Assembly: GCA_002632325.1 (NCBI GenBank)
Contig: NSJK01000007.1
Coordinates: 1 to 64,000, forward strand
Length of the DNA stretch: 64,000 bases
Direction: 5' to 3'
Source of the DNA: Lysobacterales bacterium
GTDB lineage: Bacteria > Pseudomonadota > Gammaproteobacteria > Xanthomonadales > Rhodanobacteraceae
Shown in pieces: positions 1 to 64,000 of the stretch (position 1 is its first letter; each line of letters begins with the position of its first letter). The notes beneath the pieces are model-generated. The model was not told where the DNA came from, searched no databases, and saw nothing but the letters and a program-made list of their open reading frames with translations. The translations under genes were made by a program, and so were the position numbers.

Positions 1-138
1 CGAATACACGAATGCAACCGCACCGTCTTGGATTATTGAAGCAAAAGCGTCAGCAGGAAAAAGGAACAAGACACCGCGAAGTCACTCGCGCCGGATCACT
101 GCGCGGCAGGGTTGACGGGGGAGTCCATACACGAGTTG

Positions 139-567
139 TTAGCGAACAGACTCGACCGCTGACACAGGCCAACCCTCGGCCTTGAGCTGCTGCTTCATGG
201 TGGCGACGTTGCGAAGCTGCACCATAAGCTCGCCGTTTGTCGTTGTGCCGTTAAGACCCATGTAGGTATGACCACCATTGTCTTTGAGCTCCACGACCTC
301 CATGCCGTTGTGAACCATTGGGGTGAGCTCAATGTGCCGCTTGGTGCCGTCGGACAGCGTGACAGTTGTGGCGTAGTGCCCTGTGAATTCGTGGCCGAAT
401 ACGAAGTTTTGACGGACCTCGTCGATGGACACGAGGAACTTCTGGTGCTCGATGTTTGCCGCGTCGGGAGCGACTGATGCTGACGCGACCGGGAAATGCG
501 ACGCGAGGATGCCGATGCCGAAACCTGCGGCGAGCAACAGCGCGCCTGTAAGAACATTACGTTTCAT
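139..567 (-). CDS. Small exported or membrane-anchored protein, unknown function
   Basis: 142-residue protein that I do not recognise. The N-terminus (MKRN, then a Gly/Ala/Leu-rich stretch at about residues 5-24) looks like an uncleaved signal anchor or signal peptide, so the rest (about residues 30-142) is probably periplasmic. This part is mixed alpha/beta with no Cys pair or obvious catalytic motif. The start was chosen because the reading frame runs far upstream without homology-like sequence, whereas this ATG has a strong Shine-Dalgarno (AGAAGGAG) 6 nt upstream and begins the hydrophobic segment. It lies about 460 bp downstream of the trmH-type gene and has its own candidate promoter and a roughly 150-nt leader, so it is probably monocistronic. 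Confidence 0.7.
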   Translation of the reverse strand: MKRNVLTGALLLAAGFGIGILASHFPVASASVAPDAANIEHQKFLVSIDEVRQNFVFGHEFTGHYATTVTLSDGTKRHIELTPMVHNGMEVVELKDNGGHTYMGLNGTTTNGELMVQLRNVATMKQQLKAEGWPVSAVESVR

Positions 568-1025
568 AGTCTTCTCCTTCTGTTCGCTAACTACAAGTAG
601 ACCCCGAAGGCGGGGTGTAGCGACGATCCTGCGGCATGCGCGAGGCGCGGTCAAGGCGCTTTCCTCGTGAAAATCAATACTTTGGACACTGCACGCATGC
701 TCGCGAAACCTGAACACGTCGGTGTTATCAAGCGATTGTGAGGGTGTAACAAGATATGCATGCGGAAACGGGGTGTAACACCGGCTGCGCCGGGTCCGCA
801 GGCTCCGCGCTTGATGGACGAAGTTCGGCGCAGGATACGGGACAATCGACACCGCCTGCGCGTGCACCCAGGACGCGGCACTGCCGTGCACGTTCATGAT
901 GATCTACGGCGGGACTTGCTCGAACCGACAGGAGCGCCACGTCCGCTTCGGCTTCGTGGACGGCACATTGCGGAAGCTCAATCGTGGCGCGGCCGGATCG
1001 TCCGGTCGAGGACTGCGGAACCGTC
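568..1025. other. 458-bp stretch without a credible gene
   Basis: The reading frames here look like compositional artefacts: none has a ribosome binding site, a signal peptide or a recognisable motif. The stretch holds the promoter at 724-752 and the untranslated leader of the gene at 139-567. A perfect hairpin lies in that leader (ACCCCG, loop AAGG, CGGGGT; 601-616), about 35 nt upstream of the start codon, with no U tract. Confidence 0.5.
724..752 (-). promoter_or_regulatory. Candidate sigma70 promoter with flanking 10-bp direct repeats
   Basis: On the minus strand TTGTTA (747-752) and GATAAC (724-729) are separated by exactly 17 bp, a fair sigma70 promoter for the small exported protein downstream. 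The repeat TGTTACACCC (minus strand) occurs at 742-751, overlapping the -35, and again at 771-780, 29 bp away. This is the layout expected of a regulator binding two sites, but the regulator is unknown. No experimental support. Confidence 0.4.
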
Positions 1026-1889
1026 TCACCGATGCTGGCGCCAAGCTTCGCCCAGCACCACAGCGACGCTTGCGGCCACATTGAGGCTTTCCACCGCGCC
1101 GCTGCCGGGAATCGTGAGGCGCAGGTCGGCGGCAGCGATCAGGGCATCACTCATGCCTTGCCCTTCGGCACCGAACACGAGCACGATGCGCGCTGGAAGC
1201 CTGGCGTCGTAGAGCGTGACACCTTGGCGTGGCACGGTGGCGGCGATTGCGAAGGCGTGCTTGCGCAATTGCGCGAGCGTGTCGGCGGCGGCGGGCGCGA
1301 ATGCGAGCGGAACGACTTCAGCGGCGCCCTCGGCCACGCGCGCGGCGGCGCCCGAAACATCCAATCCCGCGCCTTCGGGCACGACCACGCCGGCCACGCC
1401 GAAATGCGCGGCGCTGCGCAGCAAGGCGCCGAGGTTGTGCGGATTGCCGACGCCGTCGAGCCACAGCAGAACACAAGGCGATGGGGGTTCCGGCAGGCGA
1501 GCAAGTAGCTCGGACAGTTGCAGGCGCGCTTCGCGCCGCAGGTCGAAGCACACGCCTTCGTGGTGGCGCGAGGCGGTGAGCTTGTCGAGGTCGGCTTCTT
1601 CGACCACGCGATAGCCGATGCGCTGCTTGACGCACCAGGCGAGCACGTTCTTGAGCGCGCCCATGCGCGATGCGGTGAGATACACCTTGCGCAGCGCCTC
1701 GGGTCGATGTGCGAACGCGGCCAGGCAGGCGTTGAGTCCGTACAGGCGTGTTTCCTCGCCGCGCGATGGTGCAGGCACGTGTGCTTCGCGCGGCGCTGCG
1801 GGGGGGCGCTGCGGCCACACGCTGGTGCCGGGTGCGGACTTGGGCGCGGTGCGCGGGCGTGGCGGCCGGGTGTCGCGTTCGCGGCTCAT
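1026..1889 (-). CDS. TrmH/SpoU-family RNA 2'-O-methyltransferase
   Basis: 287 residues. The C-terminal two thirds is a SPOUT (TrmH/SpoU) methyltransferase domain, transferring methyl from S-adenosylmethionine to a ribose 2'-OH in rRNA or tRNA. All three family motifs are visible: NPHNLGALLR (motif 1), LVFGAEGQGMS (motif 2) and IPGSGAVESLNVAASVAVVL (motif 3, knotted SAM-binding loop). An RNA-binding substrate domain precedes it (YGLNACLAAFAHRPEALRKVYL), and the first ~45 residues are a Pro/Arg-rich tail. The architecture is closest to the poorly characterised YfiF-like branch; the target nucleotide cannot be read from sequence. The start overlaps the stop of the upstream acetyltransferase by ATGA, so the two are translationally coupled. 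Confidence 0.85.
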   Translation of the reverse strand: MSRERDTRPPRPRTAPKSAPGTSVWPQRPPAAPREAHVPAPSRGEETRLYGLNACLAAFAHRPEALRKVYLTASRMGALKNVLAWCVKQRIGYRVVEEADLDKLTASRHHEGVCFDLRREARLQLSELLARLPEPPSPCVLLWLDGVGNPHNLGALLRSAAHFGVAGVVVPEGAGLDVSGAAARVAEGAAEVVPLAFAPAAADTLAQLRKHAFAIAATVPRQGVTLYDARLPARIVLVFGAEGQGMSDALIAAADLRLTIPGSGAVESLNVAASVAVVLGEAWRQHR

Positions 1890-2458
1890 GCGGCGTGCCC
1901 CGCTTCGCCCGGCAATGCCGGCACGGTACGCGCATACATGTGCAGATCGAGCAGGCGGCCGCGCTTGACCACCGCGGACTTGTTCACGCCTTCATGCACG
2001 AAACCGCATTTCTCCAGCACGCGACATGAGGACGGGTTGCCTTCGTAGACCGCCGCATACAGGCGATACAAGCCGTAGGCCCGCATCGCGCGCGGCGCAA
2101 ATTCCGCGATCACCCGACTCATCACGCCGCGATTCCAGTAGCGCTGCGCAAGCCAGTAGCCAAGCTCGGCGGCATGCCGGTGCACGTCGCTGCCCGGATG
2201 CAGACTCACGCCGCCGACTGCTGCGCCGTCGATTTCCAGCGCCCACAAGGGCTCGCTTGCACGAACCGCGTACGCGAGCCATGCACGCCCATCATCGCCG
2301 CTGTAGGGATAGGGGAAGCGATCGCGCAAGCCGCGCGAAACGCTTTCGTCGTTGGCGCTGGCGACGAGGCTGTCCAGATCGTCCATCTGCCACGGGCGCA
2401 GCACGGCCGCGCCACAGTCCAGGCGCGGCATGCGCTCATTGCCAAGGGGATCATGCAT
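1886..2458 (-). CDS. GNAT-family N-acetyltransferase (RimJ/RimL-like)
   Basis: 190 residues with the RimJ/RimL type GNAT fold: an N-terminal strand LRPWQMDDLDSLV, the central ELGYWLAQRYWNRGVMSRVI containing the acetyl-CoA pyrophosphate-binding turn (family pattern Q/RxxGxG/A, here RYWNRGV), and the GNPSSCRVLEKCGF block typical of acyltransferases of this subfamily. It should acetylate an N-terminal or other amine from acetyl-CoA; the substrate is not predictable. First gene of a two-gene unit, overlapping the methyltransferase downstream by 4 bp. An internal Met nine residues in is an alternative start. Confidence 0.8.
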   Translation of the reverse strand: MHDPLGNERMPRLDCGAAVLRPWQMDDLDSLVASANDESVSRGLRDRFPYPYSGDDGRAWLAYAVRASEPLWALEIDGAAVGGVSLHPGSDVHRHAAELGYWLAQRYWNRGVMSRVIAEFAPRAMRAYGLYRLYAAVYEGNPSSCRVLEKCGFVHEGVNKSAVVKRGRLLDLHMYARTVPALPGEAGHAA

Positions 2459-2528
2459 GGCGCGATGCTACAGGCAACCATGCCCGCAGTGCTGCAGCAA
2501 CGGCCCGCGCCTGGCGCGCAAGCGCGGC

Positions 2529-4058
2529 TCACTCGGCAACCAGCACAGGCGGCGCGGCGTGCTTGAGCGGGCGCAGCAGGAGCAGCAAGGGAATCGCCGC
2601 CAGCGTGAGCACCATCATGAGCCAGAAGTCGTTGAGGTAGGCGATCGCGCCGGCCTGGCGCGTGACCTCGGCATTGAGCAAGACCAGGCCATTGCCGCCG
2701 CTTGCATGCAGCGTCTGCGCAAGTGCGGGGGCATTGTCTCCGTAGGGCGTGAGTCGGCTGGCGATCTCGGCATGGTTGATCTGGGTGTTGCGCGCGAGCA
2801 AGGTCATCACCACCGAGATGCCCACGCTCGAGCCGATGTTGCGGGTGAGGCTGAAGATGCCAGCCGCCTCGGTGCGCGCGCGCATCGGCAGGGTCGAATA
2901 GGCCACGGTCGACACCGGCACGAACACCATGCCCAGGCCCAGACCCTGCACCACGCCGGTTTCGATGATCAGTGACTGCGGCACATCGAGGTTGAAACCC
3001 GTCATCTGCCACAGCGACACGCCGGTGAGCAGCATGCCGATTCCCGCGAGCAGGCGCGGATCGACGCCGCGCGAGAGCAGGCGTCCGACCAGCACCATCG
3101 CGATCAGCGTGCCGACCCCACGCGGCGCGAGCAGCACGCCGGTGGTGACCACCGGATAGCCCATGAGGTTTTGCAGGAATGGCGGCAACAAGGCCATCGT
3201 CGCGAACAGCACCACGCCAAGCACGAAGATGAAGACGTTGCTGGCGAGGAAGTTGCGGTCGGCGAACAGACCCAGGTTGACGAACGGCTGGCGCGCGAAT
3301 TTCCAGTGCACTGCATAGAGATAGAAGCCCAGCACCGCCATCGCCAGCTCGATGCGGATCTCCAGCGAGGAAAACCAGTCCTGCTGTTCACCGCGATCGA
3401 GCAGCAATTGCAGGGCGCCGATGCCGATCGCGAGGAAGGCGAAGCCGCGCCAATCGAAACGCGTGCGCACGGTTTCGTCACTGGGCAGGCTCGCAGCCAC
3501 GCCGAGCAGGGCGAGCGCACCGATCGGCACGTTGATGAGGAACACCCAATGCCAGCCGTAACTGTCGGTGAGCCAGCCGCCCAGTGGCGGCCCTAGAATC
3601 GGCCCGATCATCACGCCCATGCCCCACATCGCCATCGCCGCGCCGTGCTTCTCGCGCGGATAGACATCGAGCAGGGTCGATTGCGACAGCGGCACCAGCG
3701 AGGCGCCGAACAAGCCCTGCAGCAAGCGAAACGCGACCATCGCACCGATCGTGGTCGCCATCGCGCACAGCACCGAGGCGATGGTGAAGCCGGTGATGGC
3801 GATAAGGAGCAGGCGACGCCGCCCCATGATCGAGGCCAGCCAGCCGGTCGCCGGAGTCGCAATCGCGGCAGCGACGATGTAGGAGGTGAGCACCCACGAA
3901 ATCTGGTCGAGCGTTGCCGACAAGCTGCCCTGCATGTTCGGCAGGGCGACGTTGGCGATCGTGGTATCGAGCGCCTGCATCATCGTGGCCAGCATCACTG
4001 ACACGACCAGCAGGCCGCGATTGGCCACCTCGCGATGGCTGACGACAGCGGTGTTCAT
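2529..4058 (-). CDS. emrB: DHA2-family multidrug efflux permease (EmrB-like)
   Basis: 509 residues, the usual length for the 14-helix DHA2 branch of the major facilitator superfamily. Hydrophobic helices run through the whole protein. Visible motifs are ALDTTIANVALPNMQG at the first helix, GRRRLL in the loop 2-3 motif A region, and GPPLGGWLTDSYGWHWVFLINVPIG, the motif C antiporter signature with the following helix. It should be a proton-driven drug exporter of the inner membrane, working with the EmrA-like adaptor encoded two genes upstream and a TolC-type outer-membrane channel not encoded here. It is the last gene of the marR-emrA-small ORF-emrB operon. Confidence 0.93.
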   Translation of the reverse strand: MNTAVVSHREVANRGLLVVSVMLATMMQALDTTIANVALPNMQGSLSATLDQISWVLTSYIVAAAIATPATGWLASIMGRRRLLLIAITGFTIASVLCAMATTIGAMVAFRLLQGLFGASLVPLSQSTLLDVYPREKHGAAMAMWGMGVMIGPILGPPLGGWLTDSYGWHWVFLINVPIGALALLGVAASLPSDETVRTRFDWRGFAFLAIGIGALQLLLDRGEQQDWFSSLEIRIELAMAVLGFYLYAVHWKFARQPFVNLGLFADRNFLASNVFIFVLGVVLFATMALLPPFLQNLMGYPVVTTGVLLAPRGVGTLIAMVLVGRLLSRGVDPRLLAGIGMLLTGVSLWQMTGFNLDVPQSLIIETGVVQGLGLGMVFVPVSTVAYSTLPMRARTEAAGIFSLTRNIGSSVGISVVMTLLARNTQINHAEIASRLTPYGDNAPALAQTLHASGGNGLVLLNAEVTRQAGAIAYLNDFWLMMVLTLAAIPLLLLLRPLKHAAPPVLVAE

Positions 4059-4071
4059 TGCCGGACCGCGC

Positions 4072-4269
4072 TCAGAGCGTGGCGCCGTGACTCGTGTAGG
4101 CGTTGCGTGAGAGGCGACGCGCGATCTCGGTGTAGACCGGCATCAGCGTGCCGATCTCCTCACCCGCGTCGAATACCGAACGGCGCGTCTCGCGCGCCGG
4201 TTCCGCGCTGCGCTCGAAAGCGGGCGCGAATGCGGCATCGAATACCGCCGCTTCCGTTGTTCTGAACAT
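4072..4269 (-). CDS. 65-residue hypothetical protein between emrA and emrB
   Basis: Short soluble protein beginning MFRTTEAAVFDAAF and ending RNAYTSHGATL; not recognised. It is preceded by a good Shine-Dalgarno (CAGGAGA, 7 nt from the ATG) and fills the space between emrA and emrB with only 38 and 13 bp to its neighbours. That favours a real gene over chance. It has no membrane segment, Cys or obvious domain; the sequence is acidic and Arg-rich with a predicted helical middle. The longer frame upstream of this ATG overlaps emrA and lacks a ribosome site. It could be a small accessory protein of the efflux system or a translational spacer. Confidence 0.55.
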   Translation of the reverse strand: MFRTTEAAVFDAAFAPAFERSAEPARETRRSVFDAGEEIGTLMPVYTEIARRLSRNAYTSHGATL

Positions 4270-4307
4270 GCCGATCTCCTGTGCCTGCCCTGACAGGCGT
4301 TTCCTGG

Positions 4308-5420
4308 TTATTTGCCGGCAACGTGCGCCACGCTGGTCGCGCGCGCACCCCGCCATTGACTGAGTACCGAGTTGTTCTCGCCCGTGTCGATCGCGACCAC
4401 CGCACTCATGCCCGCGCGCAGCACCATGCCCTCATCGGCGACCGGCTCGAATGCGAGCCGCACCGGTATGCGCTGCACGACCTTGACCCAGTTGCCGGTC
4501 GCGTTCTGCGCCGGCAACAGCGAGAACTCGGCACCCGAGGCCGGGCTGATCGAGGCCACGTGGGCACGCCACTTGCGGCCCGGATAGGTATCCACTTCGA
4601 CGCTTGCGCTCTGGCCGACCGCGACGTGGGTGAGGTCGGTTTCCTTGAAGTTCGCGTCGACCCAAAGCGTGGTGGCGACCAGCGGCATTGCCGCCTGGCC
4701 GATGCCGAGGAAGTCGCCCGGCTGCAAGGTGGTGCGTCCGATCGTGCCATCGATCGGCGCGCGCACGGTGGCATGTTCCAGATCGAGCTGCGCCTGGGCG
4801 CGCTGCGCGAGCGCGAGCTTGTAGCCAGCCAGCTCGGCATCCGGCGTGTCGGGCAGACCGCCGAGCATGTGCTGGGCCTTGGTCACCGCGGCGTTGTCGG
4901 CATCGAGCTTGGCGCGCGCGGCAGCGAGATTGTTGGCGGCATCATCGAGCGATTGTTGTGCGATCAGGCCGCGACTGCGCAGTTCCTGCAGACGCGAGAA
5001 CTGCTGCTGCTTGTAGCGCAGGTCGGCGCTCGCCGAGCGCGCATCGGCCTGCGCCGCCTGATAACCGTTGCGCGCCGCATCGAGCAGGCTCTTCACCGAT
5101 TCGGCCTGCGCATCCATGCGCGCGAGCGCAAGCTCGAGCGGCTTGGGGTCGATGCGAAACAGCACCTCGCCTTTCTTCACCGTCTGGTTCTCGCGCACAT
5201 CGACTTCGATCACGCGCCCGGCGATCTGCGGCGCAATGGTGACGCGGTCGGCTTGCACGTAGGCGTTGTCGGTGCTCGCGTAGCGGCCCGATCCCAGATA
5301 GAGCCAGGTACCGACTGCGAGCACCAGCACCGGCCCCGCGCTCCACCACAGCATGCGCTTCCAGCGCGGCGGCGCACTCGCAGCCAAGGGGCTTGTGGTC
5401 TGGTCCTGGGGATTGCTCAT
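4308..5420 (-). CDS. emrA: EmrA-like membrane fusion protein (HlyD family)
   Basis: 370 residues. A cytoplasmic N-terminus (~25 residues) and one membrane helix (~26-46) are followed by the first half of the lipoyl/biotinyl-like domain (ADRVTIAPQIAGRVIEVDV, then NQTVKKGEVLFRID). Next comes a long alpha-helical hairpin, the second lipoyl half (HATVRAPIDGTIGRTTLQPGD) and a beta-barrel domain. This is the standard periplasmic adaptor linking an EmrB-type pump to an outer-membrane channel. The start was chosen because its ATG overlaps the marR stop by ATGA; the frame upstream is antisense-like sequence within marR. It lies in the marR-emrA-emrB operon and is probably derepressed by lipophilic toxicants acting on the MarR protein. 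Confidence 0.92.
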   Translation of the reverse strand: MSNPQDQTTSPLAASAPPRWKRMLWWSAGPVLVLAVGTWLYLGSGRYASTDNAYVQADRVTIAPQIAGRVIEVDVRENQTVKKGEVLFRIDPKPLELALARMDAQAESVKSLLDAARNGYQAAQADARSASADLRYKQQQFSRLQELRSRGLIAQQSLDDAANNLAAARAKLDADNAAVTKAQHMLGGLPDTPDAELAGYKLALAQRAQAQLDLEHATVRAPIDGTIGRTTLQPGDFLGIGQAAMPLVATTLWVDANFKETDLTHVAVGQSASVEVDTYPGRKWRAHVASISPASGAEFSLLPAQNATGNWVKVVQRIPVRLAFEPVADEGMVLRAGMSAVVAIDTGENNSVLSQWRGARATSVAHVAGK

Positions 5421-5884
5421 CGGATGTCCTGCTGGTTCTGATCCGGGCGCTCGAGCTCGGAGAGGTTGTTCTTGATCTGACCGAGGACGCGCATCAGCAC
5501 ATCGAATTCGTCCTGACGGATGTCGTGCAGAACCTCGTCGCGCAGCTGCGCCGCGATCACTTCCATTTCGGCGATCACCGCATGGGCACTGGCGGTCAGG
5601 TGCAGGCGCCAGCGACGCCGATCGGCCGGATCGGCGCGTCGTTCGATGTAGCCGGTCTTCTCCAGCCGGTCGATCACCCGGCCGACCGGAATCGGCTCCA
5701 TGTCGAGCAGTTCGGCGAGTTCGCTCTGGCTCAGGCCTTCGCTGCGCCGGATCGTCTTGAGCGCACGCCACTGCGCGCGCGTGAGCGCAAAACGCGTCGC
5801 CCGCCGATCGAACAGGGTGCGCATCTGGCGCATCGTGTCCTGCATCAGGTAGGCGAAACTGCTGTCGGAAACCTTGACCATCAT
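5417..5884 (-). CDS. MarR-family transcriptional repressor of the emr operon
   Basis: 155 residues with a winged-helix MarR fold: helices around residues 10-50, the recognition region LSQSELAELLDMEPIPVGRVIDRLEKTGYIERRADPADRRRWRLHLT (about 51-97), then C-terminal dimerisation helices. The DPADRRRWRL wing is characteristic. By position and family it should repress its own operon and release DNA when it binds a phenolic or lipophilic ligand. There are two adjacent Met codons (5884 and 5881). The best promoter places the transcript start only 2-5 nt upstream, so the mRNA may be leaderless. Confidence 0.9.
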   Translation of the reverse strand: MMVKVSDSSFAYLMQDTMRQMRTLFDRRATRFALTRAQWRALKTIRRSEGLSQSELAELLDMEPIPVGRVIDRLEKTGYIERRADPADRRRWRLHLTASAHAVIAEMEVIAAQLRDEVLHDIRQDEFDVLMRVLGQIKNNLSELERPDQNQQDIR

Positions 5885-5892
5885 GGCCGCGA

Positions 5893-5921
5893 ATATTATG
5901 GCCTAGGCAACCATTCATCAA
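5893..5921 (-). promoter_or_regulatory. Promoter and candidate operator of the marR-emrAB operon
   Basis: On the minus strand TTGATG (5916-5921) and TAATAT (5893-5898) are spaced by exactly 17 bp. The spacer carries the near-perfect 12-bp palindrome TGGCCTAGGCAA (plus strand, 5899-5910; core GCCTAGGC at 5901-5908), a natural place for the MarR protein to block RNA polymerase. The predicted transcription start falls about position 5886, next to the ATG at 5884. The geometry was read directly; binding by this MarR is inference. Confidence 0.55.
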
Positions 5922-6124
5922 TACTCTTCGGTTCACTTTATTGCGCTGCGTCAAATTGCATTCAGCTTTCGCCATCGCGACCTGCCTCGTGGTCATCGGC
6001 GATGGGCCATTGCCCCACGTCGATGAGGACGCTGTGCGGCGCGACGCGTTGACGCCGTTCGCGCACCTGCTTGCGGGTCGCGGACCCCGGGGCCATGCTC
6101 GGGACTTTGCCGACCGACCCCGCC

Positions 6125-6664
6125 ATGAGCCCTGCGATCCGCGTCATCGAGGCCGACCTCACCACGCTCGCGGTCGATGCGATCGTCAATGCCGCGAATG
6201 AAACCCTGCTCGGCGGGGGCGGCGTCGATGGCGCGATCCATCGCGCTGCGGGGCGAGAGCTTCTGGCTGCCTGCCGCGCCTTGCCGCAGGTCGAACCCGG
6301 CGTGCGTTGCCCAACCGGCGAGGCGCGGCTGACGCCCGGTTTCGCGCTGCCCGCACGCTGGGTCATCCACACGGTCGGGCCGGTCTGGGACGGCGGCTAC
6401 GAGGGCGAGGACGACCTGCTCGCCGCCTGTTACCGCAATGCGTTCGCGCTGGCCCACACCCATGGCATCGGCTCGGTCGCCTTCCCCGCGATCAGTTGCG
6501 GGGTGTTCCGCTTTCCACCGCAGCGTGCGGTGCCGATCGCGGTCGCCGCCGCGCGTGACTGGCTCGCGCAGCCCGGCGCTGCGGGTCGCAGCGTCCTGTT
6601 CTGCTGCCACGATGCGGCCATGGCGCAGCGCTACCGCAGCGCGCTTGCCACCGGCCCCGAGTGA
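6125..6664 (+). CDS. Macro-domain O-acetyl-ADP-ribose deacetylase (YmdB-like)
   Basis: 179 residues, almost entirely one macro domain. Diagnostic segments are VDAIVNAANETLLGGGGVDGAIHRAAG (ADP-ribose-binding Asn and the Gly-rich loop), WVIHTVGPVW, and FPAISCGVFRFP (distal phosphate loop). This is the MacroD/YmdB type, which hydrolyses O-acetyl-ADP-ribose and can remove mono-ADP-ribose from acidic residues. The start was set at the ATG that begins the domain (MSPAIRVIEADL); an upstream in-frame Met adds 18 residues without support. It stands between the divergent marR operon and cysJ on the cysJ strand. The 113 bp before cysJ carry their own regulatory signals, so co-transcription is doubtful. 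Confidence 0.9.
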   Translation: MSPAIRVIEADLTTLAVDAIVNAANETLLGGGGVDGAIHRAAGRELLAACRALPQVEPGVRCPTGEARLTPGFALPARWVIHTVGPVWDGGYEGEDDLLAACYRNAFALAHTHGIGSVAFPAISCGVFRFPPQRAVPIAVAAARDWLAQPGAAGRSVLFCCHDAAMAQRYRSALATGPE

Positions 6665-6679
6665 GCGGACTACCCGCGC

Positions 6680-6697
6680 CGGCATAAGAACATGCCG
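6680..6697 (+). promoter_or_regulatory. CGGCAT-N6-ATGCCG dyad upstream of cysJ
   Basis: Perfect inverted repeat CGGCAT / ATGCCG with a 6-nt spacer, 80-98 bp upstream of the cysJ start. The same hexamers recur with the arms exchanged upstream of cysG (12255-12269), and GGCATAAG is present at both. A LysR-type activator such as CysB is a plausible binder, because it is encoded in the same cluster and activates these genes in other proteobacteria. That assignment is inference. Confidence 0.4.
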
Positions 6698-6744
6698 AGC
6701 CATCCTTTTCTCGGCTGCGGGGGCCTCGCCTAGCATCCATCCGA

Positions 6745-6762
6745 TGGACGTCTGGACGTCCA
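6745..6762 (+). promoter_or_regulatory. MetJ-box-like 18-bp palindrome upstream of cysJ
   Basis: TGGACGTCTGGACGTCCA is palindromic except for its central dinucleotide, and can be read as two abutting 8-mers, GGACGTCT and GGACGTCC. Each is close to the met box AGACGTCT known for E. coli MetJ. It lies 15 bp before the cysJ ATG and just downstream of a possible -10 (TAGCAT, 6731-6736), where a bound repressor would block elongation. A second copy sharing 15 of 18 positions occurs between cysB and cysG (12227-12244). Confidence 0.45.
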
Positions 6763-6777
6763 CGTTTGGAGCCTTGC

Positions 6778-8598
6778 ATGTCTGCCGTCGAACCCTTGCG
6801 ATTGCCGTCGCCGATCCTCAACGAGGACAAGGCCGCGCTGCTCGCACGCCTGCTCGACGGCCTCGACCAGGCCGGCCTGTACTGGTTGTCGGGCTATACC
6901 GCGGCGCTGGCGAGCGTCGTCGGCGGCGGCGGCAGCGCCGCGCGCGCGCTGGCGCCGGCAGCGGCTGAAGCGGTCGCGGTGCCGCGCCTCACCATCGTCT
7001 ACGGCAGCCAGACCGGCAATGCCAAACGCGTCGCCGAGCGACTCGCACGCGATGCCGAGGCGGCCGGCCTTGCGGTGCGCCTGCTGCGCGCGGGCGCTTA
7101 TCCGCTGCGTGAGCTGGCTCAGGAACGCCTGCTCGCGGTGGTCATCAGCACCCAGGGCGAGGGCGAACCGCCCGACGACGCCCGCGGCTTCGTCGAATTC
7201 ATTGCCGGCAAGCGCGCGCCCAAACTGGCCGAGCTGCGTTACACCGTGCTCGCGCTCGGCGATTCGAGCTATCCGAAATACTGCGCGATCGGTCGTGAAC
7301 TCGATGCGCGTCTGGCCGCTTTGGGCGCAACGCGTCTGGCCGAACACGTCGATGCCGATGTCGATTTCGAGGCCGCTGCCGAGCCTTGGGCGACGCGCGC
7401 CCTCGCAGCCACGCGCGAGGCACAACGTCAGGCCACGCCCCTGGCCACGGTTACGCCGCTGCGCCCGCATGCCGCGTCGGCCACGCATTCGCGCGAACGA
7501 CCGTTCGCGGCACCCGTGCTCGCCAACCAGCGCATCGTCGCGCGCAGCAGTGCGCGCGATGTGCGCCATGTCGAACTCTCGCTCGAAGGCTCGGGCCTGC
7601 ACTACGAACCCGGCGATGCGCTCGGCGTATGGCCACGCAATTCACCCCGACTCGTCGAGGCCGTGCTGGACACGCTCGGGCTCGACGGCAATCACCCAGT
7701 CCAAAGCGGCGGCCAATCCCTGCCGCTGACCCAATGGCTGGCCAGCAAGCGTGAGCTAACCCGGCTCACGCGTCCGTTCGTCGCCGCGCACGCGACTCTC
7801 TCAGGCGATTCAGACCTCAACCATCTGCTCGCAGCGGACCAAGCACCCCCCCTAGCCCAGTTGCTGGCCAGCCACCAAGTCCTCGACCTGCTGCGCGCCT
7901 ACCCCGCGAAGTGGGATGCCGAAGGCTTGGTGGCGGCGCTGCGTCCGTTGACGCCGCGTCTGTATTCGATCGCCTCCAGTCGCAGCGTGGTGGGCGATGA
8001 AGCGCATCTCACCGTCGCCGTCGTCGACTACGAGGCTTTCGGCAGCAGCCATCACGGCGCGGCTTCGCGGCATCTTGCCGATGCCGACGACGACGCCAGC
8101 GTGTCGGTCTTCATCGAAGCCAACGAGCGCTTCCGCCTGCCGGCCGACGGCAGTCGCGACATCATCATGATCGGCCCCGGCACCGGCGTGGCGCCGTATC
8201 GCGGCTTCCTGCAGGAGCGGCGCGCCAGCGGCGCGAGCGGTCGCAACTGGCTGGTATTCGGCAATCGGCATCTGCGCGAGGATTTCCTCTACCAGACCGA
8301 ATGGCGCGAAGCCCTGCAAGACGGCAGCCTGCACCGGCTCGATCTGGCGTTCTCGCGCGATTCGTCGCGCAAGATCTACGTGCAGGATCGCCTGCGCGAA
8401 CAAGGCAAGGCGATCTGGGCGTGGCTGCAGGAGGGCGCGCAGTTGTATGTCTGCGGCGATGCCACGCAGATGGCGCGCGACGTCAACGACGCCGTCGTGT
8501 CGATTGCCGTCAGTCATGGCGGCTACAGCGCCGAGCGCGCCCGGGAATGGCTCAGCGAGCTGCTCACGCAGGGTCGCTACGCACGGGATGTGTACTGA
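6778..8598 (+). CDS. cysJ: Sulfite reductase [NADPH] flavoprotein alpha subunit
   Basis: 606 residues. A ~65-residue N-terminal helical segment is followed by an FMN flavodoxin domain ([10 protein letters not shown] phosphate loop at ~73-82, then [14 protein letters not shown] and [12 protein letters not shown]), an Ala-rich linker, an FAD-binding connecting domain (PRLYSIASS) and an NADPH-ferredoxin-reductase domain ([38 protein letters not shown]). It passes NADPH electrons via FAD and FMN to CysI for the six-electron reduction of sulfite to sulfide in the cytoplasm. The ATG was chosen over an in-frame TTG four codons upstream because GGAG is 7 nt before it. First gene of cysJIH, with regulatory palindromes directly upstream. 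Confidence 0.96.
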
Positions 8599-8599
8599 C

Positions 8600-10294
8600 A
8601 TGGCGCCGCAGGTTTCCGAAGTCGAACACATCAAGGAACGCAGTCGTCAACTGCGCGGCACGATCGTCGAAAGCCTCGCCGATCCGACCACCGGCAGCGT
8701 CAGCGAGGACGACAACCGACTGCTCAAGTTCCATGGCAGCTATCAGCAGGACGATCGCGATCTGCGCGAGGAACGGCGCAAGCAGAAGCTCGAACCGCTG
8801 TATGCCTTCATGTTGCGCGCACGCTTGCCCGGCGGCGTGGTGACACCGGCGCAATGGCTGGTGTTCGACCAGCTCGCGCAGGATTACGCCAGCAGCGGTC
8901 TGCGCATCACCACGCGCCAGACCTTCCAGTGGCACGGCCTCCTCAAGCACAACCTCAAGCCGACGATCGCGGCCATCAACCACGCGCTCGCCAGCACGAT
9001 CGCCGCCTGCGGTGACGTGTTGCGCAACGTGGTGGCCACACCGCTGCCCGAGCAGTCCTCGCTGCATGCGCAGGCGCTGGCATGGGCAAGCAAGCTCTCG
9101 GCCGAGCTCGCGCCGCAGACGAGCGCGTATCACGAGATCTGGCTCGACGGCGAGAAACTGGTCGGCGAAGCGCCGGTCGAGCCGCTCTACGGCAAGACCT
9201 ATCTGCCGCGCAAGTTCAAGATCGGTCTGGCGATTCCGCCACTCAACGACATCGACGTGTTCGCCCAGGATCTGGGCCTGATCGCGATTGCCGAAGGTGG
9301 CGAGCTGGTCGGCTTCAACATCGCGGTCGGCGGCGGCATGGGCGCCAGCCATGGTGATCCGGCGACCTATCCTCGGCTGGCCGAAGTGATCGGCTTCGTG
9401 ACCGCCGAGCAGTTGCGCGCGACCGCCGAGCAAGTGATCTGCATCCAGCGTGACTGGGGCGATCGCGCGGTGCGCAAGCATGCGCGGCTCAAGTACACGC
9501 TCGATGATCGCGGCACCGATGTGTTCAAGGCCGAGCTGGAAAAGCGCCTTGGCTTCGCACTGCAACCGGCGCGCGCCTTCCATTTCGATCACAACGGCGA
9601 TCGTTACGGCTGGACCGAGGGCGAAGACGGCCGCTGGCATCTCACGCTCAAGATCGAATCGGGCCGCCTGCTCGATCGCGGCGAACGCCGCCTGCTCACC
9701 GGCATGCGCGAACTGGCCAAGGTGCATCGCGGCGACTTCCGCATGACCTGCAACCAGAACGTCATCATCGCCAATGTCGCGCCCGCCGAGCGTGCGCGCA
9801 TTGACGCGATCGTCGCGGCACACGGCTTCGAGGACTACCAGCGGCAAAGCGGCATCCGCCGCCACGCCACGTCCTGCGTGGCGCTGCCGACTTGCGGTCT
9901 GGCGATGGCCGAGAGCGAGCGCTACCTGCCGACGATCCTGCAAAAGCTCGAAGGCCTGCTCGAACAGCATGGACTGCGCGATGCGCCGATCCTGTTGCGC
10001 CTGTCGGGCTGCCCGAACGGCTGCTCACGGCCGTATCTGGGCGAGATTGCCCTGGTCGGACGTGCGCCGGGTCGCTACGACCTGCGCCTGGGTGCGGATT
10101 TCCGCGGCCAGCGCATGAATCGGCCCTATCGCGAGAACATCGACGAGGCCGCGATCCTCGCCGCACTCGATCCGCTGTTCGCGCGTTACGCCGCCGAGCG
10201 CAAGGAAGGCGAGGGCTTCGGTGACTTTCTGCTGCGCGCGGGCGTGCTGCCCGATGAACCTGCACACCGCATTCCGATCGGAGTGGTCGCATGA
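8600..10294 (+). CDS. cysI: Sulfite reductase hemoprotein beta subunit
   Basis: 564 residues, the normal size for CysI. It binds siroheme and a [4Fe-4S] cluster and reduces sulfite to sulfide with electrons from CysJ. Both halves of the cluster-binding site are present: [21 protein letters not shown] (C-x5-C) and [17 protein letters not shown] (C-x3-C). [12 protein letters not shown] in the N-terminal half corresponds to the conserved sulfite/siroheme-contacting region. It starts one base after the cysJ stop and overlaps cysH by ATGA, so the three genes form a coupled operon. Its siroheme is supplied by CysG, encoded in the same cluster. Confidence 0.97.
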
Positions 10295-11016
10295 ACGCGC
10301 TGCCGGTATTCGCCGACGCCGCCAACGATCCGGGCAATCTCGCCGATCTCAACGACTGGCTCGCAGGACAGGACGCCGCACAGCGCGTCGCCTGGGCCTT
10401 GCAGAGCCTGCCGGGCGAGCACGTGCTGTCGACGAGCTTTGGCGCGCAGGCAGCGGCGATGTTGCACATGGTCACGCGCGAACGTGCCGACATCCCGGTG
10501 ATCGTGGTCGATACCGGCTACCTGTTCCCGGAAACCTATCGCTTCGCCGACGAATTGGCCGAGCGCCTGCACCTCAATCTCAAGGTCTATCGCCCCGCCC
10601 TCGGCGCGGCCTGGATGGAAGCGCGCCATGGCCGGTTGTGGGAACAAGGACTGGACGGCATCGAGCGTTACAACCGCTTGAGCAAGGTCGAGCCGATGCA
10701 GCGCGCGCTCGAGGAACTGGGCGCGCAGACCTGGCTGTCGGGCCTGCGCCGCGTGCAGTCGGAGAGCCGAGCACACACGCCCTTCGTCGAATTGCGCAAC
10801 GGTCGCTGGAAGCTGCATCCGCTCGCCGATTGGAGCGATCGCGACATCGGCATGTATCTGGCACGTCACGGCTTGCCCTACCACCCGCTGTGGGACGCCG
10901 GCTACGTGTCGATCGGCGATGTGCACACCACACAGCGCTGGGAGCCCGGCATGAAGGCCGAGGACACGCGCTTCTTCGGTCTGAAGCGCGAATGCGGCCT
11001 GCATCTGGAAATCTGA
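10291..11016 (+). CDS. cysH: Phosphoadenylyl-sulfate (PAPS) reductase
   Basis: 241 residues. Reduces PAPS to sulfite using thioredoxin or glutaredoxin. The ATP-pyrophosphatase-type fold is shown by [15 protein letters not shown] (modified P-loop), [12 protein letters not shown] and [16 protein letters not shown]. The catalytic C-terminal motif KRECGLH is present, with Cys235. The two extra Cys pairs that bind [4Fe-4S] in APS-type reductases are absent, so PAPS specificity is expected, as in enteric bacteria. ATGA overlap with cysI. Third and last gene of the operon; it ends in a perfect palindrome shared with convergent cysB. Confidence 0.96.
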
Positions 11017-11028
11017 AGTCCTGCACGG

Positions 11029-11052
11029 GACGCGCGGCCATGGCCGCGCGTC
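11029..11052. terminator. Bidirectional terminator-like palindrome between cysH and cysB
   Basis: A perfect 24-bp palindrome (arms 11029-11040 and 11041-11052, beginning GACGCGCGGCC) can form a 10-bp GC stem with a CATG loop. It occupies the 45-bp gap between the convergent cysH and cysB stop codons. There is no clear U tract on either strand, so it is either a weak intrinsic terminator or a transcript-end stabiliser. Confidence 0.6.
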
Positions 11053-11061
11053 TGGCCTGAC

Positions 11062-12066
11062 TCAAGCGGCGTGAACCGCGCGCACCTTGGGCGTCTGCAG
11101 ATCGCGCCAATGCGGCGCCTGCGGCCATTCGCCATCGAAAGCATCGTGATCGAAGGCACGGCGCACGTCGCGCCGATCGATCTGGCCTGCGAACTGGGCG
11201 ATGAATTCGAGCGCGAAGTCACGCAGTACGCGATCACGACGCATCACGATCCAGGTGGTGCAAGTGGGGAACAGGCTGTCCGCGGGCAAGGCGCGCAGAT
11301 CACCGGCGTCCTCGGGCAGCAAGGCCATTTCGGCGAGGATGCCAACGCCCAGTCCGGCACGCACGTAGGTCTTGATGAGATCGGCATCGCGTGCGGTGAA
11401 AGCGAGCCGCGGCTGCAGCCCGGCTTCGAGGAAGGCACGGCGCAGCGAGGATTCGGGCTTGAGCGAGGATTCGTAGCTCACCAACGGATAGGCGGCGAGT
11501 TCCTCGAGCGTGGGCGCACGTTGCAGGTCAGCCAGCGGATGATTGCGCGGCACCAGCACGACACGCTCCCAGCGATAGGCAGGCAAGGCGAACCCCTTGA
11601 CCGGTGCGGTACCCGCGCTGCTGACCACGGCCAGATCGGTCTGGCCATGCTCGAGCACTTCGAGGATTTCGCTGTCATCGCCCGGCTGCAGGTGCACGCT
11701 CACGTGCGGATAGCGACGCTTGAGCGAGGCGATCGGCGTGGGCAGCGCAAAGCGTGCCTGAGTGTGGGTGGTGGCGATGCGCAGCTCGCCGTGATCCTCG
11801 TTGCGCAGATTGGCAGCCAGCGCACGGATGTTGGCGGCTTCGGCGAGGATCACGCGTGCGCGTGAAATCACCTGACGGCCGGCCGGGGTGATCGATTCGA
11901 GGCTCTTGCCCTTGCGCGCGAACAACTGGAAGCCGAGCTCGTCTTCGAGCTGCTTGAGCTGCTTGCTGATGCCGGGCTGGGTCGCGTGCACACGCTCGGC
12001 AGCGAGCGTGATGTTGAGGCCGGAATCGGCAATCGCGGCAAGGTAACGCAGTTGGGTCAAATTCAT
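11062..12066 (-). CDS. cysB: LysR-type regulator of sulfur assimilation, CysB
   Basis: 334 residues. The N-terminal winged helix (MNLTQLRYLAAIADSGLNIT ... HATQPGISKQLKQLEDELG, residues 1-60) is followed by a two-lobed inducer-binding domain. In enteric bacteria CysB activates cys genes in response to N- or O-acetylserine and sulfur limitation. ATG 12066 gives the family-standard MNLTQLRYL start; a frame opening 26 codons upstream is not supported. The start overlaps by ATGA the stop of a 32-codon Cys-containing ORF with its own ribosome site, suggesting translation of cysB is coupled to reading that leader. It is convergent with cysH and divergent from cysG, and a candidate promoter lies at 12208-12236. 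Confidence 0.95.
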   Translation of the reverse strand: MNLTQLRYLAAIADSGLNITLAAERVHATQPGISKQLKQLEDELGFQLFARKGKSLESITPAGRQVISRARVILAEAANIRALAANLRNEDHGELRIATTHTQARFALPTPIASLKRRYPHVSVHLQPGDDSEILEVLEHGQTDLAVVSSAGTAPVKGFALPAYRWERVVLVPRNHPLADLQRAPTLEELAAYPLVSYESSLKPESSLRRAFLEAGLQPRLAFTARDADLIKTYVRAGLGVGILAEMALLPEDAGDLRALPADSLFPTCTTWIVMRRDRVLRDFALEFIAQFAGQIDRRDVRRAFDHDAFDGEWPQAPHWRDLQTPKVRAVHAA

Positions 12067-12161
12067 GGTGATCGGCTCACAGGCGGTCGCAATCGGGAAG
12101 GCGTGATGAAGGCGTGCGTGGTGATGCAACACATGAGCTTGCATTTGTCGAAACGTTTCAT
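12063..12161 (-). CDS. Candidate cysteine-sensing leader peptide of cysB (32 aa)
   Basis: Encodes a 32-residue peptide beginning MKRFDKCKLMCC, with Cys codons at positions 7, 11 and 12, then Thr/Pro/Arg-rich sequence. A Shine-Dalgarno-like AGGGGA lies 5 nt upstream of the ATG, and the TGA overlaps the cysB ATG (ATGA). A promoter about 47 nt upstream would put the ORF first on the cysB message. Leader peptides enriched in the regulated amino acid are the established mark of attenuation (trp, his, leu operons), and Cys is otherwise rare in short ORFs. The sequence facts are direct; cysteine-dependent ribosome behaviour here is inference. No clear terminator/antiterminator pair was identified, so coupling at the ATGA junction is the simpler model. 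Confidence 0.6.
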   Translation of the reverse strand: MKRFDKCKLMCCITTHAFITPSRLRPPVSRSP

Positions 12162-12207
12162 CGCTTTCCCCTGGTTGATGCCGCGACCTGCGGCCATATT
12201 CCCGCGC

Positions 12208-12236
12208 AGCATATCGAACTTTTGTTTGGCCGTCTA
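12208..12236 (-). promoter_or_regulatory. Candidate cysB promoter
   Basis: On the minus strand TAGACG (12231-12236) and TATGCT (12208-12213) are separated by 17 bp, each matching four of six consensus positions. The -35 hexamer lies inside the 18-bp palindrome at 12227-12244, so a protein bound there would compete with RNA polymerase. Transcription would start near 12201, giving a ~40-nt leader before the 32-codon ORF. Confidence 0.4.
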
Positions 12237-12244
12237 GACGCCCA
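12227..12244. promoter_or_regulatory. MetJ-box-like 18-bp palindrome between cysB and cysG
   Basis: TGGCCGTCTAGACGCCCA is palindromic at 16 of 18 positions, matches the palindrome before cysJ (6745-6762) at 15 of 18, and also divides into two abutting octamers (GGCCGTCT, AGACGCCC) resembling met boxes. It overlaps the -35 of the candidate cysB promoter and lies about 110 bp upstream of cysG, so it could control both divergent units. Confidence 0.45.
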
Positions 12245-12254
12245 TGAATGCAAC

Positions 12255-12269
12255 ATGCCGGGGCGGCAT
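12255..12269 (+). promoter_or_regulatory. ATGCCG-N3-CGGCAT dyad upstream of cysG
   Basis: Perfect inverted repeat ATGCCG / CGGCAT with a GGG spacer, about 85 bp before the cysG start. It uses the same hexamer pair as the dyad upstream of cysJ (6680-6697) but with the arms swapped, and the same GGCATAAG continues 3' of it. Candidate activator (CysB) site or RNA hairpin in the cysG leader. Confidence 0.35.
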
Positions 12270-12352
12270 AAGGCGAAAAGCTCTGTTCATTTGTCCGTCT
12301 GCAGGCACCAGCGTAGGGTCAGGCCACCCCCAATTCCGTGCTGGCCGACCCA

Positions 12353-13843
12353 ATGTCGCTGTTCCCGCTATTCGCCGACCTGCAGCAACGTCCCGTCCTC
12401 GTGGTCGGCGGCGGCATGGTGGCCGAGCGCAAGGTCGAGGCCCTGCTCAAGGCCGGCGCACAGGTCACGGTCGGTGCGCCGGAACTCGCAGCCGGCCTCG
12501 TCCGACTGCGGGATGCCGGCCGCATCACGCACCATGCGGAGCCGTATCGCGAGGCGTGGCTCGACGGCGTCTGGCTGGTCGTTGCCGCGACCAGCGATGT
12601 CGTGGTCAATCGTCTGGTCGCGGCCGCCGCCGCCGCGCGCCGCATCTTCGTCAACGTCGTCGATGATGCGCAGTTGTCGAGCTTCCATGTGCCGGCAGTG
12701 ATCGATCGCGCACCGTTGACGATCGCGATTTCCTCGGGCGGCGCGGCGCCGATGTTCGCGCGCTTGCTGCGCGAACGGCTCGAGGCCACGCTCGACCACG
12801 CACTCGGGCCGCTGGCCGCACTCGCCGCGCGCTTTCGCAAGCGCATTCGCGCACGACACGCCGCGCCGGCCGCAAGGCGCGCGTTCTACGAACGCCTGTT
12901 CAATGGCCCGGTTGCCGATCTGCTGCGTCGCCAGCAGCCGCTGCAGGCCGAGGCCGCGCTGGCCGCGAGCCTGCGCGAAACCGTCGCTCCCGTGCGCGGC
13001 TCGGTGGTGCTGGTGGGTGCCGGCCCGGGCGATCCCGGCCTGCTCACGCTCAAGGCATTGCGCGCGCTCAACGAGGCCGATGTGATCCTGCACGACCGAT
13101 TGGTCAGCTGCGAAATTCTCGAACTCGCGCGCCGCGATGCCATCCGCATCGAGGTCGGCAAGGAAGCCGGCCGCCATCACACCACGCAAGACGGCATCCA
13201 TGCGCTCATGCTCGAGCATGCACGCGCCGGCCAGCGCGTGGTGCGACTCAAGGGGGGTGATCCCTTCGTGTTCGGCCGCGGCGGCGAGGAGCTCGAATTC
13301 CTGCGCGATCACGACATCGCTTTCGAAGTGGTACCCGGAATCACCGCGGCCGTCGCCTGCGCCGCCTACGCCGGTGTGCCGCTCACCCATCGCGATCATG
13401 CGCAATCGCTGCGTCTGGTCACCGCACATTGCCAGTCCTCGCTCGACACGCTCGACTGGGTCGCACTCGCGCAGGAACGCCAGACACTCGCGGTCTACAT
13501 GGGCGTGGGCGAACTCGCAGCGTTGCGTGATCGCCTGCTCGAACACGGCCGCGCCGCCGGCACCCCGTTCGCCTTGATCGAAAACGGTTCGCGCGCGCAG
13601 CAGCGCGTGATCGTCGGCACGCTGGCGCAGCTTCCCGAGCAGGCGCATCGGCATGCCGTGCGCTCGCCAGCCTTGCTGATTCTCGGCGAGGTCGCTGCGC
13701 TGGCGACTCGCCTGCACTGGTTCGGCGCCGCCCCACTGGGCGTCGATCCGCACACGCCGTGCGATGCGCTGGCGAGTCTGCCGCTGCGCACGCAAGCCGC
13801 TGCCGATGAAGACCTCGGCCGAATGCGATGTCGGGCCGCCTGA
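12353..13843 (+). CDS. cysG: Trifunctional siroheme synthase
   Basis: 496 residues. The N-terminal CysG(B) module (about 1-200) is the NAD-dependent precorrin-2 dehydrogenase / sirohydrochlorin ferrochelatase, with the nucleotide loop [13 protein letters not shown] near residues 16-28. The C-terminal CysG(A) module (about 215-460) is uroporphyrinogen-III C-methyltransferase, with [33 protein letters not shown] and [22 protein letters not shown]. It makes siroheme for CysI. The ATG giving [10 protein letters not shown] was chosen because it matches the family start; an upstream in-frame GTG would add five residues. Divergent from cysB and upstream of cysK. Confidence 0.96.
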
Positions 13844-13906
13844 AGCCGCATCGATCCCTTCACTTCCTCTCCACAAGATTTTCGCCGCAAGCCACAGGAC
13901 ATCGTC

Positions 13907-14884
13907 ATGATCTACAACAACATCCTCGACACCATCGGCAACACCCCGATCGTCAAACTGCACCGCGTCGCACCCAAGCATGTCGACCTCTACGTCAAGG
14001 TCGAAGCCTTCAATCCGGGCGGTTCGGTCAAGGATCGCCTCGGTATCGGCGTGATCCTCGACGCCGAGCGCAAGGGCCTGCTCAAGCCCGGTGACACCGT
14101 GATCGAAGCGACCTCGGGCAATACCGGCGTCGCGCTGGCGATGATCTGCGCCGCGCGCGGCTATCGCTTCGTCGCGGTGATGACCGAAACCTTTTCGCAA
14201 GAGCGGCGCAAGGCGATTCGCGCCTACGGTGGCAAGGTGATCCTCACCACCGCCGCCGAGCGCGGTGTGGGCATGGTCAAGCGCGCCGAGGAACTGGCAA
14301 AGAAGCACGGCTGGTTCCTCGCCCGCCAGTTCGAGAACGAAGCCAATCCGGCCTATCACCGCAGCACCACCGCAGCCGAGATCCTGCGTGATTTCGCCGG
14401 TCGTCGCCTCGACTATTTCGTCTCCGGCTGGGGCACGGGCGGCACGCTCACCGGCGTCGGCGAAGTGCTGCGCACGGCGCGGCCAGACGTCAAGATCATC
14501 GCCACCGAACCGGTCAATGCCGCGCTGCTTTCGGGCAACAGCTGGAACCCGCACAAGATCCAGGGCTGGACGCCCGACTTCCTGCCCGGCGTGCTCTCGC
14601 GCACGGTTGCGCATGCGATCGAGCCGGTCGATGAAGTGATCGCACGCGACACCGCGCGACGTCTGTCGGCCGAGGAAGGCATCTTCGTCGGCCTGTCCTC
14701 GGGCGCGACGCTCGCCGCCGCGCTCAAGGTCGCGCAAACCGCGCCGCAAGGCTCGGTGCTGCTGGCGATGCTGCCCGATACCGGCGAGCGTTACCTCTCC
14801 ACCTTCCTGTTCGAAGGCGTCAACGAAGGTTCGGACGACGAGTGGCTCGCCTCGCTCGATGCACCGAAGAAGAACGCGGCCTGA
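13907..14884 (+). CDS. cysK: Cysteine synthase (O-acetylserine sulfhydrylase)
   Basis: 325 residues, PLP-dependent fold type II. Converts O-acetylserine and sulfide to cysteine and acetate. It shows NPGGSVKDR with the Schiff-base Lys42, the substrate loop EATSGNTG, and the phosphate-cup Gly-rich loop GWGTGGTLTG. The start MIYNNILDTIGNTP is preceded by AGGA 8 nt upstream. It lies 63 bp after cysG, with no terminator in between, and completes the pathway encoded by cysJIH. A hairpin array follows the gene. Confidence 0.96.
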   Translation: MIYNNILDTIGNTPIVKLHRVAPKHVDLYVKVEAFNPGGSVKDRLGIGVILDAERKGLLKPGDTVIEATSGNTGVALAMICAARGYRFVAVMTETFSQERRKAIRAYGGKVILTTAAERGVGMVKRAEELAKKHGWFLARQFENEANPAYHRSTTAAEILRDFAGRRLDYFVSGWGTGGTLTGVGEVLRTARPDVKIIATEPVNAALLSGNSWNPHKIQGWTPDFLPGVLSRTVAHAIEPVDEVIARDTARRLSAEEGIFVGLSSGATLAAALKVAQTAPQGSVLLAMLPDTGERYLSTFLFEGVNEGSDDEWLASLDAPKKNAA

Positions 14885-14949
14885 AACCAGGGGCTGCGCC
14901 ACGCAAGATAACGACTTGAATCGATCACGCAGGTGATTGATTCGTCGGA

Positions 14950-15044
14950 GACGAGTCCGGGCATGTACCGGACTCGTCGAGCTGAAGAAGTCCAGGATGG
15001 ACTTTTTCAGCACCCTGTTGATGGCCCGACGCATGCGTCGGGCC
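14950..15044. repeat. Three-hairpin array downstream of cysK
   Basis: Three consecutive inverted repeats fill the gap after cysK. The first (14950-14978) has a 10-bp GACGAGTCCG stem and 9-nt loop. The second (14984-15008) has an 11-bp arm with one mismatch and a GGA loop, ending in TTTTTC. The third (15023-15044) is a perfect 22-bp palindrome built on GGCCCGACGCA, followed by CTTCGTTT. The second and third look like intrinsic terminators for cysK. The triple arrangement also resembles an interspersed palindromic element. Confidence 0.6.
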
Positions 15045-15077
15045 CTTCGTTTCAGCGAACCTCACCGCGGCGCTCGC

Positions 15078-15410
15078 TCAATCTTGCGGGGTCCACTCGC
15101 TGCGCAATTCTTCGTCGCCGCAACTCGCCCAGATCTTGATCCGACCTGCAGTCACGCTGGTCGTCACCCGCACCTGCGGATCGCCCCAGACGAGCTTTCT
15201 CAGATCGCCCTTGGCTGCCTCGACGATCCGCTCGAGCGTCGGGCTGTCACTGCCGGTGGGTGAGCCCAAGGTCTGATGCGCATTGCGCAGCGCCTGCTGC
15301 GCGGCCTCGATGCACTGTGCCGCGCTCTTGCCGCCCGCTTCACCCGTGGCAAACAGCGGGCAGGCCAGCAGGATCAGAAACATCGGTCGTGCGATGCACT
15401 TGCCGCTCAT
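15078..15410 (-). CDS. Small exported protein, unknown function
   Basis: 110 residues with a convincing signal peptide: charged MSGKCIARP, then a hydrophobic MFLILLACPLFATG segment, cleavage probably near residue 25. The mature part is helical for ~50 residues, then beta-rich (VRVTTSVTAGRIKIWASCG), with one Cys at about residue 36 and one near the C-terminus that could form a disulfide. Shine-Dalgarno GGGAG lies 8 nt before the chosen ATG. No family recognised. Convergent with cysK, separated from it by the hairpin array; it reads towards the cys cluster. Confidence 0.6.
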   Translation of the reverse strand: MSGKCIARPMFLILLACPLFATGEAGGKSAAQCIEAAQQALRNAHQTLGSPTGSDSPTLERIVEAAKGDLRKLVWGDPQVRVTTSVTAGRIKIWASCGDEELRSEWTPQD

Positions 15411-15488
15411 TGCCGATCTCCCGGAATCAGCACATTACCGACTCGATGATAGCGGGCTTTGCCGAACGTGCTGTGCCCGACCCGCAAT

Positions 15489-15516
15489 GAAAACGGGCGC
15501 CGCAGCGCCCGTTTTC
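15489..15516. terminator. Intrinsic bidirectional terminator after the aldolase gene
   Basis: Perfect 12-bp stem GAAAACGGGCGC / GCGCCCGTTTTC with a 4-nt CGCA loop. The A- and T-rich ends give a U tract in either direction. It lies 34 bp beyond the aldolase stop and upstream of the small exported-protein gene, so it terminates the aldolase transcript. Confidence 0.88.
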
Positions 15517-15550
15517 CTGCTTGCGATGCGATCCCGCAGGATCGCCTGAA

Positions 15551-16561
15551 TCAGGCCGACTTCTTCCACTGCCCCAGCGCGGCGAGACCGTTGTCGCGTG
15601 CGCGCGCGAACACGGTTTTCTGCGCATCGGCGAAGTTGGCCTGCATGTCCTTGGCCCACAGCTTGAGCGCTGCCGACTGCATGGCGCGGCCGTAGGAGAA
15701 AGACAGCGGCCACGGGTGCGGGCCCATCTGGTTCATCGCGTTGAGGTGCGCGGTGGCCTGCTCGTCGCTCTGGCCGCCGGAGAGGAACACGATGCCCGGC
15801 AGTGAAGCCGGCACGGCCGCCTTGAGGCAGCGGATCGTTGCCTCGGCGACTTCCTCGACATCGGCCTGATCGGGGCAGTCCTTGCCCGAAACGACCATGC
15901 TCGCCTTGAGGATCGTGCCTTCGAGCAGCACGTTCTGCTCGTAAAGCGCGCCGAACAGCGAACGCAGCGTGGCTTCGGTGACTTCGTAGCAGACATCGAT
16001 GTCGTGATCGCCGTCCATCAGCACTTCGGGCTCGACCATCGGCACGATGCCCGCTTCCTGGCACAGCGCGGCGTAGCGCGCGAGCGCATGCGAATTGGCT
16101 TCGATGCAGGTGCCGCTGGGCGTGTCTTCGCCGATGGTGATGACCGCACGCCACTTGGCGAACTTGGCACCAAGCCTGGCGTATTCGGCGAGTCGCTCAC
16201 GCAGGCCATCGAGACCCTCGGTGACCAGCTCGCCCGGGAAACCGGCCAGCGGCTTGGCGCCGAGATCGACCTTGATGCCGGGCAGGATGCCGGCGTCGAG
16301 CATGATCTTGGTGAAGGGCACGCCGGCCTTGGTGGCCTGACGAATGGTTTCGTCGTAGAGGATCGCGCCGGAGATGTGCTCGCCCAGCTTGGGCGCGGTC
16401 AGCAACATCTCGCGATACGCGCGACGGTTTTCTTCGGTATTGGGCACATTGACCGAATCGAAGCGCTTCTTGATCGTCGCGGTCGATTCGTCGATGGCAA
16501 TGATGCCCTTGCCGGGTGCAACCATCGCCTGGGCGATGCTTTCAAGCTCTTCGATGCTCAT
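15551..16561 (-). CDS. Class I fructose-bisphosphate aldolase
   Basis: 336 residues. Cleaves fructose 1,6-bisphosphate to dihydroxyacetone phosphate and glyceraldehyde 3-phosphate through a Schiff base, without metal. The Lys nucleophile lies in LLEGTILKASMVV, and GIIAIDESTATIKKRF and LSGGQSDEQATAHLNAM are also class I signatures. This class is common in eukaryotes and in some proteobacteria. The start is the ATG MSIEELES; one codon further upstream is TTG. A perfect TATAAT lies 54 nt upstream, and a strong terminator follows. It lies downstream of the propeller-type kinase on the same strand but has its own promoter. Confidence 0.95.
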   Translation of the reverse strand: MSIEELESIAQAMVAPGKGIIAIDESTATIKKRFDSVNVPNTEENRRAYREMLLTAPKLGEHISGAILYDETIRQATKAGVPFTKIMLDAGILPGIKVDLGAKPLAGFPGELVTEGLDGLRERLAEYARLGAKFAKWRAVITIGEDTPSGTCIEANSHALARYAALCQEAGIVPMVEPEVLMDGDHDIDVCYEVTEATLRSLFGALYEQNVLLEGTILKASMVVSGKDCPDQADVEEVAEATIRCLKAAVPASLPGIVFLSGGQSDEQATAHLNAMNQMGPHPWPLSFSYGRAMQSAALKLWAKDMQANFADAQKTVFARARDNGLAALGQWKKSA

Positions 16562-16614
16562 CAAGAACTCCGTAATGGGAAATCGGGGCGCCGTGTGCGC
16601 TGAAACAACCGACG

Positions 16615-16620
16615 ATTATA
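16615..16620 (-). promoter_or_regulatory. -10 element (TATAAT) for the aldolase gene
   Basis: Perfect TATAAT on the minus strand in otherwise GC-rich intergenic DNA, 54 nt upstream of the aldolase ATG. No good -35 is seen at 16-18 bp, so the promoter may be activator-dependent. Confidence 0.45.
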
Positions 16621-16704
16621 AGCCAGTTGCCCGCGCGCTTCCTGTCGCCGACGCCGCGGCCGTGCCACCAATCGCCGCAAGCTCGAAATCCAGCCGAACG
16701 GCAC

Positions 16705-19700
16705 TCAGCGCCCGGGCGGGCGGGCGATCGCCGGCCCGATCACCGGGGGTGGCAGGCGCGCAGCATCGGTATCGACACCGAGCAGACGCCCTTCATTGTC
16801 GGCCAGCCACAGGCGGTGGTGCTGCGCATCCAGATCGGCGGCGCCAATCACGCGCAGATCGCTGCGCATCGCCATCGAGGCAGCCCAGCGCGGCGCGCCC
16901 GCGGGATCGCGCATCAACTGGTAGCGCGCGATCGCCCCGCTGCCCGCCGCATAGGCACCACTGCCACTGCCGTCATCGATCAGTGCGTAGTAATCGATGC
17001 CGAAGTCGGGCAGGTCGTAGAGCGTCCTGAGCTTGGGATCGTAGGCGTAGATCCGCGCCGGCGCGGTGCCCTGGACCAATTGCAAACCCACGCCCGGCAG
17101 ATCCAGCGCGTGGTAGCCACCGGAGCTTTCGACCGGGAACTGGAGGCTCGTCCATTCCTTGCCGGGCACGCGATCGAGCGCGACCACGGTGCTGTTCCAG
17201 GTACCGACCAGCGCATGCGTCGCAGTGGCATCGACTTGGAAGGCATGCAGATTCAGGCGGCGACCGGTGATCGCGCGCAGATCGATCGTCTCTTCGGCCT
17301 CGAGCGTGGGCCAATGCCAGCGCTTGAGCGTGCCGTCGGACGAACTCGACCACAGCGCATCGCCCTGTACCTGCAACTGGTTGACGAGAAAATCATGACC
17401 CCGCGAGCGCCACTGCACGGTCATGTCGGGCAGTCGCCAGATCGCCAGCGTGCGATCGTCGGAGGCGCTCGCCAAATGGCCGGCATCGCCCACCAGGGCG
17501 GTCACGCCGTCGGCGTGCAGCGGATGGTGGCTCACCTTGCCGTCGACCAGCGCATGGATCGCGCCATCGCGCGAGCCGACATAGACCGCATGGGTCGCCG
17601 CATCGACGTGCACGGCCCAGGCCTCGCTCTTGCCGATCACGTGTTCGGCAGCAATCGGCAAGGTGCCATAGTCGAACTGGCGCAGGCTGTGACTGATCAC
17701 GTCGAGCACGAGCACGCCTTGGCCATCGATGAAGGTCATGCCTCGTTCGAGCTTGATGTCGGCATACCGTTCTTCGAGCAGGGCCCCCTCGCGCCACAGC
17801 GCCACACCACTGTCACCGGCAAGCAGCAGGGTCGGATAATCGGCTACCCAGGCCAGCGCCTGCGCGCCGCCCTGCAACGAGAACGAACGCCGCGGCGCGC
17901 TCTCGTCGAGCGCGAACACGTGGACCTCGGGACCGCTGGTCGCCACTGCGACGCGTGCCGGCAGGTCGAGCACGCGCAGGTCACGCACCTGGCCGGCATC
18001 GAGCGGCTGGTCGAGCACCTGCACGGCATCTCTCGTGCGATAGACATGCATGCGCGCCGCGCCGCGCGTGGCGACCGCAATCCAGTCGCGCGAGAGTGCA
18101 ACCGATGACGCCGTGCCTTCGGCGGGCAGACGAGACACACTGCGCGTGGTTTCGCCCTCGATCCGGTAGACGACGAGATCGCCACCCGCGACAGCCACCA
18201 GTGTATGTGCGTCGGGCGCCAGCCACAGGCGCGCCTCGCGCTCGATTTCGGCCGGCAGCTTCGTCAGCGTCTGACTGCTGCCTTCGATCGGATCGATCGA
18301 CAAAAGGGCGTCGCCTTCGATGACGGCGAGGCGACCCGCATCGAGCGGGCCGAGCAGGCGTCGTCCGGCCGGCAGGTCGACGCGACTGGTGACACCTTCG
18401 CCGCGCACGCGTTGCAGGTACCAGCCGTTGGCCGCGCCGAGCACGACGGTATCGTTGACGCGCAACAGAATCCCGCGCGCATCGATCGGCACATTCGTCG
18501 AGGAGGCTGCGCGCAGCCATTGCGTGGGTTGGCTCGCTGATTGCGGCAGCGCGCCGGGCTCGGCGCTGGAACCCGGTAGAGCCGGAACTGCGGCCGTGTT
18601 GCCGGCCACGGAAGTGTCCGCAGGTGGCGAGCGCAGCAAGGCCCAGGCGATCGCGGCGACGAGCAACACGCCAGCGGCAAGCGCAGCGAGGCCAAGCGGT
18701 CGCCTGTTGCGCATCGCCAACGGCACCCGGGCGCTGGCCACCTGCCAGAACATGCCGAGCCTGCGGCGCAAGCCCGCATGCCACTTGCCGCTGTGCGCCT
18801 GACTCAGGCGCGTGGCCGCTTCGATGGGCGCGGGCGCAGCTCGGCGCGTCGGCGCCGGCACCGCCGCCTGTTGCGTGGGCATCGCGCCGAGCGCCATCGC
18901 GAAATCGGCGACGCTGGCAAAGCGCCGCGTCGAATCGGTGGCCAAGGCACGGGACAATGCGTCGACCGCAGCGGGCGGCGTTCCCGCCGGCAGGCGCGTG
19001 ACGAGTTTCTCGGTGACGCGACCGATGCCATCGAGCGTGACTTCGCCCAGCGAGTGCGCATCGCGCAGCGGTTGGCCACTGAGCATCTCGGCCACCACCA
19101 ACGCCAGCGCGTACTGATCGGTCGCAGCACTCACCGGGTAGCCATAGAACTGCTCGGGCGCGAAATAGCGCGGTGTGCCAATCACATGACCAGTCTGGGT
19201 CAGCGAGCCACTGCTCTCGGTTTCATCGAGCGGCCGTGCAATGCCGAAGTCCAGCAGCTTGACGCGCTCGAGCGAACCGGCACGCGTGATGAACACATTC
19301 TCGGGCTTGAGATCACGATGCACGACGTTGTGGTCATGTGCAGCCATCAGCGCATCGGCCACGCCGCGCGTGATCATCATCGTGCGTTGCCAGCCGATGC
19401 CCTGCGGCGAGCGCGCCAGTTCCGCCGCCAGCGTTTCGCCGTGCAGGTACTCCATCACGTAGTACGGCACGCCACCGGGTGCGATGTCGAAATCATGGAC
19501 TTCGACGATATTGGGATGACGCACTTCGGCCAGGAGCCTGGCTTCGCGCAGGAAGCGCTCGCCGAAGGTCGGATCACCCAGGCCCGGCAACAGCAGCTTG
19601 ACCGCCACCGGATGGCCGAGCGTGACGTGACGCCCCATGAGCACCACGCCCATGCCGCCACGACCGATCACCTCGACCAGTTCGAACTTGCCGAAGCTGC

Positions 19701-19812
19701 GACCGACGAACACGCTTGCGTCGGCGTACTGCACCGCACCGCCACACTGCAGGCACTTGGCCTCGCCACCACTGGCGAGGCTGCCGCATTGGCTGCAGAT
19801 GCGGTAGTCCAT
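16705..19812 (-). CDS. Membrane Ser/Thr protein kinase with zinc ribbon and C-terminal propeller-like sensor
   Basis: 1035 residues. The N-terminus is a small zinc ribbon (Cys6-x2-Cys9 and Cys20-x2-Cys23). A Hanks-type kinase domain follows (~43-310): Gly loop IGRGGMGVV, Lys72, HRDLKPEN with Asp167, DFG at 188-190, and APE at 218-220. A juxtamembrane linker leads to one membrane helix (~373-393). The remaining ~640 residues are beta-rich WD40/quinoprotein-like repeats (for example DDRTLAIWRLPDMTVQW and SDGTLKRWHWPTLEA) predicted to lie in the periplasm. All catalytic residues are present. It probably senses an envelope signal through the propeller; target unknown. It follows the TonB-like exported-protein gene with a 77-bp gap. 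Confidence 0.88.
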   Translation of the reverse strand: MDYRICSQCGSLASGGEAKCLQCGGAVQYADASVFVGRSFGKFELVEVIGRGGMGVVLMGRHVTLGHPVAVKLLLPGLGDPTFGERFLREARLLAEVRHPNIVEVHDFDIAPGGVPYYVMEYLHGETLAAELARSPQGIGWQRTMMITRGVADALMAAHDHNVVHRDLKPENVFITRAGSLERVKLLDFGIARPLDETESSGSLTQTGHVIGTPRYFAPEQFYGYPVSAATDQYALALVVAEMLSGQPLRDAHSLGEVTLDGIGRVTEKLVTRLPAGTPPAAVDALSRALATDSTRRFASVADFAMALGAMPTQQAAVPAPTRRAAPAPIEAATRLSQAHSGKWHAGLRRRLGMFWQVASARVPLAMRNRRPLGLAALAAGVLLVAAIAWALLRSPPADTSVAGNTAAVPALPGSSAEPGALPQSASQPTQWLRAASSTNVPIDARGILLRVNDTVVLGAANGWYLQRVRGEGVTSRVDLPAGRRLLGPLDAGRLAVIEGDALLSIDPIEGSSQTLTKLPAEIEREARLWLAPDAHTLVAVAGGDLVVYRIEGETTRSVSRLPAEGTASSVALSRDWIAVATRGAARMHVYRTRDAVQVLDQPLDAGQVRDLRVLDLPARVAVATSGPEVHVFALDESAPRRSFSLQGGAQALAWVADYPTLLLAGDSGVALWREGALLEERYADIKLERGMTFIDGQGVLVLDVISHSLRQFDYGTLPIAAEHVIGKSEAWAVHVDAATHAVYVGSRDGAIHALVDGKVSHHPLHADGVTALVGDAGHLASASDDRTLAIWRLPDMTVQWRSRGHDFLVNQLQVQGDALWSSSSDGTLKRWHWPTLEAEETIDLRAITGRRLNLHAFQVDATATHALVGTWNSTVVALDRVPGKEWTSLQFPVESSGGYHALDLPGVGLQLVQGTAPARIYAYDPKLRTLYDLPDFGIDYYALIDDGSGSGAYAAGSGAIARYQLMRDPAGAPRWAASMAMRSDLRVIGAADLDAQHHRLWLADNEGRLLGVDTDAARLPPPVIGPAIARPPGR

Positions 19813-19889
19813 CAGCGCACCCCGCGTCCGGTCCGGCGGTCAGTTGTCCGACCTGAACTCATGCTGGCGCCCCCTGCAGCGCGCTCACC

Positions 19890-20330
19890 TCATCGGTCTT
19901 CCCAGCCGAGCTTGTCGATCGCGCAAGGCTTCATCATCGCGCTGCGCGCATCGGCATCGGCCGGTGAGTTGAACGGAAAGATCAACCAGCTGAACACGCG
20001 GCCGCGTGCGGAATTGGCCACCGTCGGCTCGAAGCGCATGTGCTTGGCCATGCTCTGCGCAATCTTGCCGAGATCGCCCGCGGGCACCACGCGCTGCACC
20101 TTGATCTGGCTGGTGCTGCCGTTCTTGTCGACCACGAACGACACCGCCGCGCAGCCGGGCGTGTTGATGTTCTTGGCGATGTTGGGCACATCGGCCTCGA
20201 CCGAGCTGTTGATCAACACCCAGTAGTCGGCGAGCTTGTCGGGCACCACCACCTTGGGCGCATCGATCGACTGGGCGCTCGCGCCTGCGGCCACCGACAA
20301 GGCCAGAGTCATGAAGGCGAGACGTTTCAT
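19890..20330 (-). CDS. Exported TonB C-terminal-like domain protein
   Basis: 146 residues. A signal peptide (MKRLAFMTLALSVAAGASAQ) precedes a single domain resembling the TonB C-terminal fold: AAVSFVVDKNGSTSQIKVQRVVP, then MAKHMRFEPTVANSARG. That is the pattern of strand, DKNG turn, strand and FxP found in energy-transducer proteins. It has no membrane anchor or Pro-rich spanning segment, so it cannot act as a classical TonB and is more likely a free periplasmic protein. The start was chosen for the signal peptide. It lies between pyruvate kinase and the kinase gene on the same strand. Confidence 0.7.
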   Translation of the reverse strand: MKRLAFMTLALSVAAGASAQSIDAPKVVVPDKLADYWVLINSSVEADVPNIAKNINTPGCAAVSFVVDKNGSTSQIKVQRVVPAGDLGKIAQSMAKHMRFEPTVANSARGRVFSWLIFPFNSPADADARSAMMKPCAIDKLGWEDR

Positions 20331-20447
20331 TGACGTACTCCTCGCAACAAGGGATGACGATCTTGATGAGGTCATTCTAAACCCCGCGGGCCACGCAAAA
20401 GGCGAATGCCTGACCAATCTCGGCAACCGCCTGCGAAAAGTCCAGCG

Positions 20448-21914
20448 CTACAACTCGCTCAGACCCTCGACCACGCCGCCATCGCCCAGCCGCAGCAGTT
20501 TGAGCGTATTGGTGCCGCCCAAGCGCCCGGTGTGGTCGCCGGTCGTCACCAGCACGCGGTCACCCGCGCTCAGATGCCCAAGCGCGAACAGATGCGCAAG
20601 CGCATCGCGCACGGCCTGCGTCGGTCCGGCGCCGCGCGCGTCGAAATCGACCGGATTGACGTCACGGTAGAGCAGCATGCGCCGGCGTGCGGCGGCGTTG
20701 CGCGACAGCGCATAAATCGGAACGGTGGAACGAAATCGCGACAGCCACTGCGCCGTCGCTCCGCTTTCGGTCAGCGCGACGATCGCGCGCACGCTGATCT
20801 GGCCGGCGAGGAACATCGCCGCGAGCGCAATCGCCTGGTCGGCGCGATCGAGGCGATGCGTGCCCGGGTCGAGATCCTCCACCGGCAGGAACTGGCGCTC
20901 GGCGCCCAGACATACCCGGCGCATTGCCGCGACCGCGAGCGCCGGGTGCTTTCCCGCTGCGGTCTCCTGCGACAACATGACCGCATCAGTACCGTCGATC
21001 ACCGCATTGGCGACATCGAGCACTTCGGCGCGCGTGGGAATCGGCGATTCAACCATCGACTGCATCATCTGCGTGGCAGTGATGACGATGCGACTGCCGC
21101 GCAGCGCATCGCGAATGATCTTCTTCTGCAGACCCGGCAATTCGGCGTCGCCGATTTCCACGCCCAGATCGCCGCGCGCGACCATCACCGCATCGGCGGC
21201 CTCGACGATCTCGGCGAGGTTGTCGATCGCCTCGGCGCGCTCGATCTTGGCCACCAGTGCGGCATCGCCACCGGCCTCGCGCAAGAGCGCACGCGCAGTC
21301 TCGATGTCCTGCGCGGTCTTGACGAAGGACACGGCGAGAAAGTCCACACCCAGTTCGGCGGCCAAGCGGATGTCATTGCGATCCTTGTCCGACAACGCCG
21401 CGACGGTGAGGCCGCCGCCGAGCCGATTGATGCCCTTGCGATCGGACAGGCGGCCACCGGCAAGCACCACGCACTCGACACGCGCCTCGCCGACGTCGAC
21501 CACTTCGAGCGACACCAGACCATCATCGAGCAGCAGCACGTCACCGGGTTTGACGTCGCGCCACAGGTCCAGATACGACACACCCACGTGCGTGACATCA
21601 CCGGGCGGCGCATCGGCCCGGCAGTCGAGCGTGAACGCAGCGCCCGACACCAGTTCGACCGGACCGGCAGCGAAATGCTCGATGCGGATCTTGGGCCCCT
21701 GCAGGTCGGCGAGAATGCCGACTTCAATCGCCAGTTCCTGCGCTGCCGCGCGCACCGCAAGCGCGCGCGCGCGGTGGTCATCGGCGCTGCCGTGGGAAAG
21801 ATTCAGGCGCACCACGTTGACGCCTTCGACAAGCACCTTGAGCAGCGCACCGGGCGCATCCGTGGCGGGCCCGAGCGTGGCAATGATCTTGGTGCGGCGC
21901 AGTTGTTCTTCCAC
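20448..21914 (-). CDS. pyk: Pyruvate kinase
   Basis: 488 residues. Transfers phosphate from phosphoenolpyruvate to ADP. Family blocks: RRTKIIATLGPAT and VVRLNLSHGS at the N-terminus, LQGPKIRI, the active-site signature LVAKIERAEAIDNL, VMVARGDLGVEI, and ATQMMQSMVESPIPTRAEVLDVANAVIDGTDAVMLSQETAAGKHP. An allosteric C-terminal domain is present. The only start consistent with the family is GTG (VEEQLRRTK). The ATG-initiated frame upstream is non-homologous. Part of a minus-strand group with pgk and aldolase, which are often adjacent in relatives but here are separated by signalling and stress genes. Confidence 0.95.
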   Translation of the reverse strand: MEEQLRRTKIIATLGPATDAPGALLKVLVEGVNVVRLNLSHGSADDHRARALAVRAAAQELAIEVGILADLQGPKIRIEHFAAGPVELVSGAAFTLDCRADAPPGDVTHVGVSYLDLWRDVKPGDVLLLDDGLVSLEVVDVGEARVECVVLAGGRLSDRKGINRLGGGLTVAALSDKDRNDIRLAAELGVDFLAVSFVKTAQDIETARALLREAGGDAALVAKIERAEAIDNLAEIVEAADAVMVARGDLGVEIGDAELPGLQKKIIRDALRGSRIVITATQMMQSMVESPIPTRAEVLDVANAVIDGTDAVMLSQETAAGKHPALAVAAMRRVCLGAERQFLPVEDLDPGTHRLDRADQAIALAAMFLAGQISVRAIVALTESGATAQWLSRFRSTVPIYALSRNAAARRRMLLYRDVNPVDFDARGAGPTQAVRDALAHLFALGHLSAGDRVLVTTGDHTGRLGGTNTLKLLRLGDGGVVEGLSEL

Positions 21915-22006
21915 GTGTCGTCCCGTGCGTTGCTGGTGTGAGCCCCGATCATACGCGAGCAGGCCGAGCGCATTGACGCATCGGCGTGATGCGGATGGTT
22001 CTGCAA

Positions 22007-23899
22007 TCAGGCGGACGCAGCCCGATGCTGGCGCACGAAGGTGATGAATGCCTCGCTCGGCAATGCCGGCGACCACAGAAAACCCTGACCGAACTCGCAT
22101 CCGAAGGCGCGCAGACGTGCCAATGCCTCGGCGCTTTCTATCCCTTCGGCAGTCGCCTGCAGACCCAGACCATGGGCCATCTCGATGATCGTGCGCACCA
22201 GCCCCTCTTCCTGCGTGCCCGCGCCCAGCTGGCGCACGAAGGACTGGTCGATCTTGAGCGAATGCAGGGCGAAGCGCTGCAGGTAGGCCAGGTTGGAGTA
22301 GCCGGTACCAAAATCATCGATCGTGACGTGCACGCCGAGCGCGCCGAGGCGCCTGAGCACCTCGACGAGATCGGGCGTGTCGGCAAAGGTCGATTCGGTC
22401 AGTTCCAGCTCGAGCCCCCCCGGCGCGAGCGCGTTCGCCGCGAGCGCATCGCGAACCGCGGCCTCGAGATTGCCGCGGCGAAACTGCAATGGCGAGACGT
22501 TGACCGAAACAGTCAACGCGCCGAGCCCGATGCGGCGCCACTCGCTCACTGCAGCGCAGGCTTGTTGCAGCACCCAGGCGCCGATCTCATGAATCAGGCC
22601 GCTGCGCTCGGCCACCGCGATCAAACGATGCACCGACACCGCTTCATTTTCCGGCCGCGGCCAGCGCAACAGCGCTTCGGCGCCGACCACGCGTCCGCCG
22701 GCAAGTTCGAACTTGGGCTGGAAGTGCACTTCGAGCTCGTTGCGGGCGAGCGCGGCGCGCAGTCCCGAGGCGATCTGCAGGTGCTCGATGATGCCCTGAT
22801 TCACGCTGGCATCGAAGAAGCGGAACGCATTGCGCCCAGCGTCCTTGGCCTGATACATCGCCAGATCCGCGTGCTTGAGCAGCACCGCAGGGTCGTTGCC
22901 ATCGCGCGGTGCCAACGCGATGCCGAGCGAGGCCGTGATCGGCACTTCCACGCCCTCGAGCTGGAACGGCTCGCTGAGCGCCTGCATGATTCGCGTCGCG
23001 GTTTCGGCTGCTGCACGCTCGTCTTCGAGATCGCCGAGCACGATGAGGAATTCATCCCCCGACATGCGTGCGGCCATGTCGGTGCCGCGCACGGCCATGC
23101 GCAAGGCGTCGCCGACCTTGCACAGCAAGGCGTCGCCGACGGCGTGACTGAGTGAATCGTTGATGGTCTTGAAATTGTCCAGATCGAGAAACATCACCGC
23201 GATCAGCTCCTGGCCCCGGCGCGGCTTGCCCAGGAGGTACTGCAACTGATCCATCGCCAACGTGCGGTTGGGCAGACCGGTGAGACTGTCGTGGCGGGCC
23301 ATGAGCGCGATGCGCTCGCGCGAGGCCTGCAGGGCGAGTTTCTCCGACTCCAGCCGCAACAGGTTGCGCGACAGATCACCCGCGAGCAGCCACATGAAGA
23401 AGCCCGAGAAGGCAATGATCAGGCCCATTGCGAACGGCCGGCGCCAATTGAGCGGTCGCGGCACGCTGAGCGCGATGCCCGCCTCATGCAGGAAATAGAG
23501 CGCGATCAGCGCCGCCAGCATCAGCACCACCAGCACGACCAGCAGCTTGCGTGAGCCGAACATGCCTGCGAACACCAGCAGCGCGGGGAACGCGAGCGGC
23601 GCTTCGTCATAAAGCCCTTGATCCACTGCCATGAGTGCCGTGAGCCCGATCAGCAGTGCGGCGATCGTCCATGCCGCTGCCAGTTCGAGCCGATCCCGCT
23701 GATTCCAGCGGTAGGCCAACAGCAACATCGCGATCAGGCCGAGGTCGAGAACCAGATTGATCCAGGTGCCGCGCGTCAGATTGGTCAGACAGAAGATTGC
23801 CAGCGCGACGATCACCAGCCAGATGATCTGGCGCAGTCGGGCCTTTTGCAGGGCCAGCACCCTGTCCGGTCGCAGGTTCGAAAAGCGCCGCTCGGCCAT
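22007..23899 (-). CDS. Membrane GGDEF-EAL protein (cyclic-di-GMP turnover)
   Basis: About 630 residues. The N-terminal sensor has roughly six membrane helices (about 20-190) and no large periplasmic loop. A GGDEF domain (DSLTGLPNRTLAMDQL ... ARMSGDEFLIVLGDL) follows, then an EAL domain (VGAEALLRW, NVSPLQFR, LTESTFAD, TIDDFGTGYSNLAYL, IDQSFV). The signature motif reads SGDEF, a variant found in active cyclases, and the EAL metal-binding residues look intact, so both activities are possible. The start ATG (MAERRF) has a weak ribosome site; an upstream in-frame start would add 61 low-complexity residues. Divergent from ohrR. Confidence 0.9.
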   Translation of the reverse strand: MAERRFSNLRPDRVLALQKARLRQIIWLVIVALAIFCLTNLTRGTWINLVLDLGLIAMLLLAYRWNQRDRLELAAAWTIAALLIGLTALMAVDQGLYDEAPLAFPALLVFAGMFGSRKLLVVLVVLMLAALIALYFLHEAGIALSVPRPLNWRRPFAMGLIIAFSGFFMWLLAGDLSRNLLRLESEKLALQASRERIALMARHDSLTGLPNRTLAMDQLQYLLGKPRRGQELIAVMFLDLDNFKTINDSLSHAVGDALLCKVGDALRMAVRGTDMAARMSGDEFLIVLGDLEDERAAAETATRIMQALSEPFQLEGVEVPITASLGIALAPRDGNDPAVLLKHADLAMYQAKDAGRNAFRFFDASVNQGIIEHLQIASGLRAALARNELEVHFQPKFELAGGRVVGAEALLRWPRPENEAVSVHRLIAVAERSGLIHEIGAWVLQQACAAVSEWRRIGLGALTVSVNVSPLQFRRGNLEAAVRDALAANALAPGGLELELTESTFADTPDLVEVLRRLGALGVHVTIDDFGTGYSNLAYLQRFALHSLKIDQSFVRQLGAGTQEEGLVRTIIEMAHGLGLQATAEGIESAEALARLRAFGCEFGQGFLWSPALPSEAFITFVRQHRAASA

Positions 23900-24100
23900 G
23901 GCGTTCAAGCGCGAGGGCTGAGTCAGACCCGAGCGGGGAGTCGCTCGATCCGTCGCACGATCCCCATTGCTCCCTCCCCGAGGCTTTCCGGCCGGCGAAG
24001 TGCAGCCTAACTGCTTGTCTTTACGCTGACAAACCGAGGGCAATTGTCCGGTATGGGACGTCGCGCCGTATTGCCGGAACATTCAGATTGCCTGCAATTA

Positions 24101-24114
24101 GATTGTGTACAATC
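24101..24114. promoter_or_regulatory. OhrR operator overlapping the ohrR promoter
   Basis: GATTGT-GT-ACAATC, a perfect 6-bp dyad matching the TACAAT/ATTGTA type of OhrR box known in other bacteria. TACAAT (24108-24113) doubles as a good -10, putting the transcript start within a few bases of the ohrR ATG. A second, weaker dyad (ATTGC-CT-GCAAT, 24087-24098) sits one turn upstream. This indicates autorepression of ohrR-ohr. Confidence 0.65.
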
Positions 24115-24121
24115 CAATGTC

Positions 24122-24595
24122 ATGAACAAGGTCACGGAACAAGCGTCGGGGTCTTTGCTGCACCTCGACGAACAACTCTGCTTCGCGCTGTACGCCGCCT
24201 CGCGGGCGATGACGGCGGCCTACCGGCCGCTGCTCGAACCACTCGATCTCACCTATCCGCAATACCTCGTGTTGCTGGTGCTGTGGGAGGTCGAGGCCTG
24301 CAACGTGCGCGAACTCGGGGAACGCCTGCAACTCGACTCCGGCACGCTCACGCCCTTGCTCAAGCGCATGCAGGCGGCGGGGCTGGTCACGCGCCGGCGC
24401 CTGCGCAGCGATGCCCGCGTGGTCGAGATCCGCATCACGCAAGCAGGCCGTGCCCTGCATGCGCGCGCACTGGAAATCCCGGCCTGTCTGATCCGCCACA
24501 GTGGTCTGTCCGCACAGAACCTGACCGAGCTGCGTGGCAGCCTCACCCGCTTGACCGGCTCATTGTCGAGCCCACCTGAAGGAGCCATCCGATGA
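24122..24595 (+). CDS. ohrR: Organic hydroperoxide-sensing MarR-family repressor
   Basis: 157 residues, MarR winged helix. The redox-sensing Cys characteristic of OhrR is present near the N-terminus (LDEQLCFALYAASRAM, Cys20). The DNA-binding core includes NVRELGERLQLDSGTLTPLLKRMQAAGLVTRRR and the wing RSDARVVEIRIT. Oxidation of Cys20 by organic hydroperoxide should release it from the operator at 24101-24114. The start is the ATG next to the operator. Its stop overlaps the ohr start by ATGA. Confidence 0.93.
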   Translation: MNKVTEQASGSLLHLDEQLCFALYAASRAMTAAYRPLLEPLDLTYPQYLVLLVLWEVEACNVRELGERLQLDSGTLTPLLKRMQAAGLVTRRRLRSDARVVEIRITQAGRALHARALEIPACLIRHSGLSAQNLTELRGSLTRLTGSLSSPPEGAIR

Positions 24596-25023
24596 AACTC
24601 AGCAAGATCCTCTACACCGCAACCGCAACCGCCAAGGGCGGCCGCAATGGTCACATCCAGAGCAGCGATGGCGTGCTCAAGGCCGACCTCAAGGTACCCA
24701 GGGAAATGGGCGGCCCGGGCGGCGCCGCCACCAATCCGGAACAACTGTTCGCGGCGGGCTATGCCGCCTGCTTCGAGGGCGCGGTGCGCCTGGTCGCCGG
24801 CCAGAAGAAGGTCGAGGTTCCGGCCGATACCCACGTGGTCGCCCATGTCGGCATCGGCCCGCGCGAGCCGACCGGGTTCGGCATTGCGGTCCAACTCGAC
24901 GTGCACCTTCCCGGCATCGAGCGCAAGCTCGCCCAGGACATCGTCGATACCGCGCACCGCGACATCTGTCCCTACTCGCATGCCACGCGCGGCAACGTCG
25001 ATGTGACGATCAAGCTCGCCTGA
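24592..25023 (+). CDS. ohr: Organic hydroperoxide resistance protein
   Basis: 143 residues, Ohr/OsmC fold. It is a thiol peroxidase that reduces alkyl and fatty-acid hydroperoxides. The two catalytic Cys are present: Cys60 in GYAACFEGA and Cys126 in DICPYSHATRGN, with Arg18 in GGRNG. These are the residues that separate Ohr from general OsmC proteins. Translationally coupled to ohrR by ATGA and therefore induced with it by hydroperoxide. Confidence 0.95.
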   Translation: MKLSKILYTATATAKGGRNGHIQSSDGVLKADLKVPREMGGPGGAATNPEQLFAAGYAACFEGAVRLVAGQKKVEVPADTHVVAHVGIGPREPTGFGIAVQLDVHLPGIERKLAQDIVDTAHRDICPYSHATRGNVDVTIKLA

Positions 25024-25147
25024 GCGCAACCGCGGCGGAAAGCGGCACTCCGTCACGTTATGCCGATGCGGCCTTGGACAGTCGCAACAGTCGATCCCAT
25101 GATGCGCGCCGTCGCACTCGCGCGGCGCCACCATCGGATCTACCGAC

Positions 25148-26410
25148 ATGTCCTTGTCTGCCCTGATTCGCGCTGTCGCATTGCTTGCGTTTGCCTGTGC
25201 CGCAAGCAACCACGTCCACGCCGCGTCCGAATGCGCAACCGCCTGGAGTGCGTCAACCGCCTACAACGGCGGCGATGTCGCCAGCCAGAATTCGGTCAAC
25301 TATCGCGCCAACTGGTGGACGCAAGGGGATGAACCAGCGTCCCACAACGGCGCGCCCGGATCGGGCCAGCCATGGACTGTCGTGGAAGCCTGCGAAGGCG
25401 ATGGCGGCGGCGGCAACGAACCGCCCGATCCGATCTTCCGCAACGGCTTCGAAGGCCTCGCCGCGGGCTTCGTGTTCAGTCCCTACAAGGACGTCACGAT
25501 CAACATGGACTGGAACACCAACAAGATCCGCAGCAGCGTGCTCGGCAGCCCCCTGCCGCTGGTCGGCAGCGGTGGTCTGATTCCGCAGCACACACCCGGT
25601 CTGCAGACGGTCACGCTGGCCTTCGCCACCGGCCAGTGCGGCAGCGAGAACTGGGGCGGCATCGCGCCGCAGGCATTTGCCGATGCCAATATTCCCGCAC
25701 TGGTCGACGCCGGCATCGACTACATCATCGCCACCGGCGGCGCAGCAGGCGCCTTCAACTGCGCCGACGCGCAGCAATTCGAAGCCTTCATCACGCGCTA
25801 TGCGAGCGAGCGCCTGCGCGGCATCGACTTCGACATCGAGACCGGACAGACCCCTGCACAGATCCAGTCACTGGTGGCCGTCGCCGCGGCGGCGCAGGCC
25901 AATCACCCGCAACTGCGCTTCTCCTTCACGCTGGCCACGCTCGCTGCTTCCGACGGCAGTTACGGCGGACTCAACAGCACGGGCGCAACCACCGTGCAGG
26001 CGATTCAGGCGTCGAGCCTCAGCAACTACACCGTCAACCTCATGGTGATGGACTACGGCGCGACCGGCCCCGGCGTGTGCGTGGTGGTCGATGGCCAGTG
26101 CGACATGGGCGCCTCCGCAATTCAGGCGGCGGTCAATCTCATGCACACCTGGAATGTGCCGATCGACAAGATCGAACTGACGCCGATGATCGGTCTCAAC
26201 GACGTGGTCAGCGAAACCTTCACCGATACCGATGTCGATACGGTGATGGCCTATGCGCGCGACAACGGCCTTGCCGGCGTGCATTTCTGGTCGCTCGACC
26301 GCGACACGCCCTGCGCGGCACCGACCGGCAATGCGTCTCCGATCTGCAATTCGGTCGAAGGTACCCAGCCGCTGCAGTACACGCTGCGTTTCCTGCAGCA
26401 TCTGCCGTAG
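25148..26410 (+). CDS. Secreted GH18-type glycosidase with CBM5/12-like module
   Basis: 420 residues. Signal peptide (1-26), then a chitin-binding module of the CBM5/12 type (~28-83; ATAWSASTAYNGGDVAS and YRANWWTQGDEP with its exposed Trp residues). A Gly/Asp linker contains PIFRNGFEG (95-103), and a GH18 TIM barrel follows (~106-420). The catalytic motif reads RGIDFDIE (224-231). The last two Asp and the acid Glu231 of DxxDxDxE are kept but the first Asp is Arg, so activity is likely but not certain. Probably a chitinase or related endo-N-acetylglucosaminidase, secreted outside the cell. The linker motif recurs at the C-termini of two other exported proteins in this window. Confidence 0.85.
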   Translation: MSLSALIRAVALLAFACAASNHVHAASECATAWSASTAYNGGDVASQNSVNYRANWWTQGDEPASHNGAPGSGQPWTVVEACEGDGGGGNEPPDPIFRNGFEGLAAGFVFSPYKDVTINMDWNTNKIRSSVLGSPLPLVGSGGLIPQHTPGLQTVTLAFATGQCGSENWGGIAPQAFADANIPALVDAGIDYIIATGGAAGAFNCADAQQFEAFITRYASERLRGIDFDIETGQTPAQIQSLVAVAAAAQANHPQLRFSFTLATLAASDGSYGGLNSTGATTVQAIQASSLSNYTVNLMVMDYGATGPGVCVVVDGQCDMGASAIQAAVNLMHTWNVPIDKIELTPMIGLNDVVSETFTDTDVDTVMAYARDNGLAGVHFWSLDRDTPCAAPTGNASPICNSVEGTQPLQYTLRFLQHLP

Positions 26411-26432
26411 CGACAGGCACCGCCGATCGGTT

Positions 26433-27074
26433 TCAAGGTCGCAGCAGCGCCGGCAACTGCGCCGGCGCGTCAGCGATCACATCAGCCTGCGCCGCGCGCA
26501 ATTCCGCGACGCTGCCAAAACCCCAGGCCACGCCGATCGCGCGCACGTGGTTGGCGTGCGCGCCGTCGATGTCGAAGCGGCGATCGCCGATCATCACGGC
26601 GTCGCCTGACGCGCAGGAAAAATCCGCGAGCGCCTGCGCGATCATCGTGGCCTTCTCGCTGTGCGCACTACCCTGCGCAGGCGAGTAGGTCGCCTGGAAA
26701 CAGGTGCCAAATGGCAGGTGGTCGACGATGCGCTGCGCATACGGCGCGGCCTTGGTCGTCACCACCGCGAGCTGCGCGCCGTGCGCGGCGATTTGCGTGA
26801 CGACCTCGGCGATCCCCGCATACACCGCATGTTCGCGCCAACCGACCGCATCGAAGCGCTCGCGATAGAGTGCCACCGCCTGTTCGGTCCGCGCCGGGTC
26901 ATCACCGAGCAGGCGCGGAAAGCTTGCCCGCAGCGGCGGGCCGATCCAATCACGCAGCGCTTCGCGCGGCGGAACCGGCGCACCGAGTGTACTCAGCGCA
27001 TGTTCGACCGAAGCGGTGATGCCCTGCTCGGAGTCGATCAGGGTGCCGTCGAGATCGAAGAGCACGAGCCTCAA
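26433..27074 (-). CDS. HAD-family phosphatase (phosphoglycolate phosphatase-like)
   Basis: 213 residues. HAD motif [17 protein letters not shown] at the very start, motif II VVTTKA, motif III Lys in HSEKATMI, motif [18 protein letters not shown], with a C1-type helical cap (about 20-90). Resembles Gph/PGP-type phosphatases; the substrate is not certain. The start is TTG at 27074, overlapping the pgk stop by TTGA. The frame continues upstream inside pgk without homology, and the HAD motif begins three residues after this TTG. Translational coupling to pgk suggests metabolic linkage, for example removal of a glycolytic side product. Confidence 0.85.
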
Positions 27075-28258
27075 GCGCGCGCTTCCAGCGCGGCCACGGC
27101 GGGCAGGACCTTGCCTTCGAGGAATTCGAGGAAGGCGCCGCCGCCGGTGGAAATGTAGGAGACGCGCTCGCTCACGCCATATTTCTCGATTGCCGCGAGC
27201 GTGTCGCCACCCCCTGCAATCGAGAACGCCGACGAGGCCGCAATAGCCTGCGCGAGGCTGCGCGTGCCATTGCCGAAGGCGTCGAACTCGAACACGCCGA
27301 CCGGGCCATTCCACACCACCGTGCCGGCCTTGGCGATCAGCGCGGCATAGCGCGCGCTGGTTTGCGGGCCGATGTCGAGGATCATGTCCTCATCGGTCAC
27401 CGCATCGACCTTGCGAATCGTCGCCGGCGCATCGGCGGCAAAGGCCGGCGCGACGATCACGTCGGTCGGTACCGGCACCTCGGCGCCGCGCGCCTTGGCG
27501 TCGGCGATGATCTTCTTCGCGATATCGAGCAGATCCGCCTCGAACAGCGACTTGCCGACCTTGTGGCCAGAGGCGGCGATGAAGGTGTTGGCGATGCCGC
27601 CACCGACGATGAGCTGATCGACCTTGTTGACGAGATTCTCGAGCAGACTCAGCTTGGTCGAGACCTTGGAGCCGGCGACGATCGCGAGCAGCGGCCGCGC
27701 CGGCTGTTCGAGCGCCTTCGCCAGCGCATCGATCTCGGCCATCAGCAAGGGACCGCCCGCGGCCACCTTGGCAAAGCGGATCGCGCCATGGGTGGAGGCC
27801 TGCGCACGATGCGCGGTGCCGAAGGCATCCATCACGAACACATCGCACAGCGCCGCGTATTTCTTCGCCAGCGCCTCGTCGTCCTTGCCCTCGCCGACGT
27901 TCATGCGGCAGTTCTCGAGCAGCACGATTTGGCCGGGCGCCACCGTCACGCCATCGAGCCAGTCGCGCACGAGCGGTACCTCGCGGCCGAGCAATTGCGA
28001 CAGGCGCTGCGCCACCGGCGCCAGGGAATCTTCGGCACTCCACACGCCTTCCCTGGGCCGACCCAGATGCGAGGTCACCATCACTGCGGCGCCCTTGTCC
28101 AGCGCGAGCCGGATCGTCGGCAAGGCGGCGAGGATGCGCGTTTCGGAGGTGATGTGGGCACTGCCGTCGGCAGCGTGCTCGATCGGCACGTTGAGATCCT
28201 CGCGGATCAACACGCGTTTGCCGGCGAGGTCGAGATCGGTCATGCGGAGGATGGCCAT
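27071..28258 (-). CDS. pgk: Phosphoglycerate kinase
   Basis: 395 residues, standard length. Catalyses 1,3-bisphosphoglycerate + ADP to 3-phosphoglycerate + ATP. Signatures: [70 protein letters not shown] and [12 protein letters not shown]. Downstream HAD phosphatase overlaps by 4 bp. The 120 bp upstream separate it from a divergent OsmC gene; no strong promoter was identified there. Confidence 0.96.
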
Positions 28259-28379
28259 GGCGCAGTTTCCAAGCGTGGAAACTTGCCATTACAACGGCGC
28301 CGCGGGCGCGACGCAATGGGCGGCTTGTGCGGGCGGGACGCTCGCGCTGAAAATCGGGAATCGCGAATCGAGGAACATC

Positions 28380-28844
28380 ATGAGTGAACATCGCGCAACC
28401 GTTGCGTGGCAACGCGAGGCCGGCACAGACTTCCGCCGCGGTCGCTACTCGCGTCGGCACCAGTGGCAGTTCGATGGTGGCGCGGTGATCGCCGCTTCAC
28501 CGTCGCCGGCCGTGGTGCCGGCACCGTGGTCGGACGCGAGCGCGGTCGATCCCGAGGAAGCCTTCGTCGCCGCACTCGCGAGCTGCCACATGCTGTGGTT
28601 CCTGTCGCTCGCCGCCGAGCGCGGCTGGCTGATCGAGACCTACGAGGATGCTGCGCTCGGCAAGCTCGAGCGCATCGCACCGGAGCGCCACGCAATCACC
28701 GAAGTGACGCTCAGACCGCGCATCGCATTTGCCGGCACGAAGCCAACTGCTGCCGACATCGCCGCGCTGCACGAGCGCGCGCACGAGCGCTGCTTCATCG
28801 CCAATTCGGTGACCACGCGCATCCGCATCGAATCACGCGACTGA
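28380..28844 (+). CDS. OsmC-family protein
   Basis: 154 residues with the OsmC fold. The first catalytic-type Cys is in ALASCHMLWFLSLAAERGW, and the second Cys in HERCFIANSV. Members are thiol-dependent peroxidases, but this sequence is distinct from the Ohr at 24592 and closer to the general OsmC branch; substrate unknown. The start ATG has GAGG 7 nt upstream. The 250-codon frame upstream is antisense to pgk. Single gene, divergent from pgk. Confidence 0.85.
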   Translation: MSEHRATVAWQREAGTDFRRGRYSRRHQWQFDGGAVIAASPSPAVVPAPWSDASAVDPEEAFVAALASCHMLWFLSLAAERGWLIETYEDAALGKLERIAPERHAITEVTLRPRIAFAGTKPTAADIAALHERAHERCFIANSVTTRIRIESRD

Positions 28845-28898
28845 ACGACCGCCCTGCCCGCCCGTGGATGCTGACAGGCAGGTCTGCATGTTGCGCGC

Positions 28899-29741
28899 TC
28901 ACTCTTCGTTGCCGCCAGGCACCTCGACCTTGCCGCGCACATTGCGGTGGTTGATGTCGCCCAGACCCTGCGAGCGCACCACCAGATCGCCACCGACATC
29001 CTCGACTTCGAGGTCACCAATGCCGAGTGAGGTCACGTGCACATCGAGCGCGACCTGACTCACATGAACGTCACCGGCACCGATATTGCCGATTTCGACG
29101 CTGCCGTCGACCTTGCTCAGGCTCACATCGCCCGCGCCCACACCGGCCAGATGCGCGTCACCCTTCACGTCATGCAGCTTGATGTCGCCCGCCGCCGAGC
29201 GCTTGACCTCGAGCGAGCCCAGATTGCCGCCTTCGACATCGCCCGCGGCCAGACTCAGCACAACCGCACCGGCCACGTCGTTGACCTTGAGATCTCCAGC
29301 GACCGAATCGAATTCGAGCGAGGCGACGCCGCGCACGTCGACATCTCCGGCAGCGGCATTCACGCGCAATGCCAATGACGCCGGCACCCGCACGTCGAGT
29401 TTGAGCCCGATCGTGCCGGAATGTCCGAAACCGATATTGATCGCGCTGGATTCGAGCTTGGCGGCGACGTCGAGGACATCGCCGGTGCGCGCCTGCGTCA
29501 CCTGCATGCGATCAAGTTGGGCTTGGTCATCCGCACAGGCACGCCCACGGACTTCCACCTTGGTCAGCCCGGCAACGCCAATGATGTGGGCATCGCTCGC
29601 GCCGAGTTCGAGCTTGAGGGTCTTGAGTCCGGCAGCATCGACGTCAAAATCTCGCTGCGCGCTCAATTTGCACGCATCCGCGCTGGCGAGAGCAGGTGTG
29701 AACGCGGCAATCAGTGCGGCACAGGCAAACATTCTGGACAT
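28899..29741 (-). CDS. Exported DUF4097-type repeat protein (predicted beta-helix)
   Basis: 280 residues. Signal peptide (1-21) followed by an almost entirely repetitive sequence with about 20-residue periods of the form GDVxVxxVxGxLxLxxxAG (for example RGVASLEFDSVAGDLKVNDV and HLAGVGAGDVSLSKVDGSVE), typical of DUF4097/adhesin-like right-handed beta-helices. Two Cys near the N-terminus of the mature protein could form a disulfide. A textbook Shine-Dalgarno AAGGAGGT precedes the ATG. Function unknown; surface or periplasmic. It shares the 29843-29868 terminator region with hppA but is separated by it. Confidence 0.8.
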   Translation of the reverse strand: MSRMFACAALIAAFTPALASADACKLSAQRDFDVDAAGLKTLKLELGASDAHIIGVAGLTKVEVRGRACADDQAQLDRMQVTQARTGDVLDVAAKLESSAINIGFGHSGTIGLKLDVRVPASLALRVNAAAGDVDVRGVASLEFDSVAGDLKVNDVAGAVVLSLAAGDVEGGNLGSLEVKRSAAGDIKLHDVKGDAHLAGVGAGDVSLSKVDGSVEIGNIGAGDVHVSQVALDVHVTSLGIGDLEVEDVGGDLVVRSQGLGDINHRNVRGKVEVPGGNEE

Positions 29742-29842
29742 GGTGCAACCTCCTTCAGGGACGAGCATGGGACGCACGGTGGCGTGGAAAGGTTTAATTC
29801 GGGGCGCAGAGCCGACGATCGAGGATGCGGCTCCATGAAAGC

Positions 29843-29868
29843 AAAAGCCCGGCTTGTGCCGGGCTTTT
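29843..29868. terminator. Intrinsic terminator after hppA
   Basis: AAAAGCCCGGC, loop TTGT, GCCGGGCTTTT: a perfect 11-bp stem with terminal A/T runs, 24 bp beyond the hppA stop codon. Functional in the minus direction for hppA; symmetrical enough to act both ways. Confidence 0.9.
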
Positions 29869-29892
29869 ACCTTGACGCGATGTGATCTTCGA

Positions 29893-31944
<2,052 letters not shown>

Positions 31945-32140
31945 CGACTTCCCCTCGGTATCAAGGACGTGGAAATGCGGGAAAAGGTGGGGCAAAACGC
32001 GGCAAGTATAACGGCTGGACCGCGCCAAGGTCTTGCCTGCGGCCCGCTGCGCGTTGCCCGCACGCGCCGGGGTTGGGCATGATCCGAACCGGCGCGACCT
32101 TGCGCGTGCTTGGTTTCACTGTTATCGGGGTACCCGCGCC

Positions 32141-33388
32141 ATGCCTGACCCATCACCCACACCACGCCCTGTCCAGAGGATCATCCTGGGCCTGGCTCTG
32201 GCCGGCGCATCGATGCAGGCCGGCGCACTCACCGTCCAGGTCCACCACAGCCCCTCGCCGCTGCCGACACCCAGCGGCCGCGTGCTCGTCTACGAGCTGG
32301 CCGTGCGCAACTTCGACGGTGCCTGCGCGCGCATCGTCGACGTGCGCGCCTCCAGCCAGGGCCAGCTCCTGCGGCGTTACCAGGCCAGCGCGATCGCGCC
32401 CAATACCCTGGCCTATGACGCCGGCATGACACCGCTCCCCAATCCGGCCCCGGGCCGAAGCCGAATGCACCCGGTCGACGTGCCCGCAGGCGGCGGCGCG
32501 GTGATCTACTTCTTCCTCAGCCTCGACAACAACCTGCCCCTGCCCGGAACACTGCACCACGAAGTCGACAGCACGGCCTGCAGCGACACGGCCACCGCGC
32601 GCCGCACGGCCATGAGCGAGGATGCGGTCTCGCGCGCCGCGCCCGTGATGGTCGGCCTGCCGTTTCGCGGCACGGGTTGGGTTTCCGGCGATTCGGCCAA
32701 CGACTTCGGCACCCACCGGCGCACCCTGATCCCGGTGCGCGACGGCGCCGGCCAGATCCTCGTCGGCCAGTTCCATGCGCCCGAACGCTATGCCATCGAC
32801 TGGGTCAAGGTCGATGCCGATGGCCATCGCGCGATCGGCCCGCTTGACCGCAACGCGAGCTATCTGGCCTGGGGCGAGGAAATCATCGCGGTGGCCGACG
32901 GCGCCATTGCGGGCATCCGCGACGGCATGGACGAAGGCACGCCGCCGCACAATCCGCCCGATCCGAGCGTGGAAACCGCGGGCGGCAACTACATCATGCA
33001 GGACATCGGCGGCGGACATTTCGCCTTTTATGCGCACCTGCAACCGGGCAGCCTGCGCGTGCGCGCGGGTGAGTTCGTCCGCCGCGGGCAGGTCATTGCG
33101 CGGCTGGGCAACAGCGGCAATTCCAGCGAGGCCCACCTGCATTTCCATGTCTCCAACGGCGCCGATCCGCTCATGTCCGAAGGCGTGCCCTACGTGTTCG
33201 AGCGTTATGAGCTGACCGGCCAGGCCAATGGCTTCAACGAGGCCAACGGCCTGTTCGACGATCTCTCGGCGCAGGCGCCATCGCCAAAGTTCGCGCTGAT
33301 GCCCGCAAGCTACGCCGTGCTCAATGCCGAGGTGACCGTGGGCGGCCCCGCGGGCTGGGCCTTCCCGATCCTCTATCCCAATCATTGA
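32141..33388 (+). CDS. Exported M23 (LytM-type) metallopeptidase
   Basis: 415 residues. N-terminal signal sequence (~1-29), a beta-rich N-terminal domain of ~150 residues resembling a cell-surface Ig-like fold, then an M23 domain. Zinc ligands are plausible at FHAPERYAID (His, Asp) and HLHFHVSNGADP (HxH), with the preceding ARLGNSGNSSEAHLHFH block typical of the family. It would cleave peptidoglycan cross-bridges or act as an envelope amidase activator. The start was chosen at the ATG before the signal peptide; an earlier in-frame start gives an implausible leader. Divergent from hppA. Confidence 0.85.
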   Translation: MPDPSPTPRPVQRIILGLALAGASMQAGALTVQVHHSPSPLPTPSGRVLVYELAVRNFDGACARIVDVRASSQGQLLRRYQASAIAPNTLAYDAGMTPLPNPAPGRSRMHPVDVPAGGGAVIYFFLSLDNNLPLPGTLHHEVDSTACSDTATARRTAMSEDAVSRAAPVMVGLPFRGTGWVSGDSANDFGTHRRTLIPVRDGAGQILVGQFHAPERYAIDWVKVDADGHRAIGPLDRNASYLAWGEEIIAVADGAIAGIRDGMDEGTPPHNPPDPSVETAGGNYIMQDIGGGHFAFYAHLQPGSLRVRAGEFVRRGQVIARLGNSGNSSEAHLHFHVSNGADPLMSEGVPYVFERYELTGQANGFNEANGLFDDLSAQAPSPKFALMPASYAVLNAEVTVGGPAGWAFPILYPNH

Positions 33389-33442
33389 GGCAGCGCATGC
33401 ATGCGCCGTAGCATCGGTGCCGGTTCGTTGCGGAGCGTCCCG

Positions 33443-33949
33443 ATGCTGATCCTGCGCCTGTCCAAATGCGCCTGCGTTGCCACGGTCGCGCTGTATGCGA
33501 GCCTGGTCGCCTTCGGCAACCTCAGCGACTACGGCAGCAACCTCGCCTTCGTCCAGCATGTGCTGGCGATGGATACGATCTTTCCGCACAGCACGATCAC
33601 CTGGCGCGCGATCACCAGCCCGCCGCTGCAGCACATCGCCTATGGCCTGATCATCGCCAGCGAAACCGCCACGGCGCTGCTGTGCTGGATCGGCGCCGTG
33701 CACATGCTGCGCGCACGGCGTGCAGGCAGTGCGCAGTTCCAGCGCGCCAAGGCTTGGGCGATCGGCGGCCTCACGCTCGGATTTCTCCTCTGGCAGGTCG
33801 GCTTCATGTCGATCGGCGGCGAATGGTTCGGCATGTGGATGTCGAACCAGTGGAACGGCAGCGAAAGCGCGTTCCGCTGCTTCATGCTCATCCTCGGTGT
33901 GCTGATCTTCCTCAGTCTGCGCGACGAAGAACTCGTCGCGCCGACCTGA
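33443..33949 (+). CDS. DUF2165 family membrane protein
   Basis: 168 residues, four predicted membrane helices. The conserved segment LVAFGNLSDYGSNLAFVQHVLAMDTIFP between helices one and two and the C-terminal GEWFGMWMSNQWNGSESAFR are the hallmark of DUF2165. Function unknown. The second Met was preferred because GGAG is 7 nt upstream and it starts directly before the first helix; ATG 33401 would add 14 residues. It follows the M23 peptidase by 54 bp, probably in one transcript. Confidence 0.8.
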   Translation: MLILRLSKCACVATVALYASLVAFGNLSDYGSNLAFVQHVLAMDTIFPHSTITWRAITSPPLQHIAYGLIIASETATALLCWIGAVHMLRARRAGSAQFQRAKAWAIGGLTLGFLLWQVGFMSIGGEWFGMWMSNQWNGSESAFRCFMLILGVLIFLSLRDEELVAPT

Positions 33950-33972
33950 GCGTAATGCCGGAACCGCGTGCT

Positions 33973-36870
33973 TCAGGGTTTGAGCGTCGACCGGATCGCT
34001 TCGACGAGCTCGCCGCTCGGATCGCCACCGAGTTCCCAGAACATCACGCCGGCCAGGCCGCGTTCGTTCACGTAGCGGCTCTTGGCCTGCATCGACTGCG
34101 GATCGTCGTAACTCACGAACACGTTGCGCTGCGCGTTGTAGAGGAAGGGCACGCCCGAACGCTCGTCCCAATGCCGCACGAAGCCCGCACGATCGATGGT
34201 GTTCGCCTTGAGCGACGCATAGACGGTGTCGAGCTTGACCGGAGTCGATGGTGCCGGTTGGTAAAGACCAGCGCGCGCGGCGGGCACCTGACCCCAGACC
34301 TTGCCGTAGAAGGGCACGCCGAGCACGATCTTGCGCGGCGGCACGCCGGCTTGCACGTACAGGTCGACCACGCTTGCCGCCGACAATTGCTTGGGATTGT
34401 CGGGATGCGTGAACAGCGGCGCGTTGTGGCCGGTGCCATCGTCCCACGGCCCGAACTGGTCATAGGCCATGAGATTCACGTAATCGAGCTGCGCCTGCAC
34501 CTGGTCCATCTGCGTGTGGGTGATCCAGTCGGCATTGGCGCCGCTGGCAATCGTGAGCAGGGTATGCCGACCGCTGCCCGCATCGGCGCGATCAAAGGCA
34601 GCGCGCAGCTCGGTCAGCAGGGCCGTGAAATTCTCGCGGTCCTCGGGCCGATGGATGTTGTCCATGCCCTTCTGGCCCGGATATTCCCAATCGATGTCGA
34701 GGCCATCGAGCTGGTGACGCTGCACGAAGGCGAGCGCGCTGTCGATGAAGCGAGCGCGTGATTGCGCCGTGAGCGCCATGTCGGAGAACTGTCCCGACCA
34801 GGTCCAGCCACCGACCGACACCAGCACCTTGAGCTGCGGATTGCGCTGCTTGAGCGCACGCAGGCGCGCGAAGTTCTTCGTATCGTTGCGAAAGCCCTCG
34901 ACCATCACGCCGTCCTTGATGTTGGCGAAGGCGTAGTTGATGTGGCTGAGTTTCTCGGCCGGCACCTTGGCCGCATCGACGAGCTTGTCCTCGACGAACA
35001 CGTAGCCGATCACCACCTTGGGTGTGGTGGTCGCGGCCGGCTTGTCCGCAGCCAGTGCCAGCAAGTACCACGAGGAATGCGGCAACCATTGCTCACCCCA
35101 GCGCCAGTCGGCGTCCTTGCCGGTCTGCGCGTACATGAGATTGAAATCGATGCCGCGATCATCGGCAAAGCCCGAGGTGATGCCGTTGACGATGCCGCCG
35201 GGGAAGTTGCTGTATTGCCAACTGTCGAAAAATCCGTACTCGGGATTGTTGCGGCCCGAACCATGCAGCATCGAAGCGTCGAACGGGTTGAGGCCGAGGA
35301 TCCAGTTGATCTGATCGTCGGCATAGCCGCGCAGTCGGTTCTGCAACACCGGATCCTCATCAAAGACATTCGCTGCCAGCCGTGCGGCCGTGGCGAGCGA
35401 CCCGAGGCGTGCGTTCTCACCCTGCCACCACTCGCCGGTCTCGGTGTCGTGCGGGAAGAAGAACTCGTTGCGCCGGCCCTTGCCCTTGCTTTGCACGGTC
35501 TGGCGCGCAAGGCCGAACGGATTGGCAACCTCGGCAGTCACCGCAAGCTCGTGCTCGAGCGAGCGTCGCACCGCCGCCTTGATGCGCGCCTGCAGCGGCG
35601 CATCGGCCAGATCCAGATATCGCAGCAGGGTCACCACCGGCGCGCCGGCATCGGCCGGGTTGAAGAACGGCCGTTCCTTGCCATCGGCGCGCCAGTAATC
35701 CTTGAACTTGCCGTCGCTGACCAGCCGCGCGAGCAGACTCTCGGCGCGCTTGCGTGCGGCGCTGGCATAGATTTCCTTGCCGGTGGCGCGCAGCAGTTCG
35801 CTCGCGGCAGCCAGCGCGCAGTAGTCGTCGACGATGTTTTCGACACCATCATTGGTGAGTTCGGCGTTGTGACTGTCGAGGAAGGCGAACGCGGACTCCG
35901 CATGCGCGAGATAGGCGGCGCGATCGAACTCGCCATCCCCATGCCGCGCCGCCAAGGCCAGCGCAGCAATCGCAAAACCGCCGCCACTGCGGAAGCTCAC
36001 CTCGTACATGCCGTCGCGTCTGGACGCATTGCTGTCGTCCGGACTCTTCTTGATCCCGAAGCTCGTCATCGCCGGACCGATGCGCCGATCCTCGGCCTTC
36101 TTGCCCGGCCCGGGCGCGTTGATGGTCTGATAGAACGAGCGCCCCTCGCGATGGATGCGCACGAGAAAGTCCGCGCCCCAGCTCATCTCGTCGACCAGCC
36201 GACGCTTGATCTGGTTGTAGTTGCGATCGCCGCGCGCATCGAGCATTTCGAGGCTGCGGCCGAGCGCATACACCACCAGCGGCACCTGCTGGGTGTTGAA
36301 GTAGCTGCTGAAATCCAGTTGCGACAGATGCACGCCGTAGTCGCCGGTGGCGTCATACCAGCCGCCATGCGCATCGATCGGCGCGCGTGCATCGTCGGCG
36401 AAGGCGACTTTGCGATCGGCGCGATCGAACTCGCCCGACACGCGCTGCGCCTTGAAATAGGCGACGACATTGGACAGCGTCGCGCGTTCGAGTGCGTCGT
36501 GCTGCAACTTGAACGGGAACGAGCGCAGCAGCGAGCCTCGCGCATCGCCGTTGTCGGCACACTCGATCACGAATTCGCCCTCGCGCTGCAAGGCGCTGAA
36601 ATCGAAAGTCCAGAATTGCCAGTCGCGCCAGTCGGCAACGCGCGTTGCCGGCGTCACCGCCGCCTCGAACGCCAGCGTACCGTCGGGATGACCGCGCACC
36701 GCGCAGCGCGCAAAATCATCGCTGCCGCTGCCCTGGATCACCGCGCGCTTGGCACCGAAGGTTTCATAGCCGATGTGGTTGGTGAGGATGCGCGCCGGCT
36801 CGGCCGCAAGGCCCAGTTTCCAGCACAACAGGAGCGAGGGCGCCAAGGCGCGCAGCAGTCGGTGCTTCAT
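33973..36870 (-). CDS. Exported two-catalytic-domain glycosidase: GH9 plus GH18
   Basis: 965 residues. Signal peptide (~1-23); CelD_N-type Ig-like domain (~24-122, ending SFPFKL); GH9 (alpha/alpha)6 barrel (~125-605) with GGWYDATGDYGVHLSQ (catalytic Asp region, family GGWYDAGDYGKY), INWILGLNPFDASMLHGSG and WRWGEQWLPHSSWY; short PAATTTPK linker (611-618); GH18 TIM barrel (~619-965) with VLVSVGGWTWS, LDGLDIDWEYPG (721-732, acid Glu729), YVNLMAYDQFG and GVMFWELGGD. GH9 members of the glucosaminidase type exist in marine gammaproteobacteria, so a chitin-degrading pair (endo GH18, exo GH9) in one polypeptide is plausible. Cellulase specificity cannot be excluded. The ATG start follows an in-frame TTG four codons upstream. 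Confidence 0.9.
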   Translation of the reverse strand: MKHRLLRALAPSLLLCWKLGLAAEPARILTNHIGYETFGAKRAVIQGSGSDDFARCAVRGHPDGTLAFEAAVTPATRVADWRDWQFWTFDFSALQREGEFVIECADNGDARGSLLRSFPFKLQHDALERATLSNVVAYFKAQRVSGEFDRADRKVAFADDARAPIDAHGGWYDATGDYGVHLSQLDFSSYFNTQQVPLVVYALGRSLEMLDARGDRNYNQIKRRLVDEMSWGADFLVRIHREGRSFYQTINAPGPGKKAEDRRIGPAMTSFGIKKSPDDSNASRRDGMYEVSFRSGGGFAIAALALAARHGDGEFDRAAYLAHAESAFAFLDSHNAELTNDGVENIVDDYCALAAASELLRATGKEIYASAARKRAESLLARLVSDGKFKDYWRADGKERPFFNPADAGAPVVTLLRYLDLADAPLQARIKAAVRRSLEHELAVTAEVANPFGLARQTVQSKGKGRRNEFFFPHDTETGEWWQGENARLGSLATAARLAANVFDEDPVLQNRLRGYADDQINWILGLNPFDASMLHGSGRNNPEYGFFDSWQYSNFPGGIVNGITSGFADDRGIDFNLMYAQTGKDADWRWGEQWLPHSSWYLLALAADKPAATTTPKVVIGYVFVEDKLVDAAKVPAEKLSHINYAFANIKDGVMVEGFRNDTKNFARLRALKQRNPQLKVLVSVGGWTWSGQFSDMALTAQSRARFIDSALAFVQRHQLDGLDIDWEYPGQKGMDNIHRPEDRENFTALLTELRAAFDRADAGSGRHTLLTIASGANADWITHTQMDQVQAQLDYVNLMAYDQFGPWDDGTGHNAPLFTHPDNPKQLSAASVVDLYVQAGVPPRKIVLGVPFYGKVWGQVPAARAGLYQPAPSTPVKLDTVYASLKANTIDRAGFVRHWDERSGVPFLYNAQRNVFVSYDDPQSMQAKSRYVNERGLAGVMFWELGGDPSGELVEAIRSTLKP

Positions 36871-37052
36871 GTGTGTCTCCAAGACAGCAAGAACCCCAGC
36901 TGACGCACGCGGCGACCCCCGTCATTCCGCGCTGAATCCACATCACAGCATAGCGGCAAATCGGGCTGCGAAACCGCGACCATCGTGGCACGATGACGGC
37001 TGCGCTGCGGCCATCTGGCCGTCCACACATTCATCCAGCCATGGAATCCGCC

Positions 37053-37682
37053 ATGTACACGCTCTATTTCTCACCCGGTTCGGCCAATCTCGTCGTGCAT
37101 CTGGCCCTGCTGGAAATCGGCGTGCCGTACACGCTCAAGCGCATCGACTTCGACAAGGATGAACAGCACTCCCCGGCCTACCTCGCAATCAATCCGCACG
37201 GCGTGGTGCCGACCCTCGTCGTCGACGGCGTGCCGCACAGCGAAGCCGCGGCGCTGGCCATGCTGCTCACCGAACGCCATCCCGACGCCGGACTCGCGCC
37301 GCCGCTCGGCAGCGCGCAGCGCGCCGACTTCCTGCAGTGGATGTTCTATCTCGCCAACACCCTGCAGCCGCAATTCCGCCAATGGTTCTTCCCCGGCGAT
37401 CACCTGCCCGAAGCGGCCGAGACGATCAAGCAGGCCGCGCGCATCGGCATCGAGAAGTGCTGGGCCTACATCGACGCACATCTGGCTCAGCATGGCCCGC
37501 ACCTGCTCGGTGCGCAGCACGGTCTGGTCGATTTCTACGCGCTCATGCTCATGCGCTGGTCGCGCAACATGCCCAAACCCGCAACCAACTGGCCGCAACT
37601 GGCCGCGCTCGCGAGCGCGCTCAAGGCGCGCCCGAGCTGGAAGCGGCTGTACGAGCTCGAAGGGCTGACTGAATGGCCGTGA
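37053..37682 (+). CDS. Glutathione S-transferase family protein
   Basis: 209 residues: thioredoxin-like N-terminal domain (MYTLYFSPGSANLVVHLALLE; Ser catalytic candidate at residue 7 or 10; NPHGVVPTLVVDGVPHSEAAALAMLL with the cis-Pro and glutathione-gamma-Glu binding ES-like SE pair) and a helical C-terminal domain (LLGAQHGLVDFYALMLMRW). It should conjugate or reduce electrophiles with glutathione. The start at MYTLYF was selected because the thioredoxin strand begins there with GGAA upstream; MESA four residues earlier is an alternative. Downstream begins the decayed IS region. Confidence 0.88.
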   Translation: MYTLYFSPGSANLVVHLALLEIGVPYTLKRIDFDKDEQHSPAYLAINPHGVVPTLVVDGVPHSEAAALAMLLTERHPDAGLAPPLGSAQRADFLQWMFYLANTLQPQFRQWFFPGDHLPEAAETIKQAARIGIEKCWAYIDAHLAQHGPHLLGAQHGLVDFYALMLMRWSRNMPKPATNWPQLAALASALKARPSWKRLYELEGLTEWP

Positions 37683-37737
37683 GCACGCCGCGCAGCGCCA
37701 TGATGACCAGAACCCTGCAATCTGGAGAGGGTACAGA

Positions 37738-37897
37738 ATGCGACCGCTGACCGACGCGGAGAAGCACGTCTTGAAACACCACTTCTTCGGCTTGTTGGGC
37801 TTGTTTGCAATCGTCTTGGTGTTGCAAAGCCTGGAACCACATCCGCTTTCGACGCTACTGCTTTTCGTTGAAATCTTGTGGCTGCTTGCGGTCTGGA
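37738..37897 (+). pseudogene. 5' fragment of a small membrane-protein gene cut by an IS110 remnant
   Basis: An ATG with Shine-Dalgarno GGAGAGG starts MRPLTDAEKHVLKHHFFG, then two hydrophobic stretches (about residues 18-30 and 38-52, ending LLAVWIK). After about 53 codons the frame runs into sequence that is antisense to an IS110 transposase start, so the 77 further in-frame residues have no protein meaning. Read as a truncated gene. The original C-terminus is not found downstream, although TGGATCAA recurs at both edges (37894 and 38090), perhaps the target duplication or a rearrangement scar. Confidence 0.5.
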
Positions 37898-38095
37898 TCA
37901 AACCTCGCCACCGGCGGTGGCGTCCGCCAGCGCGATTTCGATCGATTCCTTGTGGACATCCAAGCCGACGTACACGGTATGCTTGTTCATGGCCTGCCTC
38001 CGCGAATGAGCGTTGTTGCCTTGTGCCAACGGTGTGGCCCTGTGCGCCATGCGCACAATCCACGGTACCGCGGCGGCTGGCCGCTTGGATCAAGC
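37898..38095 (-). mobile_element. IS110-family remnant: transposase N-terminus and upstream flank
   Basis: On the minus strand 37990-37901 encodes MNKHTVYVGLDVHKESIEIA and 10 further residues, then TGA (37898-37900). GLDVHKE is the signature start of the IS110 DEDD transposase, whose normal length is over 300 residues, so only about 30 codons remain. GGAGGC precedes the ATG. The flank up to about 38095 (upstream of the transposase) contains a hairpin with a 7-bp stem (TGTGCGC, loop CAT, GCGCACA). In IS110 elements the region beside the transposase encodes the bridge RNA, so a piece of that may survive here. The outer boundary is estimated. Confidence 0.65.
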
Positions 38096-38126
38096 CATTC
38101 TGTCTAGGCTGCTCAAGAAGATTATC

Positions 38127-38480
38127 GTGAATTCAACGCCGATCAAAAACGAGCCAGGTGTTGTGCTAGGCGTACTGCTTATCGCACTTTTAGTTGGCCT
38201 GCTGATTTCCGTCCTTGCTACTGGGTTCCATACTGGACCACTTCGTCCAGGCATCAACACTGTCTTGCTTGGCATCTACATCATGGCTTGGGGTGCTATG
38301 TTTCTCGCCAGCTATTTTTACAGCCACAAGACTTTCTTTTTTCGCGCACTTATCTGGGTTTGCGAAAATTGGTCCCACCCAAAGGGACGCCGCATGGCGC
38401 TCTTTTACGCTGCAATTGCAATTCTGTTTGGATGTGTATCTATACTTTCAGGTTTCGGCATCGTTGGTGCCGCAGCCTAA
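38127..38480 (+). CDS. Small three-helix membrane protein, lower GC than neighbours
   Basis: 117 residues from a GTG (VNSTPIKNEPGVVLG). Three hydrophobic segments (about 13-32, 46-68, 92-115) with a short cytoplasmic HKTFFF / CENWSHPKGRR loop. No family recognised. The codon usage is AT-richer than in surrounding genes, which suggests acquisition by transfer. The start is uncertain: AAGAAG is a weak ribosome site, and longer versions begin in the IS flank. Could be a phage- or island-derived small membrane protein. Confidence 0.5.
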   Translation: MNSTPIKNEPGVVLGVLLIALLVGLLISVLATGFHTGPLRPGINTVLLGIYIMAWGAMFLASYFYSHKTFFFRALIWVCENWSHPKGRRMALFYAAIAILFGCVSILSGFGIVGAAA

Positions 38481-39102
38481 CGATTCTGTAGGAGATTCCC
38501 GTCATGTCCGGGCAGTGGATGCCCTTGCCTTGAGCTGCGAGGCTTTTCGCTGATGCCGGTTTTTGTTTCTGCTCCTTGCGTTTTTTCGTGCCATGCAGTG
38601 ACAAGTCAGACTGCAATTCTGTAGACGGTCTTGTTGCATCGGTGCTTCTGATGCGGACCAGGGTAAAAGCCGCGCTCACAGACCTCGTTCGTGCAGCGGT
38701 GTCGTCAATGCTGCGAGGATCAGTCGCGATATCCTTCGACGTCCGGATGGTTGGTCAGGTTCTCTGCAAGCCGGTCCGACCGATTGCCATCGTCGTGATT
38801 GCCGTCATGCATGGCCACCGAGATCCACGTCGATGGAAGCAAGGATCGTGACGTGCAATGCCCGATGCCAGCATGTGGCTGACACTCATTTGGCGTATCC
38901 GTTCCAAACTCCCAGATGGACTCCTGATGCGCCGATCAAGCAACGCAATCGGCAAGCCCTTGCTTGCCCGCAGGTCGCGGAGCGCTGCCGAGGGCTTCAT
39001 TGACCGTCTTTCAAGGCAGCGCAGCAACGAGCCGTGTGCAGACATGCGGAGCCAAACAACAGGAAAATGGCGGCGACTGGAAAGCCCTGCACAAACGCCT
39101 GC
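38481..39102. other. 622-bp decayed, lower-GC region without an intact gene
   Basis: No credible full gene. A short plus-strand frame (MSGQWMPLP at 38503) has a good AGGAGA but only eight codons. On the minus strand one frame reads MHDGNHDDGNRSDRLAENL and continues with NHPDVEGYRD before a stop (ATG near 38814), protein-like and perhaps the tail of a degraded gene. The rest consists of overlapping short frames on both strands without motifs. Together with the IS110 remnant this looks like an eroded integration site. Confidence 0.4.
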
Positions 39103-40362
39103 TCAATCCGCAATCTCGTATCTGGGCAACTTGCGCCGCACCGGCGCGTTCTTCAGGCGCACGTAATCGGGCAGACCATCGCGCAGGTAGGGCGGCGCAT
39201 CCTCGCCACGGATCAGCGGCTCCAGGTAGCGACGCGCGGCGGCGGTGATGCCGTAGCCGTCGCGAGTGATGTAGTTCTTCGGCAGTTTCTTTTCGTTGTT
39301 GGCGATCTTCGCCAGCGGGGCCGGTTCGATCTTCCAGCGATACGGCGCATCCGAGGTGCGCACGATCACCGGCATCACCGCGTTCTTGCCTGCCAGCGCG
39401 TATTCGACCGCGGCCTTGCCGACCGCCCAGGCGTGTTCGACATCGGTTTTCGAGGCGAGGTGACGCGCCGAGCGTTGCAGGTAATCGGGCAAGGCCCAGT
39501 GATACTTGAAGCCGAGCCGCTGCTTGACCAGTTGCGCGAGCACCGGGGCGACGCCGCCGAGCTGGCTGTGGCCGAACGCATCGCGCGTGCCGGCTTCGGC
39601 GAGGAACTGACCCGCGGCGTTCTTCAATCCTTCCGAGGCGACCACGGTGCAATAGCCGACCTTGGCGACGACCGCCTTGACGCGCGCGAGGAAGGCTTCC
39701 TCGTCGAAGGCGATCTCGGGGAACAGGATGATGTGCGGCGGCTCGCCCGCCTTGCGCGCGGCCATGCCGCCGGCTGCGGCGATCCAGCCCGCATGGCGAC
39801 CCATGACCTCGACGATGAACACCTTGGTCGATGAGGCGCACATCGATTCGACGTCGAGACTGGCCTCGGCCACCGACACTGCGGTGTACTTGGCGACCGA
39901 GCCGAAACCCGGACAGCAGTCGGTGATCGCGAGGTCGTTGTCGACCGTCTTGGGCACACCGATCACGTTGACCGGATAGCCCAGCTCGCGACCGACCTGC
40001 GAGATCTTGAGCGCGGTATCGGCCGAGTCGTTGCCGCCGTTGTAGAGGAAGGTGCGGATGTCGTGCGCCTTGAACACCGCGATCAGGCGCTCGTACTGCG
40101 CGCGGTTCTGCTCGATCGACTTGAGCTTGTAGCGACACGAGCCGAACGCACCACCGGGCGTGTGGCGCAGCGCGCGGATCGCCGCCGCGCTTTCCTTGGT
40201 GGTGTCGATCAGGTCCTCGCGCAGCGCGCCGATGATGCCGTTGCGCGCCGCCAGCACGGGCACCTTGTGTGCGCGCGCGGTGGCGATCACCGCGGCGGCG
40301 GTGGTGTTGATGACGGCGGTGACACCGCCCGACTGCGCGTACAGAAGTCGGCCCTGGCTCAT
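39103..40362 (-). CDS. pfp: Pyrophosphate-dependent 6-phosphofructokinase
   Basis: 419 residues. Phosphorylates fructose 6-phosphate with PPi (reversible), replacing the ATP enzyme. PPi-type determinants are YNGGNDSADTA (Asp in the GGxD phosphate loop) and GVPKTVDNDL with the Lys that favours PPi. MGRHAGWIAAAGG and PEIAFDEEAFL are also family blocks. Located beside adk and 7 kb from the proton-pumping pyrophosphatase, consistent with a PPi-based glycolysis typical of Xanthomonadales and methylotroph-like lineages. The 137 bp to divergent adk hold both promoters; no clear box was assigned. Confidence 0.95.
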   Translation of the reverse strand: MSQGRLLYAQSGGVTAVINTTAAAVIATARAHKVPVLAARNGIIGALREDLIDTTKESAAAIRALRHTPGGAFGSCRYKLKSIEQNRAQYERLIAVFKAHDIRTFLYNGGNDSADTALKISQVGRELGYPVNVIGVPKTVDNDLAITDCCPGFGSVAKYTAVSVAEASLDVESMCASSTKVFIVEVMGRHAGWIAAAGGMAARKAGEPPHIILFPEIAFDEEAFLARVKAVVAKVGYCTVVASEGLKNAAGQFLAEAGTRDAFGHSQLGGVAPVLAQLVKQRLGFKYHWALPDYLQRSARHLASKTDVEHAWAVGKAAVEYALAGKNAVMPVIVRTSDAPYRWKIEPAPLAKIANNEKKLPKNYITRDGYGITAAARRYLEPLIRGEDAPPYLRDGLPDYVRLKNAPVRRKLPRYEIAD

Positions 40363-40499
40363 TGCGGAAAGTCCTTTGTTGATGGATGGTGGTTTGACAC
40401 GTTTGGGGGCAGTCGTTAGCGTTAATGCCTGTCACCGCTGCCAGCCGGCGCGGCCCCCTTCCCCTAGTATGCAACGCGCCGCGGCGCTCACGGATCAAC

Positions 40500-41075
40500 A
40501 TGCGACTGGTTCTTCTTGGTGCACCGGGTTCGGGCAAGGGCACGCAGGCCGAGCGCCTCAAGCAGCAGCTTCAGGTTCCCCACATCTCCACCGGCGACCT
40601 GCTGCGGGCCGCGGTCAAGGCCGGTACGCCGCTCGGGCTCAAGGCGAAGACCGTGATGGATGCGGGCCAGCTGGTTTCCGACGACATCGTGCTGGGCATG
40701 CTCGAAGAGCGCCTGACCCAGCCAGACGCCGCGCGCGGCTTCATCCTCGACGGCTATCCGCGCAACCTCGCCCAGTGTGCCGCGCTCGAAAGCCTGCTCG
40801 CACGCCTGCGCCAGCCACTGGATGTCGCGGTCAAACTCGACGTGCCCAGCGAGCTCATCGTCGAACGCATCGCCGGCCGCGCCGCCAAGGAAGGGCGTGT
40901 CGACGACACCCCGCAAACCGTGCGCGAGCGTCTGCGCGTGTATGCCGAGCAGACCGAACCGGTCGCGCGCCATTTCGAACAGATCGGCAAGCTGCGCTGC
41001 GTCGATGGCGTGGGCGATCTCGAGGACATCTCGCGGCGCGTGCTGGACGCACTGCCCAAGTCCAGCGCCGCCTGA
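40500..41075 (+). CDS. adk: Adenylate kinase (short form)
   Basis: 191 residues. Interconverts ATP + AMP and 2 ADP. P-loop LLGAPGSGKGTQ at residues 5-16, AMP site STGDLLRAAV and DGYPRN, and AGRAAKEGRVDDTPQTVRERL, where the LID insertion of long-form enzymes is replaced by a short loop with no Cys4 zinc site. The start at the ATG before RLVLLGAPG is certain because longer in-frame versions lie in the intergenic region. Next to pfp, as AMP/PPi metabolism would predict. Confidence 0.96.
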   Translation: MRLVLLGAPGSGKGTQAERLKQQLQVPHISTGDLLRAAVKAGTPLGLKAKTVMDAGQLVSDDIVLGMLEERLTQPDAARGFILDGYPRNLAQCAALESLLARLRQPLDVAVKLDVPSELIVERIAGRAAKEGRVDDTPQTVRERLRVYAEQTEPVARHFEQIGKLRCVDGVGDLEDISRRVLDALPKSSAA

Positions 41076-41100
41076 AGCGGCGCCTGCGCTGCGGCCCGCG

Positions 41101-41643
41101 ATGAACCGGCCCGACCCCGCCCCGAACTCCTTGCCTGCCCACGTGCTTGGCCTGTGCCTGCTGCGCGGCGGGCCGCAGGATCTGCCGTACTCGCCCGGCC
41201 TGCTGATCGCGCTGCTGGTGGCTAGCACCCTGCTCGATGTACTGCTCGGCAGCGGGCTGGCCGGCGATCCCAATGCATTCGCGCGCTCGGCGCTGTCCTC
41301 GCTGGTGATCCTTGGCCTGTGCTGGGTCGCGCTGGCGCTGCGCGAGCTGCGCAACCGCTACGTGCAGACTGCCACCGCGATTGTCGCCGCCAGCATGGCC
41401 TTCACCCTGGTGCAGGGTTTCGTGCTGCTTGTCGGCGGCATGCCACCGGCGACGACGCCGGCCAGCGCAGGCCAGATATTGATGGCATGGCTGCTGTTTG
41501 CCGTGTTCCTGTGGCAACTCGTGGTGATTGCCCACATCGTGCGTCATGCCACCGAAATGCGCCCCGGCTTCGCGCTGGCTCTGGTGGTGGCGTGGATCAT
41601 CGCCTGGTGGGCGATCGAGCGCATCGTCTTCGGCGCCGGCTGA
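41101..41643 (+). CDS. Inner-membrane protein of unknown function
   Basis: 180 residues, four or five predicted helices (about 37-55, 68-82, 92-112, 122-145, 155-176), with a short cytoplasmic N-terminus. Not recognised; broadly like Yip1-type small membrane proteins. It begins 25 bp after adk and ends 16 bp before mpl on the same strand, so probably part of an adk-ORF-mpl transcript. No motif that suggests a reaction. Confidence 0.65.
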   Translation: MNRPDPAPNSLPAHVLGLCLLRGGPQDLPYSPGLLIALLVASTLLDVLLGSGLAGDPNAFARSALSSLVILGLCWVALALRELRNRYVQTATAIVAASMAFTLVQGFVLLVGGMPPATTPASAGQILMAWLLFAVFLWQLVVIAHIVRHATEMRPGFALALVVAWIIAWWAIERIVFGAG

Positions 41644-41659
41644 CAAGGAATCCTGCTCC

Positions 41660-43102
41660 ATGCGTCTGCACATACTCGGCATCTGCGGCACCTTCATGGG
41701 CGGCATCGCCGCACTTGCGCGCGAGCTCGGCCACGAGGTCGAAGGCTCCGATGCCAACGTCTATCCGCCGATGTCGACCCAGCTCGAACACCTCGGCATT
41801 CGCCTGCTGCAAGGCTATCGCGCCGAACATCTGCAGCCGGCGCCTGACCTCGTGATCGTCGGCAATGCACTCTCGCGCGGCAATCCCGCGATCGAACACC
41901 TGCTCGATGCGCGCCTGCCCTATGTCTCCGGCCCGCAATGGCTCGGCGATACCTTGCTGGTGCACCGGCACGTGCTCGCGGTCGCCGGCACACACGGCAA
42001 GACCACGACCACCTCGATACTGGCGTGGATACTCGACGCGGCCGGACGCGAACCGGGCTTCCTCGTCGGCGGCGTGCCGGCCAATTTCGGCGTCTCGGCA
42101 CGACTGGGTCGAAGCCGCCATCGGGCGGCCGGGGGCGAGGCAGGGACGCCGACCGGGGATCACTTCAGGGACGGATATGCGAGGCAGCTCCCGGCAGATT
42201 TCGTGATCGAGGCCGACGAATACGACACCGCGTTCTTCGACAAGCGCAGCAAGTTCGTGCATTACCACCCGTCGATCGCGATCCTCAACAACCTCGAATA
42301 CGACCACGCCGACATCTTCCCCGATGTCGCCGCGATCCAGCGCCAGTTCCACCACCTCGTGCGCACCGTTCCCGGCAATGGCCGACTCATCGTCAATGCC
42401 GAAGATGAACACCTCGCTGAGGTGTTGGCGATGGGCTGCTGGAGCCCGCTCGACACCTTCGGCATCGAGGTCGGCGACTGGCGCGCGCGACTCATTGTCG
42501 CCGATGGCTCGCGCTTCATCGTCAGCCACCACGGCCAGAACCTGGGCGAAGCGCAGTGGCAGCTCAACGGTCGCCACAACGTGATGAATGCACTCGCCGC
42601 AATCGCCGCTGCGCATGCCGCCGGCGTCGATGCCAGCGTTGCGATCGCGGCCCTCGCCCAATTCGCCAATGTCGCGCGACGCATGGAGCTCGTCGCCGAC
42701 ACGCAGGGCATCCGCATCCACGACGACTTCGCCCACCACCCGACCGCGATTGCGACCACCCTCGCGGGCCTGCGCGCGAAGGTCGGCAGCGCGCGCATTC
42801 TCGTCGCCATGGAGCCGCGCTCCAATTCGATGCGCATGGGCGCGCACGCGCTTGAACTCGCGCCGTCGCTGCGCGATGCCGATGCGGTGGTGTTGCTGGC
42901 GCGGCCCGAACTCGCGTGGGATGCCAGCGGCATCGTCGCCGCGCTCGACGGCCGCGGCACAACGGCGAGCACGGTCGATGCGCTGATCACCGCCCTGCTG
43001 CAACAGGCACGCGCCGGCGACCATGTCGTGTTCATGTCCAACGGCGGCTTCGAGAACGCGCCGCGCCGCTTCGCCGCGGCCTTGGCATCAGGCGGTCGCT
43101 GA
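41660..43102 (+). CDS. mpl: UDP-N-acetylmuramate:L-alanyl-gamma-D-glutamyl-meso-diaminopimelate ligase
   Basis: 480 residues. Recycles murein tripeptide by ligating it to UDP-MurNAc with ATP. The Mur ligase architecture is clear: LHILGICGTFMGGIA (UDP-binding), AVAGTHGKTTTTSILAW (ATP loop, about 107-123), FVIEADEYDTAFFDKRSKFVHY, LNNLEYDHADIF, and HDDFAHHPTAI with the C-terminal domain. Odd feature: about 29 residues at 151-179 (nt 42110-42196; RSRHRAAGGEAGTPTGDHFR and nine more) stand where relatives have only a few residues between SARLG and FVIEADEYD. They are Gly/Arg-rich and look like an insertion. Start with AAGGAA 11 nt upstream. Confidence 0.95.
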   Translation: MRLHILGICGTFMGGIAALARELGHEVEGSDANVYPPMSTQLEHLGIRLLQGYRAEHLQPAPDLVIVGNALSRGNPAIEHLLDARLPYVSGPQWLGDTLLVHRHVLAVAGTHGKTTTTSILAWILDAAGREPGFLVGGVPANFGVSARLGRSRHRAAGGEAGTPTGDHFRDGYARQLPADFVIEADEYDTAFFDKRSKFVHYHPSIAILNNLEYDHADIFPDVAAIQRQFHHLVRTVPGNGRLIVNAEDEHLAEVLAMGCWSPLDTFGIEVGDWRARLIVADGSRFIVSHHGQNLGEAQWQLNGRHNVMNALAAIAAAHAAGVDASVAIAALAQFANVARRMELVADTQGIRIHDDFAHHPTAIATTLAGLRAKVGSARILVAMEPRSNSMRMGAHALELAPSLRDADAVVLLARPELAWDASGIVAALDGRGTTASTVDALITALLQQARAGDHVVFMSNGGFENAPRRFAAALASGGR

Positions 43103-43142
43103 TGCGCCGCACGCGCGCCCGTCGCACTGTCGGTGCCGCCGC

Positions 43143-43733
43143 GTGAGCACGCTCGATCTGGCGCTGTTTCCGCTCGCCAGCGTGTTGATTCCCGGCGCCG
43201 TGTTCGATCTGCGCATCTTCGAGCCGCGCTATCTCGATCTCGTGCGCGAGTGCACGCGCGAGGACCGCGCCTTCGGCGTGTGCCTCATCCTCGAAGGCCA
43301 CGAAGTCGGCGCGCCTGCCCTGCCCGCAGCCGTCGGCACGCTCGCCCGCATCGTCGATTTCCACAGCCGGCCCGATGGTCTGCTCGGCATCCGCGTGCAG
43401 GGTGGCGCGCGCTTTCGCGTATTGCGCACGCGTGTGCGCGACAACGGCCTCTTGCATGGCGATATCGAGCTGTGTGCGGTGGATATCGCGCAGCCCTTGC
43501 CGCCCGAGTACGCGCTGCTCGCGACGATCCTGGAACGCCTGCTCGAACGCATCGGCGGCGTCGCCGCGTCTTACGAGCGGCCCCTGCTCGATGATGCGTG
43601 CTGGGTCGGCTGGCGCCTCGCCGAACATCTGCCCTTGCCTGCCGCAGAACGCCAGCATCTGCTGCAACTGGACGACCCGATCGCGCGGCTCGCCGCACTC
43701 ACGCGTCTGCTCTCGCGCATCCAGAACGAATGA
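43143..43733 (+). CDS. LON-substrate-binding domain protein
   Basis: 196 residues, matching the N-terminal substrate-recognition (LAN/PUA-like) domain of Lon without ATPase or protease. Key blocks: LALFPLASVLIPGAVFDLRIFEPRYLDLVREC, then FGVCLI. Possibly a small adaptor or RNA-binding protein; the role is unproved. The start must be GTG (VSTLDLALFPL). A 14-codon Arg-rich ORF (43102-43146) starts on the mpl stop (TGATG) and ends on this GTG (GTGA), so it may transfer ribosomes from mpl to this gene. Confidence 0.8.
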   Translation: MSTLDLALFPLASVLIPGAVFDLRIFEPRYLDLVRECTREDRAFGVCLILEGHEVGAPALPAAVGTLARIVDFHSRPDGLLGIRVQGGARFRVLRTRVRDNGLLHGDIELCAVDIAQPLPPEYALLATILERLLERIGGVAASYERPLLDDACWVGWRLAEHLPLPAAERQHLLQLDDPIARLAALTRLLSRIQNE

Positions 43734-43742
43734 AGCCGTGCT

Positions 43743-43955
43743 TCAGGTCGGAGCCGGCAGTTTGCCCGTCTCGATTGTCGGCACCAGCGTCAACTTGCCA
43801 GCTGACTTCAAGCGCTCGACGCGCGCCCAATAGCGATCGTCCTGATCGCCCCGGATCAATTCCCTGAGCAACTCCTGTTCGAGCCGGTGGCGCTCGCCGT
43901 CGATCACCCGCAACTGTGGACGGAAGGAATTCCCGGCTCTCTCTCCCTCGCTCAT
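43743..43955 (-). CDS. Small hypothetical protein
   Basis: 70 residues: MSEGERAGNSFRPQLRVIDG, then a helix-forming ERHRLEQELLRELIRGDQDD, then WARVERLKSAGKLTLVP. Acidic/basic helical, no membrane segment. GGGAG lies 8 nt before the ATG, and it fills an otherwise empty gap. Convergent with the LON-domain gene and divergent from the zinc-ribbon gene. Not recognised; could be a small regulatory or ribosome-associated protein. Confidence 0.5.
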   Translation of the reverse strand: MSEGERAGNSFRPQLRVIDGERHRLEQELLRELIRGDQDDRYWARVERLKSAGKLTLVPTIETGKLPAPT

Positions 43956-44079
43956 GGGCAATGCTCCCGGTCGATCGGTACGCTGTCATGATATGGGTGC
44001 GACGATGCATCTGTCGCGAATCGTCGCGATCACGGATCGCGCAGCCATCAACCGCATCAGCTGCAGGAGGAAGCCATCG

Positions 44080-44367
44080 ATGTCTCCACTGGGTTGGTTC
44101 GTCGCTGCGATCATCGCCGTGATCTTCGTGCAGATCGTGCTGCGCGCGGTGATTCCCAAGGCACCCAAGGAGAATCTGTTTCGCTGCGCGCGCTGCAATG
44201 CCAACACCTTGCACACCGAGCGCACCGTGTTTGCGTGGACACGCGGCGAGCGCAGGTTCTACTGCGATCCCTGCAATGCCGCGTGGCTGGAATCGTGCAC
44301 GCCTGAACAACGCGCCAAGTACGAACGCAACATGGCGCGCATGGAGCGCTCGCGCCGCCGGAACTGA
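44080..44367 (+). CDS. Membrane-anchored zinc-ribbon protein
   Basis: 95 residues. One N-terminal membrane helix (about 4-23, GWFVAAIIAVIFVQIVLRAV) is followed by a cytoplasmic zinc ribbon with two Cys pairs (FRCARCNANTLH and FYCDPCNAAW), then a charged helical tail rich in Arg. The start is supported by an excellent Shine-Dalgarno AGGAGGAAG. The longer frame upstream is not used by this ribosome site. Function unknown. It precedes argD by 90 bp. Confidence 0.7.
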   Translation: MSPLGWFVAAIIAVIFVQIVLRAVIPKAPKENLFRCARCNANTLHTERTVFAWTRGERRFYCDPCNAAWLESCTPEQRAKYERNMARMERSRRRN

Positions 44368-44457
44368 CGACGGGACTGATTTTCCCGATGGGCGTACCTG
44401 AATTCGTCCCCTCGCCCATGTTTCAATTGAACTCTTTGCCTGCGCACGAGTGCGTCG

Positions 44458-45693
44458 ATGAACACTGCTGACTTGCTGGCCCTCGGAGAACGCTACTGGC
44501 TGCCGGTGTACCGCCCTCGCGCGCTCGTGCTCGAACGCGGTCTGGGTTCGCGCGTGTGGGACACGCAAGGGCGCGAATACATCGACTTCGGCGCGGGCAT
44601 CGCGGTCAATGCCTTGGGGCATTGCGATCCCGATCTCGTCGCGGCGATCACCGAGCAGGCCCACAAGCTCTGGCACGTGAGCAATGTGTTCTACAGCGAA
44701 CCACCGCTGCGACTCGCGCAGGAACTGGTCGACTCGTCGGGCTTTGCCGAGCGCGCCTTCCTGTGCAATTCGGGCGCCGAAGCCAACGAGGCGGCGATCA
44801 AGCTCGTGCGCAAATGGGCGTGCGCGCAGGGCCGCGCGCCCGAGCGGCGCGTGATCGTGACCTGCGAAGGCTCCTTCCACGGTCGCACGCTGGCGACCGT
44901 CACCGCGACCGCGCAGCCCAGGTACCAGGCCGGCTACGAGCCGCTGCCCGCGGGTTTTCGCCACGTGCCTTTCAACGATGCGGGCGCGCTTGCGGCGGCG
45001 CTCGCGCCGGGTGATGTCGCCGCGGTGATGCTCGAACCCGTGCAGGGCGAAGGCGGCGTGCTGCCTGCGGCGCCGGGCTACATGGCGCATGTGCGCGCAC
45101 TGTGCGATCGCCACGATGCCCTGCTCGTGCTCGACGAAATCCAGTGCGGCATGGGTCGCACCGGCACGCTGTTTGCGCATGCACAGGATGGCATCGCGCC
45201 CGACATCGTGACGCTGGCCAAGGCGCTGGGCTGCGGCGTGCCGATCGGCGCGCTGCTGGCCGGGCCCAAGGTCGCGCAGGTCATGCAGTTCGGCGCGCAC
45301 GGCACGACCTTCGGCGGCAATCCGCTGGTCAGTGCAGTTGCGCGCGTGGCCTTGCGCAAGCTCGCATCGCCCGACCTGCTCGCCAACGTGGCGCGCCAGT
45401 CGCAGGCGCTGCGCGCGGGACTGGAAGCCATCGGCAGCGAGCTGGGTGTGTTCGAGCTCGTGCGCGGTCGCGGCCTCATGCTCGGCGCGCTGCTGGCGCA
45501 AGGCCACAAGGGACAGGCTGCAACCATTCTTGATCATGCGGCCGCGCGGGGCCTGCTGATCCTGCAGGCCGGGCCCGACGTGCTGCGCCTGGTGCCTGCG
45601 CTCAACATCGGCGACGTCGATGTCTCCGAAGGGCTCGCGCGCCTGCGCGCGGCGCTGGTTGCCTATCTGGCTGCCCACACGCAACCGGCCTGA
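44458..45693 (+). CDS. argD: Acetylornithine aminotransferase (class III)
   Basis: 411 residues, PLP-dependent fold type I. Converts N-acetylglutamate semialdehyde and glutamate to N-acetylornithine and 2-oxoglutarate in arginine synthesis. Markers: FGAGIAVNALGHCDP, FLCNSGAEANEAAIKLVRKW, SFHGRTLATV, LEPVQGEGGV, LVLDEIQCGMGRTG, and the PLP Lys in IVTLAKALGCGVPIGALL (family usually LAKGLGGG). Some members use succinyl-ornithine or LysN-type substrates, so the exact acyl group is inferred. A palindrome TTCAATTGAA (44422-44431) lies before the start. Confidence 0.9.
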   Translation: MNTADLLALGERYWLPVYRPRALVLERGLGSRVWDTQGREYIDFGAGIAVNALGHCDPDLVAAITEQAHKLWHVSNVFYSEPPLRLAQELVDSSGFAERAFLCNSGAEANEAAIKLVRKWACAQGRAPERRVIVTCEGSFHGRTLATVTATAQPRYQAGYEPLPAGFRHVPFNDAGALAAALAPGDVAAVMLEPVQGEGGVLPAAPGYMAHVRALCDRHDALLVLDEIQCGMGRTGTLFAHAQDGIAPDIVTLAKALGCGVPIGALLAGPKVAQVMQFGAHGTTFGGNPLVSAVARVALRKLASPDLLANVARQSQALRAGLEAIGSELGVFELVRGRGLMLGALLAQGHKGQAATILDHAAARGLLILQAGPDVLRLVPALNIGDVDVSEGLARLRAALVAYLAAHTQPA

Positions 45694-45770
45694 GCGTCGA
45701 CGCTGCACGGCCGCACGCACGCGCCCGCGGACTACACTTGCAGACCGATCGGAATGCGCGGGAGCCGCAC

Positions 45771-46604
45771 ATGGCGACACTGTCTGGAAAAACCCTGTTC
45801 ATCACCGGCGCTTCGCGCGGGATTGGCCTGGCGATCGCGCTTCGCGCTGCGCGTGATGGCGCCAACATCGCGATCGCGGCCAAGAGCGCGGTGCCCAATC
45901 CGAAACTGCCCGGCACGATCCATACCGCGGCTGCCGCCGTCGAGGCCGCCGGTGGCAAGGCGTTGGCCCTGCAGTGCGACATCCGCGACGAGGCCGCGGT
46001 GGCCGCAGCAGTCACGGCAACGGTCGATGCATTCGGCGGCATCGACATCCTCGTCAACAACGCCAGCGCGATCTGGCTCGCCGGCGCGCTCGACACACCG
46101 ATGAAACGCTTCGACCTCATGCAGCAGGTCAACGCGCGTGGCAGCTTCCTGTGTGCGCAAGCCTGCCTGCCGCATCTGCTCAAGTCCGCCAATCCGCATA
46201 TCCTGACCCTCGCGCCACCGCCTTCGCTTGCACCGCACTGGTGGGCGCCGCATCTGGGCTACACGCTGGCGAAGATGGGCATGAGTTTCGTCACGCTCGG
46301 GCTGGCCGGCGAGTTCGGCCCGCAGGGCGTGGCCGTCAATGCCTTGTGGCCGCATTCGATCATTGCCACCGATGCCCTGAACATGATCCCCGGCATCGAC
46401 GTCACGCGCTGCCGCAAGCCGCAGATCGTCGCCGATGCGGCGCACGCGATCCTCGTGCGCACCGCGCAGGGCTTCCACGGACAGTTCCTGCTCGACGAGG
46501 ATGTGCTGCGCGAAAGCGGCATCAACGACTTCTCGCCCTATGCGATGGACCCATCACAAAGCCTGCTGCCGGATCTGTTCCTGGACAGCAAACCCAGCCG
46601 CTGA
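45771..46604 (+). CDS. Short-chain dehydrogenase/reductase (HSDL2-like)
   Basis: 277 residues, classical Rossmann SDR: FITGASRGIGLAIALRAARDGAN, cofactor acidic-loop replaced by AIAAKSA (suggesting NADP(H)), NNASAIWLAGALDTP, catalytic Tyr/Lys in GYTLAKMGMSFVT, and a C-terminal FLLDEDVLRESG. The pattern is like HSDL2 proteins whose substrates are not established. The start ATG has GGAG 8 nt upstream. Transcribed with argD after a 77-bp gap, probably independent. Confidence 0.85.
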   Translation: MATLSGKTLFITGASRGIGLAIALRAARDGANIAIAAKSAVPNPKLPGTIHTAAAAVEAAGGKALALQCDIRDEAAVAAAVTATVDAFGGIDILVNNASAIWLAGALDTPMKRFDLMQQVNARGSFLCAQACLPHLLKSANPHILTLAPPPSLAPHWWAPHLGYTLAKMGMSFVTLGLAGEFGPQGVAVNALWPHSIIATDALNMIPGIDVTRCRKPQIVADAAHAILVRTAQGFHGQFLLDEDVLRESGINDFSPYAMDPSQSLLPDLFLDSKPSR

Positions 46605-46732
46605 AAGCACGAAGCTCGGGCCGTACGCCCGCTCGCTGCGCGCTTGCTGACCAGAAAGGCCGCAACAGACGCTGGCGCCCCCTCCGCGCAATCCAGCACG
46701 CGTGGTTCCAGCGAAGGATGAAGCTGCTAGCG

Positions 46733-46842
46733 CCGTCCCTTCCCCCACCGGGGGAAGGTGGCGCGAAGCGCCGGATGAGGGCTGCGAATTTCCCCTGCCC
46801 GCATTCCGGCGGGGGCGGAGTTCGACTCCCGCCGAAATGATG
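46733..46842. repeat. Interspersed repeat-like element with two hairpins
   Basis: Contains CTTCCCCC / GGGGGAAG (46739-46757, ACC loop) followed by GGCGC / GCGCC (46760-46772, GAA loop) and GCCGGATGAGGGCTGCG. Sequences of this form (stem of C/G runs then ggcgcgaagcgccggatgagggc) recur as extragenic repeats in many high-GC beta- and gammaproteobacteria. Its multicopy status in this genome cannot be seen within the window. A GGCGGG-bearing inverted repeat follows at about 46808-46834. Confidence 0.55.
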
Positions 46843-46859
46843 GTTTGTTGAGCGTTGCC

Positions 46860-47525
46860 CTACTTGGCCTTGTCCGGGAACTGCTTGGCGATGCCGTCGG
46901 ACAGCGCATCGGCGAACATGTCCATGTGCGCCTGCATTTCCTTCCAGGTCTTGGCTTCGCCGGCCTTGTCGCCCTTCATGATCTGCTGGATCTGTCCGGC
47001 GTGATAGCCGATGTGCGCGAGCATGAGGCCGTTGACCGCGTCATAGGGCAGGTTCGGATTGGCGCCGGAGAGGAACTTGGCGACTGCCGCCGCGTTTTCG
47101 TCGAGTTCGTTCATCGCCTTGTCGGCCGCCACATCGTTGCCGGCATGGCGCGCGTCGGTGAGATCCTTCACGCCTTGCCAGTGCCCGCCGAGCAGCTTGA
47201 GCATGCCCGCGCCGGCATCTTCGCCATAAAAGCCCGCGACTGCGTTGGCGATTTCCTTGGCGTTGGCGACGGTTTCATCAGCCGCGCGCGTTGCCGCAGC
47301 GGCGTTGCCGGCCTTCACCGCTTCGGCGTAGGCGCGGGTGTGGACGATATGGCCATGCCAGAGCGCGCGCATCGCCTTGTGCAACTCGGGGGCGGTGGCA
47401 GCAGCCTTGGTCGTGGTTGATTGCGCGGCAGGTGTTGCCACGGCAGGCATTTCAGCCGCGAAGCTCGCGGCAGCCGGCAGGGCCAGCGCAAGGCTGACCG
47501 CCAGCGAGAGTAAGGTGGTCTTCAT
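46860..47525 (-). CDS. Exported alpha-helical protein with conserved His residues
   Basis: 221 residues: signal peptide (1-24), an Ala/Thr linker (25-45), then a helical bundle. His-rich positions HKAMRALWHGHIVHTRAY, LLGGHWQGVK and GLMLAHIGYHAGQI resemble ligands of a four-helix metal site, but the pattern is not a classical hemerythrin. Function not recognised. The start was selected for the signal peptide; GGGATGTCATC precedes the ATG as a weak ribosome site. Convergent with the SDR gene; the repeat element separates them. Confidence 0.65.
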   Translation of the reverse strand: MKTTLLSLAVSLALALPAAASFAAEMPAVATPAAQSTTTKAAATAPELHKAMRALWHGHIVHTRAYAEAVKAGNAAAATRAADETVANAKEIANAVAGFYGEDAGAGMLKLLGGHWQGVKDLTDARHAGNDVAADKAMNELDENAAAVAKFLSGANPNLPYDAVNGLMLAHIGYHAGQIQQIMKGDKAGEAKTWKEMQAHMDMFADALSDGIAKQFPDKAK

Positions 47526-47773
47526 GATGACATCCCTGAATTGATAACCGCTCATGCGGTACAGCCATCCTAGTCCTGCGCGCGCAGCAGGACTGAATGC
47601 CGACGAAAGACCCCGCAATCGCAGTTTCGGATCGAGACCGGCAACTGCGCATTCAAGCGCTGCCTGTCATGCAGGATGTTGGCGCGAAACCCGAAACCCA
47701 CGCGCCTTCGTCGGCTTTCGCCCGCAGCGAGGATCGCGCGACAATCAAGGTCTTCGTCGATGGAGCTTCAGCG

Positions 47774-48208
47774 ATGCGTTATCTCCACACCATGCTGCGC
47801 GTACGCAATCTCGACGCCAGTCTGCGCTTTTACTGCGAGGGGCTCGGCCTGGTCGAAACGCGGCGCAAGGAAGTCCCGCAGGGCCGCTTCACCCTCGTGT
47901 TTCTCGCTGCGCCGGAAAGTCCCGAGGCCGAGATCGAACTGACCTTCAACTGGCCCGCAGCCGATGGCGCGGTCGAGGACTATGGCAGCGCGCGCAACTT
48001 CGGTCATCTCGCGTTTCGCGTCGACGACATCCATGCGACCTGCGCGCATCTCATGGCAATGGGCGTGACGATCAATCGTCCGCCACGCGATGGTCACATG
48101 GCCTTCGTGCGCTCGCCCGATCTCATCTCGATCGAATTGCTGCAGAAAGGCGAGCCGCTGCCGCCCGCCGAGCCTTGGGCATCGATGCCCAACAGCGGCA
48201 GTTGGTGA
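47774..48208 (+). CDS. Glyoxalase I family protein (lactoylglutathione lyase-like)
   Basis: 144 residues, one vicinal-oxygen-chelate fold made of two beta-alpha-beta3 modules. Metal ligands are in the expected positions: His near the start (MRYLHTMLRV), Glu in EAEIELTFNW, His in FGHLAFRVDD, Glu in LISIELLQKG. This is the classical GloA pattern for converting the methylglyoxal-glutathione hemithioacetal to S-lactoylglutathione. The start is the ATG with GGAG upstream; the ORF could begin 59 codons earlier but without homology. Confidence 0.88.
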   Translation: MRYLHTMLRVRNLDASLRFYCEGLGLVETRRKEVPQGRFTLVFLAAPESPEAEIELTFNWPAADGAVEDYGSARNFGHLAFRVDDIHATCAHLMAMGVTINRPPRDGHMAFVRSPDLISIELLQKGEPLPPAEPWASMPNSGSW

Positions 48209-48217
48209 GACCCGCGC

Positions 48218-49504
48218 TCAGGGCGCGAGCGCGACGCGCATCGCACCGCGCGCAGCCTCGAGCGTGGCGGCGATCACCTGCTCGTCATGCGCAATGGAAA
48301 CAAAGCCCGCTTCGAATGCGCTGGGCGCGAGATACACGCCCGCATCGAGCATCGCGTGGAAGAAGCGGTTGAACACCGCGACATCGGCGGCGGTTGCCTG
48401 CGCGTAGCTCGTGACCGGGCCACGTGCGAAGAAGATTCCGAACATGCCGCCGACGCGATTCGTGCAGAAGGCCACGCCGGCTTCGTCGGCGATCGCCTGC
48501 AGGCCATCGCAGAGCAGGCGCGTGCGCCGCGCGAGTTCGTCGTGGAAGCCCGGTGTCTGCACCAGTTCGAGCATGGCCAGGCCCGCCGCCATGGCGATCG
48601 GATTGCCCGACAGCGTGCCGGCCTGATAGACCGGTCCGGTCGGCGCGATCTGCTGCATCAGATCACGACGTCCGCCATAGGCACCGACCGGCATGCCGCC
48701 GCCGATGATCTTGCCGAAGGTGCTGAGATCCGGTGTCACGCCGTAGTGCGCCTGCGCGCCGCCGAGCGCGACGCGAAAACCGGTCATGACTTCATCGAAG
48801 ATCAGCAGGGCACCATGCTGCGTGCACAGTGCGCGCAGGCCTTCGAGGAATCCCGGCACGGGCGGAATGCAGTTCATGTTGCCGGCCACCGGCTCGATGA
48901 TGAGGCAGGCGATATCGGCGCCGTGATCGGCGAACAGCGCCTGCGCGGCGGCGAGGTCGTTGTAGGGCAAGGTCAGGGTGAGGTCGGCCAGCGCCTTGGG
49001 CACGCCCGGCGAGGTCGGTACGCCGAAGGTCAGCGCGCCCGAGCCTGCCTTGACGAGAAAACTGTCTGCATGGCCGTGATAGCAGCCTTCGAACTTGACG
49101 ATCTTGTCGCGACCGGTCGCGCCGCGCGCGAGGCGCACCGCCGACATGGTCGCCTCGGTACCCGAGTTGACCATGCGCACGACTTCCACCGAAGGCACCA
49201 GCCGCGCGATTGTCTCGGCCATCGTCGCCTCGGCCGGGCATGGCGTGCCGAAGGACAGCCCATCAGCGACCGCGCGCTCGACCGCCGCGCGAACCTGCGG
49301 ATGGTTGTGACCGACGATCATCGGCCCCCACGAACCGACATAGTCGATGTAGCGCTTGCCCTCGACATCCCACAGATACGCGCCATCGGCGCGCGCAGCG
49401 AAGAATGGCTCGCCGCCCACCGACTTGAAAGCGCGCACCGGTGAATTGACACCGCCGGGAATGTGCGCAAGCGCGCGTTGGAACAGTTCGTGGTTGCTGG
49501 TCAT
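48218..49504 (-). CDS. hemL: Glutamate-1-semialdehyde 2,1-aminomutase
   Basis: 428 residues, class III PLP enzyme. Converts glutamate-1-semialdehyde to 5-aminolevulinate for heme and siroheme synthesis. Typical blocks: [77 protein letters not shown] and the PLP Lys in [17 protein letters not shown]. The start is the [11 protein letters not shown]. The tetrapyrrole supply also serves cysG, encoded 35 kb away. Convergent with the glyoxalase gene, 9 bp apart. Confidence 0.97.
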
Positions 49505-49717
49505 GGCAGGTCCCGTGCAGTGCGCGCATGCGTCGCGCAAAGCCTGCATTATCGCCGACTTGCGCGGTGGCTTGTGCGCCTGACCAACGACCCGCACGGC
49601 AACCGGCCAACCTCGCGCAATACACGGCACGCCATCGCCGCGAATTGAGTTTGCGGTCACGGTGGCGCACGCTGCATTCGGCAACAATCGGTCACAGCTT
49701 GCCGATGGAGGCTTGGC

Positions 49718-51310
49718 ATGGCTCTTCCGATTCGTCACTACCGATTTGCCCTGATCCTCGCGCTGGCGACGCCAGGCATCGCGGGCGCAGGGTTGTCGGC
49801 GCCCACGCTCAAGTGGGCCTATGGCGGCTGCTTCACTTCGTGGTGCCAGACCGGGTGGTACAGCTCGCCAGTGGCCGTCGCAGTCGATGGCCAGATCGCG
49901 GTCGCAGCGGCGAGCTACGACCTCGTCCTGCTCGACGGCGACGATGGCGCGCTGAAATGGCGCGCAGCCAGCAGCGGCCGTGCCTGGCCGGCTGTTGCGC
50001 TCGGTGATCTGGCCGGCACTGGTCAGCTCGCGCTCGTGGTCGGCCGCAGCGGCGGGCAGGTGACCGCCTACAATCTCGATGGCAGCGTGCGCGGTGGCTG
50101 GCCGGTGACGGCCTTTGCCAGTGGCGAGGTGCGTTCGCTCGCGCTCGCCGATCTCGATGGCAACGGCCAACTGCAGGTTATCGTCGGCGCGGCCGCGTCG
50201 ATCTCCACGCGCCAGGTCAATGTGCTCGGCGCCAACGGCAGCGTGCGCGCGGGCTGGCCCGCACGCCGCAATGGTGAACCCGGTTACGGCGCGGGCATGT
50301 ACAACGAGAACCTCGCCATCGCCGATCTCGATGGTGCCAATGGTCCGGAGATCTACGCACCCAACGACACCCACTACAGCACCGCGCTCGACCGCAACGG
50401 CAACCAGATCCGCGCGCATGCGATGTACGGCACCAGCAGTGGCGGCGGCAACAAGACCTGGGCCGAGGTGGGTATTCACGTCGATCACGCGGTGGATCTG
50501 CGCGGTTACGCCAACTGCGCCACCGAGCGCCGGCCCAACTTCGCCTCGGCCGCGCCCGCGATTGCGCAACTGTTCGGCGAGCGCGTGCTGGTGCTGCCCG
50601 GCAATGTCTACAACTGCAGCACCAATCCCTACACCGATCTCTACTACGCCCTGTGGCTGCTGCGTGGAGATCGCACGCGCTGGAACGCAAGCGGCTACGA
50701 CTGGACTGCGATTCCGTTGCAGGGTGCGAGCGGCGCGCCGCTGTCGCAGGACTACAACGTGATCGAGAACATCGCCGCCAATGCGGTGGTTGCCGATCTC
50801 GATGGTGATGGCGTCAGCGAGTTCCTGCTGCCGAGCTACGACGGCAAGTTGCACGCGTGGTGGCTGGACAAGAGCGAGCACGGACAGTGGCCGTTCGTGA
50901 TACCCGGTGCCGGCATCCATTTCGCCTCCGAGCCGGTGGTCGCCGACCTCGACAACGACGGCCAGGCCGAAGTGCTGTTCACGAGCTGGGGCGAAAAGAG
51001 CCGCGCCGAAGCGGGCAAGCTGTTCATGCTCAGTTCCCAGGGCACGCAGCTTTTCGCGGTGGATCTTCCGGTGGCACGCGGCGGCGGCTGGAACGGCGGC
51101 CTCGCCGCGCCGACACTGGCCAACATCGATGGCGATGGCGACCTCGAGATCCTCATCAACACCGCGCATGCGGGCGTGGTCGCCTACGACCTGCCCGGCT
51201 CGTCGGCAGCGCGCCTGTTGTGGCCCACCGGACGCGGCAGCTATCTGCGCGCCGGCGTCGCATCTGCAGCGAGCGGCGGCGATCGCATCTTCGACGATGG
51301 CTTCGAATGA
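49718..51310 (+). CDS. Secreted FG-GAP/VCBS repeat protein with C-terminal IFxxGFE motif
   Basis: 530 residues. Signal peptide (1-24), then five or more FG-GAP/VCBS-like calcium-binding repeats of the form xxADLDGxGxxExxx (for example [61 protein letters not shown]), giving a beta-propeller. The protein ends exactly with DRIFDDGFE. The Cys pairs near CFTSWC and in YNCSTN suggest extracellular disulfides. Function unknown; the fold suggests surface or secreted binding. The C-terminal motif recurs in the kelch-like protein at 52718. Confidence 0.8.
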
Positions 51311-51337
51311 GCTGGGTGCGCAGCGCCTGTCGCCTGC

Positions 51338-52282
51338 TCAGTCGCGCTCGCTGACCTGCGCAGACGCTGGCTGGGCCAGCGCCTGGGTTTCTTCGGCATG
51401 CGCCTTGACGGCGATCAGCGGAATGCTGATGAAGAACAGCTCGGCGACGAATTTCGCCGAGACGTAACACAAGGCCCACCAGCCAACGCCCTTGATCAAG
51501 GGCTCCAGCCAGGCACCGACCCAAGCGACGCCATTGAGGACCAGCCAGGCCGCCAGCGGAATCACCAGCATCAGGAGGATCTGCATGCGCCCGCCCGGTG
51601 CGCCATACCGGCGGATCAAGAACGCGTAGGCGCTCTTGCCCAGATGGACCAGTCCGAACACGAGCGCCGCGAAAGGCACGAAGAACGGAATGCCACCGAG
51701 GATCAGGGTCAGCCAGCGCGCGATGCCGTGCAGACCCGGCGTGCTCACGAGGGTGCCGCCATGGCGGCGCAGGTGGGCGGCATCCCGCATCGAATCGAAC
51801 ATGGCGCCGAGCGCGGTGACCAGCAGCGGCCATTTCAGGTTGGAACCGGAAAGAAACCCCACCGGATCTCGAGCGGCGCGCAGGATTTCCTCGCCCGAGG
51901 GCACCATCGCGAAGAACACGATCGAGTAGACGCCGCACAACCAGAACAGGCCGAAACCGAGCACGCCCAGTCGCTGGCGCATCGGCATCGGATTGTTTTC
52001 GAGCGCCTCGCGGGGCAGGCCCACGGTCTGCAGCCAGGCCATGCCCATCAGCAGCAGCGCTTCAAGGGCCACCAGCACCACCAGCTCGAACGGCGTCATG
52101 CGCCCACTGATGAGCAGCTGCGCGGTCATCGCGTTGGCCACCAGCGCGGCCAGCAGTGGCGACACCAAAGCCCAGGGCGAATTCAGCGGATAGCGCAGCA
52201 TCAACTGCTTCCACTCGGCCAGCGACTTGCGTTTGGCCGCAAGGGATGCCGCCGGCGGTGCGCCATCGCGAGGCGGGTTCAT
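51338..52282 (-). CDS. Polytopic inner-membrane protein of unknown function
   Basis: 314 residues with about seven membrane helices (for example PLLAALVANAMTAQLLI, ELVVLVALEALLLMGMAW, GVLGFGLFWLCGVYSIVFF, LTLILGGIPFFVPFAALVFGLVHLG, LMLVIPLAAWLVLNGVAWVG). A charged cytoplasmic N-terminus (1-30) and short C-terminus are predicted. No family recognised. The start ATG (MNPPRDG) gives a sensible cytoplasmic N-terminus; the frame further upstream lacks support. Convergent with the FG-GAP gene. Confidence 0.65.
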   Translation of the reverse strand: MNPPRDGAPPAASLAAKRKSLAEWKQLMLRYPLNSPWALVSPLLAALVANAMTAQLLISGRMTPFELVVLVALEALLLMGMAWLQTVGLPREALENNPMPMRQRLGVLGFGLFWLCGVYSIVFFAMVPSGEEILRAARDPVGFLSGSNLKWPLLVTALGAMFDSMRDAAHLRRHGGTLVSTPGLHGIARWLTLILGGIPFFVPFAALVFGLVHLGKSAYAFLIRRYGAPGGRMQILLMLVIPLAAWLVLNGVAWVGAWLEPLIKGVGWWALCYVSAKFVAELFFISIPLIAVKAHAEETQALAQPASAQVSERD

Positions 52283-52717
52283 GTGCTCTGCGACCGCAAC
52301 AGGAAGAATTGCAAACCGTCGGACATCGTCGTCCCCGATCCGGCGCCATGCGCGATGCATGCTGCCACAGTTCACGCTCACCCGACAGGCGACCGCGGCG
52401 GCCGGTTGGCGAAATCAGGAAACGCTAGACCGTTCCGAAATGGCTGACATGAAATGCGTCGAGGAGGGGCGATCCCTGTCCGCGCCCGTCACGCAGCCAG
52501 CGCGGTTCCCGACAAGGGGTACACCGATGAGCCAGACCATCTTGACGGCTACAGCTCAAATCGAGACGTCTTGCGCACATGCTTCGTCATGGTTATGTCC
52601 GGGGTGCTGACGGAGGCCCGCGCTCATGCGTCCACCGGCGCGGCAAGCCAGCCATTGGTTGGCGTCGTCCACGTAGCCGCGCTATCGTGCGCGCGACTCC
52701 AGAGGGGAGGATTGGCC
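52283..52717. other. 435-bp divergent intergenic region
   Basis: Separates the membrane-protein gene and the kelch-like secreted gene, which point outward. A plus-strand frame continuous with the latter opens at 52454 but has no ribosome site and no signal-peptide logic, so it is taken as untranslated. No palindromes longer than 8 bp or promoter pairs stand out. Confidence 0.5.
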
Positions 52718-54241
52718 ATGAAGCCCGCGTACCTGACGTGGTTTGCCGCGAGTCTTGTGTTCGCGTCATCGGCAGCCTTTGCGCAGATTTGTCCCGAGTT
52801 CTTCGAAGACATCAACGCGCCGGCCTTGCCGGGCGGCTGGCTGAGGCCGGTCGATGGCGCAGGCGTTGCCTGGTCTACCGTTGCCAGCCAGGCCGATACG
52901 CCTGCGAACGCGGCGTTCGCGCCGATGCCCGCGGCGGTCGGCAACAGTTACCTGGAATCACCCACCGGCAACGTCAACAGCAGCAATGCCATCTTCAGTT
53001 TCCGTCATGCCTTCGATACCGAAATCAACTACGACGGCGGCGTGCTCGAGATCTCGATCGGCGGCGGCGCATTCGCGGACATCATCACGGCAGGCGGCGC
53101 GTTTCTCGAAGGGGGCTACAACTCGACGGTCTCGTCCTGCTGCGGCAGCCCGATCGCTGGGCGCCAGGCCTGGACCGGCAGCAGTGGCGGTTATGTGACG
53201 ACGACGGTGCAACTGCCAGCCGGCGCGATCGGCCAGGCGGTCAAGCTGCGCTGGCGCATTGCCGCGGACAGTTCGGTGAGCCGGCCTGGCTGGTGGGTCG
53301 ATTCCATCGTCTGCGGCAAACCGGTGCCGGGCAGTTCGCCATGGCGCAGGCATGAGCATCCTTACCCGATCGCGATCGAGAGCCAGGCCACCACGGTGAT
53401 GAATGGCGTGCTGTACAGCTTCGGTGGATGGACGACGACGGGCGTGACCGCCGCCTCCTACAAGTACGATGGCCAGCAATGGATCCAGATCGGGGACATG
53501 CCGGTGGCGCGGTACTGGGCGGGCGCAGTCAATGACGGGACCCACATCTTCATCCTGGGCGGCCAGGAATCCGCCGGCGCCGGCACCATCTCGGCAACGA
53601 TGTACCGCTACACGCCGCAGAGCAATGTCTACGAAACGATGGCGCCCATGGGCACACCGACACGTGGCTTTGGCCTGGCCATCCTGGATGGCCACATCTA
53701 CAAGTTCGGCGGCGTGGTACCGGGTGGGCGCACCGACGTGACCGAGGCCTATGACATCGGCAGCAACACCTGGTCGATACGTGCGCCCTATCCACAGATC
53801 ATGGCCCATCTCGCCGGCTTCGCGCGCAATGGCCATGTGTATGGCGCGGGCGGATTTGACGACGCCGGCCTGGGCACCACCAAGACCTACCGTTACGATC
53901 CAGTCCAGGATCTCTGGGATGATGCACCCATCCCCGATCTGCCCATCGCGCGCGTGGCCGCGGCCGTGATCGATACTCCGCAGGGTGTCTTGCTGGTGGG
54001 CGGCTATGTCGGTGGCGGGATCCAGCCGCCCGATGTGACCGGATCGGCCATCGCCTGGAACGCGACAACCAATACCTGGCGCGCCTTTCCCGCGTTGCCT
54101 GCCACGCGCGGATTGAGCGGCGGCGGATGGTTGCAGGGACGCCCCCTGCTGGTGGGTGGACGCCGACCGCAGAGCCAGGCATCGACGGATATGTTCGAGT
54201 ACGACCGCCTGTTTGCCGACGGCTTCGATCCTGCGAACTGA
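52718..54241 (+). CDS. Secreted kelch-repeat protein with C-terminal LFxxGFD motif
   Basis: 507 residues. Signal peptide (1-22, ending AFA), a beta-sandwich N-terminal domain (about 25-205), then kelch-like repeats from ~220 to the C-terminus (LYSFGGWTTTGVTAASYKYD, IFILGGQESAGAGTIS, IYKFGGVVPGGRTDVTEAYD, VYGAGGFDDAGLGTTKTYRYD), i.e. a propeller. The C-terminus is EYDRLFADGFDPAN. An excellent Shine-Dalgarno GAGGGGAGG is 8 nt upstream. CGSP/CC pairs suggest disulfides. Function unknown; likely extracellular. Confidence 0.8.
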   Translation: MKPAYLTWFAASLVFASSAAFAQICPEFFEDINAPALPGGWLRPVDGAGVAWSTVASQADTPANAAFAPMPAAVGNSYLESPTGNVNSSNAIFSFRHAFDTEINYDGGVLEISIGGGAFADIITAGGAFLEGGYNSTVSSCCGSPIAGRQAWTGSSGGYVTTTVQLPAGAIGQAVKLRWRIAADSSVSRPGWWVDSIVCGKPVPGSSPWRRHEHPYPIAIESQATTVMNGVLYSFGGWTTTGVTAASYKYDGQQWIQIGDMPVARYWAGAVNDGTHIFILGGQESAGAGTISATMYRYTPQSNVYETMAPMGTPTRGFGLAILDGHIYKFGGVVPGGRTDVTEAYDIGSNTWSIRAPYPQIMAHLAGFARNGHVYGAGGFDDAGLGTTKTYRYDPVQDLWDDAPIPDLPIARVAAAVIDTPQGVLLVGGYVGGGIQPPDVTGSAIAWNATTNTWRAFPALPATRGLSGGGWLQGRPLLVGGRRPQSQASTDMFEYDRLFADGFDPAN

Positions 54242-54491
54242 ATCAGCGTACAGACTGGCCGGGCGGGCGGATCGTGCCAGACATCGCGCCCGGACGAAGT
54301 CCATCAGGCCCGGCGACGGCTCCGCGCAGCGCCTGGCAGGGGCCGCGCCGGAACGCCCGATGGACTCCTGATTCCCGCGCCACTGTCCGCGGGATGGGCG
54401 GCGCCGCGCGGGCGCGCCGGTCAGTCGTGCTTTCCCGCCGGCTGGCAAGCCTCGATAATGCGCGCTGCGCGTTTGCCCGAAGTCCCAGCCG

Positions 54492-54695
54492 ATGTCCCAG
54501 TCCCCTCTTGCTGCGCCCGTCGACACGCCCCTGCGCAGCTTCATGTGCGTGGTCTGCGGCTTCATCTACGACGAAGCCCAAGGCTGGCCCGATGACGGCA
54601 TCGCGCCCGGCACACGCTGGGAAGACGTGCCCGAGACCTGGACCTGTCCCGACTGCGGCGTGACCAAGTCCGATTTCGAGATGGTGCAGGTCTGA
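54492..54695 (+). CDS. Rubredoxin
   Basis: 67 residues. Two Cys-x2-Cys pairs bind a single iron: Cys19-Cys22 ([20 protein letters not shown]) and Cys52-Cys55 ([16 protein letters not shown]). Small cytoplasmic electron carrier, often for alkane hydroxylases or oxygen/peroxide stress enzymes. It has a ~15-residue N-terminal extension before the canonical start. No partner gene is adjacent. Free-standing with 250 bp of apparently noncoding DNA upstream. Confidence 0.93.
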
Positions 54696-54814
54696 TCCGG
54701 GCGCGCGCACGCGCCAGCCCGCAGCCACCTTCGGCCCGATTCACGCCACTTTCAGCGCCGTGCTTCGCCAAACGCGCATGTTGTGATGACCGCGTGTCCA
54801 CGAGGGAGCACGCG

Positions 54815-55012
54815 ATGCACATTTTCGTACCGATCGAAGATTCGGGCAGCGTCGATGCGACGCTACTGCTGGTGCCCTATCGTTGCGGCCTGCCCTTCGC
54901 GCTCGATGTCGATGCGCGCGAGGCCGGATTCGATCAGCGCTGGATCGTGAGCACGTCGCCGGGCGAAACGCCCAATGCGCGCGCCTTGCCACCATTGAGT
55001 TCGAGCACATAA
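54815..55012 (+). CDS. Doubtful 65-residue ORF overlapping the DUF192 gene
   Basis: An ATG with GGGAG 7 nt upstream starts MHIFVPIEDSGSVDATLLLV. The frame reads naturally for ~40 residues but overlaps the 3' end of the DUF192 gene on the other strand by 79 bp. It has no recognised domain. It could be a small gene whose stop lies in the neighbour, or a chance frame. Confidence 0.25.
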   Translation: MHIFVPIEDSGSVDATLLLVPYRCGLPFALDVDAREAGFDQRWIVSTSPGETPNARALPPLSSST

Positions 55013-55374
55013 CGCGCGGGTGCGCCGCTGGAATACGGCGGGCATGGATCGGCCGTGCAGGGCGGCACGTTGTGTTGCACGCTGACGAGCCGCCGCTCGG
55101 CGTCGAAGAACAGCATGTCGAGCGGGATCCTGGTGTTCTTCATCCAGAACGAACGCGGCGCATCGTCGTCGAAGATGAACAGCATGCCGTGATCGGCGGG
55201 CATCTGCGTGCGATCCATCAGGCCGTGCTCACGCGCGGCGTCGGTGTCGGCGATCTCGACCGAGAAATGCTGGCCGCCGAGTTCGACGCCAGGGCCTTTG
55301 GCACCACAGGCTGAGACAAACGTGATTGCCGCGAACAACAGACCGGTACGCACAGGATTGAAGATTCTGGTCAT
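54934..55374 (-). CDS. DUF192 family lipoprotein
   Basis: 146 residues. The signal peptide ends in a lipobox-like VSAC (Cys23), so a lipid-anchored periplasmic protein is likely. The DUF192 core is visible: VEIADTDAAREHGLMDRTQMPADHGMLFIFDD, FWMKNTRIPLDMLFFD, ALGVSPGDVLTI. Function of the family is unresolved. The start ATG (MTRIFNPV) begins the signal peptide. Downstream of the sugar-kinase gene on the same strand with a 36-bp gap. Confidence 0.85.
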   Translation of the reverse strand: MTRIFNPVRTGLLFAAITFVSACGAKGPGVELGGQHFSVEIADTDAAREHGLMDRTQMPADHGMLFIFDDDAPRSFWMKNTRIPLDMLFFDAERRLVSVQHNVPPCTADPCPPYSSGAPARYVLELNGGKARALGVSPGDVLTIQR

Positions 55375-55410
55375 CGATGCATCCTCCCGAAACTGGCCGA
55401 GCGCAAGCGT

Positions 55411-56352
55411 TCAGCGGGTGAGCGCGTAGCCGAATTCCTGACGGAACTGGGCGGCGAAATGGGCGTAGTCGAAGCTCTGGTTCTGCGTACCCGGGTGCTC
55501 GACCTTGAGCGCACCCATGAGCGAAGCCATGCGGCCGCAAGTGGGCAGGTCGTAGCCGTGCATGATTCCGAAAATGAGCCCGGCCCGATAGGCATCGCCG
55601 CAGCCGGTCGGATCGACCACGCGCTGCTCGTGCGCGGGCGGAATCTCGTGCTGGGTGCCATCCTTGAGGCGGATCAGCGAACCGTTGGAACCCTTGGTGA
55701 CGATGTAGGCGGTGGTCTTGCCGGCGATCGTCGCCGCATCCCAACCGGTGCGTTCCTGCAACAGGTTGGACTCGTAGTCGTTGACCACGACATAGGTCGC
55801 GATCTCGATGAAATGACGGAACTCCTCGCCGCTGAACAAGGGCATCGCCTGCCCCGGATCGAAGATGAAAGGCAGACCCAGCTCGGAGAATTCGCGCGCG
55901 TTCTGCAGCATCGCCTCGCGGCCATCGGGGGCGACGATGCCGAAACTCACGTCCTTGACGTCGCGCACGTGGTTCTCGTGGCTGCGCAGCATCGCGCCCG
56001 GATGAAATGCGGTGATCTGGTTGTTGTCCAGATCGGTGGTCATGAAGGCCTGCGCGGTGAACAGCTCGGGCAGCTCGCGCACGTGGTCGAGGCGAATGCC
56101 CATCGACTGGAACCACTCGCGGTAGGGTCCGAAATCCTGTCCCACGGTCGCCATCGGGATCGGATCGGCGCCCAGAAGCTTCATGTTGTAGGCAATGTTG
56201 CCGGCGCAGCCGCCGAACTCGCGGCGCATGCGCGGCACGAGGAAGGACACGTTCAGGATGTGCACCTTGTCGGGCAGGATGTGGTTCTTGAACTGGTCCT
56301 GGAAGACCATGATGGTGTCGTAGGCAAGCGAACCGCAGATCAAGGCAGACAT
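55411..56352 (-). CDS. PfkB-family (ribokinase-like) carbohydrate or nucleoside kinase
   Basis: 313 residues. N-terminal substrate-binding FGGCAGNIAYNMKLLGADP and the catalytic motif DPTGCGDAYRAGL (family DxxGAGDxF) with the Asp base; the anion hole reads GCGD rather than GAGD. The sequence resembles the adenosine kinase branch, so the substrate may be adenosine or a sugar. No sugar transporter is adjacent. The 266 bp to divergent mreB contain the mreB promoter. Confidence 0.85.
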   Translation of the reverse strand: MSALICGSLAYDTIMVFQDQFKNHILPDKVHILNVSFLVPRMRREFGGCAGNIAYNMKLLGADPIPMATVGQDFGPYREWFQSMGIRLDHVRELPELFTAQAFMTTDLDNNQITAFHPGAMLRSHENHVRDVKDVSFGIVAPDGREAMLQNAREFSELGLPFIFDPGQAMPLFSGEEFRHFIEIATYVVVNDYESNLLQERTGWDAATIAGKTTAYIVTKGSNGSLIRLKDGTQHEIPPAHEQRVVDPTGCGDAYRAGLIFGIMHGYDLPTCGRMASLMGALKVEHPGTQNQSFDYAHFAAQFRQEFGYALTR

Positions 56353-56547
56353 CGAAATCCTTCCCGCAACGGGTCATCAAAACGTCCCTCGCGGGACGCG
56401 AAAAGGATCAAGCTTAACCGAGTCGCGCGCGCCGCTGCAGCCGGGGCGGCCGGGATCAGCGATCGATGATCCCTGCGCGAGTTCACCAAATGCGCATGCG
56501 ATGCACGCAAATGTGCGTCAAGAAAGGCTTTTTTAACCTCTTTGTCC

Positions 56548-57665
<1,118 letters not shown>

Positions 57666-57740
57666 AGCGCGGCGGGCCGGCGTGTTGGCGCATGCCGGCC
57701 CTGATGTTTGCGTTGCTCCGCTTCCCGACTTCCGGCACCC

Positions 57741-58766
57741 ATGCCCATCGCACGTGACAACACCGCCACCCTGTTCGCCGAGGGCGGCGCCAGCACGCTG
57801 CGCCTGATCCTGTTCCTTGCGGTCGCAATCACCGTGATGGTGATCGACCATCGCGGCGATTACCTGCAATCGCTGCGGGCCCGCGCCAGTTTGCTGGTGG
57901 AACCGCTCTATCGACTCGCCGCCCTGCCCGCGAGCGTCGCCCGCGCGACCCGCAACGCAGTGGTGAGCCAGGAGCAACTGAGCAACGAGAACCGCGAGCT
58001 GCGCCAGCAATTGCTGCTCGCGCAGGCGCGCCTCAACCGGCTCGATGCCCTCCTCGCGCAGAACGCACGCCTCAAGGATCTGCTCGATGCGCAGCAGCAC
58101 CTCGGTCTGTCGGTGCAGTTCGCGCGCCTCATCGATGTCGATCTCGATCCATTCCGCCATCGCGTCGTGCTCGATGTCGGCAGCAACCAGGGCGCCAGGA
58201 TCGGCCAGCCCCTGATCGATGCGCACGGCATCATGGGGCAACTCATCGAAGTCCTGCCCAATACCTCGGTGGCAATGCTGATCACCGATCCCACACACGC
58301 GATCCCGGTGGTGGTCGAACGCACCGGCCTGCGCGCGATTGCCTACGGCAGCGGCGCGAGCGATCGACTCGAACTGCGCGATGTGCCACGCAGCGCCGAT
58401 CTGCGCAGCGGCGACAAGCTGTTGACCTCGGGTCTGGGCGGGCGCTTTCCCGCGGGCTTTCCGGTCGGCGTGGTCGGCGAGGTGAGCACCGACAGCAAGG
58501 GCCTGTTCATTGCCGCGAGTGCGCGTCCGACCGCCGCGCTCGATCGCAGTGGCGAAGTGCTGTTGTTGCAGGATCAGCCGCAGCCTTATGGCCCACCGCA
58601 GGCAAAGTCCGCCGACGCCGACGCAGGCACATCACCGCCGACTGATGCAGCGCCTGCGACTGCCGCCAATGCCAGCACGCCCGCAACAGCGGACAAAGCC
58701 GCAGCGACGTCTGCACCACGAGCCGCAGCACAACCCGCTCGCGCAAGCACGCCGGAGCAGCCATGA
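57741..58766 (+). CDS. mreC: Rod shape-determining protein MreC
   Basis: 341 residues. One N-terminal membrane helix (about 20-37), a coiled-coil (about 75-115, SNENRELRQQLLLAQARLNRL), a two-lobed beta-barrel domain (about 120-275), and a long Ala/Thr/Pro-rich C-terminal tail (about 285-341) that is unusually extended and low-complexity. Scaffolds MreB, MreD and PBP2 in the periplasm. The start ATG was chosen where the family begins (MPIARD). Overlaps mreD by ATGA. Confidence 0.95.
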   Translation: MPIARDNTATLFAEGGASTLRLILFLAVAITVMVIDHRGDYLQSLRARASLLVEPLYRLAALPASVARATRNAVVSQEQLSNENRELRQQLLLAQARLNRLDALLAQNARLKDLLDAQQHLGLSVQFARLIDVDLDPFRHRVVLDVGSNQGARIGQPLIDAHGIMGQLIEVLPNTSVAMLITDPTHAIPVVVERTGLRAIAYGSGASDRLELRDVPRSADLRSGDKLLTSGLGGRFPAGFPVGVVGEVSTDSKGLFIAASARPTAALDRSGEVLLLQDQPQPYGPPQAKSADADAGTSPPTDAAPATAANASTPATADKAAATSAPRAAAQPARASTPEQP

Positions 58767-59251
58767 ACCGTCTGCGCCAGCAAGCCTGGTTGTTCACCGG
58801 CAGTCTGCTCGTCGCCTTCCTGCTGCAGATGATGCCGCTGCCGGGCGCGTTCGAAGCATTCAAGCCCTATTGGCTCGGCCTCATGGTGATCTACTGGTCA
58901 CTCGACGCGCCCGAGCGCATGGGTCTGGGCCTGGCCTTCGCGCTCGGCCTGTGCGGCGACCTGTTCGTGGGTGAACTGCTGGGCGAGCAGGCGATGCGAC
59001 TCACGGTGCTCGCCTTCATCGTGCTGCGCTTCCGCTCGCGATTGCGCTTTTTCCCGCTCGGCCAGCAGGCGCTCGCCGTGCTCGCCCTGCTCGCCAACGA
59101 CCGCATCGTTGCGTTGATGATTCGCGGTTTCTCCGGCGAGGCGATGCCGCCCGCGAGTTTCTGGATCGCGCCAGTGACCGGCACGCTGGCGTGGCCGCTG
59201 CTGTACGTGCTGCTCGACAATCTGCGCCTGCGCCAACGCGCGCGTGAGTGA
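58763..59251 (+). CDS. mreD: Rod shape-determining protein MreD
   Basis: 162 residues, five or six membrane helices; little sequence beyond hydrophobicity is conserved in this family, so the call rests on position between mreC and mrdA and on the WLGLMVIYWSLDAPERMGLGLAFALGLCGDLF segment typical of MreD. ATGA overlaps mreC; ends with GTGA/ATG overlap region to mrdA. Confidence 0.93.
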   Translation: MNRLRQQAWLFTGSLLVAFLLQMMPLPGAFEAFKPYWLGLMVIYWSLDAPERMGLGLAFALGLCGDLFVGELLGEQAMRLTVLAFIVLRFRSRLRFFPLGQQALAVLALLANDRIVALMIRGFSGEAMPPASFWIAPVTGTLAWPLLYVLLDNLRLRQRARE

Positions 59252-59253
59252 CG

Positions 59254-61176
59254 ATGAAGTCGCTGCGCCAGCGCATCAAGCGTTCCGTGCAAGGCCACAA
59301 GCCGATCGGCGAAGCGCGCCTCGAAGCCGCGCAGTTCCAGCGTCGCGCCTACGCCGGGCTCGCCATCATCGTACTGTGCCTGATCGCGCTCGGCGTGCGC
59401 TTCTGGATCCTGCAGGTGCGCCAGCACAGCGAGCTCAATGCGCGCTCGGATGCCAACCGCATTCTCACTCGACCCCTGCCGCCGGGACGCGGCCTGATCT
59501 ACGACCGCAACGGCGTGCTGCTGGCCGAGAACATTGCCGCATTCCGACTCGAAGTCACTCCCGAGCAGGCCGGTGACGTGCAGGAAACGGTGACGCGGCT
59601 GGGCGAAGTGCTGCCGATCAGCGATGACGACATCACGCGCTTCAATGCGCAGCGCAAGCGCAAGCGCTCCTACGAAGGCATCCCGCTGCGCCTGAAATTG
59701 TCGGAAGAGGAGATCGCGCGTTTCTCGATCAACCGCTGGGCCTTTCCCGGCGTCGAGGTGGTGCCGTACCTCACACGCTCCTACCCGCTCGGCGCGGAGT
59801 TCGCGCATACGGTCGGCTACGTCGGTCGCATCGACGAGGAAGATCTCGCCGCGCTCGACGCCAGCGAATATGCAGGCACCACCCACATCGGCAAGACCGG
59901 CATCGAACGCAGCTACGAGAAGCGCCTGCATGGGCGCGTGGGCTACGAGAAGATCGAAGTCAATGCCGACCATCGACCACTGCGCGTGCTGCCCGGGCGC
60001 GTCGCGCCGGTGCCGGGCGAGAATCTCTATCTGTCGATCGACGCCCATCTGCAGGAGGTCACCGAGGCCGCCTTCGAAGGCCGCGCCGGAGCAGCGGTCG
60101 CGATCGACCCGCGCAATGGCGAAGTGCTGGCGATGGTCAGCGTGCCGAGCTTCGATCCCAATCTGTTCGTCAACGGCATTTCCAGCGTCGACTATCGCGG
60201 CTTGCTCGATGACGAGAAAAAACCGCTGCTCAATCGACTGCTGCGCGGCACCTTCACGCCCGGCTCGACGATGAAGCCCTTCGTCGGGCTGGCCGGACTC
60301 GAGCTGGGCTTGCGCAAACCCGAGGACACGGTGCTGTCGACCGGCGAGTTCTTCATTCCCGGCCAATCGCGCGCCTATCGCGACGACGTGCGCGGTGGCT
60401 TCGGCCGCGTCGATCTCGTGCAGGCAATCGCGCGCTCGGTCAATACCTATTTCTATTCGGTCTCGCTCGACATGGGCATCGACCGCTTCAGCGGCTATCT
60501 CGGTCGTTTCGGCTTCGGCCAGCCGACCGGGATCGATCTGCTCGGTGAAGGCAGCGGCGTGCTGCCCTCGCGCGAATGGAAGCGCGCCCGCTTCAACCAG
60601 CCCTGGTATCCCGGCGAAACGGTGATCGCGGGCATCGGTCAGGGTTACTGGATCGTCACGCCGCTGCAGTTGGCCAATGCCGTGAGCACCTTCGCCGCGC
60701 GCGGCGTGCCGCACACGCCGCATTTGCTGCGCGCCGTGCAGACCGAAGGCGACGAGACACCGGTGCTGTTGCCGCTCGCGCCCGAACAGGCCAGCGTGAT
60801 CGCCAAACCCGAAGACTGGCTCGCCGTGCAGCGTGGCATGGTCGAGGTGGTGCGCGCCGGCACCGCGCGCGCGATGGGCATCGGCTTTCCCTACGACATC
60901 GCCGGCAAGACCGGTACTGCCGAGCGCTTCTCGCGCACCGATGAAACCTGGACCAGCATCAGTGCGAGTCCAATCGAGCGCCATCAGGTGTTGTTCGAAT
61001 GTTTCACACCCGCCGATGCGCCACGCATCGCCGTGGTCGTCGCGCTAGAGGCCGGACGCAGCGGCGCCAGCGACGCCGCGCCGATCGCGCGCAAGATGCT
61101 CGATGCCTGGCTGCCCGGCGACCAGCAGCGTCAGCGTATTGAAACGCTCGCCACCGCCGGCGGAAGTCAGCCATGA
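59254..61176 (+). CDS. mrdA: Penicillin-binding protein 2 (peptidoglycan transpeptidase)
   Basis: 640 residues. One N-terminal membrane helix (~32-52), a pedestal domain (PLPPGRGLIYDRNGVLLAEN), and a transpeptidase domain: SxxK at Ser338 (PGSTMKPF), SxN at Ser395 (ARSVNTYF), KTG at Lys552 (AGKTGTAERF). Cross-links elongating wall peptidoglycan with RodA. An in-frame GTG two codons upstream overlaps mreD by GTGA; the ATG was preferred. Overlaps rodA by ATGA. Confidence 0.97.
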   Translation: MKSLRQRIKRSVQGHKPIGEARLEAAQFQRRAYAGLAIIVLCLIALGVRFWILQVRQHSELNARSDANRILTRPLPPGRGLIYDRNGVLLAENIAAFRLEVTPEQAGDVQETVTRLGEVLPISDDDITRFNAQRKRKRSYEGIPLRLKLSEEEIARFSINRWAFPGVEVVPYLTRSYPLGAEFAHTVGYVGRIDEEDLAALDASEYAGTTHIGKTGIERSYEKRLHGRVGYEKIEVNADHRPLRVLPGRVAPVPGENLYLSIDAHLQEVTEAAFEGRAGAAVAIDPRNGEVLAMVSVPSFDPNLFVNGISSVDYRGLLDDEKKPLLNRLLRGTFTPGSTMKPFVGLAGLELGLRKPEDTVLSTGEFFIPGQSRAYRDDVRGGFGRVDLVQAIARSVNTYFYSVSLDMGIDRFSGYLGRFGFGQPTGIDLLGEGSGVLPSREWKRARFNQPWYPGETVIAGIGQGYWIVTPLQLANAVSTFAARGVPHTPHLLRAVQTEGDETPVLLPLAPEQASVIAKPEDWLAVQRGMVEVVRAGTARAMGIGFPYDIAGKTGTAERFSRTDETWTSISASPIERHQVLFECFTPADAPRIAVVVALEAGRSGASDAAPIARKMLDAWLPGDQQRQRIETLATAGGSQP

Positions 61177-62294
61177 TCGACGTGTTGCTGGCGCAGATCC
61201 GCTACCGCCTTGCATCGGCATGGCGCGCGCCGCGTCTGGATCTGCCCCTGCTCGGCGCACTGCTCCTGCTCATGGGCATCGGCTTGGTCACGCTCTACAG
61301 CGCAAGTGATCTCGATCGCGGCTACGTGCTCGCGCAGGGCCTGCGTTTCGTGCTCGGCCTCGTGCTGATGCTGGTGATCTCGCGCATTCCGCCCTCGGCG
61401 CTGCGCAATTGGACGCCTTGGTTGTACGCGGCAAGCGTGGTGCTGCTGGTGATCGTGGTCATGCATGGCGAAGGGCGCGGCGCCAACCGCTGGCTCGACC
61501 TGCATTTCGTGCGCTTCCAGCCATCGGAACTGCTCAAGCTGACGATGCCGATGATGATTGCCTGGTTTCTCAACGGTCGCCAATTGCCGCCGGGCTGGAC
61601 CACGCTCGGCATCGCCGGCGCCCTCATCGCCGTACCCGCCGCGCTGATCGCCAAGCAACCCGATCTGGGCACCGCGCTCCTGATCGTAGCCAGCGGCGCC
61701 TTCGGCATCTTTCTGTCGGGCCTGGCGTGGTGGCGCATCGGCCTCTTGCTGGGCGCGTTTGCCGCAGCGATTCCGATCGGCTGGCCGTTCCTGCACGACT
61801 ACCAGAAGGATCGCGTGCTGACCTTGCTCAACCCCGAAGCCGATCCGCTCGGCAATGGCTGGCACATCATCCAGTCGAAAATCGCGGTCGGCTCAGGCGG
61901 CATCTGGGGCAAGGGCTGGCATCACGGCACGCAGTCGCGGCTGGAGTTCCTGCCCGAGCACACCACCGATTTCATCTTCTCGGTGTTCGCCGAGGAATGG
62001 GGTCTGATCGGCGTGCTGCTGCTGCTCGCGCTCTACGTGTTCATCATCGCGCGCTGCCTGTGGATTGCCGCCAACGCCCGCGACACCTATTCACGCTTGC
62101 TCGCCGGCTCGATCAGCATGGCGCTGTTCGTCTACGTGATGGTCAACGGCGGCATGGTCACCGGCATCCTGCCGGTGGTCGGCGTGCCATTGCCCTTGGT
62201 GAGTTATGGCGGGACCTCCGCCGTGTCCCTGCTCGCCGGCTTCGGCGTGTTGATGTCGATCCACGCACATCGGCGCACTCTGGCGACGCACTGA
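61173..62294 (+). CDS. rodA: Peptidoglycan glycosyltransferase RodA (SEDS family)
   Basis: 373 residues with about 10 membrane helices; polymerises lipid II for lateral growth. SEDS blocks: LVTLYSASD, FQPSELLKLTMPMMIAW, AKQPDLGTALLIVASG, SGGIWGKGWHHGTQSRLEFLPEHTTDFIFSVFAEEWG, GVPLPLVSYGGTSAVSLLAGFG. The ATGA overlap with mrdA is typical. Confidence 0.97.
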   Translation: MIDVLLAQIRYRLASAWRAPRLDLPLLGALLLLMGIGLVTLYSASDLDRGYVLAQGLRFVLGLVLMLVISRIPPSALRNWTPWLYAASVVLLVIVVMHGEGRGANRWLDLHFVRFQPSELLKLTMPMMIAWFLNGRQLPPGWTTLGIAGALIAVPAALIAKQPDLGTALLIVASGAFGIFLSGLAWWRIGLLLGAFAAAIPIGWPFLHDYQKDRVLTLLNPEADPLGNGWHIIQSKIAVGSGGIWGKGWHHGTQSRLEFLPEHTTDFIFSVFAEEWGLIGVLLLLALYVFIIARCLWIAANARDTYSRLLAGSISMALFVYVMVNGGMVTGILPVVGVPLPLVSYGGTSAVSLLAGFGVLMSIHAHRRTLATH

Positions 62295-62342
62295 GGCGCG
62301 TTTGCTGCCACGCGATTCGCTCGTGGTTCGAGACGGCGCCTC
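62293..62342. terminator. Stem-loop at the end of the mre operon
   Basis: GAGGCGC (62293-62299, overlapping the rodA stop) pairs with GCGCCTC (62336-62342), and an inner CCACG / CGTGG stem nests within. No U tract, so a weak or Rho-assisted terminator or transcript-end stabiliser. Confidence 0.4.
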
Positions 62343-62489
62343 GCGCCAACGCTCGAGCGTGCCTCGGCGAGCGCATGCACAAATTGCCGAATGCTTCAGC
62401 ATGTGGCACCGTGGCTCATGGGGCTTCTGAGCATGCGTGGTGGGCGCAGCAAATGTTCAGGGGCTCTCGAAGTCTGGGGAGGCCGCGCG

Positions 62490-63038
62490 TTGGAAATCAC
62501 CGAACTCATCGGCAAGGCGCGGGGCGGCGATCGGGATGCGTCCGAGCGCGTGTTCGCGCTGCTTTACGACGAGCTGCGTCGCCTGGCCGCCAGCCAGTTG
62601 CGTGGCGAGGCGCCAATGCGTGCGACCTCGCTCGTGCACGAGACCTATCTGAAGCTCGCCCGGCACGGCCCGTTGGAAGTCAGCGACCGCGCGCACTACT
62701 TCGCCCTGGCTGCGCGCGCCATGCGCAATATCGTCATCGACCACGCACGGGCACGCAGCGCCGCACGACGCGGCGGTGCGGCACAAGCGGCCACGCTCGA
62801 CACGACGGCATTGCAGATCGCGGCCGAGGATCGCGGCGAAGACGTGCTGGCACTCGACGACGCCTTGAACCGACTCGCGGAGCTCGACGCACCGCTCGCC
62901 GAACTCGTCGAAATGCGCTTCTATGCCGGCTTGGAACTGACCGAGATCTCCGGCATTACCGGACGATCCGAACGTTCGATCAAACGCGATTGGCGACGTG
63001 CGCGCGCTTTTCTGCAACATCAAATCGTCGGCGCCTGA
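62490..63038 (+). CDS. ECF-type RNA polymerase sigma factor (TIGR02999-like)
   Basis: 182 residues. Region 2 YDELRRLAASQLRGEAPMRATSLVHETYLKLA and HYFALAARAMRNIVIDHARAR, region 4 LAELDAPLAELVEMRFYAGLELTEISGITGRSERSIKRDWRRARAFL. Matches the ECF group whose members often precede Ser/Thr kinases with TPR or WD repeats. Start is TTG at 62490 with a strong GGGGAGG 7 nt upstream; an in-frame upstream ATG at 62436 has no ribosome site. The following kinase starts 60 bp later. Confidence 0.85.
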   Translation: MEITELIGKARGGDRDASERVFALLYDELRRLAASQLRGEAPMRATSLVHETYLKLARHGPLEVSDRAHYFALAARAMRNIVIDHARARSAARRGGAAQAATLDTTALQIAAEDRGEDVLALDDALNRLAELDAPLAELVEMRFYAGLELTEISGITGRSERSIKRDWRRARAFLQHQIVGA

Positions 63039-63098
63039 ACTTGTCGTCATTGGCAATGATCGTTCACGGCTTGCGCGCGACAGATTGCGGGGACTGGC

Positions 63099-64000
63099 AT
63101 GATTGATACCACACGGTGGGGCGAAATCTCGGCGCTGTTCGACGAACTGGTGGAGTTGCCGCTGCCTGAACGCGAACGGCGCCTTGCAGCACTCGCCGAC
63201 AGCACGCTCGCTGATGAGGTCCGCGCCCTGCTCGCCGCCGACGACGAGCATGGCGTGCTCGACGCCCCGGTCACCGCGGCCTTGCCGGACTTGCGCACGG
63301 ACGACCCTGCGCCGGATCGGTGCATCGGTGCCTGGCGCCTGCTGCGACCGATCGGCGAAGGCGGCATGGGCGTGGTCTGGCTCGGCGAGCGCGTGGATGG
63401 CGCGTTCGAGCAACGCGTCGCCATCAAGGTGCTCAAGCGCGGCATGGACACGCACGCGATCCTGCGCCGTTTCCTGCTGGAGCGCCGCATCCTCGCGCGT
63501 CTGCGCCACGAACACATCGTGCGCCTGATCGACGGCGGCATGAGCGATGACGGACGACCGTTCTATGTGATGGATCACGTCGGCGGCAGACCGCTCACGA
63601 CCTACGCCACGCAAACGCATCTGGACGTGACCGCGCGCGTTGCGCTCCTGGCAAGAGTTGCCGAGGCCGTCGCGTATGCGCACACGCAACTCGTCGTGCA
63701 TCGCGATCTGAAGCCATCCAATGTGTTGGTCGATGCGGAGGGCGAGCCGCGCGTACTCGATTTCGGCATCGCCAAACTGCTCGAAGAAAGCGGCGAGCAG
63801 ACACGCACGGGCACGGGCTTGCGCGTGTTGTCGCCGGCATACGCAGCGCCGGAGCAAATTCTCGGCGAGTCGATCGGTACCGCGACCGACGTCTATGCGC
63901 TCGGATTGATGCTGTGCGAACTCCTGGTCGGACGTCTGCCGCGGCAGCGTCGCGGCGCCAGCGCCGCGCAACTCGCGCAGGATGCAGAAAACGAAACGAT
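63099..64000 (+). CDS. Ser/Thr protein kinase, 5' part (runs off the window)
   Basis: 300 codons seen. A ~75-residue N-terminal helical segment (ISALFDELVELPLPERERRL, as in kinases paired with this sigma group), then a Hanks kinase: IGEGGMGVVWLGE (85-97), Lys110 (RVAIKVLK), HRDLKPSN with Asp203, DFGIAK (221-226), APEQ. All catalytic residues are present. The C-terminus is missing, so membrane helix and TPR or sensor repeats cannot be judged. Pair with the sigma factor upstream. Confidence 0.85.
   Translation, partial: MIDTTRWGEISALFDELVELPLPERERRLAALADSTLADEVRALLAADDEHGVLDAPVTAALPDLRTDDPAPDRCIGAWRLLRPIGEGGMGVVWLGERVDGAFEQRVAIKVLKRGMDTHAILRRFLLERRILARLRHEHIVRLIDGGMSDDGRPFYVMDHVGGRPLTTYATQTHLDVTARVALLARVAEAVAYAHTQLVVHRDLKPSNVLVDAEGEPRVLDFGIAKLLEESGEQTRTGTGLRVLSPAYAAPEQILGESIGTATDVYALGLMLCELLVGRLPRQRRGASAAQLAQDAENET

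Follow-up and report, generated by a model that had tools for sequence, protein, structure and literature searches.

The window, that is, the whole stretch of 64,000 nucleotides that was analysed, contained on its minus strand a gene for a cysB-family LysR regulator of 334 amino acids (11062..12066), recognised by profile matches and gene context, with cysG (12353..13843, plus strand) as its divergent neighbour. The genes cysJ, cysI, cysH, cysG, and cysK surrounded the regulator gene. The best NCBIfam model of the regulator was PRK12680 with 451 bits (cut-off 482), and the NCBIfam CysB model gave 324 bits (cut-off 436); CysB is used here as a putative name, given by family and context. The regulator stood under both cut-offs and may belong to a distinct subgroup.

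A leader ORF of 32 codons was located ahead of cysB on the same strand (12063..12161). Translation of the minus strand from 12161 to 12063 gave the peptide MKRFDKCKLMCCITTHAFITPSRLRPPVSRSP followed by a stop codon, and confirmed the original prediction of a 32-codon ORF with Cys codons, an AGGGGA ribosome site, and an ATGA overlap with cysB; the sister species (L002) and a codon-substitution test also supported the ORF. Cys codons were found at positions 7 (TGC), 11 (TGT), and 12 (TGC), of which the tandem TGT TGC of codons 11-12 (12126..12131, minus strand) is the part that recurred across genera. The Shine-Dalgarno AGGGGA (12167..12172, minus strand, read from 12172 to 12167) had a spacing of 5 nt to the leader ATG and a computed value of -6.5 kcal/mol, against -1.9 kcal/mol for cysB. 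At the other end, the leader TGA (12065-12063) shared bases with the cysB ATG (12066-12064), forming ATGA (12063..12066, minus strand). The window thus had the stop-start overlap and the weak downstream Shine-Dalgarno of coupled ORFs of the ATGA kind, and a good leader Shine-Dalgarno beside a weak one on cysB suits translational coupling. Over the set of relatives, the Shine-Dalgarno values were -4.5 for leaders and -2.3 for random starts, a comparison biased upward because the best-scoring of several starts was picked for each ORF, which favours a good Shine-Dalgarno. A Pfam and NCBIfam search of the leader peptide produced no match, and an Rfam scan produced a single chance-level match (E 0.52), far under its cut-off and outside the leader.

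The ATGA overlap is real, and the original prediction gave it more weight than it bears. The second CysB codon begins with A (the N-terminus was MT or MN in aligned relatives, so that the start reads ATGA), and for this reason any ORF in that frame closes automatically in the same way. The overlap is weak evidence, and it is the retention of frame, start, and Cys codons that needs testing. Cys-Cys in short frames was also common in the GC-rich window (dozens per 64 kb among mechanical frames), and only the comparison across relatives exceeds chance.

Of 298 named relatives, the best 80 were kept; among these, the nearest was Dokdonella sp. ACE_PRO70, with a CysB 92% identical, and the genus is called Dokdonella here after it. 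Sixteen same-genus genomes were compared, 12 of them had a cysB orthologue, and the leader was present in 6 of the 12 (G000, G002, G004, G011, G013, and G015), in all six with ATG-TGT-TGY at -68 and ATGA as the end. Lack of conservation in close relatives had been named beforehand as grounds for rejecting the leader, and this result did not refute it. Four same-genus genomes (G003, G005, G006, and G012) had no clear cysB orthologue, with best matches at E 1e-19 to 1e-27; their listed completeness was 99-100% for G005, G006, and G012 and 77% for G003. The leader of the sister species L002 shared 84% amino-acid identity with the window leader. A search with the 32-aa peptide through 233 family genomes gave a strong match in the sister species only, and peptide similarity was rejected as a conservation signal on this ground. 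In the CysB tree (FastTree), the six same-genus leaders grouped with a leader-bearing Rudaea MAG (L068) and with L017, which has no leader (local support 90); the pair was present in 7 of the 8 members of this Dokdonella/Rudaea group, and the remaining same-genus rows fell elsewhere.

A -10-like TATGCT box (12208..12213, minus strand), the presumed cysB promoter, began 21 nt past the start of GACGGCCAAA (12234), and the recurrent motif GACGGCCAAAC upstream of the box (12224..12234, minus strand) is a possible regulator site. For the promoter predicted at 12208-12236, a consensus promoter scan of the window region returned 0 sites; however, the two elements recurred with equal spacing in leader-bearing Dokdonella L005 and L006. 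A GACG[GT]CCAAA motif recurred in Rhodanobacteraceae cysB promoters about 20 nt upstream of the TATGCT box, in relatives often inside TAGACGTCCAAAT or a tandem GACGTC, possibly as a regulator site. The motif may resemble met boxes. The promoter motif was found in 5 of 6 Dokdonella regions with the leader, at -167 to -180, and in 4 of 6 without it, at -66 to -101, and these four leaderless regions look as if the entire leader segment were absent. Over all 69 motif-bearing regions, promoter-to-cysB distance did not distinguish those with the leader (P 0.53) and was rejected as a general criterion.

The wider comparison covered 170 distinct upstream cysB regions of Lysobacterales in 129 similarity clusters, with 80 loci named. 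Eighty further loci were taken in rank order among the matches listed (274 matching genomes), and a later search gave a match in 99 of 274 genomes, from which 27 loci were available and 40 more were taken. Thirty-two of 243 loci were dropped for want of a readable CysB start (27 unrelated matches and the 5 cysB loci L152, L195, L201, L204, and L229), and 41 of the 211 remaining were removed as duplicates. The pair was scored when TGYTGY stood at -95 to -45 in a frame opened by ATG or GTG.

Such a Cys-Cys frame was found in 37 of the 170 regions and 28 of the 129 clusters, against 3.3 for both in dinucleotide-preserving shuffles (SD 1.6, maximum 8, 100 shuffles), and the leader ORF was confirmed as recurrent in Lysobacterales. 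TGTTGT was present in 27 regions (0.8 in shuffles). The last 200 nt contained TGTTGT 31 times, each time in frame with an upstream start, and the shifted frames of the same copies were open in 4 and 24, so that openness discriminates only partly. Among the representatives of the clusters, the pair stood at -57 to -89 relative to cysB, a range of about 30 nt, and the frame closed by ATGA, which is that of the window, held 23 of the 28 representatives (P 1.5e-7 assuming cluster independence, which is not fully true). Frames led by a Shine-Dalgarno and ending at ATGA were found in 36 of the 129 representatives against 10 in shuffles, and those with Cys-Cys in 13 against 0.25.

The pair occurred in Dokdonella, Rudaea, Lysobacter, and Arenimonas. 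On the CysB tree, it was carried by 31 of 113 rows and needed 14 changes, against 27.3 with shuffled labels (rows L016 and L022 were assigned 'no' manually). It was kept in 9/9 rows of the Lysobacter antibioticus/enzymogenes clade, and in this clade (with L218) and the Dokdonella clade it varied in the second codon only, and there at the third base, among rows chosen for having the pair. Runs of 3 to 4 Cys were present in L025, L069, L098, L108, L111, and L197, and Arg often followed the pair (23/37). The five non-ATGA representatives (5/28) were L022, where the pair is probably due to chance, L025 and L241, where the leader ended 41 nt past the cysB start, and Arenimonas L095 (cluster mate L105) and L101. 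In Arenimonas the pair was in another frame relative to cysB, yet inside its own short ORF, e.g. MCCRPPEP before a stop; therefore, its frame follows the leader and not cysB. The pair was absent from 133 of the 170 regions, including the inspected Rhodanobacter, Stenotrophomonas, and Pseudoxanthomonas rows. The regulatory interpretation is partly supported: ORF, Cys pair, and ATGA frame recurred across two families, but patchily, in half of the same-genus genomes with a cysB orthologue.

Short TGTTGY frames were found in 25 rows when 664 long mechanical ORFs, from the named neighbourhoods and the window, were examined at their starts; 21 of these rows were the cysB leader and 4 were elsewhere. 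In eight genomes, such a frame preceded cysD in 0 of 8 loci and the sulfate-binding protein gene in 0 of 5 loci, and Cys-Cys frames at unrelated places were seen at 2 of 8 cysS loci and at the window's cysJ. The class-level set outside the order comprised 61 cysB regions (6 of 75 loci were unreadable, and 8 of the 69 read belonged to the order itself). Some Cys-Cys frame was present in 4 of these 61 regions, and TGTTGT in the last 200 nt in 0/61. Two of the 61 (L252 and L308) had the pair as defined above, near the shuffled rate, so the leader as a general trait of gammaproteobacterial cysB was not borne out. The frame of L252 also ended at ATGA, and single cases of Cys-Cys with ATGA can therefore arise by chance.

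The reading that we favour, with a probability of about 0.5, is that the cysB mRNA carries a translated leader coupled to cysB, whose Cys codons would make cysB translation depend on charged tRNA-Cys. After loading at the good leader Shine-Dalgarno and traversing the tandem Cys codons, ribosomes would terminate at the TGA within ATGA and begin again at the cysB ATG, whose own ribosome site is weak, and in this way the two translations would be coupled. Under a shortage of charged tRNA-Cys, ribosomes would pause on the Cys pair some 65 nt upstream, which would change both arrivals at the junction and CysB output. For the ATGA type, to which the window belongs, less reinitiation would be expected, and the leader would act as a brake; according to Korolev and colleagues, reinitiation becomes less frequent when ribosomes stall at regulatory codons (PMC4833913). 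It would be odd for a sulfur activator such as CysB to fall in amount when cysteine is low. In the window, coupling is the likely mode and cysteine sensing is plausible, and a cysteine effect could have either sign.

It is less probable, and on balance doubtful, that the leader is translated and sets or raises cysB translation by reinitiation, with the Cys pair as an incidental or slow-codon feature and no cysteine sensing. ATGA-ending leader ORFs were also present in relatives without Cys-Cys; in Dyella, Frateuria, and genus g27, the short ORF ending at ATGA persisted with mostly one or no Cys. The cysB Shine-Dalgarno was weak both with and without the pair, as simple reinitiation would have it, and reinitiation after short leaders is proposed as a general bacterial effect in the accessible text of PMC4833913. 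Against this, the pair is what recurs (37/170 against 3.3), and it is lengthened to 3 to 4 Cys in six loci.

The leader frame was also examined by a coding test, a column shuffle of amino-acid similarity per changed codon for each frame. The leader-frame P was 0.027 for L001/L002, 0.003 for Tahibacter (a leader of about 36 codons with a single Cys), 0.017 for Lysobacter A, 0.11 for Rudaea, 0.13 for Lysobacter B, and 0.30, 0.40, and 0.59 for the remaining three of eight groups. Combining the eight groups gave P 0.0006 for frame 0, as against 0.97 and 0.33 for the other two; the combined values exclude Arenimonas, with 2 changed codons, and a pooled Dokdonella row, whose frame 0 gave P 0.083. 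L003/L004 was contrary, with another frame scoring best (P 0.003).

Codon choice in the representatives was uneven. The pair preferred TGT (45 to 11), while other Cys codons in the same ORFs preferred TGC (29 to 10) and other pyrimidine-ending codons of these ORFs were C-ending by 358 to 135; a pure amino-acid reading does not predict the TGT preference. Rhodanobacter, Dyella, Frateuria, and genus g27 carried a GCGATGTAY element near -59 to -62 (e.g. leaders L008, L147, and L171), and none of the tested groups bearing it, which included the last three of these genera, had coding-type substitution. GATGT at -85 to -45 was present in 69 copies from 49 clusters, far above neighbouring stretches, with some copies inside Cys-Cys leaders; ATGA closed 49 of the 69 GATGT frames, some of which encode MYPC peptides. 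The frame of GATGT varied within one Rhodanobacter group (L070, L075-L079, L082, L161, and L165). Six Rhodanobacter-type loci (L075, L077, L078, L082, L161, and L165) had a conserved ATG at -63 in the cysB frame, which would extend CysB by 21 residues. The TGT preference, together with the frame and coding behaviour of GCGATGTAY, points to a constraint at the nucleotide level beside or instead of the codons.

On these grounds, TGTTGTCG and the GCGATGTAY at a similar place in other genera could be a nucleotide-level site for protein or RNA binding that by coincidence lies in frames left open in GC-rich DNA, an explanation that we consider quite unlikely. The strong TGT preference, the GATGT copies with their varying frames in one Rhodanobacter group, the related groups tested without a coding signal, and the frame two bases on, open in 24/31, all suit such a site. 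It does not account for the 31/31 copies in frame with a start or for a frame locked to cysB despite variable distance. Codons are also favoured by two clades in which only the third base varies and by the substitution signal that frame 0 gave for Tahibacter, a single Lysobacter group, and a single Dokdonella pair.

An N-terminal CysB extension that starts at a GTG, TTG, or ATG further upstream in the frame of cysB is highly improbable. That frame was open upstream in the window (a 360-aa ORF from 12144) and in many relatives; however, the frame-2 substitution test was null overall (combined P 0.33), the cysB frame of L101 has a TGA at -36 to -34, and the LysR helix-turn-helix match starts at residue 3 of the 334-aa form. 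Equally remote is a nascent Cys-rich peptide that senses metal or redox state like the Bordetella copper uORF CruR, since the adjacent Cys pair, the Arg after it in 23/37, and the RPP-like end in the window are offset by a window peptide without CXXC, RAPP, or Pfam match and by pair surroundings that are unlike between genera.

For the favoured reading of a coupled Cys-codon leader, classical hairpin attenuation was rejected as the mechanism. A terminator scan of the window region gave 0 terminator-like sites (1.4 in shuffles), the Cys codons were no more complementary than expected to the sequence downstream (mean z +0.11 for 28 representatives; window z 0.2), and the window leader folded no more strongly than shuffles (z 0.06). 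A start-opening switch was not detected in the window either (z -0.56), and these last two values lend no support there to the altered leader folding that had been proposed. Hiding of the leader Shine-Dalgarno by the 3' half of the leader, a candidate from the L001 and L002 folds, was rejected as well, with no trend (mean z -0.10) in 30 rows, L002 and L004 being included together with their cluster mates. When the cysB start was examined for opening by a ribosome on the Cys pair, the first run gave a mean z of 1.16, and the rank test with controls gave 0.41. Relief of a start-hiding fold by a ribosome so placed was predicted at P<0.05 for 8 of the 28 representatives, compared with 12 of 100 controls (Fisher 0.04), the window not being among them. 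Four of the five non-ATGA representatives (L025, L241, L095, and L101, not L022) were among the eight (Fisher 0.015; post hoc and exploratory). In this minority of relatives, which includes most of the non-ATGA ones, the predicted fold would mask the start of cysB, which a ribosome pausing on the pair would expose, giving more CysB. The leaders were C-rich and G-poor (0.435 vs 0.247), those without the pair were alike (0.395 vs 0.255), and Rho-type composition was rejected as a pair-specific feature.

A wider proposal, possible but on balance doubtful, is that across two families the CysB gene is read through a Cys-codon leader, which would add a charged-tRNA-Cys input on top of the small-molecule inducer. 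It would have two architectures, one stop-start coupled and one with a start-hiding fold, which may oppose each other in effect, and TGT may have been selected as the sensing codon. If this were true, the sulfur regulator, and not enzymes alone, would be synthesised under the control of tRNA-Cys charging, and Cys-codon leaders, known from Actinobacteria, would extend to gammaproteobacteria. The natural series of leaders with Cys-Cys kept, lost, or reframed would then separate codon sensing from simple reinitiation.

A literature search for a cysB or proteobacterial cysteine leader found none among the open-licence papers listed. This is no proof that the cysB Cys-codon leader is new; Cys-run leaders as such are already known in Actinobacteria. 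In classical trp/his-type attenuators, codons for the end-product amino acid stand in tandem within a leader ORF. The cysB leader likewise has tandem codons of the pathway amino acid in a leader ORF; it differs in that neither a terminator/antiterminator nor pairing of the regulatory codons was found here and in that the target is a regulator gene. Canestrari 2020 reportedly described leaderless polycysteine short ORFs in mycobacteria. In the portions available of two sources (PMC13236596 and PMC9031893), contiguous mycobacterial Cys codons are said to regulate downstream genes via cysteine-dependent elongation. The likeness lies in contiguous Cys codons in a short upstream ORF, but the mycobacterial ORFs are leaderless and cited in those portions for cysteine biosynthetic genes, whereas the present ORF has a Shine-Dalgarno and a putative leader of about 40 nt, and no downstream pairing of its Cys codons was found. 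CruR of Bordetella, in the available part of PMC9426467, is a copper uORF for a DUF2946 protein with CXXC and RAPP. It resembles the cysB leader as a Cys-bearing upstream ORF controlling the following genes after transcription begins, and differs in these three features, none of which is present in the window leader. In Actinobacteria, the accessible part of a 2005 paper describes Cys-run leader peptides before cys operons or cbs, without a conserved terminator hairpin (PMC1262725). The cysB leader shares with them a short ORF with contiguous Cys codons before a sulfur gene and the absence of a conserved terminator hairpin. In the same part of that paper, the actinobacterial runs are near the leader stop and before cys operons or cbs, whereas here the pair is early or in the middle of a leader that precedes cysB, a LysR regulator gene in place of a cysteine biosynthesis operon, and its stop overlaps the start of that gene.
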